This document shows positions 1 to 64,000 of a DNA stretch of 64,000 nt, piece after piece. The stretch's first letter is position 1; each line of letters begins with the position of its first letter. The translations under genes were made by a program, and so were the position numbers. The notes below the pieces were generated by a model that worked only from the letters and a program-made list of their open reading frames with translations, was not told where the DNA came from and made no database searches. This stretch comes from Bdellovibrionota bacterium (GTDB lineage: Bacteria > Bdellovibrionota > Bdellovibrionia > Bdellovibrionales > JAEYZS01), in assembly GCA_040386775.1 (NCBI GenBank), contig JAZKEU010000006.1, positions 16,584 to 80,583 of the forward strand. The letters run 5' to 3'.

Positions 1-2
1 TT

Positions 3-734
3 ATATTTTCTATAATTCGAACCCATTTTGTATTGCTAGGCCTTAACCAAGTGTTGAGACGCGATAAAACGCTCCTCAATATTTTAGTACATGATATGGC
101 GACTCCCCTCACCCTCATTTCGGAAAACATCGCAAGACTCAAAGAAAAACTAGATGGACAAAATTTTTCCGAAGTTGACCGTATTCTCAGATCCAGCAAC
201 AAACAAAAAGACCTACTCATGAGAGTACGCTCGTTCCACGCTGCCAATATGGGCAAGATCCGTATAGATCTCCTTCCCGTGAGTGCCTCTGAGCTGATTA
301 CTGAGTCCATTGCCCTGTTCGATGAGAAACCAATGGAAAAAGATGTTTCATTTAAATTGGAATTACCCAAAGAGGAGTTGTACTGTCTTACCGATCGTAT
401 AACGGCAATCAACAATGTTTTAGGAAATGTCATTGGCAATGCAATCAAGTTCTCAGAAGACAAATGCGTAATCTCGATTCGAGCCTTTAAAGAAAAACAA
501 TATATAGTAATAGAGATTGAAGATTCTGGTACAGGAATTTCAGATGAAACTCTTAAAAATCTCTTCGAAGAAAGCGAAATCACTTCCACCAAAGGAACCA
601 AGGGCGAAGCCGGAACTGGTCTGGGCATGCTACAAATTAAAACTTTTATGGAGTTGTACAAAGGCTCAGTTAAAATTCATACTTCCGAAAAAGGAACAAG
701 AGTTCAACTCTATTTCAGAAGTACAGAAATTTAA
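3..734 (+). CDS. Sensor histidine kinase, C-terminal part (5' end outside window)
   Basis: The reading frame is open to the left edge, so this is the 3' part of a larger gene; the first in-window start codon (a TTG at 33) is probably internal. What remains is a HisKA dimerisation/phosphoacceptor helix (LLNILVHDMATPLTLI, with the phosphorylatable His) followed by a HATPase domain: N box (NVIGNAIKFS), G1 box (DSGTGIS) and G2 box (GTGLGML). The protein would autophosphorylate on His and pass phosphate to a receiver domain. The sensor part and partner lie upstream and cannot be named. The acidic residue after the His is Asp rather than the more common Glu. Family assignment is firm; the signal sensed is unknown. 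Confidence 0.9.
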   Translation: MFSIIRTHFVLLGLNQVLRRDKTLLNILVHDMATPLTLISENIARLKEKLDGQNFSEVDRILRSSNKQKDLLMRVRSFHAANMGKIRIDLLPVSASELITESIALFDEKPMEKDVSFKLELPKEELYCLTDRITAINNVLGNVIGNAIKFSEDKCVISIRAFKEKQYIVIEIEDSGTGISDETLKNLFEESEITSTKGTKGEAGTGLGMLQIKTFMELYKGSVKIHTSEKGTRVQLYFRSTEI

Positions 735-869
735 TTATTTAGAATATTGATCAACTTGATTGCTAGAACACACTTAGAACGATTCATTTAAATACACCTC
801 TGGATCAAAGGTTTAGTTTTTGAGTTCATCTATATATTAAATCGATCTTAATAAATATTTTATAATTCC

Positions 870-896
870 TTAACATTTAGGTCCTGAGGCCGATAA
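870..896 (+). promoter_or_regulatory. Sigma-28 (FliA)-type promoter
   Basis: TTAACATT, an 11-base spacer, then GCCGATAA. The Escherichia coli FliA consensus is TAAAGTTT-N11-GCCGATAA; the -10 element matches 8 of 8 and the spacer is exact. It lies about 24 bases before the GTG start at 920. Flagellar-regulon control is inferred from the match alone. Confidence 0.65.
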
Positions 897-919
897 GTCT
901 ATAGAACTTCTAATAATTT

Positions 920-2701
920 GTGAGAATAAAATTGAGTAGTGATGCAATTACCCTAAAAGAAAAAGACGAGCCAGCGTTAGAACTTAACGTATTGATCATC
1001 GCTCACAAGCAAAGTCAGCTTGCCTCTGCTGCTGCATTTTTGAGTCGCAGAGGTGTCCACTGCATAGTGAAATCAAATATTAAAGATGGCATTCAATATA
1101 TCACTGCCCAGAAAGCCACTCTTGTATTTTTAAGTTGGAATCTGCCAAATTCAAATATCATCAAAACCCATCAACTTCTCATACAAAACTTCAAAGTGGA
1201 ATGCGTTGTCTTTGCCGAAAAATCTGACGGAAAAACAGCTGCAGAATTAGCGGGATCTCGCATTCCCGAAGTGATGCAAGCTCCGGTGAGTGGACCTGGG
1301 CTCTACATGCGCATTCAGAAACTTATCAGAGCCAAAGATGAACAAGGTAAAATCGATAAACTCCCTGGCCCAAAAACAAACAACTCTCAAGATTCAAATC
1401 AAAATGATAAAATCGTTCTAAGAAGCTCTAGGAATGAAAACTCTAATGACGATACATTTGTGAATTTAGGATCCAATCACAACAAATCAGGACTTATTAA
1501 TTTTCAATCACAAAATACAAAACATTCCGAAGAAGACCATGAATCTGGAAGTGACGACCCCAACGCAAATGATATCAGTGCATACATGGGTCAATTGACT
1601 GATGAATTGCCTGTGAATAATTCGACTCTACAAACTGAAAAAAAATCTTCGAGCCCGGCCATCTATACTCAAAAAGGCTTCAAAACAAACTCGATGAAAT
1701 CTCAACAAGATGGTCTCAACGGAGAATCCCACTCGACCACTGAAAAAGGCCTTCAGCGTGGAGAAATGTACGAATCAGAAATCGAAGAAACTCAATCCGA
1801 AGAAAAAAAAGCACGCTCTCACAAGAAAGAAGCGGATTACGGCTCCGTAATGAACGTCGCTAAAAAACAAACTCCACCTAAAAGTTTTTGGAAAAATCAA
1901 TACACTGAAACAAAGCCAACAGAATCTGCAATTCCGGATTACGAAAAAACAAAAGCAAAAGAAGCCTTGATCATTGACTTTAAACCGCGCTCTGGAAGTA
2001 AAAATTCAGAATCTCTCTTGGCCCAAAAAACTTTTGAAGCCATTGAAAAATCTGTACGCCCTGCTTACGAGGATTACGTTCCCGTTGAAGTTATTTCTAA
2101 AGCAAAAATATTTAATATCCACACTCCAAAATTCAAAGGGTACTTGATCTTTGTCGTTCCAATGTTCAATGAATTAGAAAGAAATGTGGTTGGCTCTATC
2201 AGAGCCAATTTAGAAAAGCTTTTAAAGGAACAAAATGAGCCTCTATTGTATTTTGAAGAGCTCAATGTTGACCTAGAGCAGACAGACTTCTTAGGTTGGG
2301 CGCAAGAGAATGCCGAATTCTTTGTACAAACAGTAGATCACAAAACAGAAATCATATGCGCATATTATCCTTACAATCCTGCCATGCCGAAAGTTGCAGA
2401 GATGAGCAACAAAATGGCAACAATCAATATTAAAGATTTAAAACAAGATACAAAAACAAGCTTTAATCTTTACATTCACCTTCCTAAAAACAATAAGTTT
2501 GTTTGTTATATGAAACCCGGCGATATTGTTACAGAAAAACATAAAATTAAATTCGAAAAACATAAGATGGACAACCTTCACATTAAGAAGGAAGAAGTCA
2601 CATTGTTCAAAGAGTATTTTGTGACTAATAAACTTCAAGAAATCATTAAGAAAAGTCAGGAGAAAAGCCAAGAAAAAAGAACAGATAAAAAAGCTTCCTA
2701 A
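920..2701 (+). CDS. Pseudo-receiver protein with long disordered middle and conserved C-terminal domain
   Basis: A 593-residue protein starting with GTG and no obvious ribosome-binding site. Residues about 20-130 have the alternating pattern of a response-regulator receiver, but every catalytic residue is replaced: the acidic pair is gone (VLIIAHK), the phosphoacceptor Asp position is Ser72 (LVFLSWNLP) and the conserved Lys is Ala (MQAPV). It therefore should not be phosphorylated. Residues about 130-350 are polar low-complexity sequence rich in Ser, Asn, Glu and Lys. A more ordered C-terminal domain (about 385-570) is not recognised. The sigma-28-like promoter at 870-896 suggests a motility-linked or late-expressed protein-interaction role. 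Function is unknown. Confidence 0.8.
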   Translation: MRIKLSSDAITLKEKDEPALELNVLIIAHKQSQLASAAAFLSRRGVHCIVKSNIKDGIQYITAQKATLVFLSWNLPNSNIIKTHQLLIQNFKVECVVFAEKSDGKTAAELAGSRIPEVMQAPVSGPGLYMRIQKLIRAKDEQGKIDKLPGPKTNNSQDSNQNDKIVLRSSRNENSNDDTFVNLGSNHNKSGLINFQSQNTKHSEEDHESGSDDPNANDISAYMGQLTDELPVNNSTLQTEKKSSSPAIYTQKGFKTNSMKSQQDGLNGESHSTTEKGLQRGEMYESEIEETQSEEKKARSHKKEADYGSVMNVAKKQTPPKSFWKNQYTETKPTESAIPDYEKTKAKEALIIDFKPRSGSKNSESLLAQKTFEAIEKSVRPAYEDYVPVEVISKAKIFNIHTPKFKGYLIFVVPMFNELERNVVGSIRANLEKLLKEQNEPLLYFEELNVDLEQTDFLGWAQENAEFFVQTVDHKTEIICAYYPYNPAMPKVAEMSNKMATINIKDLKQDTKTSFNLYIHLPKNNKFVCYMKPGDIVTEKHKIKFEKHKMDNLHIKKEEVTLFKEYFVTNKLQEIIKKSQEKSQEKRTDKKAS

Positions 2702-2715
2702 CCCCTACTTTTGTC

Positions 2716-2744
2716 TCAAGTTTATACAGGCCATAAGCCGATAT
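2716..2744 (+). promoter_or_regulatory. Possible sigma-28-type promoter with long spacer
   Basis: TCAAGTTT (7 of 8 to the FliA -35) and GCCGATAT (7 of 8 to the -10) are separated by 13 bases instead of 11. A start site near 2752 would place the ATG at 2785 in the transcript and exclude the earlier in-frame ATG at 2749. The two-base spacer excess lowers confidence. Confidence 0.35.
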
Positions 2745-2784
2745 GTAAATGTTGGATAATTTCCAGCATGCCTTGGGAGGAACA

Positions 2785-3465
2785 ATGTTAGTTTTTGCGA
2801 AGAAGCCAATTGTTAAAGCCGTGTCTTTTGTGCTTTTCACACTCTTACTTCTTTCTTATCAAAACTGCGCAAAACCTCTAGATGAAATCGGAATAAATTC
2901 TTCAATGTCTGGAATTGGAAGTTGCCAGATTTCCCCATCAAAAGCTCAAGTTGTTTTGAATGAAAATCAAGCTATTGCTTTTACATATTCTCCTGCTTCT
3001 CTTAAAATCAGAATAGTTGTGATGAATAATTCTTCAGGAGTTTTCACAGAACGTGTCTATTCTGTGAGCGGCGTTTTAGATGTGACTTACACAGATGCAT
3101 CTCAAGCTGGCAATTACACAGTTCACGGTATTGTAGAAACTGAAGATGGTGCGACAGCGGGAACTTGCACGACCACTTTCCAAGTCAAGGGACCGCCTAT
3201 AATAAGCGGACCGAATCCTCCGCAAACCACAACTTATGCTTGGTCAGCTGGAGTATGGGGAGCTTGTAGCGCAACTGCCTGTGGAACGAGCGGAACACAA
3301 ATCAGAGCGGTGTCTTGTAAACTCAATGACACCAACGTAATGGCAGATTCGTATTGTGCTGGTGCCGGCACAAAACCTGCGACATCTCAATCTTGCTCTA
3401 CACCATCTTGTGGCGGTGGTGGGCCTATTGGTGGTGATTGTAAAGCCGGTGGATTATGCCAGTAA
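2785..3465 (+). CDS. Lipoprotein with thrombospondin type 1-like C-terminal repeat
   Basis: The ATG at 2785 is chosen over an in-frame ATG at 2749 because GGGAGG lies just before it and the protein then begins with a proper signal peptide. A hydrophobic segment ends in LLSYQNC, a lipobox variant with Tyr-Gln-Asn before the lipidated Cys. The middle (about residues 45-140) resembles an Ig-like beta domain with paired cysteines. Residues about 150-215 follow the thrombospondin type 1 pattern: Trp-x-x-x-x-Trp-x-x-Cys, CGTSGTQ, Arg, then spaced Cys up to CSTPSCGG. Such domains bind glycans or proteins at surfaces. It is probably an outer-membrane surface lipoprotein; adhesion or prey contact is only inference. 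Confidence 0.75.
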   Translation: MLVFAKKPIVKAVSFVLFTLLLLSYQNCAKPLDEIGINSSMSGIGSCQISPSKAQVVLNENQAIAFTYSPASLKIRIVVMNNSSGVFTERVYSVSGVLDVTYTDASQAGNYTVHGIVETEDGATAGTCTTTFQVKGPPIISGPNPPQTTTYAWSAGVWGACSATACGTSGTQIRAVSCKLNDTNVMADSYCAGAGTKPATSQSCSTPSCGGGGPIGGDCKAGGLCQ

Positions 3466-3513
3466 CAGTAAAATCCAACTGGCAATTATCTACAATAATT
3501 AGGTGCTCCCTTG

Positions 3514-3542
3514 TTGACTCTAAATAGGGGTTCGAATATTTA
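3514..3542 (+). promoter_or_regulatory. Sigma-70-like promoter abutting prs start
   Basis: TTGACT, 17 bases, then TATTTA (3537-3542). The expected transcription start is near 3549, only about 5 bases before the ATG at 3554. No Shine-Dalgarno sequence is visible, so the message would be nearly leaderless. Confidence 0.45.
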
Positions 3543-3553
3543 TATTGGGACTG

Positions 3554-4498
3554 ATGGAGCATCTAAAAATTATCTCGGGAAATTCGAACCCAGAACTTGC
3601 TCAGAAGATTGCTTCTGATATCTCAGTCAATTTATCACCCGCTATGCTAAAAAGATTCGCTGATGGAGAAATCCAAGTAGAGATTCATGACAATGTTCGT
3701 GGCGCAGATGTTTATATCATTCAAAGTACTTGCCCACCTTCCAACGAAAATTACATGGAACTTTTTATTATGATCGATGCTTTGAAAAGAGCATCAGCTG
3801 CAAGGATCACAGCGGTAATGCCATATTATGGTTATGCAAGACAAGATCGTAAGGTCGCTCCCCGCGCTCCTATTTCTGCAAAATTAATGGCCGATCTCCT
3901 CACAACTGCCGGTGCAAATCGTGTTGTGAGTGTGGATCTTCATGCTGGCCAGATCCAAGGTTTCTTTAATGTTCCTGTGGATCACTTGTTCTCTATTCCT
4001 TCGCTTGCAAGAGCATGGAGGGAACAATGGGGTTATGGCGAAGAGTTCGTGGTTGTCTCACCAGACGCTGGGGGGGTTGAGAGAGCGAGAGCTTTTGCAA
4101 AGCGTCTTGAGGCTCCAATTGCCATCATCGACAAGAGAAGAACGGGTCCCAACGAAGCTAAAGCTTACAATTTGATCGGTGATGTGAAAGGCAAGTTTGC
4201 TGTCATTATCGATGATATGATCGATACCGCTGGAACCCTAGTCCAAGCTGCTGAAACCATTATGAAAAATGGTGCTATAAGAGTGGCTGCTGTCGCCACT
4301 CACCCCGTTTTATCAGGTCCAGCCATTCAAAGAATCACGGACAGTGCTCTAGATTTCGTAGTTGTAACGGATTCTATTCCACTTAAAGAAGCCGCTAAAC
4401 AGACTGGTAAATTCAAAGTTATCAGCGTTGCCCCAGTTATTGCTGAAGCAATAAAAAGAATTCACGGCAACGAATCTGTTAGTTCGCTTTTTATCTAA
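3554..4498 (+). CDS. prs: Ribose-phosphate pyrophosphokinase
   Basis: Makes 5-phosphoribosyl-1-diphosphate from ribose 5-phosphate and ATP for purine, pyrimidine, NAD, His and Trp synthesis in the cytosol. It is full length (314 residues from the ATG at 3554, close to the family's about 315) and collinear with E. coli Prs: FADGEI near the N-terminus, YYGYARQDRK flexible-loop motif, VDLHAGQIQGFF, and the PRPP-binding loop VIIDDMIDTAGT. An upstream TTG at 3545 is in frame but adds residues the family lacks. It heads a housekeeping row with rplY, pth and ychF. The gap of 143 bases before rplY suggests a separate promoter for the latter. Confidence 0.96.
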   Translation: MEHLKIISGNSNPELAQKIASDISVNLSPAMLKRFADGEIQVEIHDNVRGADVYIIQSTCPPSNENYMELFIMIDALKRASAARITAVMPYYGYARQDRKVAPRAPISAKLMADLLTTAGANRVVSVDLHAGQIQGFFNVPVDHLFSIPSLARAWREQWGYGEEFVVVSPDAGGVERARAFAKRLEAPIAIIDKRRTGPNEAKAYNLIGDVKGKFAVIIDDMIDTAGTLVQAAETIMKNGAIRVAAVATHPVLSGPAIQRITDSALDFVVVTDSIPLKEAAKQTGKFKVISVAPVIAEAIKRIHGNESVSSLFI

Positions 4499-4598
4499 CC
4501 CTAATCACTATTTATTTGAATTTTCCCCCGCTTCACGTTAATTCTTTTCCCTTATTAATTTTACATCGTATTTTTATTAACAATTACTCGATGATATC

Positions 4599-4616
4599 CT
4601 TCACCATTCGGTGAAG
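4599..4616 (+). promoter_or_regulatory. Hairpin in the rplY 5' leader
   Basis: CTTCACC, loop ATTC, GGTGAAG: a perfect 7-bp stem with a 4-base loop, 25 bases before the rplY ATG and just ahead of its AGAGGA ribosome-binding region. It may be an RNA regulatory element; autoregulation by L25 is speculation. Confidence 0.4.
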
Positions 4617-4641
4617 CGAAGAAAGTAGAGAGGAAAAACAT

Positions 4642-5313
4642 ATGTCACAACAAGAATTAGTGCTAGAAGTTGGTACAAGAAAAGCAGGCAAATCAGCTTG
4701 CAGAAAATTAAGAAAAAAAGAAAGCATCCCGGGGATCATTTACGGTGCTGGGAAAAAAAACGTTCCGTTGTTTGCTGAAGAGAAATGGGTAAGAAAGTAT
4801 GCCTCTGGAGCATTTGAAAACTCGATCATCACTTTAAAATCAGCTGATAGCGCTTTAAACGGAACAAAAGTTCTTTTTAAAGAAGTTATCGTACAACCAG
4901 TAACTAGAAGACCTTTACATTTTGACTTCCTCGCTATCGATATGAACAAAGAAGTACGCGTACTTGTAGAATTAAGATTCGAAGGTAAAGCTGAAGGAAC
5001 AAGAGCGGGTGGAACACTTCAACCGATCGTTCGTCAAATTGAAGTTGAATGCTTACCATCTAAAATTCCTGAGTACATCGCAATTGATGTCACTCCACTT
5101 CATATTGGCCAAGCACTTCACATTAAAGAAATCACATTACCAGACGGTGTAAGAGCAACTGCGGTTGAAGACATCGCACTTGTAACTGTGAATGTAATTA
5201 AAGAAGAAGAAATCGCTGCTCCAACGGCTGCTGCCGCTGCTCCGGCTGCTGGTGCTCCAGCTGCAGGTGCTGCTCCGGCTGCAGCTCCAGCGAAGAAAGA
5301 CGATAAGAAGTAA
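4642..5313 (+). CDS. rplY: 50S ribosomal protein L25, Ctc/TL5 form
   Basis: Binds 5S rRNA in the large ribosomal subunit. At 223 residues it is the long Ctc/TL5 form: an N-terminal 5S rRNA-binding beta domain (about 5-95, with KLRKKESIPGIIYG typical of the family) and a C-terminal beta domain (about 100-190, including GTRAGGTLQPIVR). It then has an Ala/Pro-rich linker ending in a basic KKDDKK tail, about 30 residues of low complexity. AGAGGA sits 8 bases before the ATG. It is followed 6 bases later by pth, a conserved pairing in many bacteria, so the two are probably co-transcribed. Confidence 0.95.
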   Translation: MSQQELVLEVGTRKAGKSACRKLRKKESIPGIIYGAGKKNVPLFAEEKWVRKYASGAFENSIITLKSADSALNGTKVLFKEVIVQPVTRRPLHFDFLAIDMNKEVRVLVELRFEGKAEGTRAGGTLQPIVRQIEVECLPSKIPEYIAIDVTPLHIGQALHIKEITLPDGVRATAVEDIALVTVNVIKEEEIAAPTAAAAAPAAGAPAAGAAPAAAPAKKDDKK

Positions 5314-5319
5314 TCTTAA

Positions 5320-6021
5320 ATGCATCTCATTGTTGGATTAGGGAATCCCGGTAGCAAGTACGAGTTCACTCGTCACAATATCGGGTTCCTTGTTATAGAT
5401 AAATATCTTAGCAAAATCTCAACAACAGAGAAGTCAGAGCAGAAGTCCCTCACCTATAAAACTGAAGTTGGCGGACTTCCCGTTCTTCTCGTGAAACCAC
5501 AAACATTTATGAATTTATCTGGAGAAGCCGTACGAGGCCTAATGGCTTTTTACAAAATTCCTCTAGAAAATTTATTAGTGCTTCATGATGACATTGATCA
5601 AAATTATATGAGCATCAAGTTCCAGCAGAATTCGAGTTCTGGAGGACAAAATGGCATCAATAGCATTCACCAACTCTTGGGAACTCAAAACTATACTCGT
5701 ATGAAATTAGGAGTTGGACGTCCGATTCTACCAAAACAAAGTGTCGTAGATTGGGTTTTACAAAAGTTTGCACCGACGGAAGCGGAAATTTTAGATTCAT
5801 GGCTTGATGAATGTTGTAATGCAATCAATACTTTTGTGACTCAAGGTTATGAAAAGGCCGCATCTCTACACAATATTAAAACTCCGCCCTTTGTTGAATT
5901 GTTAGAAAAAGGTGCGGATGTGAGTCATTTTCAAAAATTAAAAGAATTTTTAAAACCCGTTCGTAAAAAACCCGATCCCGCAAAGATGGAAGCGGCAATG
6001 AAAGAAAAAAAGAAGGAATAG
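5320..6021 (+). CDS. pth: Peptidyl-tRNA hydrolase
   Basis: Releases tRNA from peptidyl-tRNA that drops off stalled ribosomes. Family motifs are in place: LIVGLGNPGSKYEFTRHNIG with the catalytic His, VKPQTFMNLSG with the tRNA-contacting Asn, LLVLHDDID with the catalytic Asp, and SSGGQNGINSI. The core ends near residue 190. About 40 extra residues follow, finishing in a strongly basic tail rich in Lys (PVRKKPDPAKM onward), which E. coli Pth (194 residues) lacks; it could help bind RNA. It lies between rplY and ychF with only 6- and 3-base gaps, so one operon is likely. Confidence 0.95.
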   Translation: MHLIVGLGNPGSKYEFTRHNIGFLVIDKYLSKISTTEKSEQKSLTYKTEVGGLPVLLVKPQTFMNLSGEAVRGLMAFYKIPLENLLVLHDDIDQNYMSIKFQQNSSSGGQNGINSIHQLLGTQNYTRMKLGVGRPILPKQSVVDWVLQKFAPTEAEILDSWLDECCNAINTFVTQGYEKAASLHNIKTPPFVELLEKGADVSHFQKLKEFLKPVRKKPDPAKMEAAMKEKKKE

Positions 6022-6024
6022 TTT

Positions 6025-7125
6025 ATGGCATTACAATGTGGAATCGTAGGTCTACCTAACGTCGGAAAAAGCACGCTCTTTAATGCGATCACTCAAGCCG
6101 GGGCCGAAAGTGCAAACTACCCGTTCTGCACCATCGATCCGAATGTAGGTGTTGTTGCCGTTCCAGATGATAGACTTCAAAAAATCGCAGACCTTGTGGG
6201 TCCTGAGACCATCATTCCCACTTCTACGGAATTTGTGGATATTGCAGGTTTAGTTGCGGGTGCCTCCAAAGGTGAAGGCCTCGGAAACCAATTCCTTGGT
6301 AACATCAGAATGACCGATGCCATTCTCCATGTGGTAAGATGTTTTGATGATTCCAACATCATTCACGTCTCGGGATCCATCGATCCAATTCGTGACATCG
6401 AAGTGATCAACACTGAACTTATGCTTGCTGATCTCGACGCCATTGAAAAGAAATTTACCAAACAAGAAAAGCTTGCCAAAACATCTCAAGACAAAAACGT
6501 AAAAGCGGAATTTGAAGTGATCAAAAAAGCCAAAGAAGTTTTATCTGCCGGAAAACCCGCGAGAGTTCTTCAATTGACCGACGACGAAAAACCATTCTTA
6601 AAAGGCTTACAACTTTTAACTTCAAAACCTGTTCTCTACGTTTGCAATGTGAATGAAGAAGATTTTGCTAAAGGCGGAAACCAGTGGGTGGAAGAAGTAA
6701 AGAAATACGCTGCCAGCGAAGGCAACAAAGCCACATTGATTTCAGCTGCCATTGAAGCAGAGATTTCCACTCTATCAAAAGAAGAACAAACAGAGTTCTT
6801 GGCTTCCTTAGGGGTAACTGAAAAAGGTATGGATAGATTAATTCATGAATCTTACAAACTTTTAGAACTCGCAACTTACTTTACTGCTGGAAAAAAAGAA
6901 GTGAGAGCTTGGACCATCAAAAAAGGGATGAAGGCTCCACAAGCGGCAGGCGTGATTCATACGGATTTTGAAAAAGGATTTATTAGGGCAGAGACCTATC
7001 ACTGCGAGGATCTATTCAAATTAAAAACTGAAGCCGCAATCAAAGAAGCGGGCCTATACCGCTCTGAAGGTAAAGAATACCTCGTAAAAGATGGCGACGT
7101 AATGCTCTTTAGATTCAACGTTTAA
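6025..7125 (+). CDS. ychF: Redox-regulated ATPase/GTPase YchF (OLA1 family)
   Basis: An Obg-related P-loop protein that binds ATP and ribosomes and is linked to stress responses. The sequence shows GLPNVGKSTLFNAIT (Walker A/G1), the switch II region DIAGLVAGASKGEGLGNQFL, which identifies YchF, the NVNEED segment replacing the usual NKxD specificity motif, and a C-terminal TGS domain (about 280-364: YFTAGKKEVRAWTIKKGMKA, then HTDFEKGFIRAE). Length (366) is normal. It starts 3 bases after pth and ends 4 bases from the convergent gene at 7130. Confidence 0.96.
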   Translation: MALQCGIVGLPNVGKSTLFNAITQAGAESANYPFCTIDPNVGVVAVPDDRLQKIADLVGPETIIPTSTEFVDIAGLVAGASKGEGLGNQFLGNIRMTDAILHVVRCFDDSNIIHVSGSIDPIRDIEVINTELMLADLDAIEKKFTKQEKLAKTSQDKNVKAEFEVIKKAKEVLSAGKPARVLQLTDDEKPFLKGLQLLTSKPVLYVCNVNEEDFAKGGNQWVEEVKKYAASEGNKATLISAAIEAEISTLSKEEQTEFLASLGVTEKGMDRLIHESYKLLELATYFTAGKKEVRAWTIKKGMKAPQAAGVIHTDFEKGFIRAETYHCEDLFKLKTEAAIKEAGLYRSEGKEYLVKDGDVMLFRFNV

Positions 7126-7129
7126 TTAT

Positions 7130-8536
7130 TTATTGGAATAAACTTCCGCACGTGGCGGGCCTCGTGAACTGCGAAGGTTTGTATCTGAAGCCCTTCTGCA
7201 CTTGAGCTAATTTTTGATTGGCTATTTTGGTGATTTTATTTATGTAAGCTTCTTCCGCCAATCTTTGCAGGGTGTGGGATTTGTATTTTAGGGCGATGTA
7301 TATGGCGGTGAACACGGAAACTGCACTCGCATGCAACGTACTCAATTGTACAAAGCCACCTTCATAAATCATGGGCCCGGTAATACCCATGGCTCCCAAA
7401 AGACTGACGGCATTCCCTAAAATAAAAGTTGTATAGAACAGAATATCTTGAGCTTTTTGACTTCTCAATTTCATATCTTTTTCTACATTCGTCGCGCTTT
7501 CAACTAAAGCTGAACTTGCTGTATTCACCATATCAGAAGCACTTACTCCAGAAAAAGATGTTGCCGTACTCGAACCAATAGCAAAAAAAGCTTCCGAAAA
7601 GACTCTTCTTATGGGTGACATGATATTAAACTCATTGAATATATCTGTTTTGAGAATGTTGCCTAAAGTTTTATTGTAAGCAGCGGCTGTACCCACGAAG
7701 AGAGCCTTACCAATGGCTACTAAGGCTAATGATAAATTACTAACCCCTAATCCAATCATGACGGTATCTGGATCAGCATAAACTCCACCACTGTAAGAAA
7801 TAGCGGCGGTCAACGCAGCAGATATCACGGCAATTTTAATATCTTTACTTGTTGGCTTTTCATATTGATTTTTAGTAATTTCCACGACTTCATTGGCTGT
7901 TTGCTGAGGTTGTGATATTTTTTTTAACATATATTTTGCTTTCCACGCCATACCTTGAATTTTACCTTGAGCTTGAGATACAGCTTGTTGCACGAGGATA
8001 TCTTCTATCCATTGCGGGAATTGAAAAATAGCTACCTTTGTTTTTATATTTTTTTTAGCGTATTCTTCTTCTACTATTTTTTTTACTTCTTCAGCGTCTT
8101 CCAATCTAGCCTTAGTAGTCACGATGAACTCTACGTCGCCACCGTATTCCTGGAAAATTTCATACATTGTCCTTCTGATTTCCTTGCCTAACGTAGCACC
8201 TACTCTTCTTTCGATAAGCCCTTTCACCGTAATGAGCTTACCTTCTGCATCTCTATACTTCTGCTCAAAAACTAATTCTTTAATTTTTGGTTTAAAGTAT
8301 GTCGGCACATCCACCGGAGCTTTTACAACTACCGCCTCAGTAGTTTGCTGTTGTAGCGGTGGGCCTTTGAATTTCTGACTGAGCTCAATTAAGGTTTGTA
8401 CACCTGGCTGTGAATCTGAACGTGTACCATCTGCAGAATATGCAGGAGTGACTTGCATTGGTGAAGTTTGCACCAATGCAAAAATTAAAATTTGTAATAA
8501 TAAAAATTGCTTCTTCATAACTCTCTTCGAACTCAT
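7130..8536 (-). CDS. Unrecognised exported membrane protein
   Basis: Up to 468 residues; a second possible start is the Met seven residues in (ATG at 8518), and both have weak AGAG ribosome-binding sequences. A signal peptide ends near TPAYSA. Residues about 60-200 are charged and partly helical (VKKIVEEEYAKKN), facing the periplasm if the signal is cleaved. Three to four hydrophobic stretches follow between about 235 and 410 (IAVISAALTAAISYSG, LSLALVAIGKALFVG, ILFYTTFILGNAVSLLG, SAVSVFTAIYIAL), with a short Arg/Lys-rich C-terminus. The mix of periplasmic helix and membrane segments is unusual. I do not recognise a family. Its stop is 4 bases from that of ychF. Confidence 0.75.
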   Translation of the reverse strand: MSSKRVMKKQFLLLQILIFALVQTSPMQVTPAYSADGTRSDSQPGVQTLIELSQKFKGPPLQQQTTEAVVVKAPVDVPTYFKPKIKELVFEQKYRDAEGKLITVKGLIERRVGATLGKEIRRTMYEIFQEYGGDVEFIVTTKARLEDAEEVKKIVEEEYAKKNIKTKVAIFQFPQWIEDILVQQAVSQAQGKIQGMAWKAKYMLKKISQPQQTANEVVEITKNQYEKPTSKDIKIAVISAALTAAISYSGGVYADPDTVMIGLGVSNLSLALVAIGKALFVGTAAAYNKTLGNILKTDIFNEFNIMSPIRRVFSEAFFAIGSSTATSFSGVSASDMVNTASSALVESATNVEKDMKLRSQKAQDILFYTTFILGNAVSLLGAMGITGPMIYEGGFVQLSTLHASAVSVFTAIYIALKYKSHTLQRLAEEAYINKITKIANQKLAQVQKGFRYKPSQFTRPATCGSLFQ

Positions 8537-8837
8537 GTTCTCTTTCTACGGGTATAATCCCATAGCTAGATAGAGCAATCGAAGGGCCGTGCTTATAGCA
8601 AAACTGTTAGGTCCCCTCACCTTCTCACATAAAATTATTACAAGAGCTCAGCCGCAATTTGTCCGAACAAAAATTAAAAAACTATTTTTCGACAAAGAAA
8701 ATTAGAAGAGACGTATTTTGTCCATAATTCGGATTTATAGCCAGTATCCGGACGTCATCTCCTCCAGAATCGTTTAAAGGCCTAAAGAATCAGGCATCCT
8801 ATGTGCTTATATAGGCTATGGGTACAAAGTTTATCTT
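8537..8837. other. Divergent intergenic region
   Basis: The only gene-free stretch over 300 bases (to 8878 counting the hairpin). It must carry both divergent promoters. A weak minus-strand candidate is TTGCTC with TATACC 16 bases on, just before the minus-strand gene. Near-repeats built on GTCCGAA/TTCGGA occur around 8660, 8720 and 8745. No ORF or RNA gene was recognised. Confidence 0.5.
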
Positions 8838-8859
8838 ACTAAGAGCTATGGCTCTTAGT
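8838..8859 (+). promoter_or_regulatory. Strong hairpin just before ribosome-binding site
   Basis: ACTAAGAGC, loop TATG, GCTCTTAGT: a perfect 9-bp stem (plus an outer T-G pair) ending 6 bases before the AGAGGAG ribosome-binding site of the lipoprotein gene at 8879. Placement suggests control of mRNA stability or translation; no T-run follows, so it is not a terminator. Confidence 0.5.
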
Positions 8860-8878
8860 GCTACCAGAGGAGTTTAAA

Positions 8879-9742
8879 ATGTTAGCAAATTCAATCAAGT
8901 TTTTAGCAGTGGGCGCTTCACTTGCAGGTCTAGTGGCTTGCGGTAAAGGTGTGGGCGAAAAGAATAATCTCAAAATCGATGGAACTTATACGCAAGAAGA
9001 TGTTTCCGTTCAGGGAAAAGACGTTAAGAGTTCGGAAGAGACCTCTAACTTAACGTTGATTTCTATTGATGATAATATCATGACCACTTATAAATTCAGC
9101 CAAGATAAAAAAGGCGTTGAAGTCAGCAAGAAAAGATTGATCGTAAAGGGCACAAAAGTTATCGGTACAGAAGATATCGAAAATTTATGTGTTGATCAAA
9201 GTGAATTGGGAGTCAAAGCAACAGATATTAAACTTAAAGTTTCAAGTGGCAATCTAACTCTAACTGAATCAGGAACTCAAGCTCAAGAAAAAGGTGCTAA
9301 TGTTCTTCTAAATACAGATTTGAAAGCCATCAAAAAAGACGAATTCAATTCACTTCTAGAACTAGCTAAAACTACAGATAGAGTATGCTTAGATTCAAGC
9401 GGTAATATTGATGTAGAAAAATCTGCGGCTTTAAAAGGTAAAAAAGGTATTGATTCTGCAGAAGCCGAAAAATTAGCCGAAGCTGACGCTGAGAAAGAAG
9501 CAAAGGCTGCTCTAGAAGCAGAGGCCGCAGCTGCTGAAGCCGCTCTAAAAGCTGAGGAAGAGAAAAAAACAGAAGAGGGGGATGAAATCTCTGATGAAAC
9601 CAAAGCTAACATTGCAACTGTATCAAGTGCTGTTACCACAGTAGGAAAAGCAGTAGGAAAAGCATTAAAAGATACAACAAATCTATCGACATCAGCTACT
9701 GCTGCAATTCCAGCAACTACTAGCGTAGAAATTTCTCAATAA
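8879..9742 (+). CDS. Lipoprotein with Ala/Glu/Lys-rich helical C-terminal half
   Basis: The start at 8879 is preceded by AGAGGAG; an in-frame GTG at 8858 lies inside the upstream hairpin and is rejected. The protein (287 residues) begins with a signal peptide and lipobox LVACG. Residues about 25-170 form a beta-rich domain with two Cys (LCVDQ and VCLDS) that could form a disulfide. Residues about 195-240 are a highly charged Ala/Glu/Lys helix (EADAEKEAKAALEAEAAAA), probably a coiled coil, followed by a Thr/Ser/Ala-rich tail. No family is recognised; a periplasmic or outer-membrane spacer-like lipoprotein is plausible. Confidence 0.75.
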   Translation: MLANSIKFLAVGASLAGLVACGKGVGEKNNLKIDGTYTQEDVSVQGKDVKSSEETSNLTLISIDDNIMTTYKFSQDKKGVEVSKKRLIVKGTKVIGTEDIENLCVDQSELGVKATDIKLKVSSGNLTLTESGTQAQEKGANVLLNTDLKAIKKDEFNSLLELAKTTDRVCLDSSGNIDVEKSAALKGKKGIDSAEAEKLAEADAEKEAKAALEAEAAAAEAALKAEEEKKTEEGDEISDETKANIATVSSAVTTVGKAVGKALKDTTNLSTSATAAIPATTSVEISQ

Positions 9743-9757
9743 TAATTAAAAGTTTAA

Positions 9758-9787
9758 AGATAGCGCCGAGAATTCTTGGCGCTATTT
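9758..9787. terminator. Bidirectional terminator-like hairpin
   Basis: ATAGCGCC at 9760-9767 pairs with GGCGCTAT at 9778-9785, with further pairing inside the loop. It lies between the convergent lipoprotein gene and oppC and includes the oppC stop codon. T-tracts on both sides are weak. Confidence 0.55.
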
Positions 9788-10729
9788 AGTCTTAGGATCG
9801 AAAGCGTCTCTTAGACCGTCTCCGAATAAATTAAAAGCTAACATCGTTAAAAAGATCGCAATCCCCGGTGAAATAATCAAATGCGGGAATGTTCTCAAAG
9901 ATCTCCAACCTTCATTCGCAAGTACGCCCCAGCTGCTGTAAGGTGGTTGAAGTCCTAATCCAATAAAGCTTAAGAACGATTCAAACATCACGTTTGCAGG
10001 AATCTGGAATGTTAAAGTCACAATGATTGGACCTAAAATATTTGGAAGTATATGTCTCATCACGATGGAAGGACTGCTAATTCCTAGAGATCTTGCCGCC
10101 TCGATGTATTGCATTTGTTTGGCCTGAAGAACCTGCCCTCTTACAATCCTTGCCATGCCCATCCAACCGTAGATGGATAGAGCTCCAAAGATGGAGAACA
10201 ACGCTCTTAATTCTGGATCCTTAAATGTCTCTAAAGATTCGATTGTCACCTTCGCTAAAACTAAAAGTACTAATGCCGGGATAGAATAAAGAATATCCAC
10301 CAATCTCATCATTAGTGAATCAATCTTGCCGCCGAACCATCCAGAAAATGCTCCATAAACAGTTCCCATAAGAAGCGATACCACCGCCGTGAAAATACCA
10401 ACTGCTATCGAAATTCTAGATCCAAAAATAAGTCTCGAAAAAATATCTCTCCCGAGGGAATCCGTACCTAGCCAGTTTTGAGCGTTTGGAGATAAAAGAA
10501 TTCTTTCTACATTTTGCACATCGAAAGCATAGGGAGCAAGAAACTGCGCAAACATCGCAACACCAATAACAAAAAGAATAAAGTAAGCAGATATGACTGC
10601 CGCCTTATTTTTCTTGAGTCTTTTGTAGCTCTCATCCCAAAGACTGTTGTGTCTTGGAGACGCAGCTGTTGTTGCGCTCGGTACTGATGTTATCATTGTT
10701 TGTGTCTTAATCTCTATCCTTGTTCCCAT
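9782..10729 (-). CDS. oppC: Oligopeptide ABC transporter permease OppC
   Basis: Inner-membrane permease of a peptide/nickel-type ABC importer. It has the N-terminal OppC_N region (KKNKAAVISAYFILFVIGVAMF with the first transmembrane helix), HNWLGTDSLGRD-like loop (QNWLGTDSLGRDIFSRLI), five further helices, and the ATPase-coupling EAA loop (EAARSLGISSPSIVMRHILPN). Length (315) is normal. GAGGGA precedes the ATG. It follows oppB by 60 bases on the same strand and ends in a terminator-like hairpin, so the operon closes without OppD/OppF ATPases. Confidence 0.92.
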   Translation of the reverse strand: MGTRIEIKTQTMITSVPSATTAASPRHNSLWDESYKRLKKNKAAVISAYFILFVIGVAMFAQFLAPYAFDVQNVERILLSPNAQNWLGTDSLGRDIFSRLIFGSRISIAVGIFTAVVSLLMGTVYGAFSGWFGGKIDSLMMRLVDILYSIPALVLLVLAKVTIESLETFKDPELRALFSIFGALSIYGWMGMARIVRGQVLQAKQMQYIEAARSLGISSPSIVMRHILPNILGPIIVTLTFQIPANVMFESFLSFIGLGLQPPYSSWGVLANEGWRSLRTFPHLIISPGIAIFLTMLAFNLFGDGLRDAFDPKTK

Positions 10730-10789
10730 TTTTCCCTCTCAGTGGCTTTTTATCAAGCCTTTACGCGAAACTTCACCTGTTTTATCAGA

Positions 10790-11902
10790 TCAAGCTGCAA
10801 GCTTGATCCTTGGATCCACAATCGCGTAGAAAATATCTACAAGTAAGTTCGAAACTACGAGAAGTACGCTGAATAAAAGTGCAACACCCAAAACCAGCGG
10901 GTAATCTCTATTCGTCACGCTCAAAATCAAATGTCTTCCCATTCCTGGAACTGCAAAAATGATTTCAATAATGAATGCTCCAGAAATAATGTCCGCAATC
11001 AATGGACCAGAGTAAGTTAATACCGGAATCAGTGAGTTTCTTAAAACGTGTTTAAATAATACAACTCTTTCCGCTAAGCCCTTGGCTCTTGCCGTTCTAA
11101 CAAAGTCTGATCTAATCACATCCAGAACGCTTGAACGAGTTAGACGCGCAATAATTGCGGCCGGTCTTATTCCCAAAGTCACTACCGGAAGAATATAATA
11201 AAGCGGTCCTTCCCACAATGCTGGCGGAAGAATTTGAAATTGGAATGAAAATATCAAGATAAAGAGTGAGGCCACCAAGAAACTTGGTAACGTCACCCCA
11301 CCCATCGCAAGAAACATCGAACCTGTATCCACCCAAGTATTGTGTTTCGAGGCGGCAATCACTCCCAACGGAATTCCGATCAAGTAACTCAAGATCAAAG
11401 CATATACGCCCAACTGCAATGACACCGGAAACGTATCCGAGATGATCGAGGAAACGGGTCTACCTAGATATTTATATGACTCACCCAAGTCCCCTTTTAA
11501 AAGGTTTCCTAAGTAATGAGTATATTGTTCCAGAAGAGGTGCATCGAGTTTGTATTTTGCTGCGATATTGGCCATCACTTCAGCCGGCAATGCTCTCTCT
11601 GAGTCAAAGGGCCCACCCGGCATTAATCTCAATAATAAAAACACCAAGGTCACGATCACGAGTAATGTCACTCCCGCTTCCATAAATCTTTTGATCAAAT
11701 ACGGAAGAAGATGTTGCTTGATCACCAAGAAAATCATACCCGCAAACAATAAAGCGCCAATGGTAGACCATAGGATCGTCGTTAACATTCCGTCAACGCC
11801 GATCACACTCACCACAAAACCCGTTGCGAGTAAAATTCCCATGACAATCTTATAGATGTCTAGAATATGGTTTTTAGAAAAAGCTGAAAATTTATCGCCC
11901 AT
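10790..11902 (-). CDS. oppB: Oligopeptide ABC transporter permease OppB with N-terminal extension
   Basis: Partner of OppC. The OppB core begins near residue 68 (LLPYLIKRFMEAGVTLLVIV) and shows LRLMPGGPFD, the LGDLGESYKY loop (LKGDLGESYKY) and the coupling loop RTARAKGLAERVVLFKHVLRN. The protein is 370 residues, about 64 longer than E. coli OppB. The extra N-terminus holds two hydrophobic segments (IYKIVMGILLATGFVVSVIG and ILWSTIGALLFAGMIFLVI), so the topology gains two helices. The start codon overlaps the oppA stop by one base (TAATG), arguing for translational coupling. Confidence 0.9.
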   Translation of the reverse strand: MGDKFSAFSKNHILDIYKIVMGILLATGFVVSVIGVDGMLTTILWSTIGALLFAGMIFLVIKQHLLPYLIKRFMEAGVTLLVIVTLVFLLLRLMPGGPFDSERALPAEVMANIAAKYKLDAPLLEQYTHYLGNLLKGDLGESYKYLGRPVSSIISDTFPVSLQLGVYALILSYLIGIPLGVIAASKHNTWVDTGSMFLAMGGVTLPSFLVASLFILIFSFQFQILPPALWEGPLYYILPVVTLGIRPAAIIARLTRSSVLDVIRSDFVRTARAKGLAERVVLFKHVLRNSLIPVLTYSGPLIADIISGAFIIEIIFAVPGMGRHLILSVTNRDYPLVLGVALLFSVLLVVSNLLVDIFYAIVDPRIKLAA

Positions 11903-13512
11903 TATTTTACCATTACACTTTTATAATCTTTTTCGTCGAGTGGGTTTAATTTAAATCCGCTAACACGACTGTTAATCAAATATTGTCTAATGCTGTAGTA
12001 AAGAGGAACTGCGGCAACATCTTCTTCTAAGACAAGTTTTTGCGCCTCTTTGTAATATTCTTTTCTCTTATCGGAGTTCAATTCAGAAACACCTTTGGCG
12101 ATTAGGCTGTCATACTTTTCATTCTTCCAACCTGTGTGGTTGTTTGCTGAAGTACTTGTTAAAAGATTTAAGAAATTATCTGGATCTGGGTAATCTGCAA
12201 CCCAACCCATTCTGAAAATGCTGTAACCTTTTTTGCTCTTAAGCTTTGAAAGATACACTTTCCATTCTTCGTTTAGGATTTCGATATTGATCCCAAGATT
12301 ACGCTTGAGTTGCGCTTGAACGTTCTCTGCCACCTTCTTGTGGTTTTCATTGGTGTTAAAAGTAATCGTAATTTTAGGAACTTTAGTTGCGTCAGCATAG
12401 CCGGCTTTAGCCATATGTTCTTTTGCTTTTGCTGGATCAAATTTGATTCCCATTTCTTCTTCGTGGCCCATCATTCCTTTTGGCACCCATGAAGTTGCGG
12501 TCACGTCATCTTGACCCAATACTTTTGTGATTTCTTTTTTATCAATGGCCATTGCAACTGCTTTTCTAAAATCTAAATTATCGAAAGGTTTTTGCTTGGT
12601 ATTGAAACCATAGTAATAAACGATAAGACCGTTTTGTTTTTGGTATTCTGGACGTTGCTTAAGAACGCTCACATCATTTGATGGAAGCTCCGGAATCACA
12701 TCGATCTCACCTGCATCAAAGGCATTGATTGCAGAAGACTGCTCTGTGATCATTCTTCCCAATACATATTTCGTTTTTGCCTTTTCTCCAAAGTAAGCAT
12801 CGTTTCTCTCTAAAAGAATGGCTTCGTCATGTTCCCACTTCATGAGCTTGTAGGCTCCCAATGTCACCATGTTTCCAGCTTCTGTCCACTTGTCTCCGTG
12901 TTTTTCGATCAAATCTTTTCTTACTGGATAAGTTGAGTGATGCACGAGAAGAGAAGGGAAAAAACTCATCGGAGATTCCAATTGAACTTCTATTTTGTGT
13001 TTCCCCACCGTTTTGATTCCAACTTGGGAGAAGTCTTTGATTTTTCCTTCGTTGTAGGCTTTTGCGTTTTTTACGTTATAAAGGAAGTAAGAATATTCTG
13101 CGGCAGTTTTAGGATTTAAAAGTCTTTCCCAACCATCTACAACTTGTTGAGCATCGAATTCTACACCGTCAGTCCACTTTACATCTGTTCTTAATTCGAA
13201 GGTCCATTTTTGTACGGCTTTATCCGATTCCCATTTTGTTGCTAGTGCAGGCAATGCTTTTAACTCAGGATCAGCCAAGTCGAATTGAACCAAACCTTCC
13301 ATGATGTTGCCTTGAACCTCTGAAGAAGTCGTGTCTGTAGATTTATTCCAATCCAATGAAGGCGGCTCTGTTTGTAAATTTACTATGAGAGTTTCAGATT
13401 TTTTTACACCAAATTTTAGTGTTTTATCTGATGATGTTTTTGTACAGCTCGTTGTGAAAATTAAAGCCGTTAAGCTCAATGTGTAGAAACTTGATTTCAG
13501 TAGTAAATTCAT
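11902..13512 (-). CDS. oppA: Oligopeptide-binding lipoprotein OppA
   Basis: Substrate-binding component of the importer, a family 5 solute-binding protein (536 residues). A signal peptide ends at FTTSC, giving a lipid-anchored binding protein. Family marks include LIVNLQTEPPSLDWNKSTD, the cluster signature VVDGWERLLNPKTAAEYSYF, the LDFRKAVAMAIDKKEI segment and GWVADYPDPDNFL near the C-terminus. It is the first gene of an oppA-oppB-oppC operon. For a predator or scavenger living on protein, peptide uptake fits with the histidine-degradation genes further along, but that link is inferred. Confidence 0.93.
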   Translation of the reverse strand: MNLLLKSSFYTLSLTALIFTTSCTKTSSDKTLKFGVKKSETLIVNLQTEPPSLDWNKSTDTTSSEVQGNIMEGLVQFDLADPELKALPALATKWESDKAVQKWTFELRTDVKWTDGVEFDAQQVVDGWERLLNPKTAAEYSYFLYNVKNAKAYNEGKIKDFSQVGIKTVGKHKIEVQLESPMSFFPSLLVHHSTYPVRKDLIEKHGDKWTEAGNMVTLGAYKLMKWEHDEAILLERNDAYFGEKAKTKYVLGRMITEQSSAINAFDAGEIDVIPELPSNDVSVLKQRPEYQKQNGLIVYYYGFNTKQKPFDNLDFRKAVAMAIDKKEITKVLGQDDVTATSWVPKGMMGHEEEMGIKFDPAKAKEHMAKAGYADATKVPKITITFNTNENHKKVAENVQAQLKRNLGINIEILNEEWKVYLSKLKSKKGYSIFRMGWVADYPDPDNFLNLLTSTSANNHTGWKNEKYDSLIAKGVSELNSDKRKEYYKEAQKLVLEEDVAAVPLYYSIRQYLINSRVSGFKLNPLDEKDYKSVMVK

Positions 13513-13585
13513 TCTGATTCCCCCTTGAATAATTTCTTAAAAAGTCTTCTCTGACGTCGCCAAAGTGTCAAAACTTTAAGTCGTA

Positions 13586-13614
13586 TTTATTTAGCCTATA
13601 ACCTAATGAGTCAA
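13586..13614 (-). promoter_or_regulatory. Possible promoter for the opp operon
   Basis: On the minus strand, TTGACT is followed after 17 bases by AATAAA, about 75 bases before the oppA start. The -10 match is poor. The remainder of the 278-base gap (13513-13790) shows nothing else convincing. Confidence 0.3.
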
Positions 13615-13790
13615 GAGCCTTAGAGTCAAGAATGACATCACTCTAAAGGTGCAGTGTCATAGTGACCCTTAAAACCAATGCCCGATATGGCTAAATAGAA
13701 TATAGGCAAAGTCTATGCCTGATAGATTTTGGACAAAGTGACGCTGTTTATCTGAGATAGATTTTATATCCTAGAATCAGATACTTATTC

Positions 13791-14369
13791 TTAGAAAAGC
13801 CCGAAGTAGTATTTAAAGTGCAAAAAAGCTGCAAGGTTCTGGAATTTTTGATCCTGATTCATCCCTGTTTCGCTCTTTTCAATGGTTCCATATTCACCCA
13901 AAAGAGTGAATCCCAACTCCGCCGTATCAAAACTTGAAGAGTATTCAACGTAAGCACTGATTGTCTTAAAACTTTGTTTAGATTCCGTCGTAAAAGTACC
14001 TTGAGATTTGTGATTCACTTTCATGAAGTTATAATCCACTCCGAAAGTCAGCGGTGCAGCTCTATACATAAATCCAACACCAGGTCCATAAAATGTTGCT
14101 TCTTGGGTCTGAGTTGAATCATTTGAAGTATTGTCCATCACACTGAACTTGTAATTTGCCGTGATCAGGAGATTACTCGCTTCTCCATTGTAGATAGAGT
14201 ATCCATAGAGACCGCGCAAAGCAATTCCTGAATATTCTGCGTCGGTTGGATTTTTAATGATTGCAAATCCGTAACCCATTTGTGCCTCAAACATACTGCT
14301 GATATCACTAGATTGCGCTCTCGATTCTAAACTCAAAAAAAGAATAACGAAAAGACTTAGTAATTTCAT
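13791..14369 (-). CDS. Predicted outer-membrane beta-barrel protein
   Basis: A 192-residue protein with a signal peptide (LLSLFVILFLSLESRAQS). The mature part alternates polar and hydrophobic residues in 8 or so strands, typical of a small porin-like barrel: GYGFAIIKN, GIALRGLYGYSI, LLITANYKFSV, GPGVGFMYRA, TFGVDYNFMKV, TISAYVEYSS, GFTLLGEYG, and a final strand ending in Phe (HFKYYFGLF), the usual BAM-recognition ending. Its ATG overlaps the stop of the upstream lipoprotein gene by 4 bases (ATGA), so the two are translationally coupled. Substrate or function is unknown. Confidence 0.75.
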   Translation of the reverse strand: MKLLSLFVILFLSLESRAQSSDISSMFEAQMGYGFAIIKNPTDAEYSGIALRGLYGYSIYNGEASNLLITANYKFSVMDNTSNDSTQTQEATFYGPGVGFMYRAAPLTFGVDYNFMKVNHKSQGTFTTESKQSFKTISAYVEYSSSFDTAELGFTLLGEYGTIEKSETGMNQDQKFQNLAAFLHFKYYFGLF

Positions 14370-15328
14370 TCGCCACCAACAACAACTATATCCGTAACAC
14401 TGCCAGTGTATGCATTTCTAATGAATGAGCTTGTCGTTACAACTTGTCCTGAAGTACTGATTCTCTCGATAGTGTCCGTTCCATCACTGGCAACTAAGAT
14501 AGTTCCATCTGGCATCTCCGCCATTGCAGTAGGTGTTGAGATGATTGATAGGTTAGTATTCCAAACAACTGCCGCAGCTCCAGTTACAGCACCAGTGAAT
14601 CTCAATACTCTACTGTTTGCTGTAAGATTGGTTGCAACGTATGTGTTGCCATCCGAGTGGGTCAACATCGCTACAGGATCAAAAGCTCCCGAACCATTAT
14701 TTATCGAAACACAAGTCGCTGTTGTACCAGAGATATTGTACACGTTCACTATGTCATTTCCGGTATTTGTTACCGCAAGATTTCCATTAGATAAAATTGC
14801 TAATTTTCTTGGAGTATTGAGCGTACACGTGGCCAATCCTGTCGTTGTTGTATTTATGTAAGGAGTTGCACTAGAATTATATCGAACTCCGTTTTTATCA
14901 AAACGCTCAATAGTATTTCCTTCGATAACAAAAAAACTTCCATCTGGAGCTTTTTCCACATCAAAGATCACTCCATTAAAGTTTGTATCCGATGCAAATA
15001 ATGATCTTTCTCCGAACACATTCACTTTATCAAGGCGATCTACGCTTTCTAAAGAAACTACAAAGTTAAAAATATCTAATATAGCTATACCGCGAATTGG
15101 AGCACCGATGTTTGTGTAATCTACAACAACACCCAGAAAGCTTCCATTCTCATCATACATTGTGACTGTGTAAGAAACTGGCGCTGTCGTATTGGAATTT
15201 ACTACCAATATCTTATAACCATTCAAACCTAAGGCCGCGTGATTGAATCCTGGATTTTTAGCACAAGAAATCACAATTACCGTTATACAAAACACCAAAC
15301 CCAAAGTTGTAAATTTATTTAATCCCAT
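14366..15328 (-). CDS. Lipoprotein with predicted beta-propeller (NHL-like) repeats
   Basis: A 320-residue lipoprotein: hydrophobic signal ending in VIVISCAKN. The rest contains repeated strand-turn units of the type PDGSFFVIEGNTIERFDKNG, SNGNLAVTNTGNDIVNVYN, SDGNTYVATN and PDGTILVASDGTDTIERIS, which look like NHL/SMP-30-type beta-propeller blades. Such propellers are generally binding scaffolds. It is coupled to the beta-barrel gene at 13791, suggesting that the lipoprotein and barrel work together at the outer membrane. I cannot assign a ligand. Confidence 0.7.
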   Translation of the reverse strand: MGLNKFTTLGLVFCITVIVISCAKNPGFNHAALGLNGYKILVVNSNTTAPVSYTVTMYDENGSFLGVVVDYTNIGAPIRGIAILDIFNFVVSLESVDRLDKVNVFGERSLFASDTNFNGVIFDVEKAPDGSFFVIEGNTIERFDKNGVRYNSSATPYINTTTTGLATCTLNTPRKLAILSNGNLAVTNTGNDIVNVYNISGTTATCVSINNGSGAFDPVAMLTHSDGNTYVATNLTANSRVLRFTGAVTGAAAVVWNTNLSIISTPTAMAEMPDGTILVASDGTDTIERISTSGQVVTTSSFIRNAYTGSVTDIVVVGGE

Positions 15329-15430
15329 ATTAAGATTTTCGGATATGTTTAGGATTTGTTAAGACCTGGTTAAGCCAAGATTAAGAAATAGTTAATTCCT
15401 AGACTAGTCTTTAATCTTCAGTTTTATTAC

Positions 15431-17944
15431 CTAAAGAGGTTCCCAAGTTTCCTTCGTAGGAATTGGGCCATTGAGAGTGACATTGGCTGGTTGAGCCAGC
15501 CATTGAATAGATTTCTTTTTGATTTCTTCGGGATAATATACCGACCCATAAACATAATAACTTCTTAAAACTTTTTTCGCATAACCACGAGTTTGGCTGT
15601 AAGGAATATGCTCGATAAATTCATCTAGAGGAAGATTTCCAAAGTTTTTTACCCACGCGTGAACTCTGTGTGGGCCAGCATTGTATCCTGCGGCGACCAG
15701 CGGTAAATGGCCATCAAACATTTTTGATAACCGCTGAAGGTATTTTGCCCCTACCCTCACATTGACGTCTGGATCAAACAACTGTGAAGTTTTAAAAGCA
15801 TCCATCTCCATCATCTCTGCCATTTTAGAAGCGGTAAGAGGCATCACTTGCATAAGTCCCATTGCTCCCACACTGGATTTCACCTGGGGCCTAAAGAAGC
15901 TTTCTGTTCTCATGATTCCCCAAATAAGAGATTCAGAGATTCCAAACTGTTCTGCGGACTTTGTCACAAATTTTTCGTAAGCTTGCGGAAAGGCTTTTTT
16001 CCAACCAGGATTTGATGCATTTAAGCCTTTTCTTCTTTCATTTTCATAATAAACTTCTGCAATATAGGCAGATCTTGAGAATGTATTTCCGATTTCATAC
16101 TTCTCAATTAGAGTTTGGAGGTAAGTTTTATTTCTCGTTCTGGCCTCTAGGAATTGCAATTCCTTGTTCGACCATTCATCAAAACCCAAAGCTCGTAGAG
16201 TTTCTGCCCTCTGGAAAATCGCAAGAAGCCTTGGATCTTTTAGAGTTGAAAAAATATTATCGCCCTCTTCGGTAGCTTCGACGGGAGCTTCCGGCGGAGC
16301 TTCTACAACTGTATCGCTTTCTTCTTCTTTTTCTTCCGTAGTTTCGGAGGTCTCTTCTCCATCTTCTGCTGATTCAGAGATGCCTTCTTCTTTCACGTCA
16401 GCTAAAATCTCTTCATCCGTCTCAAGCGAAGGAGTTTGTGATCCTATAGCCGGAGAACCCGCAAGCAAAGTCGGTGATATCAGAGAGAGTGGAGATAAAT
16501 TCACTGGCTGAATCTTTTTGTCCGAACTGGCCATCTTTCTACTTAGATCAAGTGGTTGAAGATTTGCCAACCTCGCCTTTGCCGCCAAAGCGTAATAGCT
16601 CACGGATGGATCTTCTGCAATTTTCTCTAGAGCTTTTCTTGCCACTGCAACTTGGCCCATTTTTAATAAGCATATATTTTTCCAGTAAGTGATTCTAGCT
16701 GTATCAAAAGCTAAATTTCTCATTTTGCGTGAGAATCTTTGTTTTGAAAATTGATCCAGCATTACGTAGGCACCTTTGTAATCACCTTTTAAGTATTTAA
16801 CCCAAGCGATGTACCAAGAAGCAGCCGCACCGTTTTTCCCACCGTATTTTTTTCTGTACGTATCAAATCGGGCAAGCGCACCATCATAGTCTTGACTCAG
16901 GTAACTGACGAAAGCTGCTTGAAAGAGAGCTTCTCTTCCCACGGAGGATTTAGGTTTCATTTGATGAGCCTTGAGATACGCAGAGATCGCAAGGGCGCTG
17001 TCATTCTTGCGGGCCGCAGCCTTTGCTAAAAGCATCAGGTACGCGATATCGCCTTTTCTCTCCTCATGGTATGGAAGAAGGATTTTGAGCGCCTCGTCCA
17101 CATCTCCATCGTCGGTCAAAAATCTTGCGTAGATCACATCTACATAATATTTTGTGAGGTCATTTGTTTTTTCGTAAAGAGATCTGATTTCTTTTTTTGC
17201 TCTCTCCGAATCACCAGCATACTGAAGATTTCTGATTCTTTGCTTTTGTTCATTGAGCGATGCCAAGCAGCCTGGCTTCAAACCATCTACGGTTGCATTT
17301 TTAAGATCAAGCCCCCACTCTATAGTCAGCTCGTGAGCTGGGTACTTTGCATAGAGCTTTCTGACGTGCTTACACGCTTGAAAGATATTTTTTTGTTGGA
17401 TATTTACTTTTGCTAAATTCCAAAGAACGAAGGGATATTTTTCGGTATTTCTAACTTTCCTCTCTAGCAGTCTGAAGTGTTGGTCTGCTGCACGATAATT
17501 TTTTTGCTCAACGGCGATTTCACCCATTCTAAAGAGCGCGCTGTATTGCCTAGGGGAAGTTTGCTTTGAAGACGAAACAAGATTGAACTCTTTATAAGCC
17601 TCAGAGAATTTTTGCTGCTTAGAATACGAAAGCCCAATGAAATAATGTGCGTAATCTTCGAGTAAGAAATTATTTGCCTTAACACTATTGAGAAGATTTG
17701 CGATGGCGTCGTCATACTTACCTTGGTGGTAACTGAGAACACCTTGAGTGAAAAGAAGGATCTGTGCTTTATCATCACCTGCAGGTTGTTTTTTATTATT
17801 CTGGATGTTTTTGAGTGCGAACGTGAGAGATTCTTTAGATCCGAGTTCCGTATCATCCCAATCACGACTTGCAAGCGTGTTACTGCTCACTAAAAAAATA
17901 ATAGCGCCGATTATTGCTAATGGCGTTAACTTTATTCCCCTCAT
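15431..17944 (-). CDS. Soluble lytic murein transglycosylase with TPR-like superhelix
   Basis: Cleaves the MurNAc-GlcNAc bond of peptidoglycan to give 1,6-anhydro ends. The 837-residue protein has a signal peptide ending near NTLAS, then a long alpha-superhelical region of TPR-like repeats (about 35-470: LFTQGVLSYHQGKYDDAIANL and others). The SLT catalytic domain is at about 655-800: ESLIWGIMRTESFFRP with the catalytic Glu, SSVGAMGLMQVMPLTA and AAGYNAGPHRV. Between them (about 508-558) is an extremely acidic Glu/Thr-rich insert absent from E. coli Slt70, which is also shorter (about 645 residues). AGGGG precedes the ATG. It acts in the periplasm in wall remodelling. Confidence 0.93.
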   Translation of the reverse strand: MRGIKLTPLAIIGAIIFLVSSNTLASRDWDDTELGSKESLTFALKNIQNNKKQPAGDDKAQILLFTQGVLSYHQGKYDDAIANLLNSVKANNFLLEDYAHYFIGLSYSKQQKFSEAYKEFNLVSSSKQTSPRQYSALFRMGEIAVEQKNYRAADQHFRLLERKVRNTEKYPFVLWNLAKVNIQQKNIFQACKHVRKLYAKYPAHELTIEWGLDLKNATVDGLKPGCLASLNEQKQRIRNLQYAGDSERAKKEIRSLYEKTNDLTKYYVDVIYARFLTDDGDVDEALKILLPYHEERKGDIAYLMLLAKAAARKNDSALAISAYLKAHQMKPKSSVGREALFQAAFVSYLSQDYDGALARFDTYRKKYGGKNGAAASWYIAWVKYLKGDYKGAYVMLDQFSKQRFSRKMRNLAFDTARITYWKNICLLKMGQVAVARKALEKIAEDPSVSYYALAAKARLANLQPLDLSRKMASSDKKIQPVNLSPLSLISPTLLAGSPAIGSQTPSLETDEEILADVKEEGISESAEDGEETSETTEEKEEESDTVVEAPPEAPVEATEEGDNIFSTLKDPRLLAIFQRAETLRALGFDEWSNKELQFLEARTRNKTYLQTLIEKYEIGNTFSRSAYIAEVYYENERRKGLNASNPGWKKAFPQAYEKFVTKSAEQFGISESLIWGIMRTESFFRPQVKSSVGAMGLMQVMPLTASKMAEMMEMDAFKTSQLFDPDVNVRVGAKYLQRLSKMFDGHLPLVAAGYNAGPHRVHAWVKNFGNLPLDEFIEHIPYSQTRGYAKKVLRSYYVYGSVYYPEEIKKKSIQWLAQPANVTLNGPIPTKETWEPL

Positions 17945-18091
17945 TACCCCTAAATCCCTCTTTAAATTAAACCATGATGTAGATCAGTAGCGTATTATTT
18001 TTCGGTCGATTGTCAATTATGCTTCAATATATTGTGAGACACATAAAAATGTTTATGGACTCTGACCTATCTCTAAGGATAACTCAAGGTT

Positions 18092-18369
18092 ATGGCAAAA
18101 ACGACGTCAAAAAGTAAATCCAGAGTATTTTCGTATGTCAAAGCTGTGGGGCGCAAAGTCCAAAGTGGCAAGGTCGTTGTAATGACTGCGGAGAATGGAA
18201 TTCGCTTCAAGAAGAGACTGTTGTAAAGCAGGACGATCGTAGAGGTTGGACTATTACTGATAACGATGGACCTACATCCATAGAAGCAAAACGGTTAATC
18301 GAAAAAAATATTTCTACCGAAGATTCTGCCAATAGAATGAGCACGAAAATATCAGAATTAGAATCTTAA
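18092..18369 (+). pseudogene. radA: Frameshifted and truncated radA remnant (zinc-ribbon part)
   Basis: From ATG 18092 the frame reads MAKTTSKSKSRVFSY, but the RadA zinc ribbon continues in another frame from 18136: Cys-x2-Cys-x10-Cys-x2-Cys (CQSCGAQSPKWQGRCNDC) followed by GEWNSLQEE, the classic RadA/Sms N-terminus. Adding one base (a missing T near 18135) restores a continuous 93-codon frame. It then ends in NRMSTKISELES and stop, just where RadA normally continues from R-x-S/T-T-G-I-x-E-L-D into the Walker A motif. The ATPase and Lon-like domains (about 350 residues) are gone. This is either a decayed gene with a functional copy elsewhere, or a zinc-ribbon relic; the single-base shift could also be a sequencing error. 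AAGG lies before the ATG. Confidence 0.75.
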
Positions 18370-18821
18370 TGAACAGGTTTCTTTTTTTTGAATAGATAAA
18401 CTACACTGACGAGAACCACAAGTCCTGCTACTGCCAGGAGTAAAAGCTGTGAATGCATTTCGTTTCTTGTATATTCGATGGCTTTCACTTCGGCTTGAGG
18501 AAGAGTTTTTAATTTTTGAATGATCTCTTCTGCATACTCTGTTCCTTTTTCAGGAACACTCAAAAGTACAACCCGCTTACCATTTTCATCCATGAAGATG
18601 ATATTGTGTTTATTGCCAATTTTTCTTTTGATGAGTTCGATAGAATTGAGATCTTTAACTTCGTGAGTTTTCTTGTTGATAAAGAAAATTCTATCCTGCG
18701 TTCTCACGCAAGTGATACTGGTTACATCCTTCGCTTCACAGTTGAGATGCTCTTTCATACGAGCAATGAACATGAATATTAGAAAAAGACCTACAAAAAA
18801 GAAACTTCCAAATCTTTGCAT
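18366..18821 (-). CDS. Small bitopic membrane protein, unrecognised
   Basis: A 151-residue protein with a hydrophobic segment at each end: FGSFFFVGLFLIFMFIARM (about 4-22) and LLLLAVAGLVVLVSVVYLF (about 126-144), then a KKKK tail. The region between contains two Cys (NCEAKDVTSITC) and a beta-rich stretch (DRIFFINKKTHEV, HNIIFMDENGKRVVLLS), likely periplasmic. Its stop codon overlaps that of the convergent radA remnant by a few bases. It lies 36 bases downstream of the secreted-protein gene at 18857 on the same strand, so the two may be co-transcribed. No family is recognised. Confidence 0.65.
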   Translation of the reverse strand: MQRFGSFFFVGLFLIFMFIARMKEHLNCEAKDVTSITCVRTQDRIFFINKKTHEVKDLNSIELIKRKIGNKHNIIFMDENGKRVVLLSVPEKGTEYAEEIIQKLKTLPQAEVKAIEYTRNEMHSQLLLLAVAGLVVLVSVVYLFKKKKPVH

Positions 18822-18856
18822 TTTAGAATTTCTCTCCCTGTCCCAAATATGGGCGT

Positions 18857-19255
18857 TTAAGTGTCTTCGCTCTTGGCTGGTGTTGCCACTCGTATTTCTT
18901 CGTTCACTTCATCGTCAGCAGAAACCATGACTGCTTGACCTTTTTTTAGAGTTGCATAGCCCGGACATTGAGTTGCATCAGCATAAGCTAGATCTTTAAT
19001 GATTTTCTTAACAATCAAAAGGCATTTGTGTTTAACAGATGTTTGCGCTGTGAATTTACTGCCCACTTTAATTTTAGCTTTGCTATCAAAGTCGAGTTGA
19101 ATTTCATTTTTAAACAAAGAAATATTTCTGATATTTACAGACAATTGAGCAGAGGTTTGAGATTGAGCAGAGGTTTGAGATTGAGCATGGGCTAGCTCAT
19201 TGAAAAATAAATTCAAAAGTATAATCAGGGTCAGAGCCTGATAAATTTTAATCAT
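18857..19255 (-). CDS. Small secreted protein with duplicated Gln/Ser/Thr segment
   Basis: The start at 19255 (MIKIYQALTLII) is chosen over a frame-open start at 19285 because GAGAGG precedes it and the protein then begins directly with the signal peptide, cleaved near LAHAQS. The mature protein (about 105 residues) begins with a tandem duplication SQTSAQSQTSAQ encoded by an 18-bp repeat, then a beta-rich domain (SVNIRNISLFKNEIQLDFDSK) with two Cys (KCLLIV and CPGY). It ends in an acidic EEIRVATPAKSEDT. It is the first of two adjacent minus-strand genes. Function is unknown. Confidence 0.65.
   Translation of the reverse strand: MIKIYQALTLIILLNLFFNELAHAQSQTSAQSQTSAQLSVNIRNISLFKNEIQLDFDSKAKIKVGSKFTAQTSVKHKCLLIVKKIIKDLAYADATQCPGYATLKKGQAVMVSADDEVNEEIRVATPAKSEDT
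19144..19187 (-). repeat. 18-bp tandem repeat in the signal-peptide junction
   Basis: ATTGAGCAGAGGTTTGAG occurs twice in tandem (19144-19161 and 19162-19179), followed by 8 more bases of a third copy. The unit is a multiple of three, so copy-number change keeps the frame of the secreted-protein gene. Confidence 0.95.
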
Positions 19256-19304
19256 AAAAACCTCTCTAGACTCTGATAGTAGCATTTAAATAGCCGTTAT
19301 CAAT

Positions 19305-19832
19305 CTAAAAACCAGCAAAAGTATAGAAACCTCTAACAGCAAAGCCCCAAAGATTCGAATCTGCTGTGCCGATTTCAAAATTCACTGTTCTAAAAGCTAG
19401 CTCTGCTCCGCAAACTGGCGTGAAGTTAAATCCGGTACCAAATTGCACACCAAATACTGGATCCATATCACCCATATTTTTGTCTTCATAAACAATCATT
19501 GGATAATTTAAACCTGCAAAAATATAAAGTGCTTTGATCTGATCAATGTGCAAAGTGGCGTTACCTTCGAGCAAGAAGAATCCAAACTCAGCATTACTAC
19601 TCTTGATATCTCTGATCGTATCAAGGCCAAACCCCACATTCCAACCAAAACCTCTCTGCAATTGATCTTTGTATCTTACGCCGAGTAAAAATGCCGCTTC
19701 CGTTTCTGAATCACCACCGTCTTGATCCAATTCATCTGCAAAGCTATAACCAATAAACGCATCTAGATCGCCCGCTTTTGCATTCATTCCTACTGCTGTG
19801 AAAAGCAATAGCATAACTAAAAATATTTTCAT
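19305..19832 (-). CDS. Predicted outer-membrane beta-barrel protein
   Basis: A 175-residue protein with a cleavable signal (MKIFLVMLLLFTAVGMNAKAG). The mature part is built of alternating strands and Gly/aromatic turns (DAFIGYSFADE, AAFLLGVRYKDQ, GWNVGFGLDT, EFGFFLLEGNATLH, ALYIFAGLNYPM, FGVQFGTGFNF, CGAELAFRTVNFE, FAVRGFYTFAGF) and ends in Phe, as outer-membrane barrels do. It resembles small OmpW/OprF-N-like or OMP_b-brl proteins. It lies 14 bases downstream of glpK on the same strand; any link to glycerol uptake is only positional. Confidence 0.72.
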   Translation of the reverse strand: MKIFLVMLLLFTAVGMNAKAGDLDAFIGYSFADELDQDGGDSETEAAFLLGVRYKDQLQRGFGWNVGFGLDTIRDIKSSNAEFGFFLLEGNATLHIDQIKALYIFAGLNYPMIVYEDKNMGDMDPVFGVQFGTGFNFTPVCGAELAFRTVNFEIGTADSNLWGFAVRGFYTFAGF

Positions 19833-19846
19833 AATCGCTCCTTACA

Positions 19847-21328
19847 CTAAGTTCTTTCAATGGTCCTGCTAATAGCCCGGTGCCACTTTTTAAATCTTTC
19901 TTTTCTGTCTTTGTCTTTTATTTTTGGTGTAAATTTTTTGTCTTCTTTCCAGATCTGTTGGATTTCTTCCATATCTTTCCATAGACCCACACCAAGCCCT
20001 GCGAGATAAGCCGCACCCAAGGATGTGGTTTCGACATTGGAAGGTCTGATAGTTTCTACATTCAAATAATCTGATTGAATTTGCATCAAAAGATTATTTT
20101 CCGCAGCTCCACCATCTACTTTTAATTTTTTTAATTTTTTCTTAAGATCTTTTTGCATGGCAATCAACACATCCGAATTCTGCAGCGCCATGGCCTCTAG
20201 CGTGGCCCTGGCAATGTGTGCTCTTGTCGTCCCTCGCGTAAGGCCGCAAATTAACCCCCGAGCTTCTGGATCCCAGTAAGGAGCACCAAGACCCGTCAGT
20301 GCGGGAACAAATTCTACGCCTCCCGTATCGTCCACTTGTTTTGCAAGCTCTTCCACTTCCGAACTTTTCTCTATGAACTTCAAGTTATCTCTCAGCCATT
20401 GAACACTTGCTCCGCAAACAAATACGGAACCTTCAAGCGCATAGGTTAAATTTTTTCCGAGCTTCCAAGCCACCGTGGTCAATAGGCCTGATTTTGAAAG
20501 CACCATTTTATTTCCCGTGTTCATAAGCATAAAGCTCCCTGTACCAAAAGTACATTTCGCTTCACCGATACCAAAACAAACTTGCCCAAAAAGTGCAGCC
20601 TGTTGGTCTCCGGCCACGCCCGAAACGGGAATTCCATCGGGCAAGAATCCTAGGCCCTTGGTATGAGCCAAAATTCCACTGGATTCTCTGATATCTGGAA
20701 GAAGACTTGCATCCACGCCAAATATTTTCAAAAGATCTTTATCCCATTTTCCTTGCCTGATATTCATAAGCTGAGTTCGAGATGCATTACTTGCATCTGT
20801 TACATGGGCTTTACCGCCGGACAAATTCCAAATTAAAAATGTATCGATAGTTCCTGCTGCCAATTCTTTCTTTTTGATTTTTGGTTTTAGTGAATTGTTA
20901 TTGTCGATGATCCATCTGATCTTAGATGCAGAAAAATAAGGATCTATTACTAAACCTGTCTTGGATTTAATTTTAGTTTTATACTTTATTAGCTTTTTGC
21001 AAAACTCTGTAGTCCTGCGACACTGCCAAACAATGGCGTTGTATACAGGTTGAGAAGTTTTTCTATCCCATACGATCACAGTTTCGCGCTGGTTTGTGAT
21101 CCCAATGCCCTTGATTTCACTGGTCGGAATCCTAGACTTTACTAGAACTTCTTTGGTGCAAGATTCCACGGTGCCCCAAATGTCAGAAGGTTTATGCTCT
21201 ACCCAGCCAGGTTGTGGGTAAATCTGTTCAAAATCTTGATTGGCAGAGAACGCGATTTCACCCAATGAGTTCACTAGACTCACCGTTGTTCCGGTTGTGC
21301 CTTGATCGATGGATAGAATGTATGCCAT
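19847..21328 (-). CDS. glpK: Glycerol kinase
   Basis: Phosphorylates glycerol to glycerol 3-phosphate, feeding phospholipid synthesis or glycolysis. The 493-residue protein is full length and collinear with the FGGY family: SIDQGTTGTTVSLV (ATP-binding), GITNQRETVIVWD, YNAIVWQCRRT, GTIDTFLIWNLSGG, GVAGDQQAALFGQ, CTFGTGSFMLMNTG and PALTGLGAPYWDPEARG. AGGAG precedes the ATG. The divergent neighbour at 21371 encodes an acyltransferase of the PlsC type, so both may serve glycerolipid synthesis. The short gap (42 bases) must hold both starts. Confidence 0.96.
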   Translation of the reverse strand: MAYILSIDQGTTGTTVSLVNSLGEIAFSANQDFEQIYPQPGWVEHKPSDIWGTVESCTKEVLVKSRIPTSEIKGIGITNQRETVIVWDRKTSQPVYNAIVWQCRRTTEFCKKLIKYKTKIKSKTGLVIDPYFSASKIRWIIDNNNSLKPKIKKKELAAGTIDTFLIWNLSGGKAHVTDASNASRTQLMNIRQGKWDKDLLKIFGVDASLLPDIRESSGILAHTKGLGFLPDGIPVSGVAGDQQAALFGQVCFGIGEAKCTFGTGSFMLMNTGNKMVLSKSGLLTTVAWKLGKNLTYALEGSVFVCGASVQWLRDNLKFIEKSSEVEELAKQVDDTGGVEFVPALTGLGAPYWDPEARGLICGLTRGTTRAHIARATLEAMALQNSDVLIAMQKDLKKKLKKLKVDGGAAENNLLMQIQSDYLNVETIRPSNVETTSLGAAYLAGLGVGLWKDMEEIQQIWKEDKKFTPKIKDKDRKERFKKWHRAISRTIERT

Positions 21329-21370
21329 GATTACTCCTAGGACATTAATATAAAGAAGCAGTAAAATTGT

Positions 21371-22153
21371 ATGAGTAACTTGTTTAAAAAATCAAAAGAA
21401 AAGCTTCTGGAACTAAAAGATCTTCCGAAGGAGACTCTTCTATACCGAGTCATGCCAAAATTTTTGATGGAGTTGATTAGAAAATATCTCCGCTTAGAGA
21501 TTGAAGGTTTAGAGCACATCCCTAAAAAAGGAAGAGCACTACTTATCCCCAACCATTCCGGATACTCAGGTTTTGATGCACTACTTTTGGGACATGAGAT
21601 CTCTCACCGTGCTAAGCGTATTCCCAGAGTTCTCACCCATCGCCTGTGGTTCATCACCGAAAAAACCTCGATTCCTGCACACAAACTAGGTTTTTTTGAA
21701 GCAACTACAAAAAATGGTTTAGACCTCTTGGGCCGGAACAACCTGGTAGTTCTATTTCCAGAAGGTGAAAAAGGAAATTTTAAGGCGACAAAACATCGTT
21801 ATCGTCTTCAAGAGTTTAGAAGAGGATTTGTGAGAATGGCTTTACAAACTCAGAGTCCCATTATTCCAGTGCTGATCATTGGCGCCGAAGAAACCCATAT
21901 CAATCTCAAGCAATTGAAGTTCACAAAATATTTGATCGGCAGCGCCCTGCCATTGCCTTTAAATATTATTCCGCTTCCCGCCAAGTGGAAAATTAAATTC
22001 TTAGAGCCTATTCATCTCCCGTTTAAACCAGAAGCTGCCAATGACACAGACCTAGTTCACGAGATTGCGAGCGATATTCAAGATCGTATGCAAGAAGAAC
22101 TCAATAAAGAGTTAGCCAAAAGAGATTACGTTTTTGTCGATAAGATTTATTAA
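21371..22153 (+). CDS. PlsC-type glycerophospholipid acyltransferase with variant active site
   Basis: A 260-residue acyltransferase-fold protein. Motif I reads NHSGYSGFD, giving His-x6-Asp instead of the usual His-x4-Asp; motif III is FPEGEKG, and motif IV is around FVRMALQTQSPIIPVLIIGA. The N-terminus is Lys-rich and lacks a clear transmembrane helix. Related proteins annotated as lysophospholipid or phospholipid/glycerol acyltransferases share the NHSG opening. It would transfer an acyl chain to a lysolipid at the inner face of the membrane; exact substrate is unknown. Its stop overlaps that of the convergent glycosyltransferase by 4 bases. Confidence 0.82.
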   Translation: MSNLFKKSKEKLLELKDLPKETLLYRVMPKFLMELIRKYLRLEIEGLEHIPKKGRALLIPNHSGYSGFDALLLGHEISHRAKRIPRVLTHRLWFITEKTSIPAHKLGFFEATTKNGLDLLGRNNLVVLFPEGEKGNFKATKHRYRLQEFRRGFVRMALQTQSPIIPVLIIGAEETHINLKQLKFTKYLIGSALPLPLNIIPLPAKWKIKFLEPIHLPFKPEAANDTDLVHEIASDIQDRMQEELNKELAKRDYVFVDKIY

Positions 22154-23121
22154 TTCAAAAATGTTATTTTAGACTTTTTGAATTCAGATTCTATTCTCTG
22201 CAAAGCATCTTGTGTTTTATATTTAGGATTTAAATCGCCAAACATTTTTTTATAATTATTGATGCGACCTTTTTTCTGAAGGTATTCGCTAAAAGATTTA
22301 TAGTAATTAAAATCAAACACAAGCCAACGAACAAAAAGATCCAATGCTACTTTTGAGAAAAATAGAAATCTTTTGCATGAATCCAGGTGGAGATCATGAA
22401 AAGTGAATTTATTTCTGCGAGAAATATTCCTGATGGTATTTTTCTTATGAGAAGATTGAATGGTCGATGAAGCTTCATGATAGCAAATGGACTTGGGCTC
22501 ATAAATACAAGTCCAGCCCATTCTCCAAGCTCGCATTCCTAAATCCACATCTTCTCCATAAAAAGGAGAAAAGAGCTCATTGAAGTAATCAATTTTTTCT
22601 AATTTTTTTCTATCAATCAGCGCATTCGCTCCAGAGAGAAAAAAGCTTGGAAGATTTTTATCGCCACTTTGAGCATTCAAAGTGGACTTAATTACTCCAA
22701 AAAATGATTGCTTAGCATACTTTGCTGAATCGACGACCTGTTGTGAGCGCGGATCCACGATGGTGGTCATCACTCCAAAAACTTCTGCATCATTAAAATA
22801 TTTCATCTGATGAATGAAATAATCTTCCGTCAACTTAACATCACTATTGAGAGCCAAGACTAAATCTTTGGTTGCCACTTTAAGACCGGAGTTGATGTTT
22901 CCAGAAAAGCCCAAGTTCTTTGCATTTTTCACTATAACAATTTCAGGATAATTCTTTTCGAGAAAATCTACGGAATCATCCTTAGATGCATCATCGGCCA
23001 CGATGACTTCGTAATCTGTTGAACCTAGCTTCTTCAAAGCTTGATAAACGCTTGGTAAATTATCTTTTAACAAAGCCGTTCCGTTATAATTGGGTATGAC
23101 CACAGAGATAGATTTTTGCAT
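22150..23121 (-). CDS. Glycosyltransferase family 2
   Basis: A GT-A fold transferase of 323 residues. It shows the opening SVVIPNYNG, the nucleotide-sugar Asp (VIVADDASKDDS), NLGFSGNINSGL and the metal-binding region LALNSDVKL (Asn-Ser-Asp in place of Asp-x-Asp), plus the acceptor-side GEDVDLGMRAWRMGW. The pattern is that of rhamnosyl- or O-antigen-type glycosyltransferases acting at the cytosolic membrane face. The C-terminal third is basic and aromatic-rich, which suits membrane association. It belongs to a polysaccharide gene group with GT17, rmlA, the epimerase and the RfbH-like gene. Confidence 0.88.
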   Translation of the reverse strand: MQKSISVVIPNYNGTALLKDNLPSVYQALKKLGSTDYEVIVADDASKDDSVDFLEKNYPEIVIVKNAKNLGFSGNINSGLKVATKDLVLALNSDVKLTEDYFIHQMKYFNDAEVFGVMTTIVDPRSQQVVDSAKYAKQSFFGVIKSTLNAQSGDKNLPSFFLSGANALIDRKKLEKIDYFNELFSPFYGEDVDLGMRAWRMGWTCIYEPKSICYHEASSTIQSSHKKNTIRNISRRNKFTFHDLHLDSCKRFLFFSKVALDLFVRWLVFDFNYYKSFSEYLQKKGRINNYKKMFGDLNPKYKTQDALQRIESEFKKSKITFLN

Positions 23122-23172
23122 GGATCTGAGTATATGCTAAAAATGCTGCATTTTAGAATAAGAAAATTTAAA

Positions 23173-23200
23173 TTGTTTATTTGGTTTTTTCGACTAATAT
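23173..23200 (+). promoter_or_regulatory. Promoter abutting the GT17 start
   Basis: TTGTTT, 16 bases, TAATAT (23195-23200); the ATG follows only 6 bases later at 23207. Transcription would begin at or next to the start codon, suggesting a leaderless message. Confidence 0.4.
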
Positions 23201-23206
23201 CAGGCC

Positions 23207-24013
23207 ATGATTTATGACTGTTTTTCATTCTTTAATGAGCTTGATCTCTTAGAATTAAGACTGAATATCCTTAATCCTGTGGTCGACCGCTTTGTGATTT
23301 CTGAAGCGACAAGAACTCACCAGAAAAAAGAAAAACCTTTATTTTTTGAACAAAATAAAGAGCGCTTTAAGCCTTTTTTGCATAAAATCGACCACATCAT
23401 CGTTGATACATACCCTACGTTTTGGAATTCAGGACGTCCCAAGATCAGATCTTGGCACTATGAAAAAAACCAAAGAGAACAAATTATGAAGGGTTTAAAG
23501 CAATGTAAGCCCGACGACATGATCATTGTTTCTGATCTAGATGAAATTCCTAATCCCGAATTAGTAAAAAAGCACGCTCACCACGATGGGGACATCGTCT
23601 TCGATCAATACATGTTTATGTTTTACGTAAATATGATTTCTACAAGCAAAAAAACCAAAGAATTTGATCTTTGGAACGGCACTGTGATGACAAAGTTTAA
23701 AAATGTAGAAACTCTCAACAAGGTGAGAATGAAGAGAGATAGTAAGAATATGGATGCCCTTAGACTTCCATATTCTGGTTGGCATTTTACTTATATGGGT
23801 GGAGTGGATAAAATCATTACAAAGTTAGAATCGTTTGCTCACACTGAGTTCAATTACGATGAATTCAAATCTAAAGACAGAATCCAAGAAATCATCAATA
23901 AAGGCGGAGATCTTTTCAATCCTGAGGTGACAAATTCAATATTAAAAGATGAATCGATTCTGCCTGAGTATCTTTTAAAAAATAAAAAAAATTATCCACA
24001 ACTTTTCGCTTAA
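23207..24013 (+). CDS. Glycosyltransferase family 17 (N-acetylglucosaminyltransferase-like)
   Basis: A 268-residue protein matching GT17: MIYDCFSFFNELDLLELRLN, VDRFVISEATRTHQ, the WHYEKNQREQI segment and VSDLDEIPNPE with the Asp-x-Asp metal site, then SGWHFTYMGG. The characterised member of this family is eukaryotic beta-1,4-GlcNAc-transferase III; bacterial members are found in polysaccharide and capsule clusters. The sugar transferred here is unknown. It has no signal peptide, so it acts in the cytosol. Convergent with rmlA, with an AT-rich 10-base gap. Confidence 0.88.
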   Translation: MIYDCFSFFNELDLLELRLNILNPVVDRFVISEATRTHQKKEKPLFFEQNKERFKPFLHKIDHIIVDTYPTFWNSGRPKIRSWHYEKNQREQIMKGLKQCKPDDMIIVSDLDEIPNPELVKKHAHHDGDIVFDQYMFMFYVNMISTSKKTKEFDLWNGTVMTKFKNVETLNKVRMKRDSKNMDALRLPYSGWHFTYMGGVDKIITKLESFAHTEFNYDEFKSKDRIQEIINKGGDLFNPEVTNSILKDESILPEYLLKNKKNYPQLFA

Positions 24014-24023
24014 GACACAAATC

Positions 24024-24896
24024 TTAAAACATTCTTTTCGCATACTGCTTTAAGTAAAGGCCATACTTAGATGATGGATAGCCCTCAGCAATCTTCACAA
24101 ATTGTTCTTTATTGATAAAACCTCTGAGCAATGCGATTTCTTCAAGACATGCGATTTTTAGACCCTGCCTTTCTTCAATCGTTTGAACAAACTGCGAAGA
24201 ACTCAAAAGAGATTCACAAGTTCCTGTGTCCAACCAAGCAATCCCACGACCAAAAAGTTCTACTTTTAGTTTTTGATCATCTAAGTAACCACGGTTTAAA
24301 TCTGTGATTTCAAGCTCTCCTCTTTTTGAAGGTTTTAAATTTCTCGCTCTTTGGCAAACTGTCTTATCATAGAAATACAATCCCGTGACCGCCCAGTTGG
24401 ATTTTGGATTTTGAGGTTTTTCTTCGATGCTCAAAACTTTTCCTGATTTATCAAAATCCACAACGCCGTATCTTTCTGGATCACTCACTTGATAACCAAA
24501 AACAATAGCCCCATCGGTCACCTGATAAGCCTTCTCAACTTGAATCGGCATATCGTGTCCGTAGAAGATATTATCCCCAAGAATTAAGCATGATGGTGAA
24601 TTGTTAATGAATTTTTCCGCAATAATAAAAGCCTGCGCGATACCTTCGGGCTTTGCTTGAACTTCATAGCTGATCGAAATTCCAAATTGGCTACCATCTT
24701 GTAATAAACTTTGAATGAGAGGAATATCTCTTGGAGTGCTAATGATCAAAATATCTTTAATGCCGGCGAGCATGAGAGTTGAAAGTGGATAATAAATTGT
24801 AGGCTTATCGTACACGGGCAAAAGTTGCTTTGAAATAGCAAGCGTGGCTGGATACAAACGCGTCCCACTACCACCTGCCAAAATAATGCCTTTCAT
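24024..24896 (-). CDS. rmlA: Glucose-1-phosphate thymidylyltransferase
   Basis: Makes dTDP-glucose from glucose 1-phosphate and dTTP, the first step to dTDP-rhamnose and other dTDP-6-deoxy sugars. The 290-residue protein has [69 protein letters not shown]-type segments and [19 protein letters not shown] precedes the ATG. The rest of the rml pathway (rmlBCD) is not in the window. It adjoins glycosyltransferases, so it probably supplies a surface-polysaccharide precursor. Confidence 0.95.
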
Positions 24897-25003
24897 AAGT
24901 GCTCCTTAAATAAAGCTTCATATAAACCAAAAACTTTCAGAAATTTCATGCTTTAAAGTAGATAATGCGTTGGATTATTAAAAATTCAGACTATTTATCC
25001 TAA

Positions 25004-25201
25004 TTACTGACCGTCACAATTATCGACACAATCATTACCAATGGTTTGAACCAAATCGCTCCAAGCCTGAATAAGAAATCCTGCTTCAGATTTATCTCGA
25101 TGAATCACGCCTTTAAGGATAGCAGCAGCAATGCCCACGACGATCACCATAAGCAAAATATATTCGATAATAACTTGTCCGCCCTGACGCTTGAATCTCA
25201 A
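25004..25201 (-). CDS. Small Flp/type IV pilin-like prepilin
   Basis: A 65-residue protein: a basic leader (MRFKRQGG) followed by QVIIEYILLMVIVVGIAAAI, an uninterrupted hydrophobic helix. Cleavage after Gly8 would leave Glu at position +5 of the mature chain, the hallmark of type IV and Flp pilins processed by prepilin peptidase. The short tail contains two Cys (NDCVDNCDG) that could form a disulfide. No assembly genes are nearby. It follows the gene at 25218 by 16 bases and is probably co-transcribed with it. Pilin versus TadE-like minor pilin cannot be decided. Confidence 0.7.
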   Translation of the reverse strand: MRFKRQGGQVIIEYILLMVIVVGIAAAILKGVIHRDKSEAGFLIQAWSDLVQTIGNDCVDNCDGQ

Positions 25202-25217
25202 TGGAATGTCTTCTCTC

Positions 25218-25718
25218 TTATTTTTTGAATGATTGTTTTACGTAATCAATAATGTCGTCGCGAGTTTTATCAGAAATTGGTCCTTGTACCCCAATCACGC
25301 AATCTTGCTCCATCTTGGCCACAGCAAAGTCACGATCCTGATCAAAGGATTGTTGGAATGATTCTTTATTTGGATAAATCATAACAAAGAGCGTGGAGTT
25401 CTTAGGTAGACTGTCACGAATGTGTGAGACGCTCTCATCTAATTGCTCTAGAGGTTTTTCAGCTTGCTGTTCTTGATCGGATTTTTCTTGGCCTGACTTT
25501 TCTTGAAAGACCTTAGACTGAAGTGAGAAGTAAACCTTTAGTGCTTCCGGCTCCTGAGCTTGAGAAAAGTAAACTCTCAATGGCCCATCAAAAATTGCAG
25601 TATTAAATGTTGGACTAAAAAACTTAGACTGTAGAATTCTGGTCGTAGCATTTTCTAGCGAATAATTTTCCGCCAAAAAATGTCCTTCTGAAAATCCTTC
25701 TAATGATGTGTTCCCCAA
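25218..25718 (-). CDS. Unrecognised protein upstream of the pilin-like gene
   Basis: A 166-residue protein beginning with TTG at 25718, preceded by a strong GAGGGGG ribosome-binding sequence 5 bases away; an ATG a little upstream is out of frame. It has no signal peptide. A Glu/Gln/Lys-rich low-complexity stretch (EKSGQEKSDQEQQAEKPLEQ) lies at about residues 75-95 between a beta-rich N-terminal part (PLRVYFSQAQEPEALKVYFS) and a C-terminal domain with FVMIYPNKESFQQ. No family is recognised. Its tight spacing with the pilin-like gene suggests a role with that small protein. Confidence 0.65.
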   Translation of the reverse strand: MGNTSLEGFSEGHFLAENYSLENATTRILQSKFFSPTFNTAIFDGPLRVYFSQAQEPEALKVYFSLQSKVFQEKSGQEKSDQEQQAEKPLEQLDESVSHIRDSLPKNSTLFVMIYPNKESFQQSFDQDRDFAVAKMEQDCVIGVQGPISDKTRDDIIDYVKQSFKK

Positions 25719-25820
25719 AGTTGCCCCCTCATTGATGTAATTCCCCTAATTGCTCACACAGGTGTATTAAATTAGAGGTTTGAGGAAAAAGGCAAAGAAT
25801 TTTTTAATTTTTTTTAGTCT

Positions 25821-27041
25821 TTAGAAAAGGTCCAGTGGTCTAGCTCCACGAACCACACAATCCACCGAATTGAAACCCACCTGATAGAACAAATCCTTCC
25901 ATGAAGAATTCAGCACAACAAAATCGGCAATTTTTCCAACTTCTAGCGAACCCAGTTCATTCTGTAATCCAAGTGCATAACTAGGATTCACTGTCCAAGC
26001 AGCAATAACCTCACTCAAAGTCATCTTCATTTCTTTTCGTGCGAGCAAACCTACAAATTGTATATCTTGTGTGGGACTTGTCCCCGGATTGTAATCTGTC
26101 GAAAGCGCTACTCTTGCTCCTTGATCAATCAATTGGCGCGCAGGGGGATAAGGTACGCTTATGTAGTAATCTGCGGTTGGGATAAATACACAGGTAGTGT
26201 CCGACTCAGCAAGCACTGTCATATCTTGAGTATTCAAATAATTTAAATGATCACACGATAATGCCCCCATCTTTACAGAAAAGCGTGCGCCCTCCGATGG
26301 ATTCAACTGATTGGTGTGAGAAACTATATCAAATCCTAATTTTTTAGCAGCATCGAAATACTTTTGTGCCTGGTCAATTGTGAAGTAGTTTTTTTCAATA
26401 AAGATATCTGCGCGATTTGCATACTTTTTGATTTTCTTAAGATCAGAAACAATTTGATCCATGTACTCATCTAAAGAATTCATTTCCCTCGGCTTTGCAT
26501 GAGGTCCTAAATAAGTAGGGATAGCTCTCACTGATTTAATTTTATTTACGACCTTGAGAATTTTTTCTTCGGTTTTTAAATTTAAACCGTAACCACTTTT
26601 CATTTCTACCGTAGTCACACCTTGATTCAAAAAATTTTGAGCACGCTCTTCAGAGATTTTTAAAAGTCCTTTTTCTGAAAGCTTTCTCGTATTTTCCACA
26701 GTGTTGACAATTCCACCACCGGCTGCCGCAATATCCTGATAGGTTTTTCCTTGAAACTTCATTTCAAAGTCGTTTCCGCGATTTCCACCATAAACTAAAT
26801 GCGTGTGACACTCTATAAAACCCGGGAGAACAGTTTTGCCCTTTAGATCTATGACTTTTATTTTTTTATATTCTTTGGGAATCTTTGCGGTTGACCCAAT
26901 CCAAACAATTTTATCTTTTTTGGTCACAATCGACGCATTCTTGATGATGGAGAGATCGTTTTCAGAAATACGACGGCCTTGCTTTTTAGCAGCACCTTCT
27001 AAGGTTAAACATTCATTTATATTTTTAAAAACCTTAAGCAT
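25821..27041 (-). CDS. hutI: Imidazolonepropionase
   Basis: Third step of histidine degradation: hydrolyses imidazolone-5-propionate to N-formimino-L-glutamate. The 406-residue amidohydrolase has the metal ligands His-x-His in GFIECHTHLVYGGNRG, VEMKSGYGLN, LGPHAKPREM, SHTNQLNPSEGA and the terminal Asp region ALSTDYNPGTSP. No strong ribosome-binding site is seen before the ATG. hutU (29351) and hutH (33540) are on the same strand but separated by unrelated genes; no hutG or hutF is in the window, so how formiminoglutamate is processed cannot be said. Confidence 0.96.
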   Translation of the reverse strand: MLKVFKNINECLTLEGAAKKQGRRISENDLSIIKNASIVTKKDKIVWIGSTAKIPKEYKKIKVIDLKGKTVLPGFIECHTHLVYGGNRGNDFEMKFQGKTYQDIAAAGGGIVNTVENTRKLSEKGLLKISEERAQNFLNQGVTTVEMKSGYGLNLKTEEKILKVVNKIKSVRAIPTYLGPHAKPREMNSLDEYMDQIVSDLKKIKKYANRADIFIEKNYFTIDQAQKYFDAAKKLGFDIVSHTNQLNPSEGARFSVKMGALSCDHLNYLNTQDMTVLAESDTTCVFIPTADYYISVPYPPARQLIDQGARVALSTDYNPGTSPTQDIQFVGLLARKEMKMTLSEVIAAWTVNPSYALGLQNELGSLEVGKIADFVVLNSSWKDLFYQVGFNSVDCVVRGARPLDLF

Positions 27042-27175
27042 AATCGTCTATTCACCATGGTTATAATCATTATTGTATTTAAAATTTTTGAAGGTCAAAT
27101 ACTATCCACTCTTTATCCTCTCAAAGCACAAGTGATTACATATAGTTACCTATTTTTAGTATGCACTCAGGATGA

Positions 27176-27204
27176 TTGACACTTTGGACTGATATGTTAA
27201 TAAT
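27176..27204 (+). promoter_or_regulatory. Sigma-70 promoter for the sugar epimerase operon
   Basis: Perfect TTGACA, then TAATAA after 16 bases or AATAAT after 17. The ATG at 27228 follows an AGGA ribosome-binding site, leaving an about 18-base leader. Confidence 0.55.
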
Positions 27205-27227
27205 GCGCTCTTAAAAACAGGATATGC

Positions 27228-28049
27228 ATGGAAAAACTTTCGATTTATGGTGGAACTGGATTTGTAGGCTCTGAGTTCTGCAAACAGACAAAAAGATCTA
27301 TTGAATTGATCCCAAGAAATTCACGAACTCCTGTATCAAAAGAGATTCTTTATTTTATCAGCACAACTCACAACTATCATATCTTTGATGATATTCAAAA
27401 AGACGTAGATACAAATCTTAAAGTTATGCTAGACGTTTTAGATAAAATCAGAGAAGAGGGCTACACATTCAATTTTATTTCCTCTTGGTTTGTCTATGGC
27501 GATACAACTCTGCCAGCGAAAGAATCAAACGATTGTAAGCCCAAAGGATTCTATTCCATCACCAAAAGAGCTGCAGAACAGATGCTGATTAGCTTTTGTG
27601 AAACCTATAAACTCAATTACAGAATTCTTCGTCTTTGCAATGTTTACGGGCCAGGAGATGCCGGAGTATCTAAAAAGAAAAACGCACTTCAGTACATGAT
27701 CAATCAGATGAAAGCTCATCAACCGGTGGACCTGTACGATAATGGTCAGTTCTACAGAGATTATATGCACGTGTCTGATGTTGCTCGTGCTATTGATCTT
27801 GTCGTAGAGAAAGGCCCTCTCAATTCTGTTATAAATATTGGTTCTGGAGAGCGAATTTTATTTAAAGACATCTTTGATAAGGCGCGCAAAATTACTAATT
27901 CTAAGTCTGAAGTGACAAATATTTCTCCACCGCATTTCCATACTGTAGTTCAGGTAAAAAACTTTTATATGGATTGCTCAAAACTTAAAAATATGGGATT
28001 TAAACCTCTTATATCCATTGAACAAGGAATAGAAAAACTATGTCTATAA
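27228..28049 (+). CDS. NAD-dependent epimerase/dehydratase of nucleotide sugars
   Basis: A 273-residue extended SDR. It has the NAD-binding GGTGFVGSEF at the N-terminus, Ser in FISSWFVYG and the catalytic Tyr-x3-Lys in FYSITKRAAEQ, then LRLCNVYGPGDAG and the C-terminal sugar-binding part FYRDYMHVSDVARAI. It acts on an NDP-sugar; whether it is an epimerase, reductase or dehydratase is not decidable. It overlaps the following RfbH-like gene by 10 bases, so both proteins probably act in one deoxysugar pathway, perhaps as the 4-ketoreductase after C-3 deoxygenation (inference). Confidence 0.88.
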   Translation: MEKLSIYGGTGFVGSEFCKQTKRSIELIPRNSRTPVSKEILYFISTTHNYHIFDDIQKDVDTNLKVMLDVLDKIREEGYTFNFISSWFVYGDTTLPAKESNDCKPKGFYSITKRAAEQMLISFCETYKLNYRILRLCNVYGPGDAGVSKKKNALQYMINQMKAHQPVDLYDNGQFYRDYMHVSDVARAIDLVVEKGPLNSVINIGSGERILFKDIFDKARKITNSKSEVTNISPPHFHTVVQVKNFYMDCSKLKNMGFKPLISIEQGIEKLCL

Positions 28050-29350
28050 AAGAAAAAATATCAGCATTTATGACTTCTTTGAAAAAAGATCATCAATTGA
28101 TGCCGTACACATACAATATTCGCAACCGTGAGTTCGAAGCAGGTAAAGACACAGTTTATTATTCTGGCCCAGTTTGGGATGATGCCGAAGTTGTAGCAGC
28201 CATCGAAACACTTCTTACTGGCAAATGGTTAGCTTCTGGCGAGAACGTGGCAAAATTTGAAATCGCTTTTTCTAGAAAGTACGGTTTTGGTGCTTCTCTC
28301 ATGGTCAATTCTGGAAGTTCTGCAAACCTTGTCATGATCTCCGCATTAAAAGCATATTTTAATTGGAAAGACACCGATGAGATTATCGTTTCCACCGTTG
28401 GATTTCCAACCACCGTTGCGCCGCTAATTCAAAATCAACTTGTCGCAAAATTTGTCGACATCACTATGGATGATCTCAATTTTGATCTCAAGGAAGTTGA
28501 AAAAGCTATCACTCCAAATACTAAAGCCATTTTCATTTCTCCTGTTCTTGGAAATGCGCCAGATATGGATAAGCTCGTTGAAATTTCAAAAAAGCACGAC
28601 GTCATGCTGGTGCTTGACGGTTGTGATAGTTTAGGAAGCAAGTGGGATGGTAAAGAACTTTCAGATTATGCTTTCACAACTTCTTGTTCCTTTTATCCCG
28701 CACATCACATCACAACGGGTGAAGGCGGCATGGTTTCTTCTTTCAATAAAGAATTCATTAAGCTTGCGAGAAAATTTGCCTGGTGGGGCCGTGATTGCTA
28801 CTGCATCGGTTCGGCAAATTTATTAAAGAATGGATCTTGCAATAAAAGATTTGATACTTGGCTCGAAGGAAATTCTGCGGTTATAGATCACAAATATTTA
28901 TTTAGCCAAATTGGCTACAACTTAAAACCTTTAGATCTCCAAGGTTCCATTGGACTCGTGCAGATGGAAAAGATGGATATGATTCACGAGAAGCGTCGTG
29001 AAATGAAAAATAAAATTGCCGGAATGTTTGAAAAGCATATTCCTGGAATTAAAATTCCTCAAGAACTTTCAAAAGCAGAGACCAGCTGGTTTGGAGTTCC
29101 AGTGATTTGCGAAACCGCAGAATTAAAAACAAAACTAGTAAAGCATTTAGAAGATAAAAAAATTCAAACTAGAAATTATTTTGCCGGAAATATTTTGCAA
29201 CATCCAGGATACAAACACCTTGATGATGCAAGTAAATATCCAAATGCCAATAAAGTTTTAGAACAAGTTTTCTTTGTAGGCTGTCACCCTACATATGATC
29301 AATCCACTTTGAATTACATCGAACAATCATTAAAAGAATTTAAGGCTTAA
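28040..29350 (+). CDS. rfbH: E1/RfbH-type 3-dehydratase (PLP/PMP and [2Fe-2S])
   Basis: A DegT/DnrJ/EryC1-fold protein of 436 residues, matching E1 (CDP-6-deoxy-L-threo-D-glycero-4-hexulose-3-dehydrase) in length. The PLP-Lys of the aminotransferases is replaced by His in SFYPAHHITTGEGG, as in E1 and ColD. Cysteines follow the E1 iron-sulfur pattern Cys-x57-Cys-x1-Cys (GCDSLG, then RDCYC), but the last spacing is x11 (to NGSC) where E1 has x7. It would remove the C-3 hydroxyl on the way to a 3,6-dideoxyhexose of the O-antigen. The E3 reductase partner is not in the window. Confidence 0.88.
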   Translation: MSIKEKISAFMTSLKKDHQLMPYTYNIRNREFEAGKDTVYYSGPVWDDAEVVAAIETLLTGKWLASGENVAKFEIAFSRKYGFGASLMVNSGSSANLVMISALKAYFNWKDTDEIIVSTVGFPTTVAPLIQNQLVAKFVDITMDDLNFDLKEVEKAITPNTKAIFISPVLGNAPDMDKLVEISKKHDVMLVLDGCDSLGSKWDGKELSDYAFTTSCSFYPAHHITTGEGGMVSSFNKEFIKLARKFAWWGRDCYCIGSANLLKNGSCNKRFDTWLEGNSAVIDHKYLFSQIGYNLKPLDLQGSIGLVQMEKMDMIHEKRREMKNKIAGMFEKHIPGIKIPQELSKAETSWFGVPVICETAELKTKLVKHLEDKKIQTRNYFAGNILQHPGYKHLDDASKYPNANKVLEQVFFVGCHPTYDQSTLNYIEQSLKEFKA

Positions 29351-31003
29351 TTACCATATCAGATTGAGGCCGCGCTCTTCCGCATTTTTTTGCGCGTCTT
29401 CATACCCAGCATCAAGATGTCGGTAAAGCCCCATACCTGGATCGATTGTTAAAACTCGCTTCAAGCGCTTGTCTGCCTCGGGAGTTCCATCGGCCACGAT
29501 CACTTGACCGGAGTGCAGAGAGTAACCCATGCCAACGCCCCCGCCATGATGAAAGCTTACCCATGTTGCGCCGCCCGCAATGTTAGAAAAGGCATTGAGC
29601 AGCGGCCAGTCGGCCACGGCATCTGATCCATCCTTCATCGCTTCAGTTTCTCTATTAGGCGATGCCACAGAACCACAGTCCAAGTGATCTCTACCGATAA
29701 CAATTGGTGCCGAAACTTTTCCGGTTCTCACGAGCTCATTGAATTTCAATCCAGCTAAAGCTCTCTCACCATATTCCAACCAGCAGATTCTTGCGGGCAA
29801 GCCTTGAAATTTAATTCTCTCTTTAGCCATGTCCAGCCAATTGATAAGTGCTTTTTTGTGCGGAAATAATTCTCTGATGGCATTATCAGTCACTTCAATA
29901 TCCTTGGGATCACCAGAGAGCGCCACCCAACGGAACGGACCCGAACCTTTGCAAAAAAGTGGACGAATATATTCTGGAACAAATCCTGGTATATCAAAGG
30001 CGTTTTTAACGCCGCCCTTTTCGGCCATTGCACGGATATTGTTTCCGTAATCAAAAGTGATTGCGCCACGCTTTTTCATTTCGAGCATGCCTTCTACGTG
30101 ACGAGCAATACTTGAAATGGATTTTTCTAAATAAGTTTTAGGATCAGAGGCTCTCAATTCCGCAGCTTTTTCTAAGCTGAGACCCGCCGGAATATAACCA
30201 ATGAGTGGATCATGCGCTGAAGTTTGGTCAGTCAAAAGATCTGGAATAAAATTTCTTTTGATCAGTTCATGAATCACTTCACTCATATTGCCCTTGAGCG
30301 CAATACTGACTGCTTTCTTCTCTTTCTTGTATTTCTCTACTCTCCGAATGGCGTCATCGATATCGGTAGCAAGTTCATCGACGTATTTTGTGTCTAATCT
30401 TTTTTGAATTCTCGTTTCATCTACTTCCACACCAAGCACCACAGCTCCTGCAAAAACTCCGGCCAGAGGTTGTGCGCCGCCCATACCACCGAGACCTGCC
30501 GTCAAAAGCACACGACCTTTAAGATCTCCACCAAAATGTTTTCTACCCGCCTCCACAAATGTCTCATAAGTTCCTTGTACGATCCCTTGACTGCCGATAT
30601 AGATCCAAGAACCCGCCGTCATTTGACCGTACATCATCAAACCTTTTTTATCGAGCTCGTTGAAATGTTCCCAAGTGGCCCAATTCGGCACGAGGTTTGA
30701 GTTTGCGAGAAGAACTCTCGGGGCGTCTTCATGAGTTTCGAAAACTCCCACCGGTTTTCCCGACTGAATTAAAAGTGTTTGGTTATTTTCTAATTTTTTT
30801 AAAGACTCTAATATTTTATCAAAGCATTCCCAATTTCTCGCGGCTTTGCCGATTCCCCCGTAAACGATAAGATCTTCCGGGCGTTCTGCTACACTGGGAT
30901 CAAGATTATTTTGAATCATGCGGTAGGCAGCTTCCTGAAGCCAACCTTTGCAGGATAATTTGGTGCCCGTAGGCGCTCTGACAACACGTGATTTTGAAGA
31001 CAT
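29351..31003 (-). CDS. hutU: Urocanate hydratase
   Basis: Second step of histidine degradation: urocanate to imidazolone propionate, using tightly bound NAD. The 550-residue protein is full length, with [15 protein letters not shown], the NAD-binding [63 protein letters not shown] with a Cys in the conserved segment, and [22 protein letters not shown] precedes the ATG. Its stop codon directly touches that of the convergent RfbH-like gene (TAA then TTA). It stands alone between unrelated genes, unlike a normal hut operon. Confidence 0.96.
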
Positions 31004-31101
31004 AGATACCTCTTAAAGTACCTACAGAACTAACACCAACAGCGCCCCAACGCCACCAAAAGGTGTGAGGCATTTTTTAATTATGCAGTTGGTACATGCA
31101 T

Positions 31102-31126
31102 AGCAACACCGCCAGGCGGTGTTGCT
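31102..31126. repeat. Long perfect inverted repeat upstream of hutU
   Basis: AGCAACACCGCC, a single A, then GGCGGTGTTGCT: 12 perfect base pairs. Flanking CATGC (95-99) and GCATG (132-136) can extend it after an internal loop. It sits between the secreted-protein gene ending at 31141 and hutU. No T-run follows on the minus strand, so it may be a protein-binding or mRNA-stability element rather than a simple terminator. Confidence 0.7.
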
Positions 31127-31140
31127 TCGTGGCATGAATA

Positions 31141-31665
31141 TTATTTTAATTCACAGCCAATATCAAAATTTTGTTTTGCGATTTCCGCAGCAATTCTTTG
31201 ATTTACCTGGTCTGAGTTCTGAATACTTGATTTGTATGTGTATTCTACCGAAGCCAATACTCCAAGTTTGCCATCGTTACGCTTGACCACTCCAATTGTC
31301 TTTGTAACTTCAGTATCTGAGTTGAGTGAGCTTTCCGATGAAACCAATCCAGACATATCTGACTGATCAACGGAGCTTGTCTCGACAGTATCAACAGAAA
31401 TTGCGCTAGCTCCTTTTGACGAAGTTAAAGACAATACTAGGCGATTTCCCACAATTTCCAATTTACAGCTAGAGTTTGAAATTTGCTTGCCCGTGTTTAT
31501 ATCTACTGCAACGATTCCTTTGAACGTACGCAAATTACTGTGTTGCACCGTAGTCTCAATAGCTTGATTTTCTTGCAGTAGAGACAAGTATTTGTCTACG
31601 TTTGATTCCACAGCAAAACTCGCAGAAGCTACAAGAGAAATTGCAGCAAAAAATATTACTTTCAT
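31141..31665 (-). CDS. Unrecognised small secreted protein
   Basis: A 174-residue protein with a signal peptide (VIFFAAISLVASASFA, cleavage before VESN). The mature chain begins with a helical segment (KYLSLLQENQAIETTVQ). It continues with a beta-rich part containing SSCKLEIVGNRLVLSLTSS and a Ser/Asp-rich loop (SSVDQSDMSGLVSSESS). A second Cys near the C-terminus (FDIGCELK) may pair with the first. No family is recognised. The gene stands alone, with a 201-base gap upstream in which I see nothing but AT-rich sequence. Confidence 0.65.
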   Translation of the reverse strand: MKVIFFAAISLVASASFAVESNVDKYLSLLQENQAIETTVQHSNLRTFKGIVAVDINTGKQISNSSCKLEIVGNRLVLSLTSSKGASAISVDTVETSSVDQSDMSGLVSSESSLNSDTEVTKTIGVVKRNDGKLGVLASVEYTYKSSIQNSDQVNQRIAAEIAKQNFDIGCELK

Positions 31666-31866
31666 AAAAAACTCCTATTTCGTTATTATTGATAAAAACT
31701 ATCAGGCAAAATATAAGCAATTCTCAGCCCAAAGGTCTAAGTATTTAATAACATAGAAATATTTTATAAAATGAATATGCAAAAAGGATTAAACCCAATA
31801 GAAGTATTCTAATAGTGTTGGTGTTATAAACAAAGTAACAAATATTGTCTCATAGAAATATTTATT

Positions 31867-32520
31867 CTAAGCGATCTTTCTAATCTGATTGAGCTTGCCT
31901 TCAGCCTGGTTCAATCTGTCTCTTAAGGCATCGTTTTCGCTCTTGAGCTCAAAGACTTTCTTCTTCAGGGTTTCCATGTCTTTCGCTTCATGAACCGATA
32001 AAACATCCACTTGAGTTGTTTTTACCGCTCCACTGCCAAAGTTCCCTGACAGAAGTTGATCTTCAAACTCTGAGTTTACGACCAACGCTGGATCGATTTT
32101 TTCTAAGTACAGAAACCCATCCAAAATCATTTTGCGCACTTGATTTAAAACTTGCACAAATGCTGTTGAGATCTCTGCAGGAGTTGGCTTTCTTTCAGCC
32201 ATATCTTCTTCGATTTTTCTTTTTTTAGAATGGTTTAAGGTTCTAGTGATTTTTTCTTTCATCTCTGGCTCTACACCCAGAATCGTAAGAGAAATTGTCA
32301 TATCATTGAGCGTCCCTATGATTTCGGCTACCGTATTGTCATCCCAAGAAAAAATTCTTTTCATAGATAACATCTTAGCTTTCACAGCTTCGGCCCAGCT
32401 CATGTCTTCGTCTTCAATCATCTTTAGGAATTTTTCTTGTTTCTGTGTCCCACACGTTTCCATGAGAATTAACAACTGGATAAAACCGCCTTTTTTCTTA
32501 TAACGATCAATCATACTCAT
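31867..32520 (-). CDS. Orphan FliG-like protein with C-terminal coiled coil
   Basis: A 217-residue cytosolic protein. Residues about 10-160 have the armadillo-like helices of the flagellar switch protein FliG: ETCGTQKQEKFLKMIEDEDMSWAEAVKAKML, then MKRIFSWDDNTVAEII (cf. the FED-x-x-x-L-DDR-x-I-Q of FliG), LTILGVEPEMKEKITRTL and KKRKIEEDMAE. The FliG N-terminal (FliF-binding) domain is missing. Instead a coiled coil (about 180-217: DMETLKKKVFELKSENDALR) ends the protein. AGGGAAGA precedes the ATG. It is not near flagellar genes. It may be a switch paralogue or a gliding/motor adaptor; the fold call is made by eye. Confidence 0.65.
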   Translation of the reverse strand: MSMIDRYKKKGGFIQLLILMETCGTQKQEKFLKMIEDEDMSWAEAVKAKMLSMKRIFSWDDNTVAEIIGTLNDMTISLTILGVEPEMKEKITRTLNHSKKRKIEEDMAERKPTPAEISTAFVQVLNQVRKMILDGFLYLEKIDPALVVNSEFEDQLLSGNFGSGAVKTTQVDVLSVHEAKDMETLKKKVFELKSENDALRDRLNQAEGKLNQIRKIA

Positions 32521-32739
32521 ATTCTTCCCTTTCGAAAAATAAACCCTTCAGAAAATATCCGTTCACTAAACTTTTCGGTCTTTGCTAAGAAGAATTTTAA
32601 GAAAACTGACTTATGTTTCAATATGATAATTTGAGGTCCTTTTATGGCATCGACTAGGTGATTCTTACATGATTTTAAGGGGCAATTTACAATAGATTGC
32701 AGATGGCTTGGTATCCTCTTTGCTAAATACAACTTCGCT

Positions 32740-33543
32740 ATGAAGGTGTGGTTTTTATTAGTAATAACAATTCTATCTGTTTCTATAGAAACTTGGGCTC
32801 AAAACTCGCCTAAAGCTACCTATTTAGGTCATAGAATTGACCTCATTTCGGAAGCCTACTTGGGACTTCCTTATCTGATTGACCCCCTCGGAGAAAACAA
32901 AGGCTACGACAAAGATCCGCTCTATCGCTTTGATGGGTTTGATTGCACAACTTATGTAGAAACCGTGATCGCCGAAGCTCTCGCCACTAGCGAAGAAAAT
33001 TTTAAAGAAAATATGAATGAAATTCGCTATAGAAATGCAAAGGTCGATTTCGTCACCAGAAATCATTTCACCAATATCGACTGGATCCAAAACAATCGAA
33101 GAAATGGAATTCTTTTCGATGCCACCAAAATACTTTTCAAAAATCATTATAAAGTTTCAGAGACGATCATTAATAAATCTGCGTGGTTCAAGATGGTCCA
33201 CAAAATGGATTATAAATCTCGACTTAAAATTTCAAAACTAGCCTACCTTCCTCTCGCGGAAGTAACACCAGAACTACTTTCCAAAATCAAATCCGGATCT
33301 ATCATAAATATTGTAAGACCAAACTGGCTTCCTAAAGATAAAGATGGAATAAATAAAACTGGAACTGAACTTGATATTTCTCATCAAGGATTTGCCATTT
33401 GGAAAAACGACGGAATTCTGTATTACAGAAATGCGAGCTCAAGCGCAAAGAAAGTCACGGAAGAACCACTTCTGGGCTATCTCGAAAGAATGAAATCCAT
33501 CAAATCTATCGGCGGCATTAACGTGCTTGAAGTTAGACGTTAG
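32740..33543 (+). CDS. DUF1460 family cell-wall amidase-like protein
   Basis: A 267-residue exported protein with signal peptide MKVWFLLVITILSVSIETWA. The family's papain-like core is visible: FDGFDCTTYVETVIAEAL with the likely nucleophile Cys, TRNHFTNIDWIQNN with a conserved His, and DISHQGFAIWKNDGILYYRNAS with the second His. DUF1460 proteins of known structure are NlpC/P60-related N-acetylmuramoyl-L-alanine amidase-like enzymes. Action on peptidoglycan in the periplasm is inferred from the family. A TAAATA 11 bases before the ATG hints at a very short leader. Its stop overlaps that of hutH inside a palindrome. Confidence 0.82.
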   Translation: MKVWFLLVITILSVSIETWAQNSPKATYLGHRIDLISEAYLGLPYLIDPLGENKGYDKDPLYRFDGFDCTTYVETVIAEALATSEENFKENMNEIRYRNAKVDFVTRNHFTNIDWIQNNRRNGILFDATKILFKNHYKVSETIINKSAWFKMVHKMDYKSRLKISKLAYLPLAEVTPELLSKIKSGSIINIVRPNWLPKDKDGINKTGTELDISHQGFAIWKNDGILYYRNASSSAKKVTEEPLLGYLERMKSIKSIGGINVLEVRR

Positions 33544-33555
33544 AATTCTAACGTC
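33536..33555. repeat. 20-bp perfect palindrome carrying two opposing stop codons
   Basis: GACGTTAGAATTCTAACGTC equals its own reverse complement. The TAG of the DUF1460 gene (33541-33543) and the TAA of hutH (complement of 33540-33542) both lie in it. As RNA it forms an 8-bp stem with an AATT loop in either direction. Confidence 0.9.
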
Positions 33556-35057
33556 GGCATGACACCCATCAAAGAATTGTCCGCAATCAAATTTCTAATC
33601 GCTTTAATGTCTAAAGCAAAAATACGATCTTTTTCTGCATACGGAACTTTGGTTCTAATCAAATCATAGGCTGCTTTCACGGTACCTGCGGGTTGTAATG
33701 GCTTTAACAAATCCAAAGCTTGAGTTGCGCTCAATAATTCCATAGCCAAAACGTTTTCCGCATTGTCCACAATCTTACTAAATTTTCTAGCAGCAATGGT
33801 TCCCATGGAAACATGATCTTCTTTGTCTGCGGACGTGGGAATGCTGTCCACCGATGCGGGATGAGACAAAATTTTATTTTCACTTACTAGTGAAGCTGCA
33901 GCCACTTGTACTATCATGTGACCAGAATTCAATCCTGAATCCTTTGTTAAGAAAGCCGGAAGCCCACTCATAGAAGGGTTGATCAGCTTTTCAATTCTAC
34001 ATTCTGAGATACTCGCCATTGCAGACATTGCAATCGCCATGAAATCCAATTGGAAAGCTACAGGCTCACCATGGAAATTTCCACAGGATAAAATTTTGTC
34101 ATGCTCATCAAACACTAAAGGATTATCCGTAGAAGAGTTTGCTTCGATCTCTAAAGTTTTTAGACCCACTCTCAGCGCATCCTTAGTCGCTCCATGAACT
34201 TGTGGCATGCATCTTAGAGAATAGGCATCCTGAACTCTTGAGCAGTTCTCATGGCTCTCGGCGATTGGAGAAGTTTTTCCTAAAATTTTAAGCAAATTTC
34301 TAGCTGTTATCGCTTCTCCTGGGTGTGCTCTTGTTGCCGAAATCAATGGATCAAAAGCTGATCTTGTTCCAAGCATTGCCTCCAAAGTCATAGCGCCTGC
34401 CAGATCCATCGTCCAAGCGATTCTTCTCGCACGATAGAGGTTTAGTAAACCCACCGCCGTCATCACTTGGCAGCCGTTGATGAGTGATAAACCCTCTTTA
34501 GCTTGAAGCTCTAGATGAGAGATCTTTTTCTCTTTTAATATATTTGCAACGGGAACTGCTTTGCCGTCACTCCAAACTTCACCTTCACCAATTAAGGCCA
34601 AAGCCAAATGAGATAACGGAGCCAAGTCACCGCTTGCTCCCACACTACCCTGCTGAGGAATCACGGGAATAATATCTGCATTTAAAAATTCTAATATTTT
34701 TTCTACAATCTCAACTCTGATTCCTGAGTGTCCACGCGAAAGAGCATTTGCTCTCAAAAGCATGATGGCTCTTGATTCTTCTTTGGTGAATGGATCACCT
34801 ACTCCACAACAATGAGATCTGATTAAGTTTTTTTGAAGCTCTGCAAGATTCTCATCAGAAATTTTTACGGAACTCAAAGCCCCAAAGCCTGTATTTACTC
34901 CGTATATCACCTCGTGATTTTTAAGTTTATTGATAATATAATCACGAGATTTTTGAATTAATTTTTTTGAACTTTCACTCAAAACAACTTTCGCGTTTTT
35001 ATGAGCTACATCCCAAACTTGATCTATATTTAAACTTTCACCTGTCAGCTGAACCAT
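33540..35057 (-). CDS. hutH: Histidine ammonia-lyase
   Basis: First step of histidine degradation: L-histidine to urocanate and ammonia. The 505-residue protein carries the Ala-Ser-Gly triad that cyclises to the MIO cofactor in GSVGASGDLAPLSH, plus YGVNTGFGAL, GNFHGEPVAF and SMGTIAARK. It is on the same strand as hutU and hutI but separated from them by 2.5 kb or more of unrelated genes. The start ATG has only a weak ribosome-binding site. rpe lies 19 bases upstream on the same strand and could be co-transcribed. Confidence 0.96.
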   Translation of the reverse strand: MVQLTGESLNIDQVWDVAHKNAKVVLSESSKKLIQKSRDYIINKLKNHEVIYGVNTGFGALSSVKISDENLAELQKNLIRSHCCGVGDPFTKEESRAIMLLRANALSRGHSGIRVEIVEKILEFLNADIIPVIPQQGSVGASGDLAPLSHLALALIGEGEVWSDGKAVPVANILKEKKISHLELQAKEGLSLINGCQVMTAVGLLNLYRARRIAWTMDLAGAMTLEAMLGTRSAFDPLISATRAHPGEAITARNLLKILGKTSPIAESHENCSRVQDAYSLRCMPQVHGATKDALRVGLKTLEIEANSSTDNPLVFDEHDKILSCGNFHGEPVAFQLDFMAIAMSAMASISECRIEKLINPSMSGLPAFLTKDSGLNSGHMIVQVAAASLVSENKILSHPASVDSIPTSADKEDHVSMGTIAARKFSKIVDNAENVLAMELLSATQALDLLKPLQPAGTVKAAYDLIRTKVPYAEKDRIFALDIKAIRNLIADNSLMGVMPTLEF

Positions 35058-35076
35058 TTTTTCTACCTATCTTAAA

Positions 35077-35766
35077 CTATCTTAGAGATTGAATTGCTTT
35101 TTTGTATGCGTCGTTAAAATCAGATGCAGTTTCTTTTCCACTGTCGAAAATATAGCTTCCCGAAACAAAAGCATTTGCCCCGGCATCTCTACAAATTTTT
35201 GCAGTTTCTTTGTTAATTCCGCCATCCACCTCGATATGAATATCTAAATTTCTTTTTTCGATTTCTTTTTTTAGTATTTTAATTTTTTCTACCTGCTCAG
35301 GCATAAAACTCTGACCACCAAAACCTGGCTCGACCGTCATAATCAAAACCATCGCCACTTCATCCAAGAACGGTAAGATCTCTGAAAGATTTGTGCTGGG
35401 TCTTAGTGTTATCCCTGGGTTGACGTTTTGAGATTTAATTTTTCTTAAAACATCTAACGGCTCTTTAGTGGCCTCGACATGAATTGTTAAATAATCACTG
35501 CCTGCTTTAATAAATGCATCTACATATTTTTCTGGATTTTCAATCATGAGGTGTACATCCAGCGGTAGCTTGGAAACTTTTTTGATAGCCCTCACCACCG
35601 GCGGGCCAATCGTGATGTTATTCACGAAATGTCCATCCATCACATCAACATGAAGCCAATCTGCTCCAGCTTCGGTGACGGCCTTCACTTCGCGTTCTAT
35701 ATTAGCAAAATCACAAGAAAGGAGACTAGGAGATACAATAATAGATTTACTGTGCAGTTGACTCAA
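35077..35766 (-). CDS. rpe: Ribulose-phosphate 3-epimerase
   Basis: Interconverts ribulose 5-phosphate and xylulose 5-phosphate in the pentose phosphate pathway. A 229-residue TIM barrel with SPSLLSCDFANIEREV, WLHVDVMDGHFVNNITIGP (metal His and Asp), LPLDVHLMIENPE, VEPGFGGQSFMPE and the second metal Asp in IEVDGGIN. The N-terminus overlaps the end of fmt by 20 bases, so translation of the two is coupled. Confidence 0.95.
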   Translation of the reverse strand: MSQLHSKSIIVSPSLLSCDFANIEREVKAVTEAGADWLHVDVMDGHFVNNITIGPPVVRAIKKVSKLPLDVHLMIENPEKYVDAFIKAGSDYLTIHVEATKEPLDVLRKIKSQNVNPGITLRPSTNLSEILPFLDEVAMVLIMTVEPGFGGQSFMPEQVEKIKILKKEIEKRNLDIHIEVDGGINKETAKICRDAGANAFVSGSYIFDSGKETASDFNDAYKKAIQSLR

Positions 35767-36694
35767 AAATATCTCCTTCTTTTAGGGAATAACCTCTTAA
35801 GAAATTATCTACACTCGTTTTTGCTTTTCCTTCAAGCTGAACTTCAGTAATTTTCAGAGAAAAGTCTCCTGTTCCCACGTAAAATGCGTCTTTTTCGACA
35901 CGAATGACTTTGCCCGGTGCGCCCTTTGTTTCAGCGGGCTCGGCACTCAAGATTTTAAGCTGCTTCTTGTTCCAATAAGTCCACGTGCCAGGCCATATAT
36001 CAAAGGCTCTAATCTTGTTGAATATCTCTTCTGCTTTGCTCTGCCAATTGATAATGCCTTCTTCTTTTTTTAACTTCTTAGCAATTGTTACTTTAGATTC
36101 ATCTTGTTTTTCTCCCATCAGATTTCCACGAATGTAATCCATGAGTTCAATTTCTAAAAGTTCTGAAGATAAATTTTTTAATTTTTCGTAAACGGATGCT
36201 GAGGTGTCCCTTGGACTCAATGGAATTTTTCGTACACCAAGAATTGCTCCCGCATCCAACGCTTTCACTACGATTTGCAGAGCAACCCCTGTCTCTTTGT
36301 CACCAGCCTCTACCGATCTTTGAATCGGAGCTGCGCCTCTCCACTTAGGAAGAAGGCTTCCATGCACGTTCACAGCACCAAACGGAAATAGTTTTAAAAA
36401 TTCCTCAGAAACAATCTGTCCAAAGGCAATCACAACAGCAACATCTGCTTTAAGGGATTTTAAGTGCGCGATAAATTCTGGAGTGTTAACGCTTTCGGTG
36501 TTTCTAACAGGTAATTCAAGCTTTAGTGCTGCTTCTTTTACAGGAGTGGACTGCACCTGCATGTTTCGGCCCTTGGGACGATCGGGTTGCGTGATCACTT
36601 CAACAATTTGAAAGTGATCATCTTTGGCCATGCTCATTAAAGGCGTGACTGCAAAATCAGGTGTTCCTAAGAACACAACGCGTACTTTACTCAT
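35747..36694 (-). CDS. fmt: Methionyl-tRNA formyltransferase
   Basis: Formylates initiator Met-tRNA using 10-formyltetrahydrofolate. A 315-residue protein of normal length with RVVFLGTPDFAV, the catalytic region VNVHGSLLPKWRGAAPIQRSV (Asn, His and the SLLP motif), and a C-terminal OB-like tRNA-binding domain starting near residue 205. It lies 12 bases downstream of def, the classic def-fmt pairing in which one enzyme adds the formyl group and the other removes it. Confidence 0.96.
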   Translation of the reverse strand: MSKVRVVFLGTPDFAVTPLMSMAKDDHFQIVEVITQPDRPKGRNMQVQSTPVKEAALKLELPVRNTESVNTPEFIAHLKSLKADVAVVIAFGQIVSEEFLKLFPFGAVNVHGSLLPKWRGAAPIQRSVEAGDKETGVALQIVVKALDAGAILGVRKIPLSPRDTSASVYEKLKNLSSELLEIELMDYIRGNLMGEKQDESKVTIAKKLKKEEGIINWQSKAEEIFNKIRAFDIWPGTWTYWNKKQLKILSAEPAETKGAPGKVIRVEKDAFYVGTGDFSLKITEVQLEGKAKTSVDNFLRGYSLKEGDIFESTAQ

Positions 36695-36706
36695 GAGGGG
36701 ATCTAA

Positions 36707-37318
36707 TCACAGATTTTTTTGATTGTCTTTGGAATTTTCATCGCTATCTTCGCCGTCTTCTTCATTCGATTTTGTCTCATAGCCGAATTTTTTAATGCGA
36801 TCTTTGATTCTATTGGATTTTAAGAAACTCAAACGATCAATAAATAGCTTACCATCTAAGTGATCAATTTCATGCTGAATACAGATTGCCAGAAGGCCAT
36901 CGGACTTGATTCTTATCTTTTCACCTTTTGTATTGAGGTAATCCACTTCCACATAATTTGCTCTTTCTACATTCTCAACATAACCCGGTACACTCAAACA
37001 GCCTTCGCCATAAACAGTTTTACCTTCTTTGACTTTGATTTCAGGATTGATAAGCACCAAGGGATATTGAACACCTTTTTCAAGCTCGGTCATACCCTCT
37101 TCTGTAGGCTTCCCTTCGTCATCATGAGGCCTTGTATCAATCACGATCATGCGATCAAGTCTTCCAACCTGAGGCGCCGCCAAACCCACTCCGCGCGAAT
37201 CGTACATCGTTTCCAACATGCTTTGCGAATAAAGAACAAGCTCTTCCGTAACCTCTTTTACAGGTTTAGAAAGTTCTCTTAATTTTGGATTTGGGAACGT
37301 TAAAATCTCTAAAATCAT
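36707..37318 (-). CDS. def: Peptide deformylase
   Basis: Removes the N-formyl group from new proteins. All three motifs are present: GVGLAAPQVG, EGCLSVPG with the metal Cys, and QHEIDHLDGKLF with the two metal His and the catalytic Glu. It is 203 residues, about 35 longer than E. coli Def: there is a small insert after the first motif (HDDEGKPTEEGMTELEKG), and a charged Glu/Asp/Asn-rich C-terminal tail. First gene of the def-fmt-rpe unit. Confidence 0.96.
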   Translation of the reverse strand: MILEILTFPNPKLRELSKPVKEVTEELVLYSQSMLETMYDSRGVGLAAPQVGRLDRMIVIDTRPHDDEGKPTEEGMTELEKGVQYPLVLINPEIKVKEGKTVYGEGCLSVPGYVENVERANYVEVDYLNTKGEKIRIKSDGLLAICIQHEIDHLDGKLFIDRLSFLKSNRIKDRIKKFGYETKSNEEDGEDSDENSKDNQKNL

Positions 37319-37335
37319 ACAACCATTTTAACGCA

Positions 37336-38415
37336 TTATTTCTTGAGGCGCAAGAGCAAGAAAGTAGAGAGAGCTAGAGTGAATATATTAGGCAACCAGG
37401 CACTCAATATGGGTGATAAATACCCATGCCGACCCATAGTTAGGCCTACGCTCAAAAGAGCCCAATATCCAAATGCTAGACCCAAACAGAGTCCTACGCT
37501 CATCATTCTACCACCTGTTCTGGTATTAAAAACACTAAAAGGAATACCAATAAAGGCCATGACAAATGCGGCCAATGCGAAGCCATATTTCGAATGTAGA
37601 TCCACCTCATAGCGAAGTGTATTTAAGCCCGCCTCTTTGTTTTTCTTGATGTATTCTCTCAGTTCCTTAATGGAAACCACTTCCGAAAACTTTGAGGACT
37701 CTTGGATATCGCCAATTTCATCATCGATGATGATGGATTTTTCTTGAAAAGATTGATTCATCGGAAAACTAGAATCACCCGTGAATAATGTTACTGTGCC
37801 GTCTAGAAGTTTCCATTCTTTTGGTTCTAGTTTTGCTGTTTTTGCAACAATCAATTGGACCAAATTCCATTTGTCATCAAAGTAGTAAAACGACAATCCT
37901 TCGGCGATTTGAGTTTCCGCATCGAAGGCTTTGATATTGAAAAGCATGTTGTCTTGGCGGTACCAAATTTTTGAGTTCTTCACAGCAGAATACATCGCCG
38001 GACGATCTCTGATCTCTACATACCAAGTGTAGTTTTTCTTTTTGTTTGTGATAGGCAAAATACGATCGCTCATCCAGAAAGACATTACTGTTACACCAGC
38101 AACGATGATTAAAATCGGAGCACTCACTCTCGCCAAACTATTTCCAATGCTAAAAAGAGCCACAAGTTCGCTATTCTTATTGAGTCCGCCAAGTGTAAAT
38201 AGCGTTCCGATGAGACTGGCTGCCGGCAAAAGCTGATAAATAATTGCAGGAGTCGAGTAGAGATAAAACTTCACCATGTTCAGAAGAGAAGTTTGCACAC
38301 CTACAAAATTTGAGAGAGCATCAATCGTTAAAAAAAGAGTTACAAGGACCAAGATGCTTCCGAAGAAGTAGCTCAAGAAAAGCTTTGCAATGTACTTGTC
38401 GATTATATCTAACAT
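37336..38415 (-). CDS. lptG: LptF/LptG family lipopolysaccharide export permease
   Basis: Inner-membrane part of the Lpt machine that moves lipopolysaccharide to the outer membrane. The 359-residue protein has the family layout: three helices (IAKLFLSYFFGSILVLVTLFL, then two more by residue 115), a periplasmic beta-jellyroll (about 125-265, including MLFNIKAFDAETQIAEGLSFY) and three C-terminal helices (FALAAFVMAFIGIPFSV onward). LptG is preferred over LptF because the opening YIAKLFLSYFFGS resembles it; this is not certain. AGGGG precedes the ATG. It is 17 bases upstream of def. Confidence 0.85.
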   Translation of the reverse strand: MLDIIDKYIAKLFLSYFFGSILVLVTLFLTIDALSNFVGVQTSLLNMVKFYLYSTPAIIYQLLPAASLIGTLFTLGGLNKNSELVALFSIGNSLARVSAPILIIVAGVTVMSFWMSDRILPITNKKKNYTWYVEIRDRPAMYSAVKNSKIWYRQDNMLFNIKAFDAETQIAEGLSFYYFDDKWNLVQLIVAKTAKLEPKEWKLLDGTVTLFTGDSSFPMNQSFQEKSIIIDDEIGDIQESSKFSEVVSIKELREYIKKNKEAGLNTLRYEVDLHSKYGFALAAFVMAFIGIPFSVFNTRTGGRMMSVGLCLGLAFGYWALLSVGLTMGRHGYLSPILSAWLPNIFTLALSTFLLLRLKK

Positions 38416-38465
38416 GAACCCCTAGCGTATTCCCCAATCAATTTCCAAGTCAAACGTACTTTATG

Positions 38466-38494
38466 TTGACTCTCTTTTTTAAAAATCGTTTACT
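38466..38494 (+). promoter_or_regulatory. Promoter abutting the response-regulator start
   Basis: TTGACT, 17 bases, TTTACT (38489-38494), with the ATG at 38501. The predicted transcription start coincides with the A of the ATG, so the message would be leaderless; no ribosome-binding site is visible. Confidence 0.4.
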
Positions 38495-38500
38495 TTGTGT

Positions 38501-39625
38501 ATGGCTTTACGCGTCTTACTCGCAGACAATAGTGAAACAATTAAGAAAGTCATTCAGCTGACTCTTCAAGATTTCGCAATGGATCTTCGCATTGTCACGC
38601 TTGGGGTAGACGTTCTCGATGTGGCTTTGCAGTTTAAGCCAGACATTGTATTTGTAGACATTCTACTTCAGAAAAAAAATGGCTACGAAGTTTCTAAAGA
38701 ATTAAAAAATAATGTTCATCTCAAAAATACTCCTGTTGTTCTGATGTGGAGTGGATTCATGGAATTCGATGAGCCGAAGGCAAAAGAATCCTTGGCCGAT
38801 GCTCGCCTTGAAAAACCTTTCGACGCTGACACTTTAAAGAACTTAGTTACTTCATTAGTTAAAAAACAAGCACCGGAGGATATTTCTAATTTCTTAGATT
38901 TTCCGAGCCGCGGTACTGCAACAAAACCCGTGCCCCCAACCTCTGCTCCTAAAACTGAAAAACATGAAGATCCTCTAAAGTCTTTGGATAAAATCAAATC
39001 TGAAGCTGAAAAGTTTCAGCCAGGCAATCTCAAAAAACCAGTTGTAATCGAAAAGTTCAAGCCTATCGAACTTCCCGACTTAGCAGATGTGATTGATAAT
39101 TTTGAAACGAAAGCTCCTCAAGAAGACGAATTTGAAATGCAGTCTTTAGACAAAACCACAGGCTTTGGCTATCGTAAACCAGCAGAGCCTGATGGAGACA
39201 CCTCCTTTCAACAAACCAAATCCTTTATCATAAATCTTCCTGATGATGCCGGGACCGAGGAAGTGCCTTTAGAAATTGAACCCATTGATAGCGTCGAGGA
39301 TATGAGTTTTCTACTTAATCCCGAAAGCGTTGAAAAAGAAACTCAAGCTGCTACAAAAATCACCACTAGAGCTCCTGAACTCAAGAAAGTAGAACCACCA
39401 AAAATGCCTGCATCCGCACCTGCTCATCCAGCCACTGCAGCACCAAAGACCCCGATGGCCTCCCAAGCTCCTCTTCCTACACTTGAAGACATTGAAAGAA
39501 TCGTAAGAGAAGAAGTCCGCGAAGCCATCGAAAAAATGGTTTGGCAAGTCGTTCCTGAAATGGCTACTCAACTTATTAAAAAAGAATTAGACCGTCTGCT
39601 GAAAGACAATGAATCAAAGCCGTGA
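38501..39625 (+). CDS. RomR-like response regulator (REC, proline-rich linker, helical tail)
   Basis: A 374-residue protein starting at the ATG 38501 (an in-frame TTG lies 6 bases earlier). Residues 4-120 form a complete receiver: LLADN, Asp53 in IVFVDILLQ, Ser/Thr region VVLMWSG and Lys in LEKPFD. A long Pro/Ala/Glu-rich linker follows (about 130-320). The last 50 residues form a conserved helical output (IERIVREEVREAIEKMVWQV, then PEMATQLIKKELDRLL). This architecture resembles the polarity regulator RomR of Myxococcus and Bdellovibrio, where the tail targets the protein to cell poles; orthology is not proven. Its stop overlaps the nadC start by 4 bases. Confidence 0.78.
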   Translation: MALRVLLADNSETIKKVIQLTLQDFAMDLRIVTLGVDVLDVALQFKPDIVFVDILLQKKNGYEVSKELKNNVHLKNTPVVLMWSGFMEFDEPKAKESLADARLEKPFDADTLKNLVTSLVKKQAPEDISNFLDFPSRGTATKPVPPTSAPKTEKHEDPLKSLDKIKSEAEKFQPGNLKKPVVIEKFKPIELPDLADVIDNFETKAPQEDEFEMQSLDKTTGFGYRKPAEPDGDTSFQQTKSFIINLPDDAGTEEVPLEIEPIDSVEDMSFLLNPESVEKETQAATKITTRAPELKKVEPPKMPASAPAHPATAAPKTPMASQAPLPTLEDIERIVREEVREAIEKMVWQVVPEMATQLIKKELDRLLKDNESKP

Positions 39626-40443
39626 ATATATTTACAATCATTGAGCAGGCATTCAAAGAAGATTTGCCTTCAGGAGATATAACTACTGATTCACTCGCTG
39701 TCAAAAACTACCCAGGCTCTGCAAAGCTTCTTGCAAAAAGTGATTTGGTTTTATCGGGCTCTGCTCTTTTTGAAAAATGCATAAAACATCTAGAGCCTCA
39801 AGCCCAAGTGAAATGGCTTTTTAAAGATGGCGAAGCCATTTTAGAAAAACAAACTATCTGCACGATCAAAGGAAATTTAGTCGATATCATTAAGGCAGAA
39901 AGAGTCGCGCTTAACTTTCTGGGGCGATTTTCAGGAATCGCAACGCTCACCCGAAGATTTGCCAACGAAGTTCGCCACACGAATACCAAAATTCTTGATA
40001 CCAGAAAAACTACACCACTCTATAGAGTCTTTGAAAAAAAAGCAGTTTTAGATGGCGGAGGAAAGAATCACCGAAATGATCTGAGTGACGAGGTGATGAT
40101 AAAAGAAAATCACGTACGAATTGCCGAGTCCCTTGAGAAAGCTATAGATCAGGTCAGATCGCAAACAAAGAAGTTTATGACCGTTGAGGCACACTCGATG
40201 GAAGACGTTCAAATCTGCGTCGATAAGAGCGTAAATAGGATTTTATTGGACAACATGGATCTAGAGACTCTAAAGAAAGCCGTCGAAAAAATTCCAAATC
40301 ACATCGAAACTGAAGCCTCTGGAAACATGACCCTGAATCGCGTAGGAAAAGTTGCTGAAACTGGAGTAGACTTCATTAGCGTTGGAGCACTTACGCACTC
40401 CGCACCCGTCGCAGATATCAGCATGATCTTTGATTGGAAATAA
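39622..40443 (+). CDS. nadC: Nicotinate-nucleotide pyrophosphorylase (quinolinate phosphoribosyltransferase)
   Basis: Makes nicotinate mononucleotide from quinolinate and PRPP in de novo NAD synthesis. A 273-residue full-length enzyme starting with GTG: EDLPSGDITTDS, RVALNFLGRFSGIATLT, KILDTRKTTPLYR, GGGKNHRNDLSD, MIKENHV, LLDNMDLETL and VDFISVGALTHSAP. The GTG overlaps the stop of the response-regulator gene (GTGA), an odd coupling of a polarity-type regulator and a biosynthetic enzyme. Its stop touches that of the convergent gene at 40444. Confidence 0.96.
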   Translation: MNIFTIIEQAFKEDLPSGDITTDSLAVKNYPGSAKLLAKSDLVLSGSALFEKCIKHLEPQAQVKWLFKDGEAILEKQTICTIKGNLVDIIKAERVALNFLGRFSGIATLTRRFANEVRHTNTKILDTRKTTPLYRVFEKKAVLDGGGKNHRNDLSDEVMIKENHVRIAESLEKAIDQVRSQTKKFMTVEAHSMEDVQICVDKSVNRILLDNMDLETLKKAVEKIPNHIETEASGNMTLNRVGKVAETGVDFISVGALTHSAPVADISMIFDWK

Positions 40444-40893
40444 TTAGTAACTGAGAATCCCGACTGGATCGCCTTTAAAGATCTTAGCAACCTTTTCACG
40501 CCCGCGAATCTCTTTAAAACTCTCTGCCGATTTTTGAATTGCTTTTGAAACTTCTTTTTTATTTATCTCGAGACTTGTGAACTCCATTCTACAAGCTGTT
40601 TGCTCCGAAATAACTTTGCACTCGGCCCTAGCATTTTTTCCTATGAGGTCAAAAGATTCAGAACCATATTCACCAGACAAAACAACATTTGGAAACTCGG
40701 CACCGACCAGTTCTGCAGGCATTTTATAAGTTAGAATAACGCTTGTGCCTTCGATGACAATTTTAGGATTTTCGATTTCAAAGATTGCATACTCTTCCAA
40801 TTCCGGATGTACCGGTACGCTGTAATATGCTCTTTTCTCAGAAGCAAATGCACTCGCTGAAATTAAACTCAATAGTAAAATTAAAATTTTCAT
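40444..40893 (-). CDS. Small secreted protein coupled to the TPR regulator
   Basis: A 149-residue protein with a signal peptide (MKILILLLSLISASAFAS). The mature part starts with YYSVPVHPELEEYAIFEIEN and is beta-rich (VIEGTSVILTYKMPAELVG, FPNVVLSGEYGSESFDLIG), with two Cys (AECKVISEQTACRME) that could form a disulfide. A short charged helical tail ends the chain. Its ATG overlaps the stop of the upstream regulator gene by 4 bases, so its synthesis is coupled to that of the regulator. No family is recognised; a periplasmic sensor or partner for the divergent redox operon is a guess. Confidence 0.7.
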   Translation of the reverse strand: MKILILLLSLISASAFASEKRAYYSVPVHPELEEYAIFEIENPKIVIEGTSVILTYKMPAELVGAEFPNVVLSGEYGSESFDLIGKNARAECKVISEQTACRMEFTSLEINKKEVSKAIQKSAESFKEIRGREKVAKIFKGDPVGILSY

Positions 40894-42688
40894 GAGTTAC
40901 CTCCAAATAGCCTATTATCTACCAGAACATAGCGAATAGCGCGTCCTTTCCCAACTCTTATCAATGAGTTTGATCTTGTCAATGACGAAAGGTCTCTGCT
41001 AGCAGTGATATCGGAGACATTGAATAATTTTTTGCATTTTTGCACATCTATACTTTCATTATTTTTCAAAAACTGAAGGATCTTCATTTGCCTGAAGTTC
41101 AATGTATTGAAATTCACATCTAATTTTTTAGGTATTATTGCTTCAATATTCTGAGCTTCATTTGTTAAATGGGATTTGATCTCAACTCCCGCTAACCACT
41201 TATAACCACTCTCAGTTGTGACTAGCCAAGAGGACTTTTCACCCAATAATTTACGCAATAAAGTCATGGCAGAATAAACGATATTATCGTGTCTCAGTGG
41301 ATCGTACTTATATCCCCATACACGAGTGATCAATTCTTCCTTATCCATTTCTTTTCCTTCTGAGAGGCATAAAATAATTTTACGCAACTGGGGCGTCAAG
41401 CCATCAGTATGATTTACATTTCCCCTCTGAAACAAAGTCAAAGTTCCCGGCTCAAGATCCAAATAAATCACCGAAGCCTCCCTAGATAGAGGAAGAAGGT
41501 CATATAAAAAAGCGTGGTAATCTGTTTTCAAAATACTATTTATTGCATTCTCTGGCTCTGCGCGAATTTGATCGTAGAGATCTCCAAGCAAATCTTCACC
41601 TGCTCTTACCGCAGAACTGGCTATTTTATTTTCATCACGATTTAAAAATCTAATTTGATATGTATTTCCAAATTTCTTGGATAATTTTTGAAGCTTCGGA
41701 AAAAGAACTTCACATTCTTTCTTCATGTAAAGATTAGAGAAAAGCTTAAACTCCAAACCCATTGTTTCGACTTCTAAAAGATGATCGACCCCGGGTCTTA
41801 ATGCTCTCTTTGCTGAGCTCAAAGCATTCAACGCTCTCGAGTAATCTCCAGATAGAAACATAAGATAAGCATATCGCAAATTCAGCGTAACTTCCTGTCG
41901 GTGGTTTTTATTGGAATAAATAAGCCTGCTCGCTTCATCTAAAAATCTATAAGCTTTATCGCTTTTTCCGCGAATAGAAGTTGCCTAGAGTATTCTAATA
42001 AAAGATTGGCGTGTGAATAATTATCCCCAGGATTCACATTTTGAATGGCATGAAGAAGTTCTTTTAGGTTGGGCTCCAAACCAAAGCGCGCTTTATAGAT
42101 GGTTTCTGAAATATAAATCGCTTTTGGTAGAGAGCTATTTCCTAATTGTTCAGAGAGTTGTCTCACACTTGTTAAAAGCTTTAGTCCTCGTGATATCTCT
42201 CCCAAATTAATTAGAATGTGCGCTCGGATATCGCTGGAAAGTACTTTTCCGTAAAGATATTTAGCATTGTCTGCGTGCTCAAAAGAAAGTTTTGAACTTT
42301 TCTCAGCTGCGTCTAATTGGCCAGAGAAGAATTCAAAAAAGCTCATACCTTGATAGATAAAAAATAACTCTAGATCTGATTTCTTGTTTTTTGCATTAAA
42401 ATTTTCTTCAAATACTTTTTGAGCTTTGGAATATTCCGAAAGTCTTGTTAATCCGATACCCAAAAAAAATCTTGCAATAATTAAAGGTTTTAGTTTTTTC
42501 TGCTTTTGAAGCTTTTTGATAAGAAGTTCCGCTTCCTCAAGTCTGCCTGTAAAAGACAGTGCACCCACTACAAAAGGAATGTCATCCAATGTCGAGCTCC
42601 ATTGAGCAGCATCCACACTCAGACGCAAAACTTCTGAGTATGTTCCCTTATAAAACAGACTTTCGAGCTTGTTCCCCGGCTTACCCAT
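40890..42688 (-). pseudogene. TPR plus double winged-helix regulator, split by a one-base frameshift
   Basis: Two adjacent frames make one protein. The upstream frame (42688 to 41939) has TPR-like helices and runs to SRQLLFAEK, then goes out of frame. The downstream frame is open from there through SDKAYRFLDEASRLI to the stop at 40890. Adding one A to the A5 run (T5 at 41963-41967 on the plus strand) joins them into about 599 residues. After the TPR region comes an OmpR/PhoB-type winged helix (LTPQLRKIILCLSEGKEMDKE, RVWGYKYD, ESGYKWL) and then a second, DeoR-like helix-turn-helix (FRQMKILQFLKNNESIDVQ, VSDITASRDLSSL). It diverges from the redox operon at 42828 and probably controls it. The shift may be mutation, phase variation, or a sequencing error in a homopolymer. 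Confidence 0.75.
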
Positions 42689-42827
42689 CTGGATTAGCTA
42701 TCACAGAATCCCGTCAAATCCCATCAAAAACTTACAGGCTCCCTTTGATGCTATTTCTCTAAAACTCCCCTAAAACTGATTAAGAGATAAACGCCGTCTA
42801 GAATTTACGGTTGAACAGGAGGAAATA

Positions 42828-43202
42828 ATGAACAGAAGAAATTTTATAACACACGCAGGAGTGGCCCTTGGAAGTCTTTCGGTTCTGGGAATAGCGAAAA
42901 GAGCATTTGCTCAAAATATTGAGGATTGTCCTTCGCAAGAGTGTCCACCATTAAAGCCACCATCGATCCTCAGTGAGATTTCCAATAATCATGGGCATGA
43001 GATTCTAGTTCCTTTTGAAGACGTGATCAAAGGAACTGAAAAATCTTACAGCATCAAAGGAAAAAGCTCTCATCCACACACAGTTCAAATCACAGAAGAA
43101 ATATTTTCAGTTCTAAGAACTCAAAATGTGGTAGAGATAGTTTCAACGGTGGATGCGGGACACTCCCATGTAGTGAAGCTCATTCGAGAAGAGGTTATCT
43201 AA
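42828..43202 (+). CDS. Tat-exported protein with three His-x-His motifs
   Basis: A 124-residue protein with a twin-arginine signal (MNRRNFITHAGVALGSLSVL, cleavage near RAFAQ), so it is exported folded, often a mark of cofactor binding. The short mature chain has two Cys (DCPSQECPP) and three His-x-His motifs: NHGHEILVP, SHPHTVQIT and GHSHVVKL. The latter two sit in repeated strand-like units (HTVQITEEIFSVLRTQNVVE). The pattern suggests a small beta protein binding Cu, Zn or Ni, but no named family is recognised. GGAGG lies before the ATG. First gene of a four-gene operon; its stop overlaps the next start by one base. Confidence 0.78.
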   Translation: MNRRNFITHAGVALGSLSVLGIAKRAFAQNIEDCPSQECPPLKPPSILSEISNNHGHEILVPFEDVIKGTEKSYSIKGKSSHPHTVQITEEIFSVLRTQNVVEIVSTVDAGHSHVVKLIREEVI

Positions 43203-43561
43203 TGAAAATGACAGCTTTTATCTTAGGTATTTTGGTTCTTGCGGGATGTAACGAGCAGCTTATTAAGCAGCAGCATAAATCCCCAGAAAATTTAGAAGCT
43301 GTCAGTTTCCGCGATATCAATCAAATGATTATCCAACCTTTTAGATGTACTGAATGTCATGGCGACTCTGGCGCTCCAAAAGGAATAAGTCTCACAAGTT
43401 TCGCGGCCGTTATGGCTAGCGCTACTGTGGATCTAGATAATCCTACAGCTAGCAAACTCTTTACTGCACTGGATTCGGGAATGATGCCTGGAAACGGTAG
43501 AATCAGCCAAGAACAAATTGATTTAGTTCGACTATGGATCGAACAAGGAGCAAACCCATGA
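43202..43561 (+). CDS. c-type cytochrome lipoprotein
   Basis: A 119-residue lipoprotein: signal with lipobox VLAGCNE, then one heme c attachment site, FRCTECHG (Cys-x2-Cys-His), and a likely axial Met in SGMMPGNGR. The C-terminal helix EQIDLVRLWIEQGA is typical of small cytochrome c domains used as electron shuttles, especially the planctomycete/PSCyt type. It is anchored at a membrane facing the periplasm. It overlaps both neighbours in the operon (one base with the Tat gene, four with the YceI gene), so all are coupled. Confidence 0.88.
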   Translation: MKMTAFILGILVLAGCNEQLIKQQHKSPENLEAVSFRDINQMIIQPFRCTECHGDSGAPKGISLTSFAAVMASATVDLDNPTASKLFTALDSGMMPGNGRISQEQIDLVRLWIEQGANP

Positions 43562-44082
43562 AAATTTTTATTCTAGCAATATTCTTTAGTGTCAATGCAT
43601 TTGCAGACACCTACAAATTGGATTCCCGAAACGGAGAAATGTCAGGCCTGGCAATTGGTAAACCCAGCTTGATGAAAATAAAAATTGAAGGACCAGGCCC
43701 TTCAGGAGTACTCACTGAAAACCAGAATGCAGTTTCCGGATTTTTAACTCTGAATCTGAAAGATCTTAAAACTGGAATCGATTTAAGAGATCGTCATATG
43801 AAAGAAAAATATTTAGAGATTGGAAAATTTCCAGAAGCTCAACTTCATCTAATGAATTTAAAAATTATCGATTCAAATGTTGAACAAATATTCACTGGAA
43901 ACTTAGTTCTCAAAGGCGAATCAAAACCTGTGAGTGGAACCTACAAACTAAATGATGGAAAGCTTCTAGCCAAATTTACTTTCTCCATCAAAGACTATCC
44001 TATCGCTACGCCAAAATATTTGGGAATAGAAGTCACAGACAAAGTAGAAATTGAAATTAACTCTAAGATCACAAGGGAATAA
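43558..44082 (+). CDS. YceI-like periplasmic protein
   Basis: The start at 43558 overlaps the cytochrome stop (ATGA); an open frame from 43534 is rejected because the signal peptide starts at MKIFILAIFFSVNAFA. The mature 158-residue chain is a YceI-type lipocalin-like barrel: YKLDSRNGEMSG, SGFLTLNLKDLKTGIDLRDRHMK (the family's characteristic strand and loop), FPEAQLHLMNLKI and ESKPVSGTYKLNDGKLLAKFTFSIKDY. YceI proteins bind isoprenoid lipids such as polyprenyl quinones. Within this operon it could carry a quinone-like molecule to or from the cytochrome, which is inference. Confidence 0.85.
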   Translation: MKIFILAIFFSVNAFADTYKLDSRNGEMSGLAIGKPSLMKIKIEGPGPSGVLTENQNAVSGFLTLNLKDLKTGIDLRDRHMKEKYLEIGKFPEAQLHLMNLKIIDSNVEQIFTGNLVLKGESKPVSGTYKLNDGKLLAKFTFSIKDYPIATPKYLGIEVTDKVEIEINSKITRE

Positions 44083-44084
44083 AA

Positions 44085-45143
44085 GTGAAAACCCTACTGC
44101 TTGTTTTATTATTATCATTAAAAGCTCAAGCTTACCCTGAGATGATAAAGCATGGATACCAATCTTGCACGGCTTGCCACTTCTCCCCTTCAGGCGGAGG
44201 AATTTTAAATCAATACGGAAAGATGATTTCCAAAGAACTCTTACCAACAATGAATATCTACAGAGAAGATACCGATGAAGAGGAAAAATGGTTTCATATC
44301 GCGGGAAAAACTAGGCATCTGCAACTGAATCAAGATAACGACATTATAAAAAATAAAATGTTTATTCCCATGCAACTCGATCTTGAAGCTGCCGTTGTTA
44401 TAAAAAATTGGGTTGTGACTACCACTGCAGGACTTTACAAGCCACGCGGAAAAAGTGAGTCAGAAAGCGAACCTATTTCTCGAAGACATTATGTAATGTA
44501 CAAAGGAGAGAACAATTGGAACGTCCGCGCTGGAAGATTTTATCCCATGTTTGGAATTTTAACTCCAGATCACTCCAAAATTATAAAAAAATCCATAGGA
44601 TTTGATCAAGGCCAAGAGACTTACAATTTAGAAGCTTCTTACTTTATGGATTCTTACGAATTTTTCTTAACAGCAATCACCGGAAGAGCGATGCAACAAG
44701 ATATTTACAGTGCTGAAGGATACACGGCTTCAATTTCCAAAAATTTTGGCGACAGATATAAAGTTGGACTTCACAACATGGGCATTAAAGATCGCACAAT
44801 TGAAAGAAGGACGACTTCACTATCCGGGTCACTTGGAATCACCGAAAAATTACATATCTTAAGTGAAAATACGAGAATCATCAGTGAAGCCGGCATCAGC
44901 AAGACTAGCACTTGGGCAACCAATCAAGTTGCATCCTTTGAGGTGTATAAAGGTATTATTCCTTATGTGGGATATGAGTTTGAAAGATCCGTGAGTAAAA
45001 AGACACTCAACCGTTATGCTGGTATAACATTATTTCCTATAAATCATTTTGAATTTAAGTTTGAATTTCAAAAGAGAGAATACATTCGACCCTCAAAAAT
45101 GGATGAAACCATGTCACTCTTTCAGGTCTATGCATATTTTTAG
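44085..45143 (+). CDS. Heme-bearing outer-membrane porin-like protein
   Basis: A 352-residue exported protein starting with GTG two bases after the YceI gene. The signal peptide (MKTLLLVLLLSLKAQA) is followed at once by one c-heme site: GYQSCTACHFSPSGGG (Cys-x2-Cys-His). The rest is a beta-barrel: strands such as LEAAVVIKNWVVTTTAGLY, RRHYVMYKGENNWNVRAGRF, YEFFLTAITGRAM, YKVGLHNMGIK and a final strand ending in Phe (MSLFQVYAYF). Putting a heme at the mouth of a porin suggests electron or metal traffic across the outer membrane, reminiscent of porin-cytochrome conduits but as one chain. Its family is not named here. Confidence 0.8.
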   Translation: MKTLLLVLLLSLKAQAYPEMIKHGYQSCTACHFSPSGGGILNQYGKMISKELLPTMNIYREDTDEEEKWFHIAGKTRHLQLNQDNDIIKNKMFIPMQLDLEAAVVIKNWVVTTTAGLYKPRGKSESESEPISRRHYVMYKGENNWNVRAGRFYPMFGILTPDHSKIIKKSIGFDQGQETYNLEASYFMDSYEFFLTAITGRAMQQDIYSAEGYTASISKNFGDRYKVGLHNMGIKDRTIERRTTSLSGSLGITEKLHILSENTRIISEAGISKTSTWATNQVASFEVYKGIIPYVGYEFERSVSKKTLNRYAGITLFPINHFEFKFEFQKREYIRPSKMDETMSLFQVYAYF

Positions 45144-45157
45144 AATAATTAGGCAGA

Positions 45158-45583
45158 TTACTGAAGCTCTACGTTCAGGGTGATTGTCGTATTTAATAAT
45201 TTAGAGATTGGACAACCTTTTTTTGCAGTTTCTGCCAACTCACGGAATCTTTCGTGAGTAATACCGTCAACTTTTCCCTTTAAGGTAAGAGCAGATTCAG
45301 TCACTTTAAAACCGTCACCGTCTTTATCCAAAGACACCACTGCCGTAGTTCTTAATTCTTGAGCTTTGAATCCTGCTTCATCCAATTTAAAAGAAAGAGC
45401 CATTGCAAAACACGAAGCGTGAGCTGCTCCGATTAATTCCTCAGGATTTGTTCCTGGTTTATCTTCAAATCGAGTGGCAAATCCATAGGGAGCGTTTTGC
45501 AAAACTCCACTCTGAGTTGTTATTTCGCCTTTTCCAGTTTTACCTGCGCCTGTCCACACTACACTTCCGCTTTTTTTAATCAT
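45158..45583 (-). CDS. OsmC/Ohr family peroxiredoxin
   Basis: A 141-residue cytosolic protein that reduces organic peroxides through two cysteines: GAAHASCFAMALSF and KKGCPISKLLN. The opening KKSGSVVWTGAGKTGKGEITTQSG and the closing TTITLNVELQ are typical of OsmC rather than Ohr. AGGAGG precedes the ATG. It lies 22 bases downstream of the M20 peptidase gene on the same strand and convergent with the redox operon. Confidence 0.92.
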   Translation of the reverse strand: MIKKSGSVVWTGAGKTGKGEITTQSGVLQNAPYGFATRFEDKPGTNPEELIGAAHASCFAMALSFKLDEAGFKAQELRTTAVVSLDKDGDGFKVTESALTLKGKVDGITHERFRELAETAKKGCPISKLLNTTITLNVELQ

Positions 45584-45605
45584 AAATAATCCTCCTTCGG
45601 ATACA

Positions 45606-47009
45606 TTAAGAGCTTAAGCTCTTTGTGTTGGATAAGATATCAGTAATGCAAGCTGTGAGCTTTTTTGCATATTCGATATGAATAAACTCATTAGGACCAT
45701 GAGCGTTTGAGTTAGGACCAAGTACTCCTGTGATCACAAACTGCGCCTTTGGAAATTTTTGGCCGAGCATTCCCATGAACGGAATAGATCCACCTTCTCC
45801 AATAGAAAGCGCTTCTTTTCCGTAAAACTTCTTTGAAGCTTCATCGATTAAAGTCACAAGCTTTTCATCCATATGAGGTGCATTCCATCCTGTCGCCGCG
45901 TCTTCAATATGGAATTCGACTTTGGCGTTGTAGGGCGGCTCTTTTTCTAAAAGCAATTTTAATTCTTGCGCGGCTTTTTTTGCATCCAAAGTCGGGGGCA
46001 GTCTCAAAGATAATTTTAGAGTGGTATAAGGCCTTAGTACATTCCCTGCTTTTTGCACTTCCGGTAACCCTTCAGCTCCCGTAACCGACAATGCTGCTCT
46101 CCACGTCCTATTGAGTAAAAGTTCTTTAGGAGATGGAACTACCGGAGAAGTTTTATCGGTGAAAGGAAATTTTTTAAATATCATATCATTGAGCACACTC
46201 GAAGTTTTTTCGACTTGCTCCATTCTTTGCTTTGGAATCTCAGCCTTAAAATTTTGAGGAAAAATTTCGCCGGTCTCTACATTTTCCAATCTCGTGAGAA
46301 TTTGTCTCGCAACTCTAAATGAAGACGGCACGACCCCACTGGCATCGCCCGAATGAACACCCTCGTTCAAGACTTGGACTTTTAAAGTTCCATTCACCAA
46401 GCCTCTCAATGAAGTTGTAGTCCAGAATTGATCATAGTTTCCTGTTCCCGAATCCAAGCAAATGATTAAATTGGGAGTGCCAAATTTCTGAGAGTAATTT
46501 TCAAAGTAAAATGGAAGATCATTAGATCCACTCTCTTCCGACAACTCGATGGCGATTTTAATATTGGGACGCTTTACTTTTTGATCCAACAAATGTTGTA
46601 ACGCACAGATGGAAGCAAATACGGCATAGCCATCGTCGGCTCCACCGCGACCGTAGAGTTTGTCGCCTTTACGAACGGCTTTCCAAGGCGCAAGATCTGG
46701 AGCCCAACCCGTCATTTCCGGCTGTTTATCCAAATGCCCATACATTAAAACTTGATAATCAAAATCTCCCGGCAATTCTAAAAGTAAAAGTGGAGTTCGG
46801 CCTTCCGCTTCGATCACTTCTTTTTTTAAGTTAGGAATTTCTTGCTGATTGATCCAACCATCTACCAATTTGATCACCTGATCGATGTAACCATTCTCTT
46901 TCCACTTAGGATCAAAGGACGGAGATTTTGCAGGGATCTCGATATATTGCGAAAGTGTTGGTATGATCTTCTCTTCCCAATAGTTGCTTACGGATTCTAA
47001 AATTTTCAT
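45606..47009 (-). CDS. M20 family metallopeptidase (dipeptidase-like)
   Basis: A 467-residue zinc peptidase of the M20A/carnosinase type: metal and catalytic segments VLMYGHLDKQPEM, GRGGADDGYAVFAS, ELSEESGSNDLPFYFEN with the catalytic Glu, LDSGTGNYDQF, and a C-terminal His in GPNSNAHGPNEFIHIEYA. A dimerisation lid domain lies at about 205-330 (GVHSGDASGVVPSS). It cleaves dipeptides or short peptides in the cytosol, consistent with the opp importer in the same window. It is followed by osmC after 22 bases. Confidence 0.92.
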   Translation of the reverse strand: MKILESVSNYWEEKIIPTLSQYIEIPAKSPSFDPKWKENGYIDQVIKLVDGWINQQEIPNLKKEVIEAEGRTPLLLLELPGDFDYQVLMYGHLDKQPEMTGWAPDLAPWKAVRKGDKLYGRGGADDGYAVFASICALQHLLDQKVKRPNIKIAIELSEESGSNDLPFYFENYSQKFGTPNLIICLDSGTGNYDQFWTTTSLRGLVNGTLKVQVLNEGVHSGDASGVVPSSFRVARQILTRLENVETGEIFPQNFKAEIPKQRMEQVEKTSSVLNDMIFKKFPFTDKTSPVVPSPKELLLNRTWRAALSVTGAEGLPEVQKAGNVLRPYTTLKLSLRLPPTLDAKKAAQELKLLLEKEPPYNAKVEFHIEDAATGWNAPHMDEKLVTLIDEASKKFYGKEALSIGEGGSIPFMGMLGQKFPKAQFVITGVLGPNSNAHGPNEFIHIEYAKKLTACITDILSNTKSLSS

Positions 47010-47036
47010 TTTATTATCTACTTTCTAAATTATAGA

Positions 47037-47489
47037 TTATTTTGAGTAATAACATTTTTCCCCAACCGGAAACCCTGCTAAATCATATTTGGAAGCATTA
47101 TTCGGAGTTGCAACTTCTAAAGTGCCTTCTTCCAAAATAGCAAGAGTACTATTTAAAGTCCAGTCACCACATTTTTTAAAAATTACACCTTGGCAAGGTC
47201 GAGAATAATCTGAAAGAACATTATTTTTAAATACACTTTTTGTCTGAGTAGAAACACCAAAATCGTCATTATGAGATTCTGTACCATTATTAATTTCGCT
47301 ATAATATCTTTCACATCCCACGCAAACGCCGGTATCAACCGTAAGATCATTTTGAATTTGAGAAATTTTAACATTATTTGGGCAGCCTTCTTTAGCAATA
47401 TTCAAAGTGTATTCACCACTCAGATTTGGAATTGTGGCATTGGCTGCAATAGTCAAAGTCAAAAGTGTGAGTATAAAAAATATTTTCAT
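47037..47489 (-). CDS. Unrecognised small secreted protein
   Basis: A 150-residue protein with a signal peptide (MKIFFILTLLTLTIAANA). The mature chain begins IPNLSGEYTLNIAKEGCPNN and has seven Cys, among them VCVGCERY, PCQGVIFKKCGDW and EKCYYSK, suggesting several disulfides. The first strand (SGEYTL) and overall size resemble lipocalin-like or allene-oxide-cyclase-like folds, but no family can be named. It sits 27 bases upstream of the M20 peptidase on the same strand. Confidence 0.65.
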   Translation of the reverse strand: MKIFFILTLLTLTIAANATIPNLSGEYTLNIAKEGCPNNVKISQIQNDLTVDTGVCVGCERYYSEINNGTESHNDDFGVSTQTKSVFKNNVLSDYSRPCQGVIFKKCGDWTLNSTLAILEEGTLEVATPNNASKYDLAGFPVGEKCYYSK

Positions 47490-47639
47490 ATGGTTCTCCC
47501 GTGTGTGTTGAAATTCTAACCAAAATCTCTATCGCGATGCGATGAGTCAGTCAATTTATTTAAATGAAATGATATAATCTAATAACTCAACTTGGTGTTG
47601 GCATATAATAAGATCAGAAAAGCAAAGGAAAAAATATGT

Positions 47640-48368
47640 ATGGAAAAATTTAAAGACATCGGTAAATGGACAAAAGAGTGGGCATCAATTCAAAATGATC
47701 TGGTAGCGCATTATTTTGAAACCATTGAAAGCACTAACACTTTCGCCAAAAAATTACCTGAGTCTAAGAAAAACCAACTGGTAATTTCTGAACTCCAAAC
47801 CGCAGGACGTGGGCGCGGATCCAACACTTGGGCCTCACCCGAGAGCGGCACAGCATTGCTTTCATCTTGGGTTTTTGATATCGATTTTACTCCGCAACCT
47901 ATCTTGAGCCCTCTCATTGGACTAAGTATCTATGAAGCTTTGTATGAAATTTCTGGCTTTGCTGAAGCAGATATAAGCCTTAAAGCACCGAACGATATTT
48001 ACATCAAAAGTAAAAAAGTAGGCGGTATTCTGATAGAACTACAAACCCAAGGTGATCAAACAAGATTGATTATCGGAATCGGCATGAATGTTTTCGAGGG
48101 GCCAAAATTAGATACAAGCTCCTTCATCGCAAAACATCGCAAGGGCGATATTGATGATTGCGCTTGGAATGGATTCTTGATTGAGTTTTACAAAAGATTA
48201 AAAGAATCCGTCGAACTTTCTTCGCAAAAAGAGTTATCAAAACAAGACTGCGAAGATTTATTAAAAGCTTTGAACAAAAATCCATTGCTCCAAGAAAAAT
48301 ACACACAAGTTCTTCCCGACGGCTCACTAAAAACCGCAGGAAAAACTGTGAAATGGTCATCACTTTAA
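47640..48368 (+). CDS. birA: Biotin-protein ligase (monofunctional)
   Basis: The start at 47640 (AAAGGA about 11 bases upstream) is preferred; the frame is open further left but without conserved sequence. The 242-residue enzyme attaches biotin to carboxyltransferase carriers. It has the biotin/ATP-binding segment ELQTAGRGRGSNTWASPESG, KAPNDIYIKSKKVGGILIE with the conserved Lys, and IGIGMNVF. The N-terminal DNA-binding domain of E. coli BirA is absent, so it does not act as a repressor. The C-terminal SH3-like domain seems short. Confidence 0.9.
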   Translation: MEKFKDIGKWTKEWASIQNDLVAHYFETIESTNTFAKKLPESKKNQLVISELQTAGRGRGSNTWASPESGTALLSSWVFDIDFTPQPILSPLIGLSIYEALYEISGFAEADISLKAPNDIYIKSKKVGGILIELQTQGDQTRLIIGIGMNVFEGPKLDTSSFIAKHRKGDIDDCAWNGFLIEFYKRLKESVELSSQKELSKQDCEDLLKALNKNPLLQEKYTQVLPDGSLKTAGKTVKWSSL

Positions 48369-48388
48369 AAATATTAAAATAAGGAGAA

Positions 48389-48586
48389 TCAAAGTCTGAA
48401 TGAACAGCCTACAGCATCACTAGGTACAGAAATAGTCTCAACTTCGTCACACCCCATGACTGCTACTCCAACCCAAATAACCATTTCTCGGCCCAGCGAA
48501 GAACCGTTTCGGTCAAAAATTGTAACGTAGCCAGTTCCACTACCACTATCAGAGCTCTGAGAACAAAAAAGTACGGATCTACCAAA
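48389..48586 (-). pseudogene. Possible 3' remnant of a secreted-protein gene
   Basis: On the minus strand the frame from 48586 to the stop at 48389 reads like protein rather than noise: SDSGSGTGYVTIFDRNGSSL, then IWVGVAVMGCDEVETISVPS and a final CSFRL. There is no start codon in the frame and a stop lies just upstream, next to the end of top6A. It may be a decayed C-terminus or chance. A different 77-codon frame covering the same bases is judged non-coding. Confidence 0.3.
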
Positions 48587-48599
48587 TTATGAGGAGGAA

Positions 48600-49766
48600 T
48601 TAAAGGTAAACACCTTTTTTGATTTTCTCTAAGATTATCTTCTCTGGCATGATTGGATCCTTCGGTGAAACCATGAATAAGGACTGCTGCTCGCAACGTC
48701 TTTTGTTCTTGATCAACCAGTGGAGGATGTCGGTTAATTTTTTATTCTTCTTATCATGGAAGAACGGATCGTTTTGAAGGGCATCTTTGGCTTTTTTCAA
48801 AGCTCTTGCCTCTCCCGGATCATTTTCTTTAACCGCGTAATCATGTAGATCATATTTGATAATGTCTTCCGGTAAAACTCCGAGGAATTTTACATCCGGC
48901 GCCGAGAAGTCTGAGTTTCTAATTAAAGATGCCGCAGATCCCGCTTTTAATGTTCTAAAGATATTTTGCATAGTGTACGCATCCAGATCTCCAAAGAAAT
49001 ACATCGGCACGCCCAACTGATCTTGAATCAATTTACACCAGCCACGAACAGCGTTACTCGGGACCCCTTGGGCGCCTAATAAAATACAATTGTTTCTTTT
49101 TGTAAAACCATTAGATACCAGCGTGTTCGCCGTACCCTCTGATTCTACGATCAAACAGAAATCAATTTTCTTTTTTGCTTTTAGTTGTAAACTTTGCGGT
49201 TTATTTTTGGGTTGGAATGGGGAAGTTCCCAGAGAACTTAAATCTACAACGGCTTTTGTTCCGTCCGATAGAGTTTCCGTAACCACCAGCTGTTGGGAGT
49301 AAGTTTGTCCACCACGATCATTGGCAAAACAATTCATCTCTTCCCTGTAGGCTTCAAACATTTCGCAAATGAAGTCTACGATAGAGTCACTTTCTTCCTG
49401 CTCTTGGAAATCAAGGGCTTTTAAATGCGGGTTGAATTTCACTTCACCCTTAGAGATGTAATACAACTCTCTCTTCGTGTTCACCGCGCCGGATTCAATG
49501 TTTCTAAGAAGAATTTCTAACATAAAGACCGCCCGTGCCATCTTTTGCACAGAGGCCACGTTCAATTCTGTTCTAACTTTTTTATCGCCAGGAGTAAAAT
49601 ATCCAACCTTGGGATTATAGATTACGTTATCCAAAGAACATTTTGTTGCTTCCAGTACTGGTCTTTGCGCTCTCTCGAGATCTCGCAACATCATTTCGCA
49701 AATTTCTTTAGAGAGCTTAGGAATATCTTTCCCAGATCCAATTTTACCTAGTCCGCCTTTAGCCAT
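48600..49766 (-). CDS. top6A: DNA topoisomerase VI subunit A (Spo11-like)
   Basis: DNA-cleaving subunit of the type IIB topoisomerase, which passes one duplex through another using ATP. The 388-residue protein has the 5Y-CAP winged-helix domain with the catalytic tyrosine in TKRELYYISKG (Tyr102-Tyr103; position 103 matches the archaeal enzyme's numbering as I recall it). The Toprim metal site is at Glu208 (FCLIVESEG) and Asp260-x-Asp262 (YFFGDLDAYTMQN), followed by LKAGSAAS where archaea have I-K-x-G-S. AGGA precedes the ATG. It lies 13 bases after top6B on the same strand, so both subunits come from one transcript. Mainly an archaeal and plant enzyme. Confidence 0.93.
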   Translation of the reverse strand: MAKGGLGKIGSGKDIPKLSKEICEMMLRDLERAQRPVLEATKCSLDNVIYNPKVGYFTPGDKKVRTELNVASVQKMARAVFMLEILLRNIESGAVNTKRELYYISKGEVKFNPHLKALDFQEQEESDSIVDFICEMFEAYREEMNCFANDRGGQTYSQQLVVTETLSDGTKAVVDLSSLGTSPFQPKNKPQSLQLKAKKKIDFCLIVESEGTANTLVSNGFTKRNNCILLGAQGVPSNAVRGWCKLIQDQLGVPMYFFGDLDAYTMQNIFRTLKAGSAASLIRNSDFSAPDVKFLGVLPEDIIKYDLHDYAVKENDPGEARALKKAKDALQNDPFFHDKKNKKLTDILHWLIKNKRRCEQQSLFMVSPKDPIMPEKIILEKIKKGVYL

Positions 49767-49779
49767 ATTTTCCTACTTC

Positions 49780-51603
49780 CTATTTCTTTTTCTTCGTAAC
49801 TTTTTTAGTTCCGCTTTTAGCAGCTTTTTCAGTCTTTGGCGCTTTCTCACCCTTAGTCGGCTTACTCGCCTGGGCTTTTTCTTTTGCTGCTTTAGCACCT
49901 TTTGTGGTGGACTTCCCTTCAGCTACTTCTTCTGACAACTCATGAACGTCAATAACATCCACATTCGGATCTTCGTCGTATTCGCCAGATTTTGCTTTCA
50001 TTTTTTTAAGCTTGGTATCCGCTTCTTCCAATTGCGCTTCTGCATCTTGCGCATCTCTACCTAATAATGTTCTGAGGCCTTCCTCAGCTTTTTTCTTTCT
50101 CGCGGCATTGGCAGACGTAATTCTCACCAATCCATCCACAAGCATGGGACCGAACTGTTCGATGTGACGGATCTTTCTTTCTAAGTCTTCTGCTTTCACT
50201 TCACGACGAATATGGCGAGAAAGTTTTTGACCGGCTTGCATAAGCGCACGTCTTAACTCTTCCACTAGATCATCTGAGGCATCAATTGTTTCCTTAGAAG
50301 CATTTTTAAATTTAATGAAAGGAGAAACCACACTGATCGCAAATACGTATGGACCCATTGGTACCGAGTTCTTCGGTTGATTCAATCCGTAAGCTCTCCA
50401 GTTTACTGATTCGATAGATTTTGTAATTGCACAAGCTGCTTTATCAAACTGCAAAGGCACTCTGTTTGCGAATCTTAAAACCTGCACAGGTTCGTCTTCG
50501 TTTCCACGATTTAAAAATCTTGCTAGAGCTACTTCTACAACCACAGGTTTGAAATCGCAAATTCTAGGTTTTCTCGTCACAACAGAAAAGAAATCCACTT
50601 GTCCAATACGGCCAATGCTTTTTGCAAGTGGCTCTTCGCCAACAGATAGAACTGATTTTGTAGAAGGTGAGATCAAATCTGTCTTTTGAATTGCCGTATA
50701 AACTGCCTTTAAATCATTTTCCGACATTTGACTAACAGATGAATCCAATAATTTTTTTGGAAGGCCATTTGTAACAAAATCTTTTAAGGTCGCATCAGAA
50801 ACTCTGGTGAATCCTGTTTTTAACCATTTCGAACAAGACATCTTTCCGTACAAATGTGCATGCGTGATGAACTCACCAAGCTTCATTGTATGAGGATGCG
50901 GGTTTGTTGCTGGTGGAATTGGTGGAACATCATCAGACACTCTTTCAATTGTTACCCATTCTTCATCTAATAGCTTATATTTTAAAGTCACATGCGGATT
51001 CACTAAAGTAGTGCCATCAAGATAAGTTAAGATTCCACCCTCGCCGTTCAATTGAATACGGCCGTCGAGTTTGAATTCAACCTTTACTCCGTGATCTTTT
51101 TTCCATTCGATCATTTCTTTATTACGGATAACACCTTTATTTTTTTTGATATCTACATCAACTACTGCAGAAATAGCTTTTTTCATCTTTTCGGTTTTGC
51201 TCACCACACTCACGCCTGTCGCGTTAGTTAATTGAGCCCAAGTTGTAGCAGCAGAGATACCAATACCTTGTTGCCCGCGAGAACATTGTCCCTTACCAAA
51301 TTTTGAAGAAGCCAGGTATTCACCGTAAACCATCGCAAGATGTTCCCCATCAATGCCGGGGCCGTTATCTTCAACCATAATATAAATTAGGTCCGTGTTC
51401 TTTTGAGCACCGGTACCTATTTTTTTAATCTCCACGATGATCTCAGGTTTTATACCCGCCATTTCGCAAGCATCCAAACTGTTATCTACAGCTTCTTTAA
51501 GTGTTGTAAGAACGGCCTTCGTTGGAGAAGAAAATCCCACCTGCTGTAAGTTCTTTGCAAAGTATTCTGCCGTACTACTTGTCGTAATTTGAGCTTGAGC
51601 CAA
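49780..51603 (-). CDS. top6B: DNA topoisomerase VI subunit B (GHKL ATPase) with histone-H1-like tail
   Basis: ATPase and strand-capture subunit. It starts with TTG (51603) preceded by AGGA. Domains in order: GHKL ATPase (about 10-230) with N box LKEAVDNSLDACE (Glu37, Asn41), DNGPGID (79-85) and the Gly-rich lid CSRGQQGIGIS; an H2TH region (about 240-320); a transducer domain (about 325-500) with the conserved GLNQPKNSVPMGP segment holding the switch Lys. It then has a charged helical region and, from about 564, a 44-residue Lys/Ala-rich tail (GAKAAKEKAQASKPTKGEK) like that of histone H1. At 607 residues it is longer than most archaeal B subunits because of this tail. The AB pair is complete and looks functional. 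Confidence 0.94.
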   Translation of the reverse strand: MAQAQITTSSTAEYFAKNLQQVGFSSPTKAVLTTLKEAVDNSLDACEMAGIKPEIIVEIKKIGTGAQKNTDLIYIMVEDNGPGIDGEHLAMVYGEYLASSKFGKGQCSRGQQGIGISAATTWAQLTNATGVSVVSKTEKMKKAISAVVDVDIKKNKGVIRNKEMIEWKKDHGVKVEFKLDGRIQLNGEGGILTYLDGTTLVNPHVTLKYKLLDEEWVTIERVSDDVPPIPPATNPHPHTMKLGEFITHAHLYGKMSCSKWLKTGFTRVSDATLKDFVTNGLPKKLLDSSVSQMSENDLKAVYTAIQKTDLISPSTKSVLSVGEEPLAKSIGRIGQVDFFSVVTRKPRICDFKPVVVEVALARFLNRGNEDEPVQVLRFANRVPLQFDKAACAITKSIESVNWRAYGLNQPKNSVPMGPYVFAISVVSPFIKFKNASKETIDASDDLVEELRRALMQAGQKLSRHIRREVKAEDLERKIRHIEQFGPMLVDGLVRITSANAARKKKAEEGLRTLLGRDAQDAEAQLEEADTKLKKMKAKSGEYDEDPNVDVIDVHELSEEVAEGKSTTKGAKAAKEKAQASKPTKGEKAPKTEKAAKSGTKKVTKKKK

Positions 51604-51706
51604 TTTTTTGTCCTATCTTTTTTAATTAATACTAACCCTAGAGAAAAATTTGATCTTACTATTTTTTTGACCTAACTATTTTTTTCTCATATCATTTTGC
51701 TTTAAG

Positions 51707-51735
51707 TTACACTGATTACACATAAAACATTATAA
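51707..51735 (+). promoter_or_regulatory. Probable promoter of the FKBP gene
   Basis: TTACAC, 17 bases, TTATAA, giving a start near 51742 and a leader of about 17 bases with AAGG before the ATG at 51759. Confidence 0.4.
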
Positions 51736-51758
51736 AAGTTCAACAAAAGGTCGCACAA

Positions 51759-52220
51759 ATGAAAAAACTAGTTTTATTTTTAAGCATAATTTCGCTGAGC
51801 GTTGGCTGTACTAAGAGTTGCACTCAGGAAAAAAAAGATACTCAACAAAAACAAATTCCTGAAGTGAAAGATCTTCTGATGCAAGAAATGGCAGTTGGTG
51901 CTGGCGATGAAGCAAAAGATGGCGACACAGTAAAAGTTCACTACAGAGGAACTTTTATGGATGGAAAAGAGTTCGATAGCTCACATTCTAGAAGCCAACC
52001 TTTTGAATTTAAATTGGGCACCAAACAAGTTATTGAAGGATGGGATATCGGCGTTCGCGGCATGAAGGTTGGCGGAAAAAGAATTCTCGTTGTTCCTCCG
52101 CATATGGCTTACGGAGATAAAGGTGCTGGCGGGGTCATTCCACCAAATACTCCTCTGAAATTCGAAGTTGAACTTCTCGAAGTAGTAGCTGAAACCAAAG
52201 CCAAAGATACAAAAAAATAA
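51759..52220 (+). CDS. FKBP-type peptidyl-prolyl isomerase lipoprotein
   Basis: Catalyses proline cis-trans isomerisation in the periplasm. The 153-residue protein has a signal and lipobox LSVGCTKSC, a Lys/Gln-rich linker, and a full FKBP domain (about 40-145): DGDTVKVHYRGTFMDGKEFDSS, VIEGWDIGVRGMKVGGKR, IPPNTPLKFEVELLEV and the YGDKGAGG loop. Family members assist folding of exported proteins. Its end meets the HNH gene over a shared hairpin. Confidence 0.93.
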   Translation: MKKLVLFLSIISLSVGCTKSCTQEKKDTQQKQIPEVKDLLMQEMAVGAGDEAKDGDTVKVHYRGTFMDGKEFDSSHSRSQPFEFKLGTKQVIEGWDIGVRGMKVGGKRILVVPPHMAYGDKGAGGVIPPNTPLKFEVELLEVVAETKAKDTKK

Positions 52221-52238
52221 CCAGAAATTTTAGATTTT

Positions 52239-52268
52239 TGTCGGTTTTATGAAGAAATAAAATCGACA
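52239..52268. terminator. Hairpin shared by convergent FKBP and HNH genes
   Basis: TGTCGGTTTTAT (52239-52250) pairs with ATAAAATCGACA (52257-52268) over 12 positions with one G-T pair; loop GAAGAA. It lies between the two gene ends and contains the HNH stop codon. A T-rich run precedes it, none follows on the plus strand. Confidence 0.45.
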
Positions 52269-52525
52269 GAAGTAAGAGACTTCTTTTTCGTATTGCAGGC
52301 CTTACAACAGCAAACAATATTGTTCATTGATGAAGTTCCACCACGTGCGATCGGAACCTTATGATCCATGGTCAAATTATCCTTAGAAAACTTCTTTTCG
52401 CAGTAATAACAAATCCCTGCCTGGATCTTTTGGTTCCACCAAGATGTCTTTTTGAGGTCGCGAGCCTTGTCGCGCTCCTTTTTTAACTGTTTTGGATCCT
52501 GTGGAGCATAGAAATTCATTGCCAA
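52247..52525 (-). CDS. Small HNH endonuclease-like protein
   Basis: A 92-residue protein consisting of one HNH module. It has a Zn-binding Cys pair (ICYYCEKKF, Cys39 and Cys42), the catalytic segment LTMDHKVPIARGG with Asp54-His55, an Asn in SSMNNIV, and a second Cys pair (CKACNTKK, Cys74 and Cys77). The N-terminus is basic (PKQLKKERDKARDLKKT), suitable for nucleic-acid binding. No methylase or phage genes are nearby, so it is not part of an obvious restriction system. It could be a housekeeping nuclease or a remnant of a mobile element. Confidence 0.85.
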   Translation of the reverse strand: MAMNFYAPQDPKQLKKERDKARDLKKTSWWNQKIQAGICYYCEKKFSKDNLTMDHKVPIARGGTSSMNNIVCCCKACNTKKKSLTSVDFISS

Positions 52526-52560
52526 CTATTAACACAGTATGGCATTAATATTCAACAATT

Positions 52561-52800
52561 ATGACTATCGATCAAATAAAACAAAGAATTTTGGATACTT
52601 TCACGGATGGATACGTGGAGGTTACTGATTTAACAGGAACTTCTGACCATATTCAGGTTTTAGTGGTATCTAATAAGTTTAGTGGGCAAGGTCGCCTTCA
52701 AAGGCAGCGCATGGTGATGGATGTATTCCAGCCAGAGCTAAAAACTGGTGAAGTTCACGCATTAACAATTCGAGCAATCACTCCGCTTGAAAAAAACTAG
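52561..52800 (+). CDS. BolA family protein
   Basis: A 79-residue BolA/IbaG-type protein. The central segment DHIQVLVVSNKFSGQGRLQRQRMV is typical, and the protein ends HALTIRAITP. BolA proteins bind a [2Fe-2S] cluster together with CGFS monothiol glutaredoxins. The gene for such a glutaredoxin follows 8 bases later. The pair probably handles iron-sulfur cluster delivery or iron sensing in the cytosol. Confidence 0.9.
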   Translation: MTIDQIKQRILDTFTDGYVEVTDLTGTSDHIQVLVVSNKFSGQGRLQRQRMVMDVFQPELKTGEVHALTIRAITPLEKN

Positions 52801-52808
52801 AGGTCTAC

Positions 52809-53138
52809 ATGAACGACGTACAAATGAATCCAGAAATTAAACAAAAAATCGAAGGTTACTTAAATAGTTCTGACATTGTTCTTTTTATGAAAGGCACAAC
52901 AGAATTTCCAATGTGTGGATTCTCGGCAAGAGCAATCGCTATCCTTAAAGAGCTCAATGTCCCCTTTGAAACTGTGAATGTTTTAGAAGATGTCGAGATC
53001 AGAGAAGGAATCAAAGCTTACGGCAACTGGCCAACCATTCCTCAACTCTACATAAAAAAAGAATTGGTCGGCGGAAGCGATATCATGATGGAGATGTACC
53101 AAGCCGGTGAACTCCAAGAAATGTTCGCTAAGAATTAA
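52809..53138 (+). CDS. grxD: Monothiol glutaredoxin (Grx4 type)
   Basis: A 109-residue CGFS glutaredoxin. It shows IVLFMKGTTEFPMCGFSARA with the single active Cys36, NWPTIPQLYI (the cis-Pro TIPQ motif) and VGGSDIMMEMYQAGEL for glutathione binding. It carries [2Fe-2S] clusters with glutathione and with BolA, its upstream neighbour. AGAGG precedes the ATG. A 200-base gap without a recognisable gene or RNA follows it. Confidence 0.95.
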   Translation: MNDVQMNPEIKQKIEGYLNSSDIVLFMKGTTEFPMCGFSARAIAILKELNVPFETVNVLEDVEIREGIKAYGNWPTIPQLYIKKELVGGSDIMMEMYQAGELQEMFAKN

Positions 53139-53338
53139 TTTGCCTAAATTTTTTATTTTGAATTCAAAGGATCAATAGTTTGAATGGCAATTGGTCCTGT
53201 AAACAAGTTCACCAGTATTACCCCATTTTCTATCATTATATTTAGTCTAGCGCGAGGGACTCTCTAATATCTAAATTGTTGTCTTATTTTTAGACGGCAA
53301 CTCATAATTTGCCTATTGGTTCCGATAAGTTACAGAAT

Positions 53339-54040
53339 ATGGCAAGAATACTTTTAATAGATGACGATAACGACATCTTAAAAATGGGTCAAAAACTTTT
53401 GGCTAAAAATAATCATGAAGTCATTCCGTGCACAAATGGAATGCAGGCCCTCGATTATTTAGAAAAATTTTCTTTCGATATGGTGATCTCTGATGCAAAC
53501 ATGCCGCAGATGTCGGGCTTCGAAGTTTTACTTAAAATCAGAAATCATCCTCAATGGAAAAATATGACAGTTGCTCTTCTCACCGGCCGCAAAACAAAAG
53601 GCGACGTGCAAAGAGCATTAAGACTTGGTGTTGATGACTACATTGTAAAACCTATCGATCCAATTATCTTTCTCGAAAAAATTGAATCACTTTTGCAAAA
53701 GAAAGAACCAAACAAGTGGCCGCAAGTTGATCTGGGTATGATCAATGATTATGGAAATGCAAAAATCGATATGACAATCAAAATTATTTCTGTATCTGAG
53801 TTGGGCCTGACTCTTCAAAGTCCTGTTTGCCCACAAGAAGGAGATGTCTTCCAGGTGACCGGAAGTTTATTTAAAGATCTTAACATTGAAGCTCCTTTCG
53901 TAAAAGTTATCTCTGTGCAGGGAGCTCAAGGTAAATTGAACGAATGGATTATTAAAACTCACTTCTTTGGAGCGAAGGACAACTTTCTCCAACAGATCAG
54001 GTCGTGGATGTATCAAACTTTACTGAGAAAGGCTGCTTAA
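53339..54040 (+). CDS. Response regulator with degenerate PilZ-like C-terminal domain
   Basis: The start at 53339 (MARILLIDDDNDI) is preferred over an open start at 53309, since receivers begin this way. Residues 1-120 are a complete receiver with Asp52 (MVISDANMP), Thr in ALLTG and Lys in DDYIVKPID. Residues about 125-225 are beta-rich with ISVSELGLTLQSP, which resembles the Asp/Asn-x-Ser-x-x-Gly half of a PilZ motif but lacks the Arg-x3-Arg half. It may therefore not bind cyclic-di-GMP. It is the first of four phosphorelay genes in a row and its partner is probably the kinase at 54421. Confidence 0.85.
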   Translation: MARILLIDDDNDILKMGQKLLAKNNHEVIPCTNGMQALDYLEKFSFDMVISDANMPQMSGFEVLLKIRNHPQWKNMTVALLTGRKTKGDVQRALRLGVDDYIVKPIDPIIFLEKIESLLQKKEPNKWPQVDLGMINDYGNAKIDMTIKIISVSELGLTLQSPVCPQEGDVFQVTGSLFKDLNIEAPFVKVISVQGAQGKLNEWIIKTHFFGAKDNFLQQIRSWMYQTLLRKAA

Positions 54041-54046
54041 AACATA

Positions 54047-54418
54047 ATGAGAATCTTACTTGCTGAAGATGATTCAAACATTTCAATGATCGCCAAAATC
54101 ACTTTGGAAAGAATTGGTAAGCACCAAGTTGTTATTGTTGCCAACGGCAAAGATGCGCTCGATTGCGCCTCGAAAGAAAAATTTGATCTTATTCTTCTTG
54201 ATGGAATGATGCCCGTAATGGATGGAGTGACTGTCCTTAAAAATTTAAAAATAACAAATTTATCTCACATCCCCGTTATTTTCTTGAGTGCCAAGTCTCA
54301 GGAAGCAGATATCAAAGAAGTTTTAGAGCTTGGAGCTATTGGCTATATTCAAAAACCTTTTGAACCAAAAACACTGTGCGAACAAATCAATCAGATGCTG
54401 GCGAAGAAGGTGGCTTAG
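54047..54418 (+). CDS. Single-domain CheY-like response regulator
   Basis: A 123-residue receiver with no output domain. It has the acidic pair LLAEDDSN, the phosphoacceptor Asp52 in LILLDGMMPVMDG, Ser in IFLSAKS and Lys in IGYIQKPFEP. It lies 6 bases after the REC-PilZ-like gene and 2 bases before the kinase gene. It may shuttle phosphate between the kinase and the HPt protein at the end of the group, as in a split phosphorelay (inference). Confidence 0.92.
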   Translation: MRILLAEDDSNISMIAKITLERIGKHQVVIVANGKDALDCASKEKFDLILLDGMMPVMDGVTVLKNLKITNLSHIPVIFLSAKSQEADIKEVLELGAIGYIQKPFEPKTLCEQINQMLAKKVA

Positions 54419-54420
54419 GC

Positions 54421-55767
54421 ATGAAACCGATCAGGCTAAAATTAAATCTAATAATTTTGGCCTTAGGAGTGGTGTCACTCGGATTGGCATACGTCGGTTT
54501 TCATATTTATAGTCAAATTGAGCTCACCCACAAGGCCATGCATATGACTATCGAAGCACGACAGCTTTTGGAAAATCTTCCAAATAAAAAAATCAGTGAT
54601 GAATATACAAAAATTCTTCAAGAATTCAGAGCAAGCCTGTATCCAGAGCAAAGAAAAGTTTTATTCAGCGATATTATTCAGGCCTATACAAGCAACAAGA
54701 AGAATTTACTGTCTAATCGTATAGACAATTATTATGAACAAGAAAAAGTTCACTACAAGAACATGAAAGCACAGTTGGCATATTATGAAAAAAAGTTGAT
54801 TTTTTACTCTATAGTTCTTTTCTGCTCAGTCCTGGGACTTTTAGTGACATTAAAGTTATTTACGCAAAGCCAGATTTTTGTACCTTTACAAAGCACTACC
54901 AATCGCATGGCAGATTTTCTCAATGGCAAATACTCTTACAACTTTGACAGTCCCGATGAAAACGAAATGGGTGAGCTCCAAGCCACTTTCAACTCTATGG
55001 CACAGGAAGTTTTGAAAAACATGGAAGAGTTAAAAGCTTTGGATTCTGCAAAGTCAGACTTCTTAAATATTGCTTCCCATGAACTCAGAACTCCAATGAC
55101 GTCGATCAAAGGATCTCTTAGCCTTATTTCTAGTGGCGTGATGGGCGATGTCTCCGATGAAATTTTAAATTTAATTAGAATTGCAGAATTAGAGACTGAT
55201 CGCCTTGTCCGACTCATCAACGACATCTTAGACATGGCAAAAATCGATGCTAGAAAGTTACCGCTAAAATTAACTTGGACTCCCCTTCACGAATTACTAG
55301 ATAAAACAGTCATGAGCTTGCAAGGTCTGGCTCAAACTTTTGATGTTAAAATTGTAAAACAAGATTTTGAAAATATCGCTATCAATGTAGACGCTGATAG
55401 GATTCAGCAAGTGATTACGAACTTAGTTTCGAATGCTGTTAAATTTTCGCCAAAGAACAACATGGTTGAACTCCTTGTAGATGTAAAGGCTAACGCACCT
55501 GTAAAGATCATGGTGAAAGACCACGGAAAAGGGATGACTCCTCAAGAGAAATCTATACTTTTCCAAAAATTCCGCCAAGTTTCTAGTCCCGACAATCCTC
55601 TCGTCAAAGGCACAGGCTTGGGCCTAGCTATCGCTAAAGCGCTAGTCGAAGAACACAATGGGCAGATCGATGTAACTACAAAACCTAACGAAGGAAGCAC
55701 TTTTTACTTCACAATACCCGAGTGGAAACATCTAGAGAGTATAAGTCAGGAGAAATTGGCAGCATGA
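54421..55767 (+). CDS. Membrane sensor histidine kinase (HAMP, HisKA, HATPase)
   Basis: The start at 54421 (MKPIRLKLNLII) follows the previous gene; a longer open frame overlaps that gene and is rejected. The 448-residue protein has two transmembrane helices (LNLIILALGVVSLGLAYVGF and FYSIVLFCSVLGLLVTLKLF) enclosing a roughly 90-residue sensor loop, then a HAMP domain with RMADFLNGKYSY. HisKA follows with His220 in ASHELRTPMTSI, then HATPase boxes NLVSNAVKFS, DHGKGM and GTGLGLAIAKALVEEHNG. No receiver is fused, so the separate receivers nearby are the likely partners. Its stop overlaps the HPt start by 4 bases. Confidence 0.93.
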   Translation: MKPIRLKLNLIILALGVVSLGLAYVGFHIYSQIELTHKAMHMTIEARQLLENLPNKKISDEYTKILQEFRASLYPEQRKVLFSDIIQAYTSNKKNLLSNRIDNYYEQEKVHYKNMKAQLAYYEKKLIFYSIVLFCSVLGLLVTLKLFTQSQIFVPLQSTTNRMADFLNGKYSYNFDSPDENEMGELQATFNSMAQEVLKNMEELKALDSAKSDFLNIASHELRTPMTSIKGSLSLISSGVMGDVSDEILNLIRIAELETDRLVRLINDILDMAKIDARKLPLKLTWTPLHELLDKTVMSLQGLAQTFDVKIVKQDFENIAINVDADRIQQVITNLVSNAVKFSPKNNMVELLVDVKANAPVKIMVKDHGKGMTPQEKSILFQKFRQVSSPDNPLVKGTGLGLAIAKALVEEHNGQIDVTTKPNEGSTFYFTIPEWKHLESISQEKLAA

Positions 55768-56105
55768 GCATAGACGATCTTCTTAAGGAATTGCAGCAAG
55801 AGTATATCCAAGGCATACCCGAAAAAATCCAAGAGCTAAAAGAATTTAGTCAAAAAAATGATTTAGAGAACCTCATCAATTCATTTCACAAGCTTAAAGG
55901 TTCTGGAAAAACTTATGGCTTAGAAGAAGTTTCTATATTTGGACAATTTTTTGAAATTTGGATGAGAGATAAAAAAGAAAAAGTTCTTCCATTTATGCCC
56001 AAAGCAATTGAAATCTTAGAGAGAATCAATGCCTCTAGAATTCAAGGAAAACCCTATTCTCTGGATACAGATCAAGAGTATCAAAAATTATTATCTTTAA
56101 AGTAA
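55764..56105 (+). CDS. Histidine phosphotransfer (HPt) protein
   Basis: A 113-residue helical protein starting in the ATGA overlap at 55764 (an earlier in-frame start lies inside the kinase gene). The phosphorylatable His42 is in INSFHKLKGSGKTYGLEEVS, the standard HPt pattern His-x-Leu/Lys-Lys-Gly-Ser. It would accept phosphate from one receiver and pass it to another. It completes the set REC-PilZ-like, REC, kinase and HPt, which together can form a four-step phosphorelay. Its stop touches that of the convergent oxidase gene. Confidence 0.88.
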   Translation: MSIDDLLKELQQEYIQGIPEKIQELKEFSQKNDLENLINSFHKLKGSGKTYGLEEVSIFGQFFEIWMRDKKEKVLPFMPKAIEILERINASRIQGKPYSLDTDQEYQKLLSLK

Positions 56106-57491
56106 TTAAATATCAAATATTTTTCCTGGATTCAAAATAAGATCTGGATCAAAAACTTTTTTGATTTGCTTCATGATTTCAATCTCCGCTTCAGATTTTG
56201 TAAAATGCAAAAAAGGTTTTTTACTCAAACCCACTCCATGCTCTGCGGAGACAGACCCACCAAATTTCTTAAGGTTTTTAAATAAAAGCTGATCTACCTT
56301 TTGGCAGCCTTTTACAAATTCATCCATAGACAATTCTGATGGTTTCAAAATATTCACATGTAAGTTTCCGTCGCCGATATGACCAAACCAAACAACCTTG
56401 AACTGCGGATATTCTTTTTTAAGCAAATCATCCGTTTCTTTTACGAATGTCGTCACATCAGAAATTTTAACCGAAATATCATTCTTATATGGAGTGTGCG
56501 GAGACAAACTCTCAGAAATATAATCTCTGTACTTCCAAAAATTTTCTGCTTGTTGCTCACTTTGGCTGATAACACCGTCTTGGATAAAGCCCGCTTCAAC
56601 GCCCTCTTCAAAACACGTTAATAATTTTTGCATTTTTTCTTCTGAGTCCGTTTCTGCTTCAATCAAAAGATAGATCGGAAACTTTTGCCCGAGTGGCGGA
56701 CTCAGTTCCGGATGAGATTTTAAAACGTACTGTACAGCGTCTTGTGTGAACATTTCAAAGGCCGTTAAACTCATCGCATTTCTAAATTTCTGATAAACTT
56801 TAGATACAAATTGATGATCTTCAAGACCCACAATCACCACTGATGTTTCTTTTGGCGGTGTAGTCACTCTTAAAACCACTTCCGTAATAATCCCCAAAGT
56901 TCCTTCACTGCCAATAAAGAGATGTCTTAAATCATAACCTGTATTATTTTTTACCAGACCATTGTTTAATTTTAAAATCTCTCCCGCTCCTGTGACAACA
57001 GTGAGGCCAGAAACCCATTCTCTCATAAGGCCGTAACGAACCACGTTGAGCCCACCGACATTCGTAGCAACGTTGCCACCAATTTGACTGGATCCACGAG
57101 CCGCAAAATCCACCGGAAAATGGGCGCCCTTGGAAGTGGCATAATCTTGCGCTTCCTCAGTCAAGCAACCCGCCTCGCAAGTCAGCGTTTGATCGATCTC
57201 ATTGAAATCTAAAATTTTATTCATTCTTTGAAGAGATAAAACCACTTCACCATTTTTAGCAACAGCCGCACCGCTCAGGCCAGTTCTTCCACCCGATGGA
57301 ACAATTGCAATTTTATTTTTTCTAGCCCACTGAACAATTTTTTGCACTTCTTCAGTAGTACTCGGAAATAGAATCGCCTTGGGATTTGGAGTGTAATACC
57401 TCGTCCAATCCCTTCCATATTCAAGAAGATTTTCAGCATCTGTGGCTACCTGATTTGCTTTTAAAAACGGAAGTTCCTTTAAAATATCCAT
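56106..57491 (-). CDS. FAD-linked oxidase, GlcD/D-2-hydroxyacid dehydrogenase type
   Basis: A 461-residue flavoprotein oxidising a D-2-hydroxyacid (glycolate, D-lactate or D-2-hydroxyglutarate). The PCMH-type FAD-binding domain is visible (about 30-215): IVPSGGRTGLSGAA, GGNVATNVGGLNVVRYG and FIGSEGTLGIITEVVLR. The C-terminal cap domain has WFGHIGDGNLHVNI with conserved His and FGGSVSAEHGVGLSKK. GGGGA precedes the ATG. No glcE/glcF partners are adjacent, which favours a stand-alone D-lactate or hydroxyglutarate dehydrogenase over glycolate oxidase. Confidence 0.9.
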   Translation of the reverse strand: MDILKELPFLKANQVATDAENLLEYGRDWTRYYTPNPKAILFPSTTEEVQKIVQWARKNKIAIVPSGGRTGLSGAAVAKNGEVVLSLQRMNKILDFNEIDQTLTCEAGCLTEEAQDYATSKGAHFPVDFAARGSSQIGGNVATNVGGLNVVRYGLMREWVSGLTVVTGAGEILKLNNGLVKNNTGYDLRHLFIGSEGTLGIITEVVLRVTTPPKETSVVIVGLEDHQFVSKVYQKFRNAMSLTAFEMFTQDAVQYVLKSHPELSPPLGQKFPIYLLIEAETDSEEKMQKLLTCFEEGVEAGFIQDGVISQSEQQAENFWKYRDYISESLSPHTPYKNDISVKISDVTTFVKETDDLLKKEYPQFKVVWFGHIGDGNLHVNILKPSELSMDEFVKGCQKVDQLLFKNLKKFGGSVSAEHGVGLSKKPFLHFTKSEAEIEIMKQIKKVFDPDLILNPGKIFDI

Positions 57492-57515
57492 TCTATCCCC
57501 ATTTGCGATTACGAA

Positions 57516-58457
57516 CTACAATCGACCGCTATATTTGAGAACCCTTCCTATCTCTTCTAAAGATTCTAAACGATATTTCAATCTCATGAGATCTGGTTCG
57601 CAGTAAGGATAAGCTGCGTCTGTATCAATGGCAACATGAACTTTATCCGCCAATAGTTCAATTTCTGAATAAGCAGTTTTTATCAGCTCATCAAGACGAT
57701 TAGACTTAAAGATTTTACTGTAGATAACATCAAGCCTCTCTACTTCCTGTTTAAGATCTTGATATTTGTGAGCACAAATTTCTCTGGCAGGCTTACACTT
57801 AAAAAATTCTGGATTTTTATCTGGATTTTTATAACCGCGCATAATTTGAAATTTAAATGGAGCTTTACTCTCAAACGATTCTTTTTCAAAAATTACATCA
57901 GGCCCAATGACCTTAAAACTATGGTATAAATCAGTTCTTCTCTCTATAACCCCGATGGCATTTGGCACCGGACTAGAAATTTGCTCACATTGATTATCAA
58001 GATAATAATTCAACTCACTCAAGCCCACATAAGAAATTCTTTTTATCAGGCCGCTGAGATAGAAGCTTGTTCCATTGCAGTTAATCCCATCTATTGGCAG
58101 AGGTTTATTGATGCTCAATTTTTTAAATTTCAAATTTATCAAAGGAGTAATCTCAATATCATTAAGCCAATTCACTTGGGCAAAATTTTCAACAGTTATT
58201 CCCTGCCAAATTCTAATTTGGTTTACAATTTTAATTTTCCGACGAGTATCTGTTCCTACAATCCATAATCTTTCTTTTTCATAAACAAAAGAAGCCTCAG
58301 GCCCTTTTATCGCCCATCTATAGGTCCACTCCAAAGCACCCGCAGTAGGTACTCGTTCATTGAGTCGCACAGACGGAGCCGCCTGCACACCTGTTAAAGC
58401 AAGTGTATAAGTCAGGAAAATAATGACAAATTTTGATATATTAATTGTAAATTTCAT
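57516..58457 (-). CDS. Unrecognised secreted protein
   Basis: The start at 58457 is chosen because it yields a signal peptide at once (SKFVIIFLTYTLALTGVQA, cleavage before APSV); the frame is open for 27 more codons upstream. The mature chain of about 290 residues is beta-rich at first (GALEWTYRWAIKGPEASFVY, ITPLINLKFKKLSI) with Cys in INCNGTSF and DNQCEQ, then has CKPAREICAHKYQ and a helical C-terminal third (LDELIKTAYSEIELLADKVH, RLKYRLESLEEIGRVL). At least six Cys suggest disulfides. I recognise no family. Confidence 0.65.
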   Translation of the reverse strand: MKFTINISKFVIIFLTYTLALTGVQAAPSVRLNERVPTAGALEWTYRWAIKGPEASFVYEKERLWIVGTDTRRKIKIVNQIRIWQGITVENFAQVNWLNDIEITPLINLKFKKLSINKPLPIDGINCNGTSFYLSGLIKRISYVGLSELNYYLDNQCEQISSPVPNAIGVIERRTDLYHSFKVIGPDVIFEKESFESKAPFKFQIMRGYKNPDKNPEFFKCKPAREICAHKYQDLKQEVERLDVIYSKIFKSNRLDELIKTAYSEIELLADKVHVAIDTDAAYPYCEPDLMRLKYRLESLEEIGRVLKYSGRL

Positions 58458-58583
58458 ATTTAAAACCAGCTCTATAGCCTTATAACAAAGCTCTACTATT
58501 AATGGCAGTATTTTGATCTTATACACTACAAAAATCACGCCAAGTCGGGCGATAAATACGACGCCGACGAAATCTCAAAAAAA

Positions 58584-59786
58584 TTAGATTATTCTGGTTT
58601 TAATATTCGTTTTTAGCTTAGAAATTCTATCCGCTGTATCTTGTGCTTTGGCATTTTCTAAATCCATCACCAAGTAACCAATCTCAGAATCAGTAGAGAG
58701 ATATTGAGCAGAAATATTGGCCCCTGCTTGCGCCACGATTTCGTTAATATCCTTTAATACTCCAGGAACGTTTCTATGAACGTTTAAAAGACGAACCGTT
58801 TTTTCATGAATTGGTAAATCTACATTGGGGAAATTCACAGATCCTGTTGTGCTTCCGTTTTTAATCATTTTAATAAAGCTATCCGCAACCTCAACACCGA
58901 TGGCCTCTTGAGCCTCTTCCGTGCTTCCCGCAATATGCGGAGACAAAATGACATTTGATAAACCTCTGAGTGGAGTTTCAAATGTTTCAGTATTGCTCTG
59001 TGGTTCGTATGGAAATACATCCACTGCCAATCCACCAAGATGCTTACTCTTCAACGAATCTACAACAGCCGGAATATCCACTACAGTTCCGCGACTTGCA
59101 TTGATTAGGAATGCACCTTTTTTCATTTGGCTTAATTCTTTTTGAGAAATCATATTTTTAGTTTGCGGAGTTTCCGGAACATGCAAGGAAACAAAATCAG
59201 AGTATTTTAGTAATTCTTGCAAGCTATCTGAAGCTCTAGAATTACCAAGCGGAAGCTTTTTAACAACATCATAATAAATCACATGAAGTCCCAGTGACTC
59301 TGCGAGAACACTCAACTGACTGCCGATGTGTCCATATCCCACAATCCCTAAAACTTTTCCACGAACTTCGAAACAACCATTGGCACTCTTATTCCATTTA
59401 CCTTGATGAGCCTGCATGTTGCGATCACCAAGATTTCTTGCCAAAGAAATCATCTGCCCGATCACCATCTCAGCCACACTTCTAGTATTGCTGTAAGGCG
59501 CATTAAAAACAGGAATGCCCACTTTATTGGCTTTAACAAGATCTATTTGATTGGTTCCTATACAAAAAGCCCCTACTGTTAACAAATGCTGAGCCTTATC
59601 AAAGAAATTTGCAGATAAATTCGTCTTTGATCTAATCCCCAGCACATCAAAATTCTGAATCACTTTGAGTAAATCTGCTTCTGAGAGTGAAGCGCTTTCG
59701 TTGACCACATGAAAGCCAGCGTCTTTGAGCTTGTCTGTTGCGACGGGATGAACATTTTCTAGTAATAAAATTTTAGTTTGGGCCAT
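58584..59786 (-). CDS. serA: D-3-phosphoglycerate dehydrogenase
   Basis: First step of serine synthesis: oxidises 3-phosphoglycerate with NAD. The 400-residue protein matches the E. coli-type short SerA. It has a substrate-binding IRSKTNLSANF and CIGTNQIDL, a Rossmann fold GIVGYGHIGSQLSVLAE, the catalytic Arg in INASRGTVVDI, and the His-Glu pair region LSPHIAGSTEEAQ. A C-terminal ACT domain (about 325-400, NVPGVLKDINEIVAQAGANI) binds serine for feedback inhibition. GGAG precedes the ATG. Confidence 0.95.
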   Translation of the reverse strand: MAQTKILLLENVHPVATDKLKDAGFHVVNESASLSEADLLKVIQNFDVLGIRSKTNLSANFFDKAQHLLTVGAFCIGTNQIDLVKANKVGIPVFNAPYSNTRSVAEMVIGQMISLARNLGDRNMQAHQGKWNKSANGCFEVRGKVLGIVGYGHIGSQLSVLAESLGLHVIYYDVVKKLPLGNSRASDSLQELLKYSDFVSLHVPETPQTKNMISQKELSQMKKGAFLINASRGTVVDIPAVVDSLKSKHLGGLAVDVFPYEPQSNTETFETPLRGLSNVILSPHIAGSTEEAQEAIGVEVADSFIKMIKNGSTTGSVNFPNVDLPIHEKTVRLLNVHRNVPGVLKDINEIVAQAGANISAQYLSTDSEIGYLVMDLENAKAQDTADRISKLKTNIKTRII

Positions 59787-59849
59787 TAAGAACTCCGCTG
59801 CTTCCGATATGGTGGCTAATCTTTGCCATGCCTAATTTACTTTATTTTC

Positions 59850-59878
59850 TTGGTGTTCTCGCTCTTTTTCAATACAAT
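59850..59878 (+). promoter_or_regulatory. Promoter of the NtrC-type activator operon
   Basis: TTGGTG, 17 bases, TACAAT (59873-59878), then a start near 59885 and a GGAG ribosome-binding site before the ATG at 59908. Confidence 0.5.
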
Positions 59879-59907
59879 ATTTTGAAAATAACAAAACTGG
59901 AGCCCTT

Positions 59908-61254
59908 ATGAGTAAAACGTGGAAGGTTTTATTGGTGGATGACGATCCTTTGATCTCAGATTCACTTCAAATGATTTTGCCAGACACCTGGAATCTCACC
60001 ACATGCCAGACTATTGAACATATACCGCAAGAGAACTTCCAAGCAGCATTCGTAGACATGCACTTGACCGGCCATGGACGCGCTCCAGAGGGTCTAGATG
60101 TTATTAAGAGTCTTTCTCAAAAACATCCTCATCTAGAAATCATAGCAATTTCTGGAGATCTTAATCGCAAGCTTATGGAACAATGTCTAAAAGTCGGCGC
60201 AACAAGATTTCTGGCAAAACCTTTTAGCAAAGAAGAAATCAAAGCCGTACTCGATAAAATCGAAGCTCTGCACCTCCTTCATCAAGTGGCTTTTAGACAA
60301 ACAAAGAAAAAATATTGGTTAGGAACAAGCACCTCTGCCCAAAACTTAAAAAAGCAAGTAGCTCATCTGCGTGGTGAACCTGGCCCAATTCTTATTGAAG
60401 GAGAATCGGGTACCGGAAAAGAAATTACAGTCCAAATGATTGCCGATCAAGATTCAGGACGCCCTTTTGTCGCCGTAAACATTGCGGCCATTTCAGAAAC
60501 ATTATTTGAATCTGAGCTTTTCGGTCATGTGAAGGGCTCCTTTACAGGTGCTGATCAAAATAAAATGGGCTTGGCCGAGGCCGCAAATAATGGAGATCTT
60601 TTTTTAGATGAAATCGAAGCACTCACCCTCGCTTGCCAAGTTAAACTTTTAAGATTTTTAGAAACAAATGAAATTCGTAGAGTCGGATCTAAGGATTCTT
60701 CGCAAATCAACGTTCGAGTGATTGCAGCCACCAATCAAAATTTAGAAAAATTGGTCAAAGAAGGGAAGTTTAGAGAAGATTTATTGTGGAGAATCAGCGG
60801 CAAAAAAATCATGCTTCCTCCACTTCGTGAAAGAAAAGAAGATATTCCTGAGCTTGCAAAATTTTTGCTCGAGCAACAAAAACCCCGCTACAATAAAACT
60901 CTTTCCGAAGATGCGCTTGCGTTATTAAAAACGCATTCGTGGCCCGGAAATATACGAGAATTAAGAAGAGTGATTGAGCAAGCATGCTTGTCTTCTCCCC
61001 TACCCTTTATTCGGGCAGAAGATTTTTCAAGCTTCTTATCAAGACAAAGTCCAATTTCCGCAAATCAACCAGAGGGAACTCCAAACTATTCCTTGGGATT
61101 AAATAAATTGGTAGAGGACTATGAAAAAATAATAATCGAAAAATGCCTCTCTCAAGAAAAAGATATAGACAAGGTTGCGGAAGTTTTGAGTATATCTAGG
61201 TCTGGGCTCTATAAGAAAATAAAAGATTACAATATCGATACAAAAGGCATATAG
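59908..61254 (+). CDS. NtrC-family sigma-54-dependent response regulator
   Basis: A 448-residue enhancer-binding activator. It has a receiver (5-120) with VDDDPL, Asp50 in AAFVDMHLTG and Lys in RFLAKPFS. The AAA+ domain (about 135-370) has Walker A GESGTGKE (165-172), a GSFTGA sigma-54 contact loop (210-215, Ser where most have Ala) and Walker B DLFLDEI. A Fis-type DNA-binding helix-turn-helix sits at the C-terminus (DKVAEVLSISRSGLYKKI). It drives sigma-54 promoters elsewhere when phosphorylated. No cognate kinase adjoins it. The cdsA-like gene follows after 8 bases, so lipid genes share its transcript. Confidence 0.94.
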   Translation: MSKTWKVLLVDDDPLISDSLQMILPDTWNLTTCQTIEHIPQENFQAAFVDMHLTGHGRAPEGLDVIKSLSQKHPHLEIIAISGDLNRKLMEQCLKVGATRFLAKPFSKEEIKAVLDKIEALHLLHQVAFRQTKKKYWLGTSTSAQNLKKQVAHLRGEPGPILIEGESGTGKEITVQMIADQDSGRPFVAVNIAAISETLFESELFGHVKGSFTGADQNKMGLAEAANNGDLFLDEIEALTLACQVKLLRFLETNEIRRVGSKDSSQINVRVIAATNQNLEKLVKEGKFREDLLWRISGKKIMLPPLRERKEDIPELAKFLLEQQKPRYNKTLSEDALALLKTHSWPGNIRELRRVIEQACLSSPLPFIRAEDFSSFLSRQSPISANQPEGTPNYSLGLNKLVEDYEKIIIEKCLSQEKDIDKVAEVLSISRSGLYKKIKDYNIDTKGI

Positions 61255-61262
61255 TCTACCCC

Positions 61263-62165
61263 ATGGAATCACAATGGTCAGACCCGCTATTTAAGAAAAT
61301 GGCTATAATTTTACTCGTCTTTTTGGGAACGATAGGAATTATTCTTTTTCCTTTAAGAAAAAAAAATACACATCTTTCAGCCGCATGGGCTTCGCTCCAA
61401 AGCTGGTTATTTTTTGCTCCGGTATTATTTTTAATGTTGGCCGCAGGTGATCCTTGGCCTTTGATTGGTATTACTTTTATTAGCTTACTTTGCGCCAAAG
61501 AATTTTTTCAACTGACGGGCATGTATCACCGTAGTGTTTTCATTTGGACAACGTATCTTTCAATTATCGCCATGGCATTTGCAATTTATAAGAACTACAC
61601 TTTGATTTATGCTGTGATGCCAATGATCTTTTTGGGTTTAATTTCTTTGATTCCAATTGCCTTAAACGATGCCAAGAACATGCTTCAATATATTGCGCTA
61701 AGCTTACTCTGTATGATCTTCTTTGGCTGGGCATTCTTGCATACCGCTTGGATTGTAAAAATCCCGTCGGGCGCATTTTTCCTAATCTACATTATTCTTC
61801 TGACCGAACTTTGCGATAATGTAGCCCTTGCCGTGAGCAGACTCTTTGGAAAGAAAAAAATTGTAGACCAAATTACGCCGAACAGAACTCTAGAAGGCGT
61901 AATCATTTCTTTTGCTGCAACTCTTGGTGCGGCCTACGGATTGAGAATTTTACTTCCTGAAGCAATACAAATAAATTGGTGGATCTATGGTTTAACTGCG
62001 GCTCTGGTAGGAAGCACTGGAGATTTAATTCTGGCTGTTATTCGCAGAGACCTAGGCGTAAAAGATTATGGAATTTTTATTTTAGGTCGCGGTGGACTTT
62101 TAGACCGAATGGATAGATTAATTTTTGTTGCACCAATTTACTATTATTTGATTCAGTATTTCTAA
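61263..62165 (+). CDS. cdsA: Phosphatidate cytidylyltransferase family protein
   Basis: Membrane enzyme making CDP-diacylglycerol from phosphatidic acid and CTP. The 300-residue protein has about eight hydrophobic segments (ILLVFLGTIGIILFPL at the start, YIALSLLCMIFFGWAFLH in the middle) and the CdsA signature near its C-terminus: GSTGDLILAVIRRDLGVKDYG followed by GRGGLLDRMDRLIF, where classic enzymes have G-H-G-G-x-L-D-R-x-D. The Arg in place of the signature His is a small deviation. It is followed after 8 bases by a plsC-type gene that would supply its phosphatidic acid. Confidence 0.88.
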   Translation: MESQWSDPLFKKMAIILLVFLGTIGIILFPLRKKNTHLSAAWASLQSWLFFAPVLFLMLAAGDPWPLIGITFISLLCAKEFFQLTGMYHRSVFIWTTYLSIIAMAFAIYKNYTLIYAVMPMIFLGLISLIPIALNDAKNMLQYIALSLLCMIFFGWAFLHTAWIVKIPSGAFFLIYIILLTELCDNVALAVSRLFGKKKIVDQITPNRTLEGVIISFAATLGAAYGLRILLPEAIQINWWIYGLTAALVGSTGDLILAVIRRDLGVKDYGIFILGRGGLLDRMDRLIFVAPIYYYLIQYF

Positions 62166-62173
62166 GGAAAAAA

Positions 62174-62896
62174 ATGAAAACCTGGAGTTATGAAAATGAG
62201 CAATGGACACAGTTGCCGATATATTTACGGCACTTACCGCTCATTACACGTCACTTTGATATTTTCAGTCTTATCATCAGAAGCATTTGGTCTAATTTTC
62301 TAAAATATATTTTCTTTAGATTTTATCTATTTTTGAGAGTTAAAGGTGATTTTCATTCTATTTATAAAAACCATCCTAGACTTCTTATCATCTCCAATCA
62401 CGGAAGCCATTTAGATGCCATCAGCATCGCGGCCGCAATTCCCTTCAGATACTGGTTGAATCTTTATTTTGCTGCCGCTAAAGACTATTTCTTTGCCAAT
62501 TTTTGGATGACATACTTTTCAAAGCATTGCATTGGAGCTATCCCCGTTGATCGCAAAAGTAGAAATGGAGAAGCCGTAAAAATTTGTCTTACTCTTTTAG
62601 AAAAATTAAATCGCTGTTGGCTCGTGATGTTTCCTGAGGGAACAAGAACAAAGGACGGGAAAATTCATCCTTTCAAGCGCGGTATAAGCATGTTTTCAAC
62701 AAAGACAAATACACCAATTTTATTTTTATTTATCGAAAACAATTATGGACTGTGGCCAAGAGGACAAGCCTTTGCTAAGCCTGGTATTCTGACTGTACAC
62801 GTAGGTCCGGTTCAAGAACCTGCAGACGTAGACGTTATTTATAATAACTATAAGAAATGGGTTAATACTATAAAGCCAGACCAATTTGCGGAGTAA
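62174..62896 (+). CDS. plsC: 1-acylglycerol-3-phosphate acyltransferase (PlsC type)
   Basis: Acylates lysophosphatidic acid to phosphatidic acid. The 240-residue protein shows motif I NHGSHLD (His-x4-Asp), a motif II region CIGAIPVDRKS, motif III FPEGTRTKDGKIHPFKRG and motif IV TPILFLFIENN. An N-terminal hydrophobic and basic segment (IWSNFLKYIFFRFYLFL) anchors it to the membrane. It sits directly after the cdsA-like gene, so the two make consecutive products in phospholipid synthesis. Differs from the acyltransferase at 21371, which has a longer His-Asp spacing. Confidence 0.9.
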   Translation: MKTWSYENEQWTQLPIYLRHLPLITRHFDIFSLIIRSIWSNFLKYIFFRFYLFLRVKGDFHSIYKNHPRLLIISNHGSHLDAISIAAAIPFRYWLNLYFAAAKDYFFANFWMTYFSKHCIGAIPVDRKSRNGEAVKICLTLLEKLNRCWLVMFPEGTRTKDGKIHPFKRGISMFSTKTNTPILFLFIENNYGLWPRGQAFAKPGILTVHVGPVQEPADVDVIYNNYKKWVNTIKPDQFAE

Positions 62897-62904
62897 ATGA
62901 CCAT

Positions 62905-63372
62905 ATGGACGAAATACAAATCATACCTTACAACGAAGAACTCAAAAAACATTTTGAAAAACTCAATCGCGAATGGCTAGAAAGATATTTTACAGTTGAA
63001 TCTGTTGACGAAGAAATTTTCAAAGAACCCAAAAAAGACATTATCGATAAAGGCGGATATATTTATTTTGCTCTTAAAGGCTCAGAAGTCGTAGGAACCT
63101 GTGCTCTTTTTAAAAAGCACGAAGGTTTTGAGCTCGCAAAGATGGCTGTGACCGATAAATATCAAGGCTTAGGAATCGGTAGAAAACTTCTAGAGGCATG
63201 TCTAAATAAAGCTCAAAGTGTTGGTGCAAAGCATGTAGAGCTTGGCAGTCACAAGAAACTCGGGCCCGCGATTCATCTTTATAAAAAATTAGGTTTTAAA
63301 GAAATTCCAATGAGTGAAGAATACAAAAAAAAATACGCTCGCTGCAATATTCAAATGGTCTACGAGTTTTAA
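62905..63372 (+). CDS. GNAT family N-acetyltransferase
   Basis: A 155-residue acetyltransferase with the acetyl-CoA-binding motif A, MAVTDKYQGLGIGRKLLEAC (Gln-x-x-Gly-x-Gly), and the following LYKKLGFKEI motif B. The N-terminus IIPYNEELKKHFEKLNREWL and IFKEPKKDIIDKGGYIYFAL resemble GNAT proteins with an unknown small-molecule or amino-acid acceptor. It lies 8 bases after plsC, probably in the same transcript. The acceptor cannot be predicted. Confidence 0.88.
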   Translation: MDEIQIIPYNEELKKHFEKLNREWLERYFTVESVDEEIFKEPKKDIIDKGGYIYFALKGSEVVGTCALFKKHEGFELAKMAVTDKYQGLGIGRKLLEACLNKAQSVGAKHVELGSHKKLGPAIHLYKKLGFKEIPMSEEYKKKYARCNIQMVYEF

Positions 63373-63413
63373 ATGACGAATTTTAACTAGCCAATCTAAA
63401 TAACAAGCTCTGA

Positions 63414-64000
63414 TCACTTTTGAATTTTTCTATTATTAGTCAATTGCTCTACAACGGCAGGATCTGCCAAGGTTGAAATATCGCCCATATTCGTTAAATC
63501 ATTTGCAGCAATTTTTCTCAAAATTCTTCTCATAATTTTTCCTGAACGTGTTTTAGGAAGGCCCGGGGCCCACTGGATCATATCAGGAGTTGCAATCGGA
63601 CCAATTTCTTTTCTTACCCACTGACTCAACTCTTTTTCAAGTTCTGGTGTCATCGACAACCCTTGATTGAGCGTCACGTAGGCGTAGATACCTTGACCTT
63701 TAAGTTCATGTGGATAACCAACTACTGCCGCCTCCGAAACTTTCTCGTGTGATACAAGAGCACTTTCCACTTCTGCAGTACCCAATCTGTGTCCAGAGAC
63801 ATTGATCACATCATCTACGCGACCGGATATCCAATAATATCCATCTTCATCACGTTTACAGGCGTCTCCTGTGAAATAGAGACCCTTGAAAGTAGAAAAA
63901 TAGGTTTCCACAAATCTTTTATGATCTCCCCAAAGACTTCTCATTTGTCCCGGCCAAGATCTTTTTAAACAAAGAATTCCTTCACCGGAACCTTTAATTT
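63414..64000 (-). CDS. acs: Acetyl-CoA synthetase, C-terminal part (5' end outside window)
   Basis: Activates acetate to acetyl-CoA through acetyl-AMP. The frame is open to the right edge ([20 protein letters not shown]), so only about the last 195 residues are present. Visible are [20 protein letters not shown] (adenylate-forming core motif), [20 protein letters not shown] (hinge and A8 motif) and [16 protein letters not shown] with the Lys that is acetylated to switch off the enzyme in other bacteria. Sequence order and motifs match Acs rather than other acyl-CoA ligases. Confidence 0.95.

Follow-up and report, generated by a model that had tools for sequence, protein, structure and literature searches.

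A complete topoisomerase VI in a Bdellovibrionota bacterium, and the rarity across the phylum of genomes that combine it with a second type IIA enzyme

We describe a complete pair of topoisomerase VI (Topo VI) genes, top6B and top6A, in 64,000 nucleotides of DNA (the window) from a Bdellovibrionota bacterium. Across the Bdellovibrionota, genomes with Topo VI hardly ever have a second type IIA enzyme as well. We consider it likely that, in most of the phylum, Topo VI is the general decatenase in place of topoisomerase IV (Topo IV), and that it is long-established and vertically inherited. The window Topo VI adds to a group where the enzyme was already known; it has been reported for Bdellovibrio bacteriovorus as Bd2864/Bd2865 (PMC11318664, PMC11302465). 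New here are the partition at the scale of the phylum, the finding that this one phylum contains two lineages of Topo VI, and a type IIA enzyme of family f17 that is divergent and lacks a C-terminal domain (CTD).

Results

The window contains an intact top6B-top6A pair

An ORF check of the window placed top6B at 49780–51603 and top6A at 48600–49766. The former starts with TTG and encodes 607 amino acids; the latter encodes 388. Both are on the minus strand and 13 bases separate top6B from top6A, indicating a B-A operon. Pfam matches for Top6A, which comprises a winged helix/5Y-CAP region and a Toprim domain, were TP6A_N (1e-13) and TOP6A-Spo11_Toprim (2.8e-38). For Top6B, with its GHKL ATPase, H2TH, transducer and C-terminal tail, they were HATPase_c (6.9e-9) and Topo-VIb_trans (3.4e-45). 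The NCBIfam score for Top6B (504 bits) was far over the cut-off of 274; the Top6A equivalog scored 412 bits, slightly under the cut-off of 424. Searches of PDB sequences led to archaeal Topo VI for both A (5e-33) and B (3e-78).

A promoter search of the coding strand upstream of top6B gave no match above chance. The upstream neighbour, at 52247–52525 on the minus strand, encodes a small HNH protein of 92 amino acids. Its motif is intact, and the gene is found in the same orientation as top6B in many Bdellovibrionales-type genomes (L033-L043, L045, L062). We know of no link between this protein and topoisomerases. The order histidine kinase–two response regulators–glutaredoxin–HNH(–FKBP)–top6B–top6A is kept, whole or in part, in many genomes of the same type.

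Catalytic residues and predicted fold

To assess residue conservation, we aligned 58 homologues of Top6A and 59 of Top6B, drawn from the Bdellovibrionota, from other bacteria and from Woesearchaeota. All features that follow are encoded on the minus strand. In Top6A, residues R99, Y102, Y103, E208, D260, D262 and E359 are invariant or nearly so. The segment R99-E-L-Y102-Y103 lies at 49458–49472, and R99, Y102 and Y103 do not vary among the 58 homologues. The same is true of the Toprim metal site D260-L-D262 (48981–48989; E208 is at 49143–49145) and of E359 (48690–48692), which is part of an RxEQQ motif. In M. mazei Top6A, the catalytic tyrosine is Y106, the clasp is formed by R102/E342 and the Toprim residues are E202/D254/D256 (PMC13040014). 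Alignment with the M. mazei chain predicts Y103 as the catalytic tyrosine, equivalent to Y106, and R99 as the clasp arginine, equivalent to R102. As judged from the motif, E359 is probably the electrostatic clasp partner corresponding to E342. Y103 and the acidic residues E208, D260 and D262 line up with those of M. mazei and M. jannaschii.

In Top6B, there is no or almost no variation at E37, N41, D79, G81, G83, W402, Y405 and K437 or in the SRGQQGIG box. Within the N-box E37-A-V-D-N41 (51481–51495), E37, D40 and N41 are invariant and A38 and V39 almost so. The alignment also delimits the G1 box D79NGPG83 (51355–51369) and the ATP-lid box S108RGQQGIG115 (51259–51282); in the latter, R109-G113 and G115 are invariant and I114 nearly so. 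The transducer (residues 313–477; 50173–50667) contains S436-K437-E438 and W402-R-A-Y405, which corresponds to the WKxY DNA-binding motif of M. mazei. The M. mazei DNA-contact residues R263 and K268, and K399 of WKxY, align with basic K262, R267 and R403 here.

AlphaFold models had a pLDDT of 92 for Top6A and 84 for Top6B. In both cases the best matches were M. mazei Topo VI chains (Foldseek, 4e-23 for A and 2e-46 for B). The Top6B model matched 9o0g_B and 2q2e_B over about 490–506 columns, including the H2TH region. The C-terminal tail of Top6B (residues 542–607; 49783–49980) is predicted to be disordered (pLDDT < 50). It is rich in Lys, Ala and Thr, and the protein has no Ig-like CTD. Tail length and charge differ greatly across the phylum. 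In several families (L009, L016, L040, L042, L060 and others) long Top6B tails consist of histone-H1-like Lys/Ala repeats, with a net charge of up to +40; such tails are absent in others.

The features that define Topo VI at the level of sequence are in place: an A subunit with a catalytic tyrosine and acidic triad, a B subunit with GHKL, H2TH and transducer regions, and separate, adjacent genes. The first-pass annotation had reported a complete top6B-top6A pair with a 13-base gap, GHKL boxes and a transducer in B, and a YY motif (residues 102–103) and Toprim Glu/Asp-x-Asp site in A. The ORFs, Pfam, NCBIfam and PDB matches all agree with this, and the motifs named are invariant or nearly so in the 58–59 homologues. 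A missing tyrosine, which that annotation would have counted against Topo VI, was not seen; Y102 and Y103 are present in every aligned Top6A. Judged from its sequence, the window pair is a true and complete Topo VI in a bacterium.

The gene pair belongs to the Bdellovibrionota

The first-pass annotation had also allowed for a contaminating archaeal contig. The GC content of top6A and top6B is 40.8%. The window has 39%, as does the gyrase locus, which lies on a different contig. The assembly is 98.4% complete and has a reported contamination of 0.03%. In G136, a member of the same family, Top6B and Top6A are 69% and 84% identical to the window proteins. Identity of the two proteins is 55–85% within the Bdellovibrionota, but only about 35% to anything else. 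Because the operon recurs across the phylum, accompanied in many relatives by the neighbouring HNH and glutaredoxin genes, because identities are highest within the Bdellovibrionota, and with the clade remote from archaea, the probability of archaeal contamination is negligible; we found nothing in its support.

The host genome has gyrase and no Topo IV

We searched the host genome with Pfam models for GyrB-type (PF00204) and GyrA-type (PF00521) proteins, a check that the first-pass annotation had proposed. A single PF00204 gene (822 amino acids) and a single PF00521 gene (825 amino acids) were found, adjacent on contig C9. Both score as gyrase; GyrA has a GyrA-box, QRRGGKG, at 527 and six CTD blades. 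The search detected no ParC or ParE in the 98.4% complete assembly. With only one gyrA/gyrB pair, and without ParC/ParE, Topo VI is therefore not working beside Topo IV, as had been supposed.

Topo VI and a second type IIA enzyme partition the phylum

We then counted Pfam matches in a sample of 291 Bdellovibrionota genomes, drafts included. Top6B was present in 173, spread over at least 20 families. Conversely, f17, which is probably the Bacteriovoracaceae, had Top6B in none of its 96 genomes and a second GyrA- or GyrB-type gene in 88 (both in 82). When only f17 genomes of at least 90% completeness were considered, 69 of 71 had such a gene. Outside f17, Top6B was found in 173 of 195 genomes, normally with one gyrA and one gyrB. 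Judged from the counts and scores, extra PF00521 matches outside f17 mostly came with weaker best scores and a single PF00204 match, as expected of genes split between contigs. The sole Top6B-positive genome with extra copies of both gyrase-type genes was G022, which has 5% contamination. Its extra set is gyrase-like, has the GyrA-box variant QSRGGKG and is on an 8.6-kb contig.

The Top6B-negative genomes outside f17 were of several kinds. Family f11 has an ordinary second type IIA pair without a GyrA-box. Gyrase seems to be the only type II enzyme in f13 and f21, and perhaps in f19, for which there is one incomplete genome. Since several lineages appear gyrase-only, a second enzyme seems to be dispensable, which counts against Topo VI as a replacement of Topo IV. 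G279 and G195 carry Top6A; hence, we rejected loss of Top6B in favour of assembly gaps. G241, which is 97% complete, has gyrase only and no Top6; none of its DNA matches the 16 kb around top6 in G194, a genome of the same genus. Here, an assembly gap is as likely as loss.

The split between Topo VI and a second enzyme gave a Fisher value of 6e-56, which ignores relatedness. Parsimony on the GyrA tree required only about five changes of Topo VI presence. Because related genomes are not independent, such p-values overstate the case; the evidence is a few independent events with very consistent descendants.

The second enzyme of f17 comprises a ParE-like protein of 689–715 amino acids and a ParC-like protein of only 477–480, which has no CTD. 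The loci are L207:2387-5988 (G008, presumably an approximate match to Halobacteriovorax marinus SJ), L208:1717-5239 (G039) and L209:3681-7246 (G088). The short ParC-like protein keeps the catalytic tyrosine (PAAxRYIE), is about 27% identical to GyrA and scores far under every NCBIfam cut-off.

Topo VI in other phyla and its phylogeny

Type IIB topoisomerases had been described in the first-pass annotation as typical of archaea and plants, which is fair, and as rare in bacteria, which holds for isolates only. The 173 Bdellovibrionota genomes are one example. In addition, a scan listed at least 584 relatives that could be confirmed; many of them come from MAGs of Planctomycetota, Myxococcota and Acidobacteriota, and some are archaeal. 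Among 144 Myxococcota genomes, 29 had Top6B. A single GyrA-type gene was found in 20 of these 29 compared with 26 of the 115 without Top6B (odds ratio 7.6); the other nine Topo VI genomes showed a second GyrA-type match. In three Gammaproteobacteria MAGs, Top6B is accompanied by two GyrA-type genes, one as long as GyrA and the other as long as ParC. Seven families have been reported to combine Topo VI with Topo IV (PMC11302465). Thus, the association of Topo VI with a single GyrA extends past the Bdellovibrionota but is not strict. In the Gammaproteobacteria MAGs at L073 and L094, Topo VI sits among Planctomycetota sequences, which points to transfer.

We placed the window pair in trees with bacterial and archaeal sequences, as the first-pass annotation had suggested. 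It fell, remote from archaea, in a clade that unites 31 Bdellovibrionota sequences in both the Top6A and the Top6B tree (100% SH-aLRT each). This main clade keeps the B-A order, with B then A in nearly all loci where both were found. In the joint tree, a stem of about 1.5 changes per column sets it apart from all sampled bacterial and archaeal sequences. The tree is unrooted and we name no donor, given the long branches of S. shibatae and M. mazei and the stem of 1.5. The position of B. bacteriovorus Top6B has been called 'anomalous' (PMC11302465); our trees suggest that this is a property of the whole Bdellovibrionota clade, beyond one sequence. Branches within the clade mostly track families (f12, f15, f16/f20/f22/f26, f2), with exceptions such as f24 beside f2. 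This tracking indicates long vertical inheritance.

A second Topo VI lineage is found in f14/f18 (L003-L008). It is about 34% identical and groups with the other bacterial enzymes, closer to the Planctomycetota/Myxococcota types. Bdellovibrionota-type Top6 was also seen in L050, L057 and L059, from MAGs titled Nitrospira, Bacteriovorax stolpii and Lysobacteraceae. By gyrA position, L059 and L057 match the Bdellovibrionota genomes G044 and G006; hence, these titles are probably wrong. Phage records gave no Topo VI A match and a plasmid search found Topo VI only in haloarchaeal megaplasmids. Thus, there is no sign of a mobile-element origin.

Discussion

Proposed role of the enzyme

The two genes would specify an A2B2 type IIB topoisomerase. 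On binding ATP, the GHKL domains of Top6B would dimerise and the transducer would relay this to Top6A. Paired Tyr103 residues would then cut both strands of one duplex to leave overhangs of two bases, as the archaeal enzyme does, and another duplex would go through the break before resealing. In the cell, Topo VI would unlink replicated sister chromosomes, as Topo IV does elsewhere, and gyrase would maintain negative supercoiling. Chromosome decatenation is the most economical role because gyrase is the only other type II enzyme; Topo VI would be active, would mainly decatenate and would be essential. In vitro, the M. mazei enzyme acts preferentially as a decatenase: it favours crossings or braids over supercoils, and relaxing the latter takes about 10-fold more enzyme (PMC8837201). 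It is also said, as unpublished data, to complement an E. coli parE-ts mutant (PMC11302465). We found no biochemistry or genetics of any bacterial Topo VI in the literature.

It is conceivable, though unlikely, that decatenation falls to gyrase and that the chief task of Topo VI is to clear positive supercoils or knots in front of forks and transcription. Gyrase-only bacteria do exist, here f13 and f21, and archaeal Topo VI has been proposed to relax supercoils (PMC8837201). However, the preferences of the M. mazei enzyme described above argue for decatenation, as do K262, R267 and R403, which keep the aligned DNA-contact positions basic.

The first-pass annotation had linked Topo VI to filamentous growth. 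A specialised function in sorting many chromosomes, during the filamentous, non-binary division of predators, seems to us more doubtful still. G073 and G005, which we take to be B. bacteriovorus HD100 and B. exovorus JSS, both carry Topo VI. Both species divide non-binarily from filaments (PMC11055950), and so B. exovorus is unusable as a counter-example. Conversely, Topo VI is missing from all 96 genomes of f17, taken as the Bacteriovoracaceae, where another type IIA enzyme is present instead, yet Bacteriovoracaceae also invade the prey periplasm. Furthermore, among the 20 or more families with Topo VI are many (f12, f15, f16, f20 and others) that are not known to us to be predators. A generic decatenase accounts for the same facts and the link to filamentous growth is unsupported.

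Programmed double-strand breakage or defence without strand passage, in the manner of Spo11, MksG or Gabija, is a very improbable function: Top6A homologues act in meiosis and plasmid defence (PMC13040014) and a conserved HNH gene is nearby, but Top6B is full-length with intact ATPase, H2TH and transducer, the B-A operon is strict, the distribution is near-ubiquitous and mostly vertical, and no defence genes were seen adjoining.

Topo VI as a general decatenase remains our preferred explanation. More speculatively, and with rather less than even confidence, we propose that the place of 'second type II topoisomerase' has at least four mutually exclusive occupants in this one phylum: the private, long-separated Topo VI clade, the f14/f18 Topo VI, the CTD-less type IIA enzyme of f17 and the ParC/ParE-like pair of f11. 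Topo VI would then be a true displacement of Topo IV by an enzyme of another class, with the basic tail of Top6B doing the DNA targeting of the ParC CTD.

The persistence of an archaeal-type Topo VI in some bacteria has been posed as an open question by a recent survey, which took a single species from each family and emphasised that a bacterium with Topo VI has not necessarily lost Topo IV (PMC11302465). In the Bdellovibrionota, at the scale of the phylum, the presence of Topo VI nearly does imply that Topo IV is absent. Topo VI is thus a candidate for the sole dedicated decatenase of the laboratory predator B. bacteriovorus, with consequences for the topoisomerase drugs that would be effective against these predators. 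Because Topo VI and a further type IIA enzyme so rarely share a genome, the idea of replacement can be tested directly.

Comparison with known systems

G073 belongs to f1, a different family from the host. Its Top6B and Top6A are 69% and 78% identical to the window proteins, with the same B-A order, in the same clade and with gyrase only. If G073 is indeed B. bacteriovorus HD100, its single GyrA-type gene suggests that Bd0005 is GyrA. For HD100, a review assigns Bd0005 to Topo IV and Bd2865 to Top II (PMC11318664). Allen and Maxwell scored B. bacteriovorus as having Topo VI and gyrase without Topo IV (PMC11302465).

Archaeal Topo VI (M. mazei 2Q2E and 9O0G; S. shibatae 2ZBK) has all domains, the catalytic residues and the predicted fold in common with the window pair. 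Conversely, identity is only 21–31% and Top6A has clade-specific inserts. In addition, M. mazei Top6B has an Ig-like CTD, whereas the window Top6B has a disordered basic tail instead. The Topo VI enzymes of Planctomycetota, Myxococcota, Acidobacteriota and f14/f18 are likewise bacterial type IIB pairs, often without Topo IV, but are about 35% identical and lie across the long branch of 1.5 changes per column.

Topo VIII is a fused or compact type IIB enzyme. We rejected a plasmid-borne Topo VIII, free or integrated, on the basis of two full-length, separate subunits and a conserved chromosomal locus. Spo11 and the meiotic Topo VI-like complex, in which the B ATPase is degenerate or absent, were rejected since the B ATPase boxes are intact. 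Bacterial Topo IV (ParC/ParE) is a type IIA enzyme with another arrangement of catalytic modules, and is absent from the host genome; what it would share with the window Topo VI is the proposed role in decatenating sister chromosomes.
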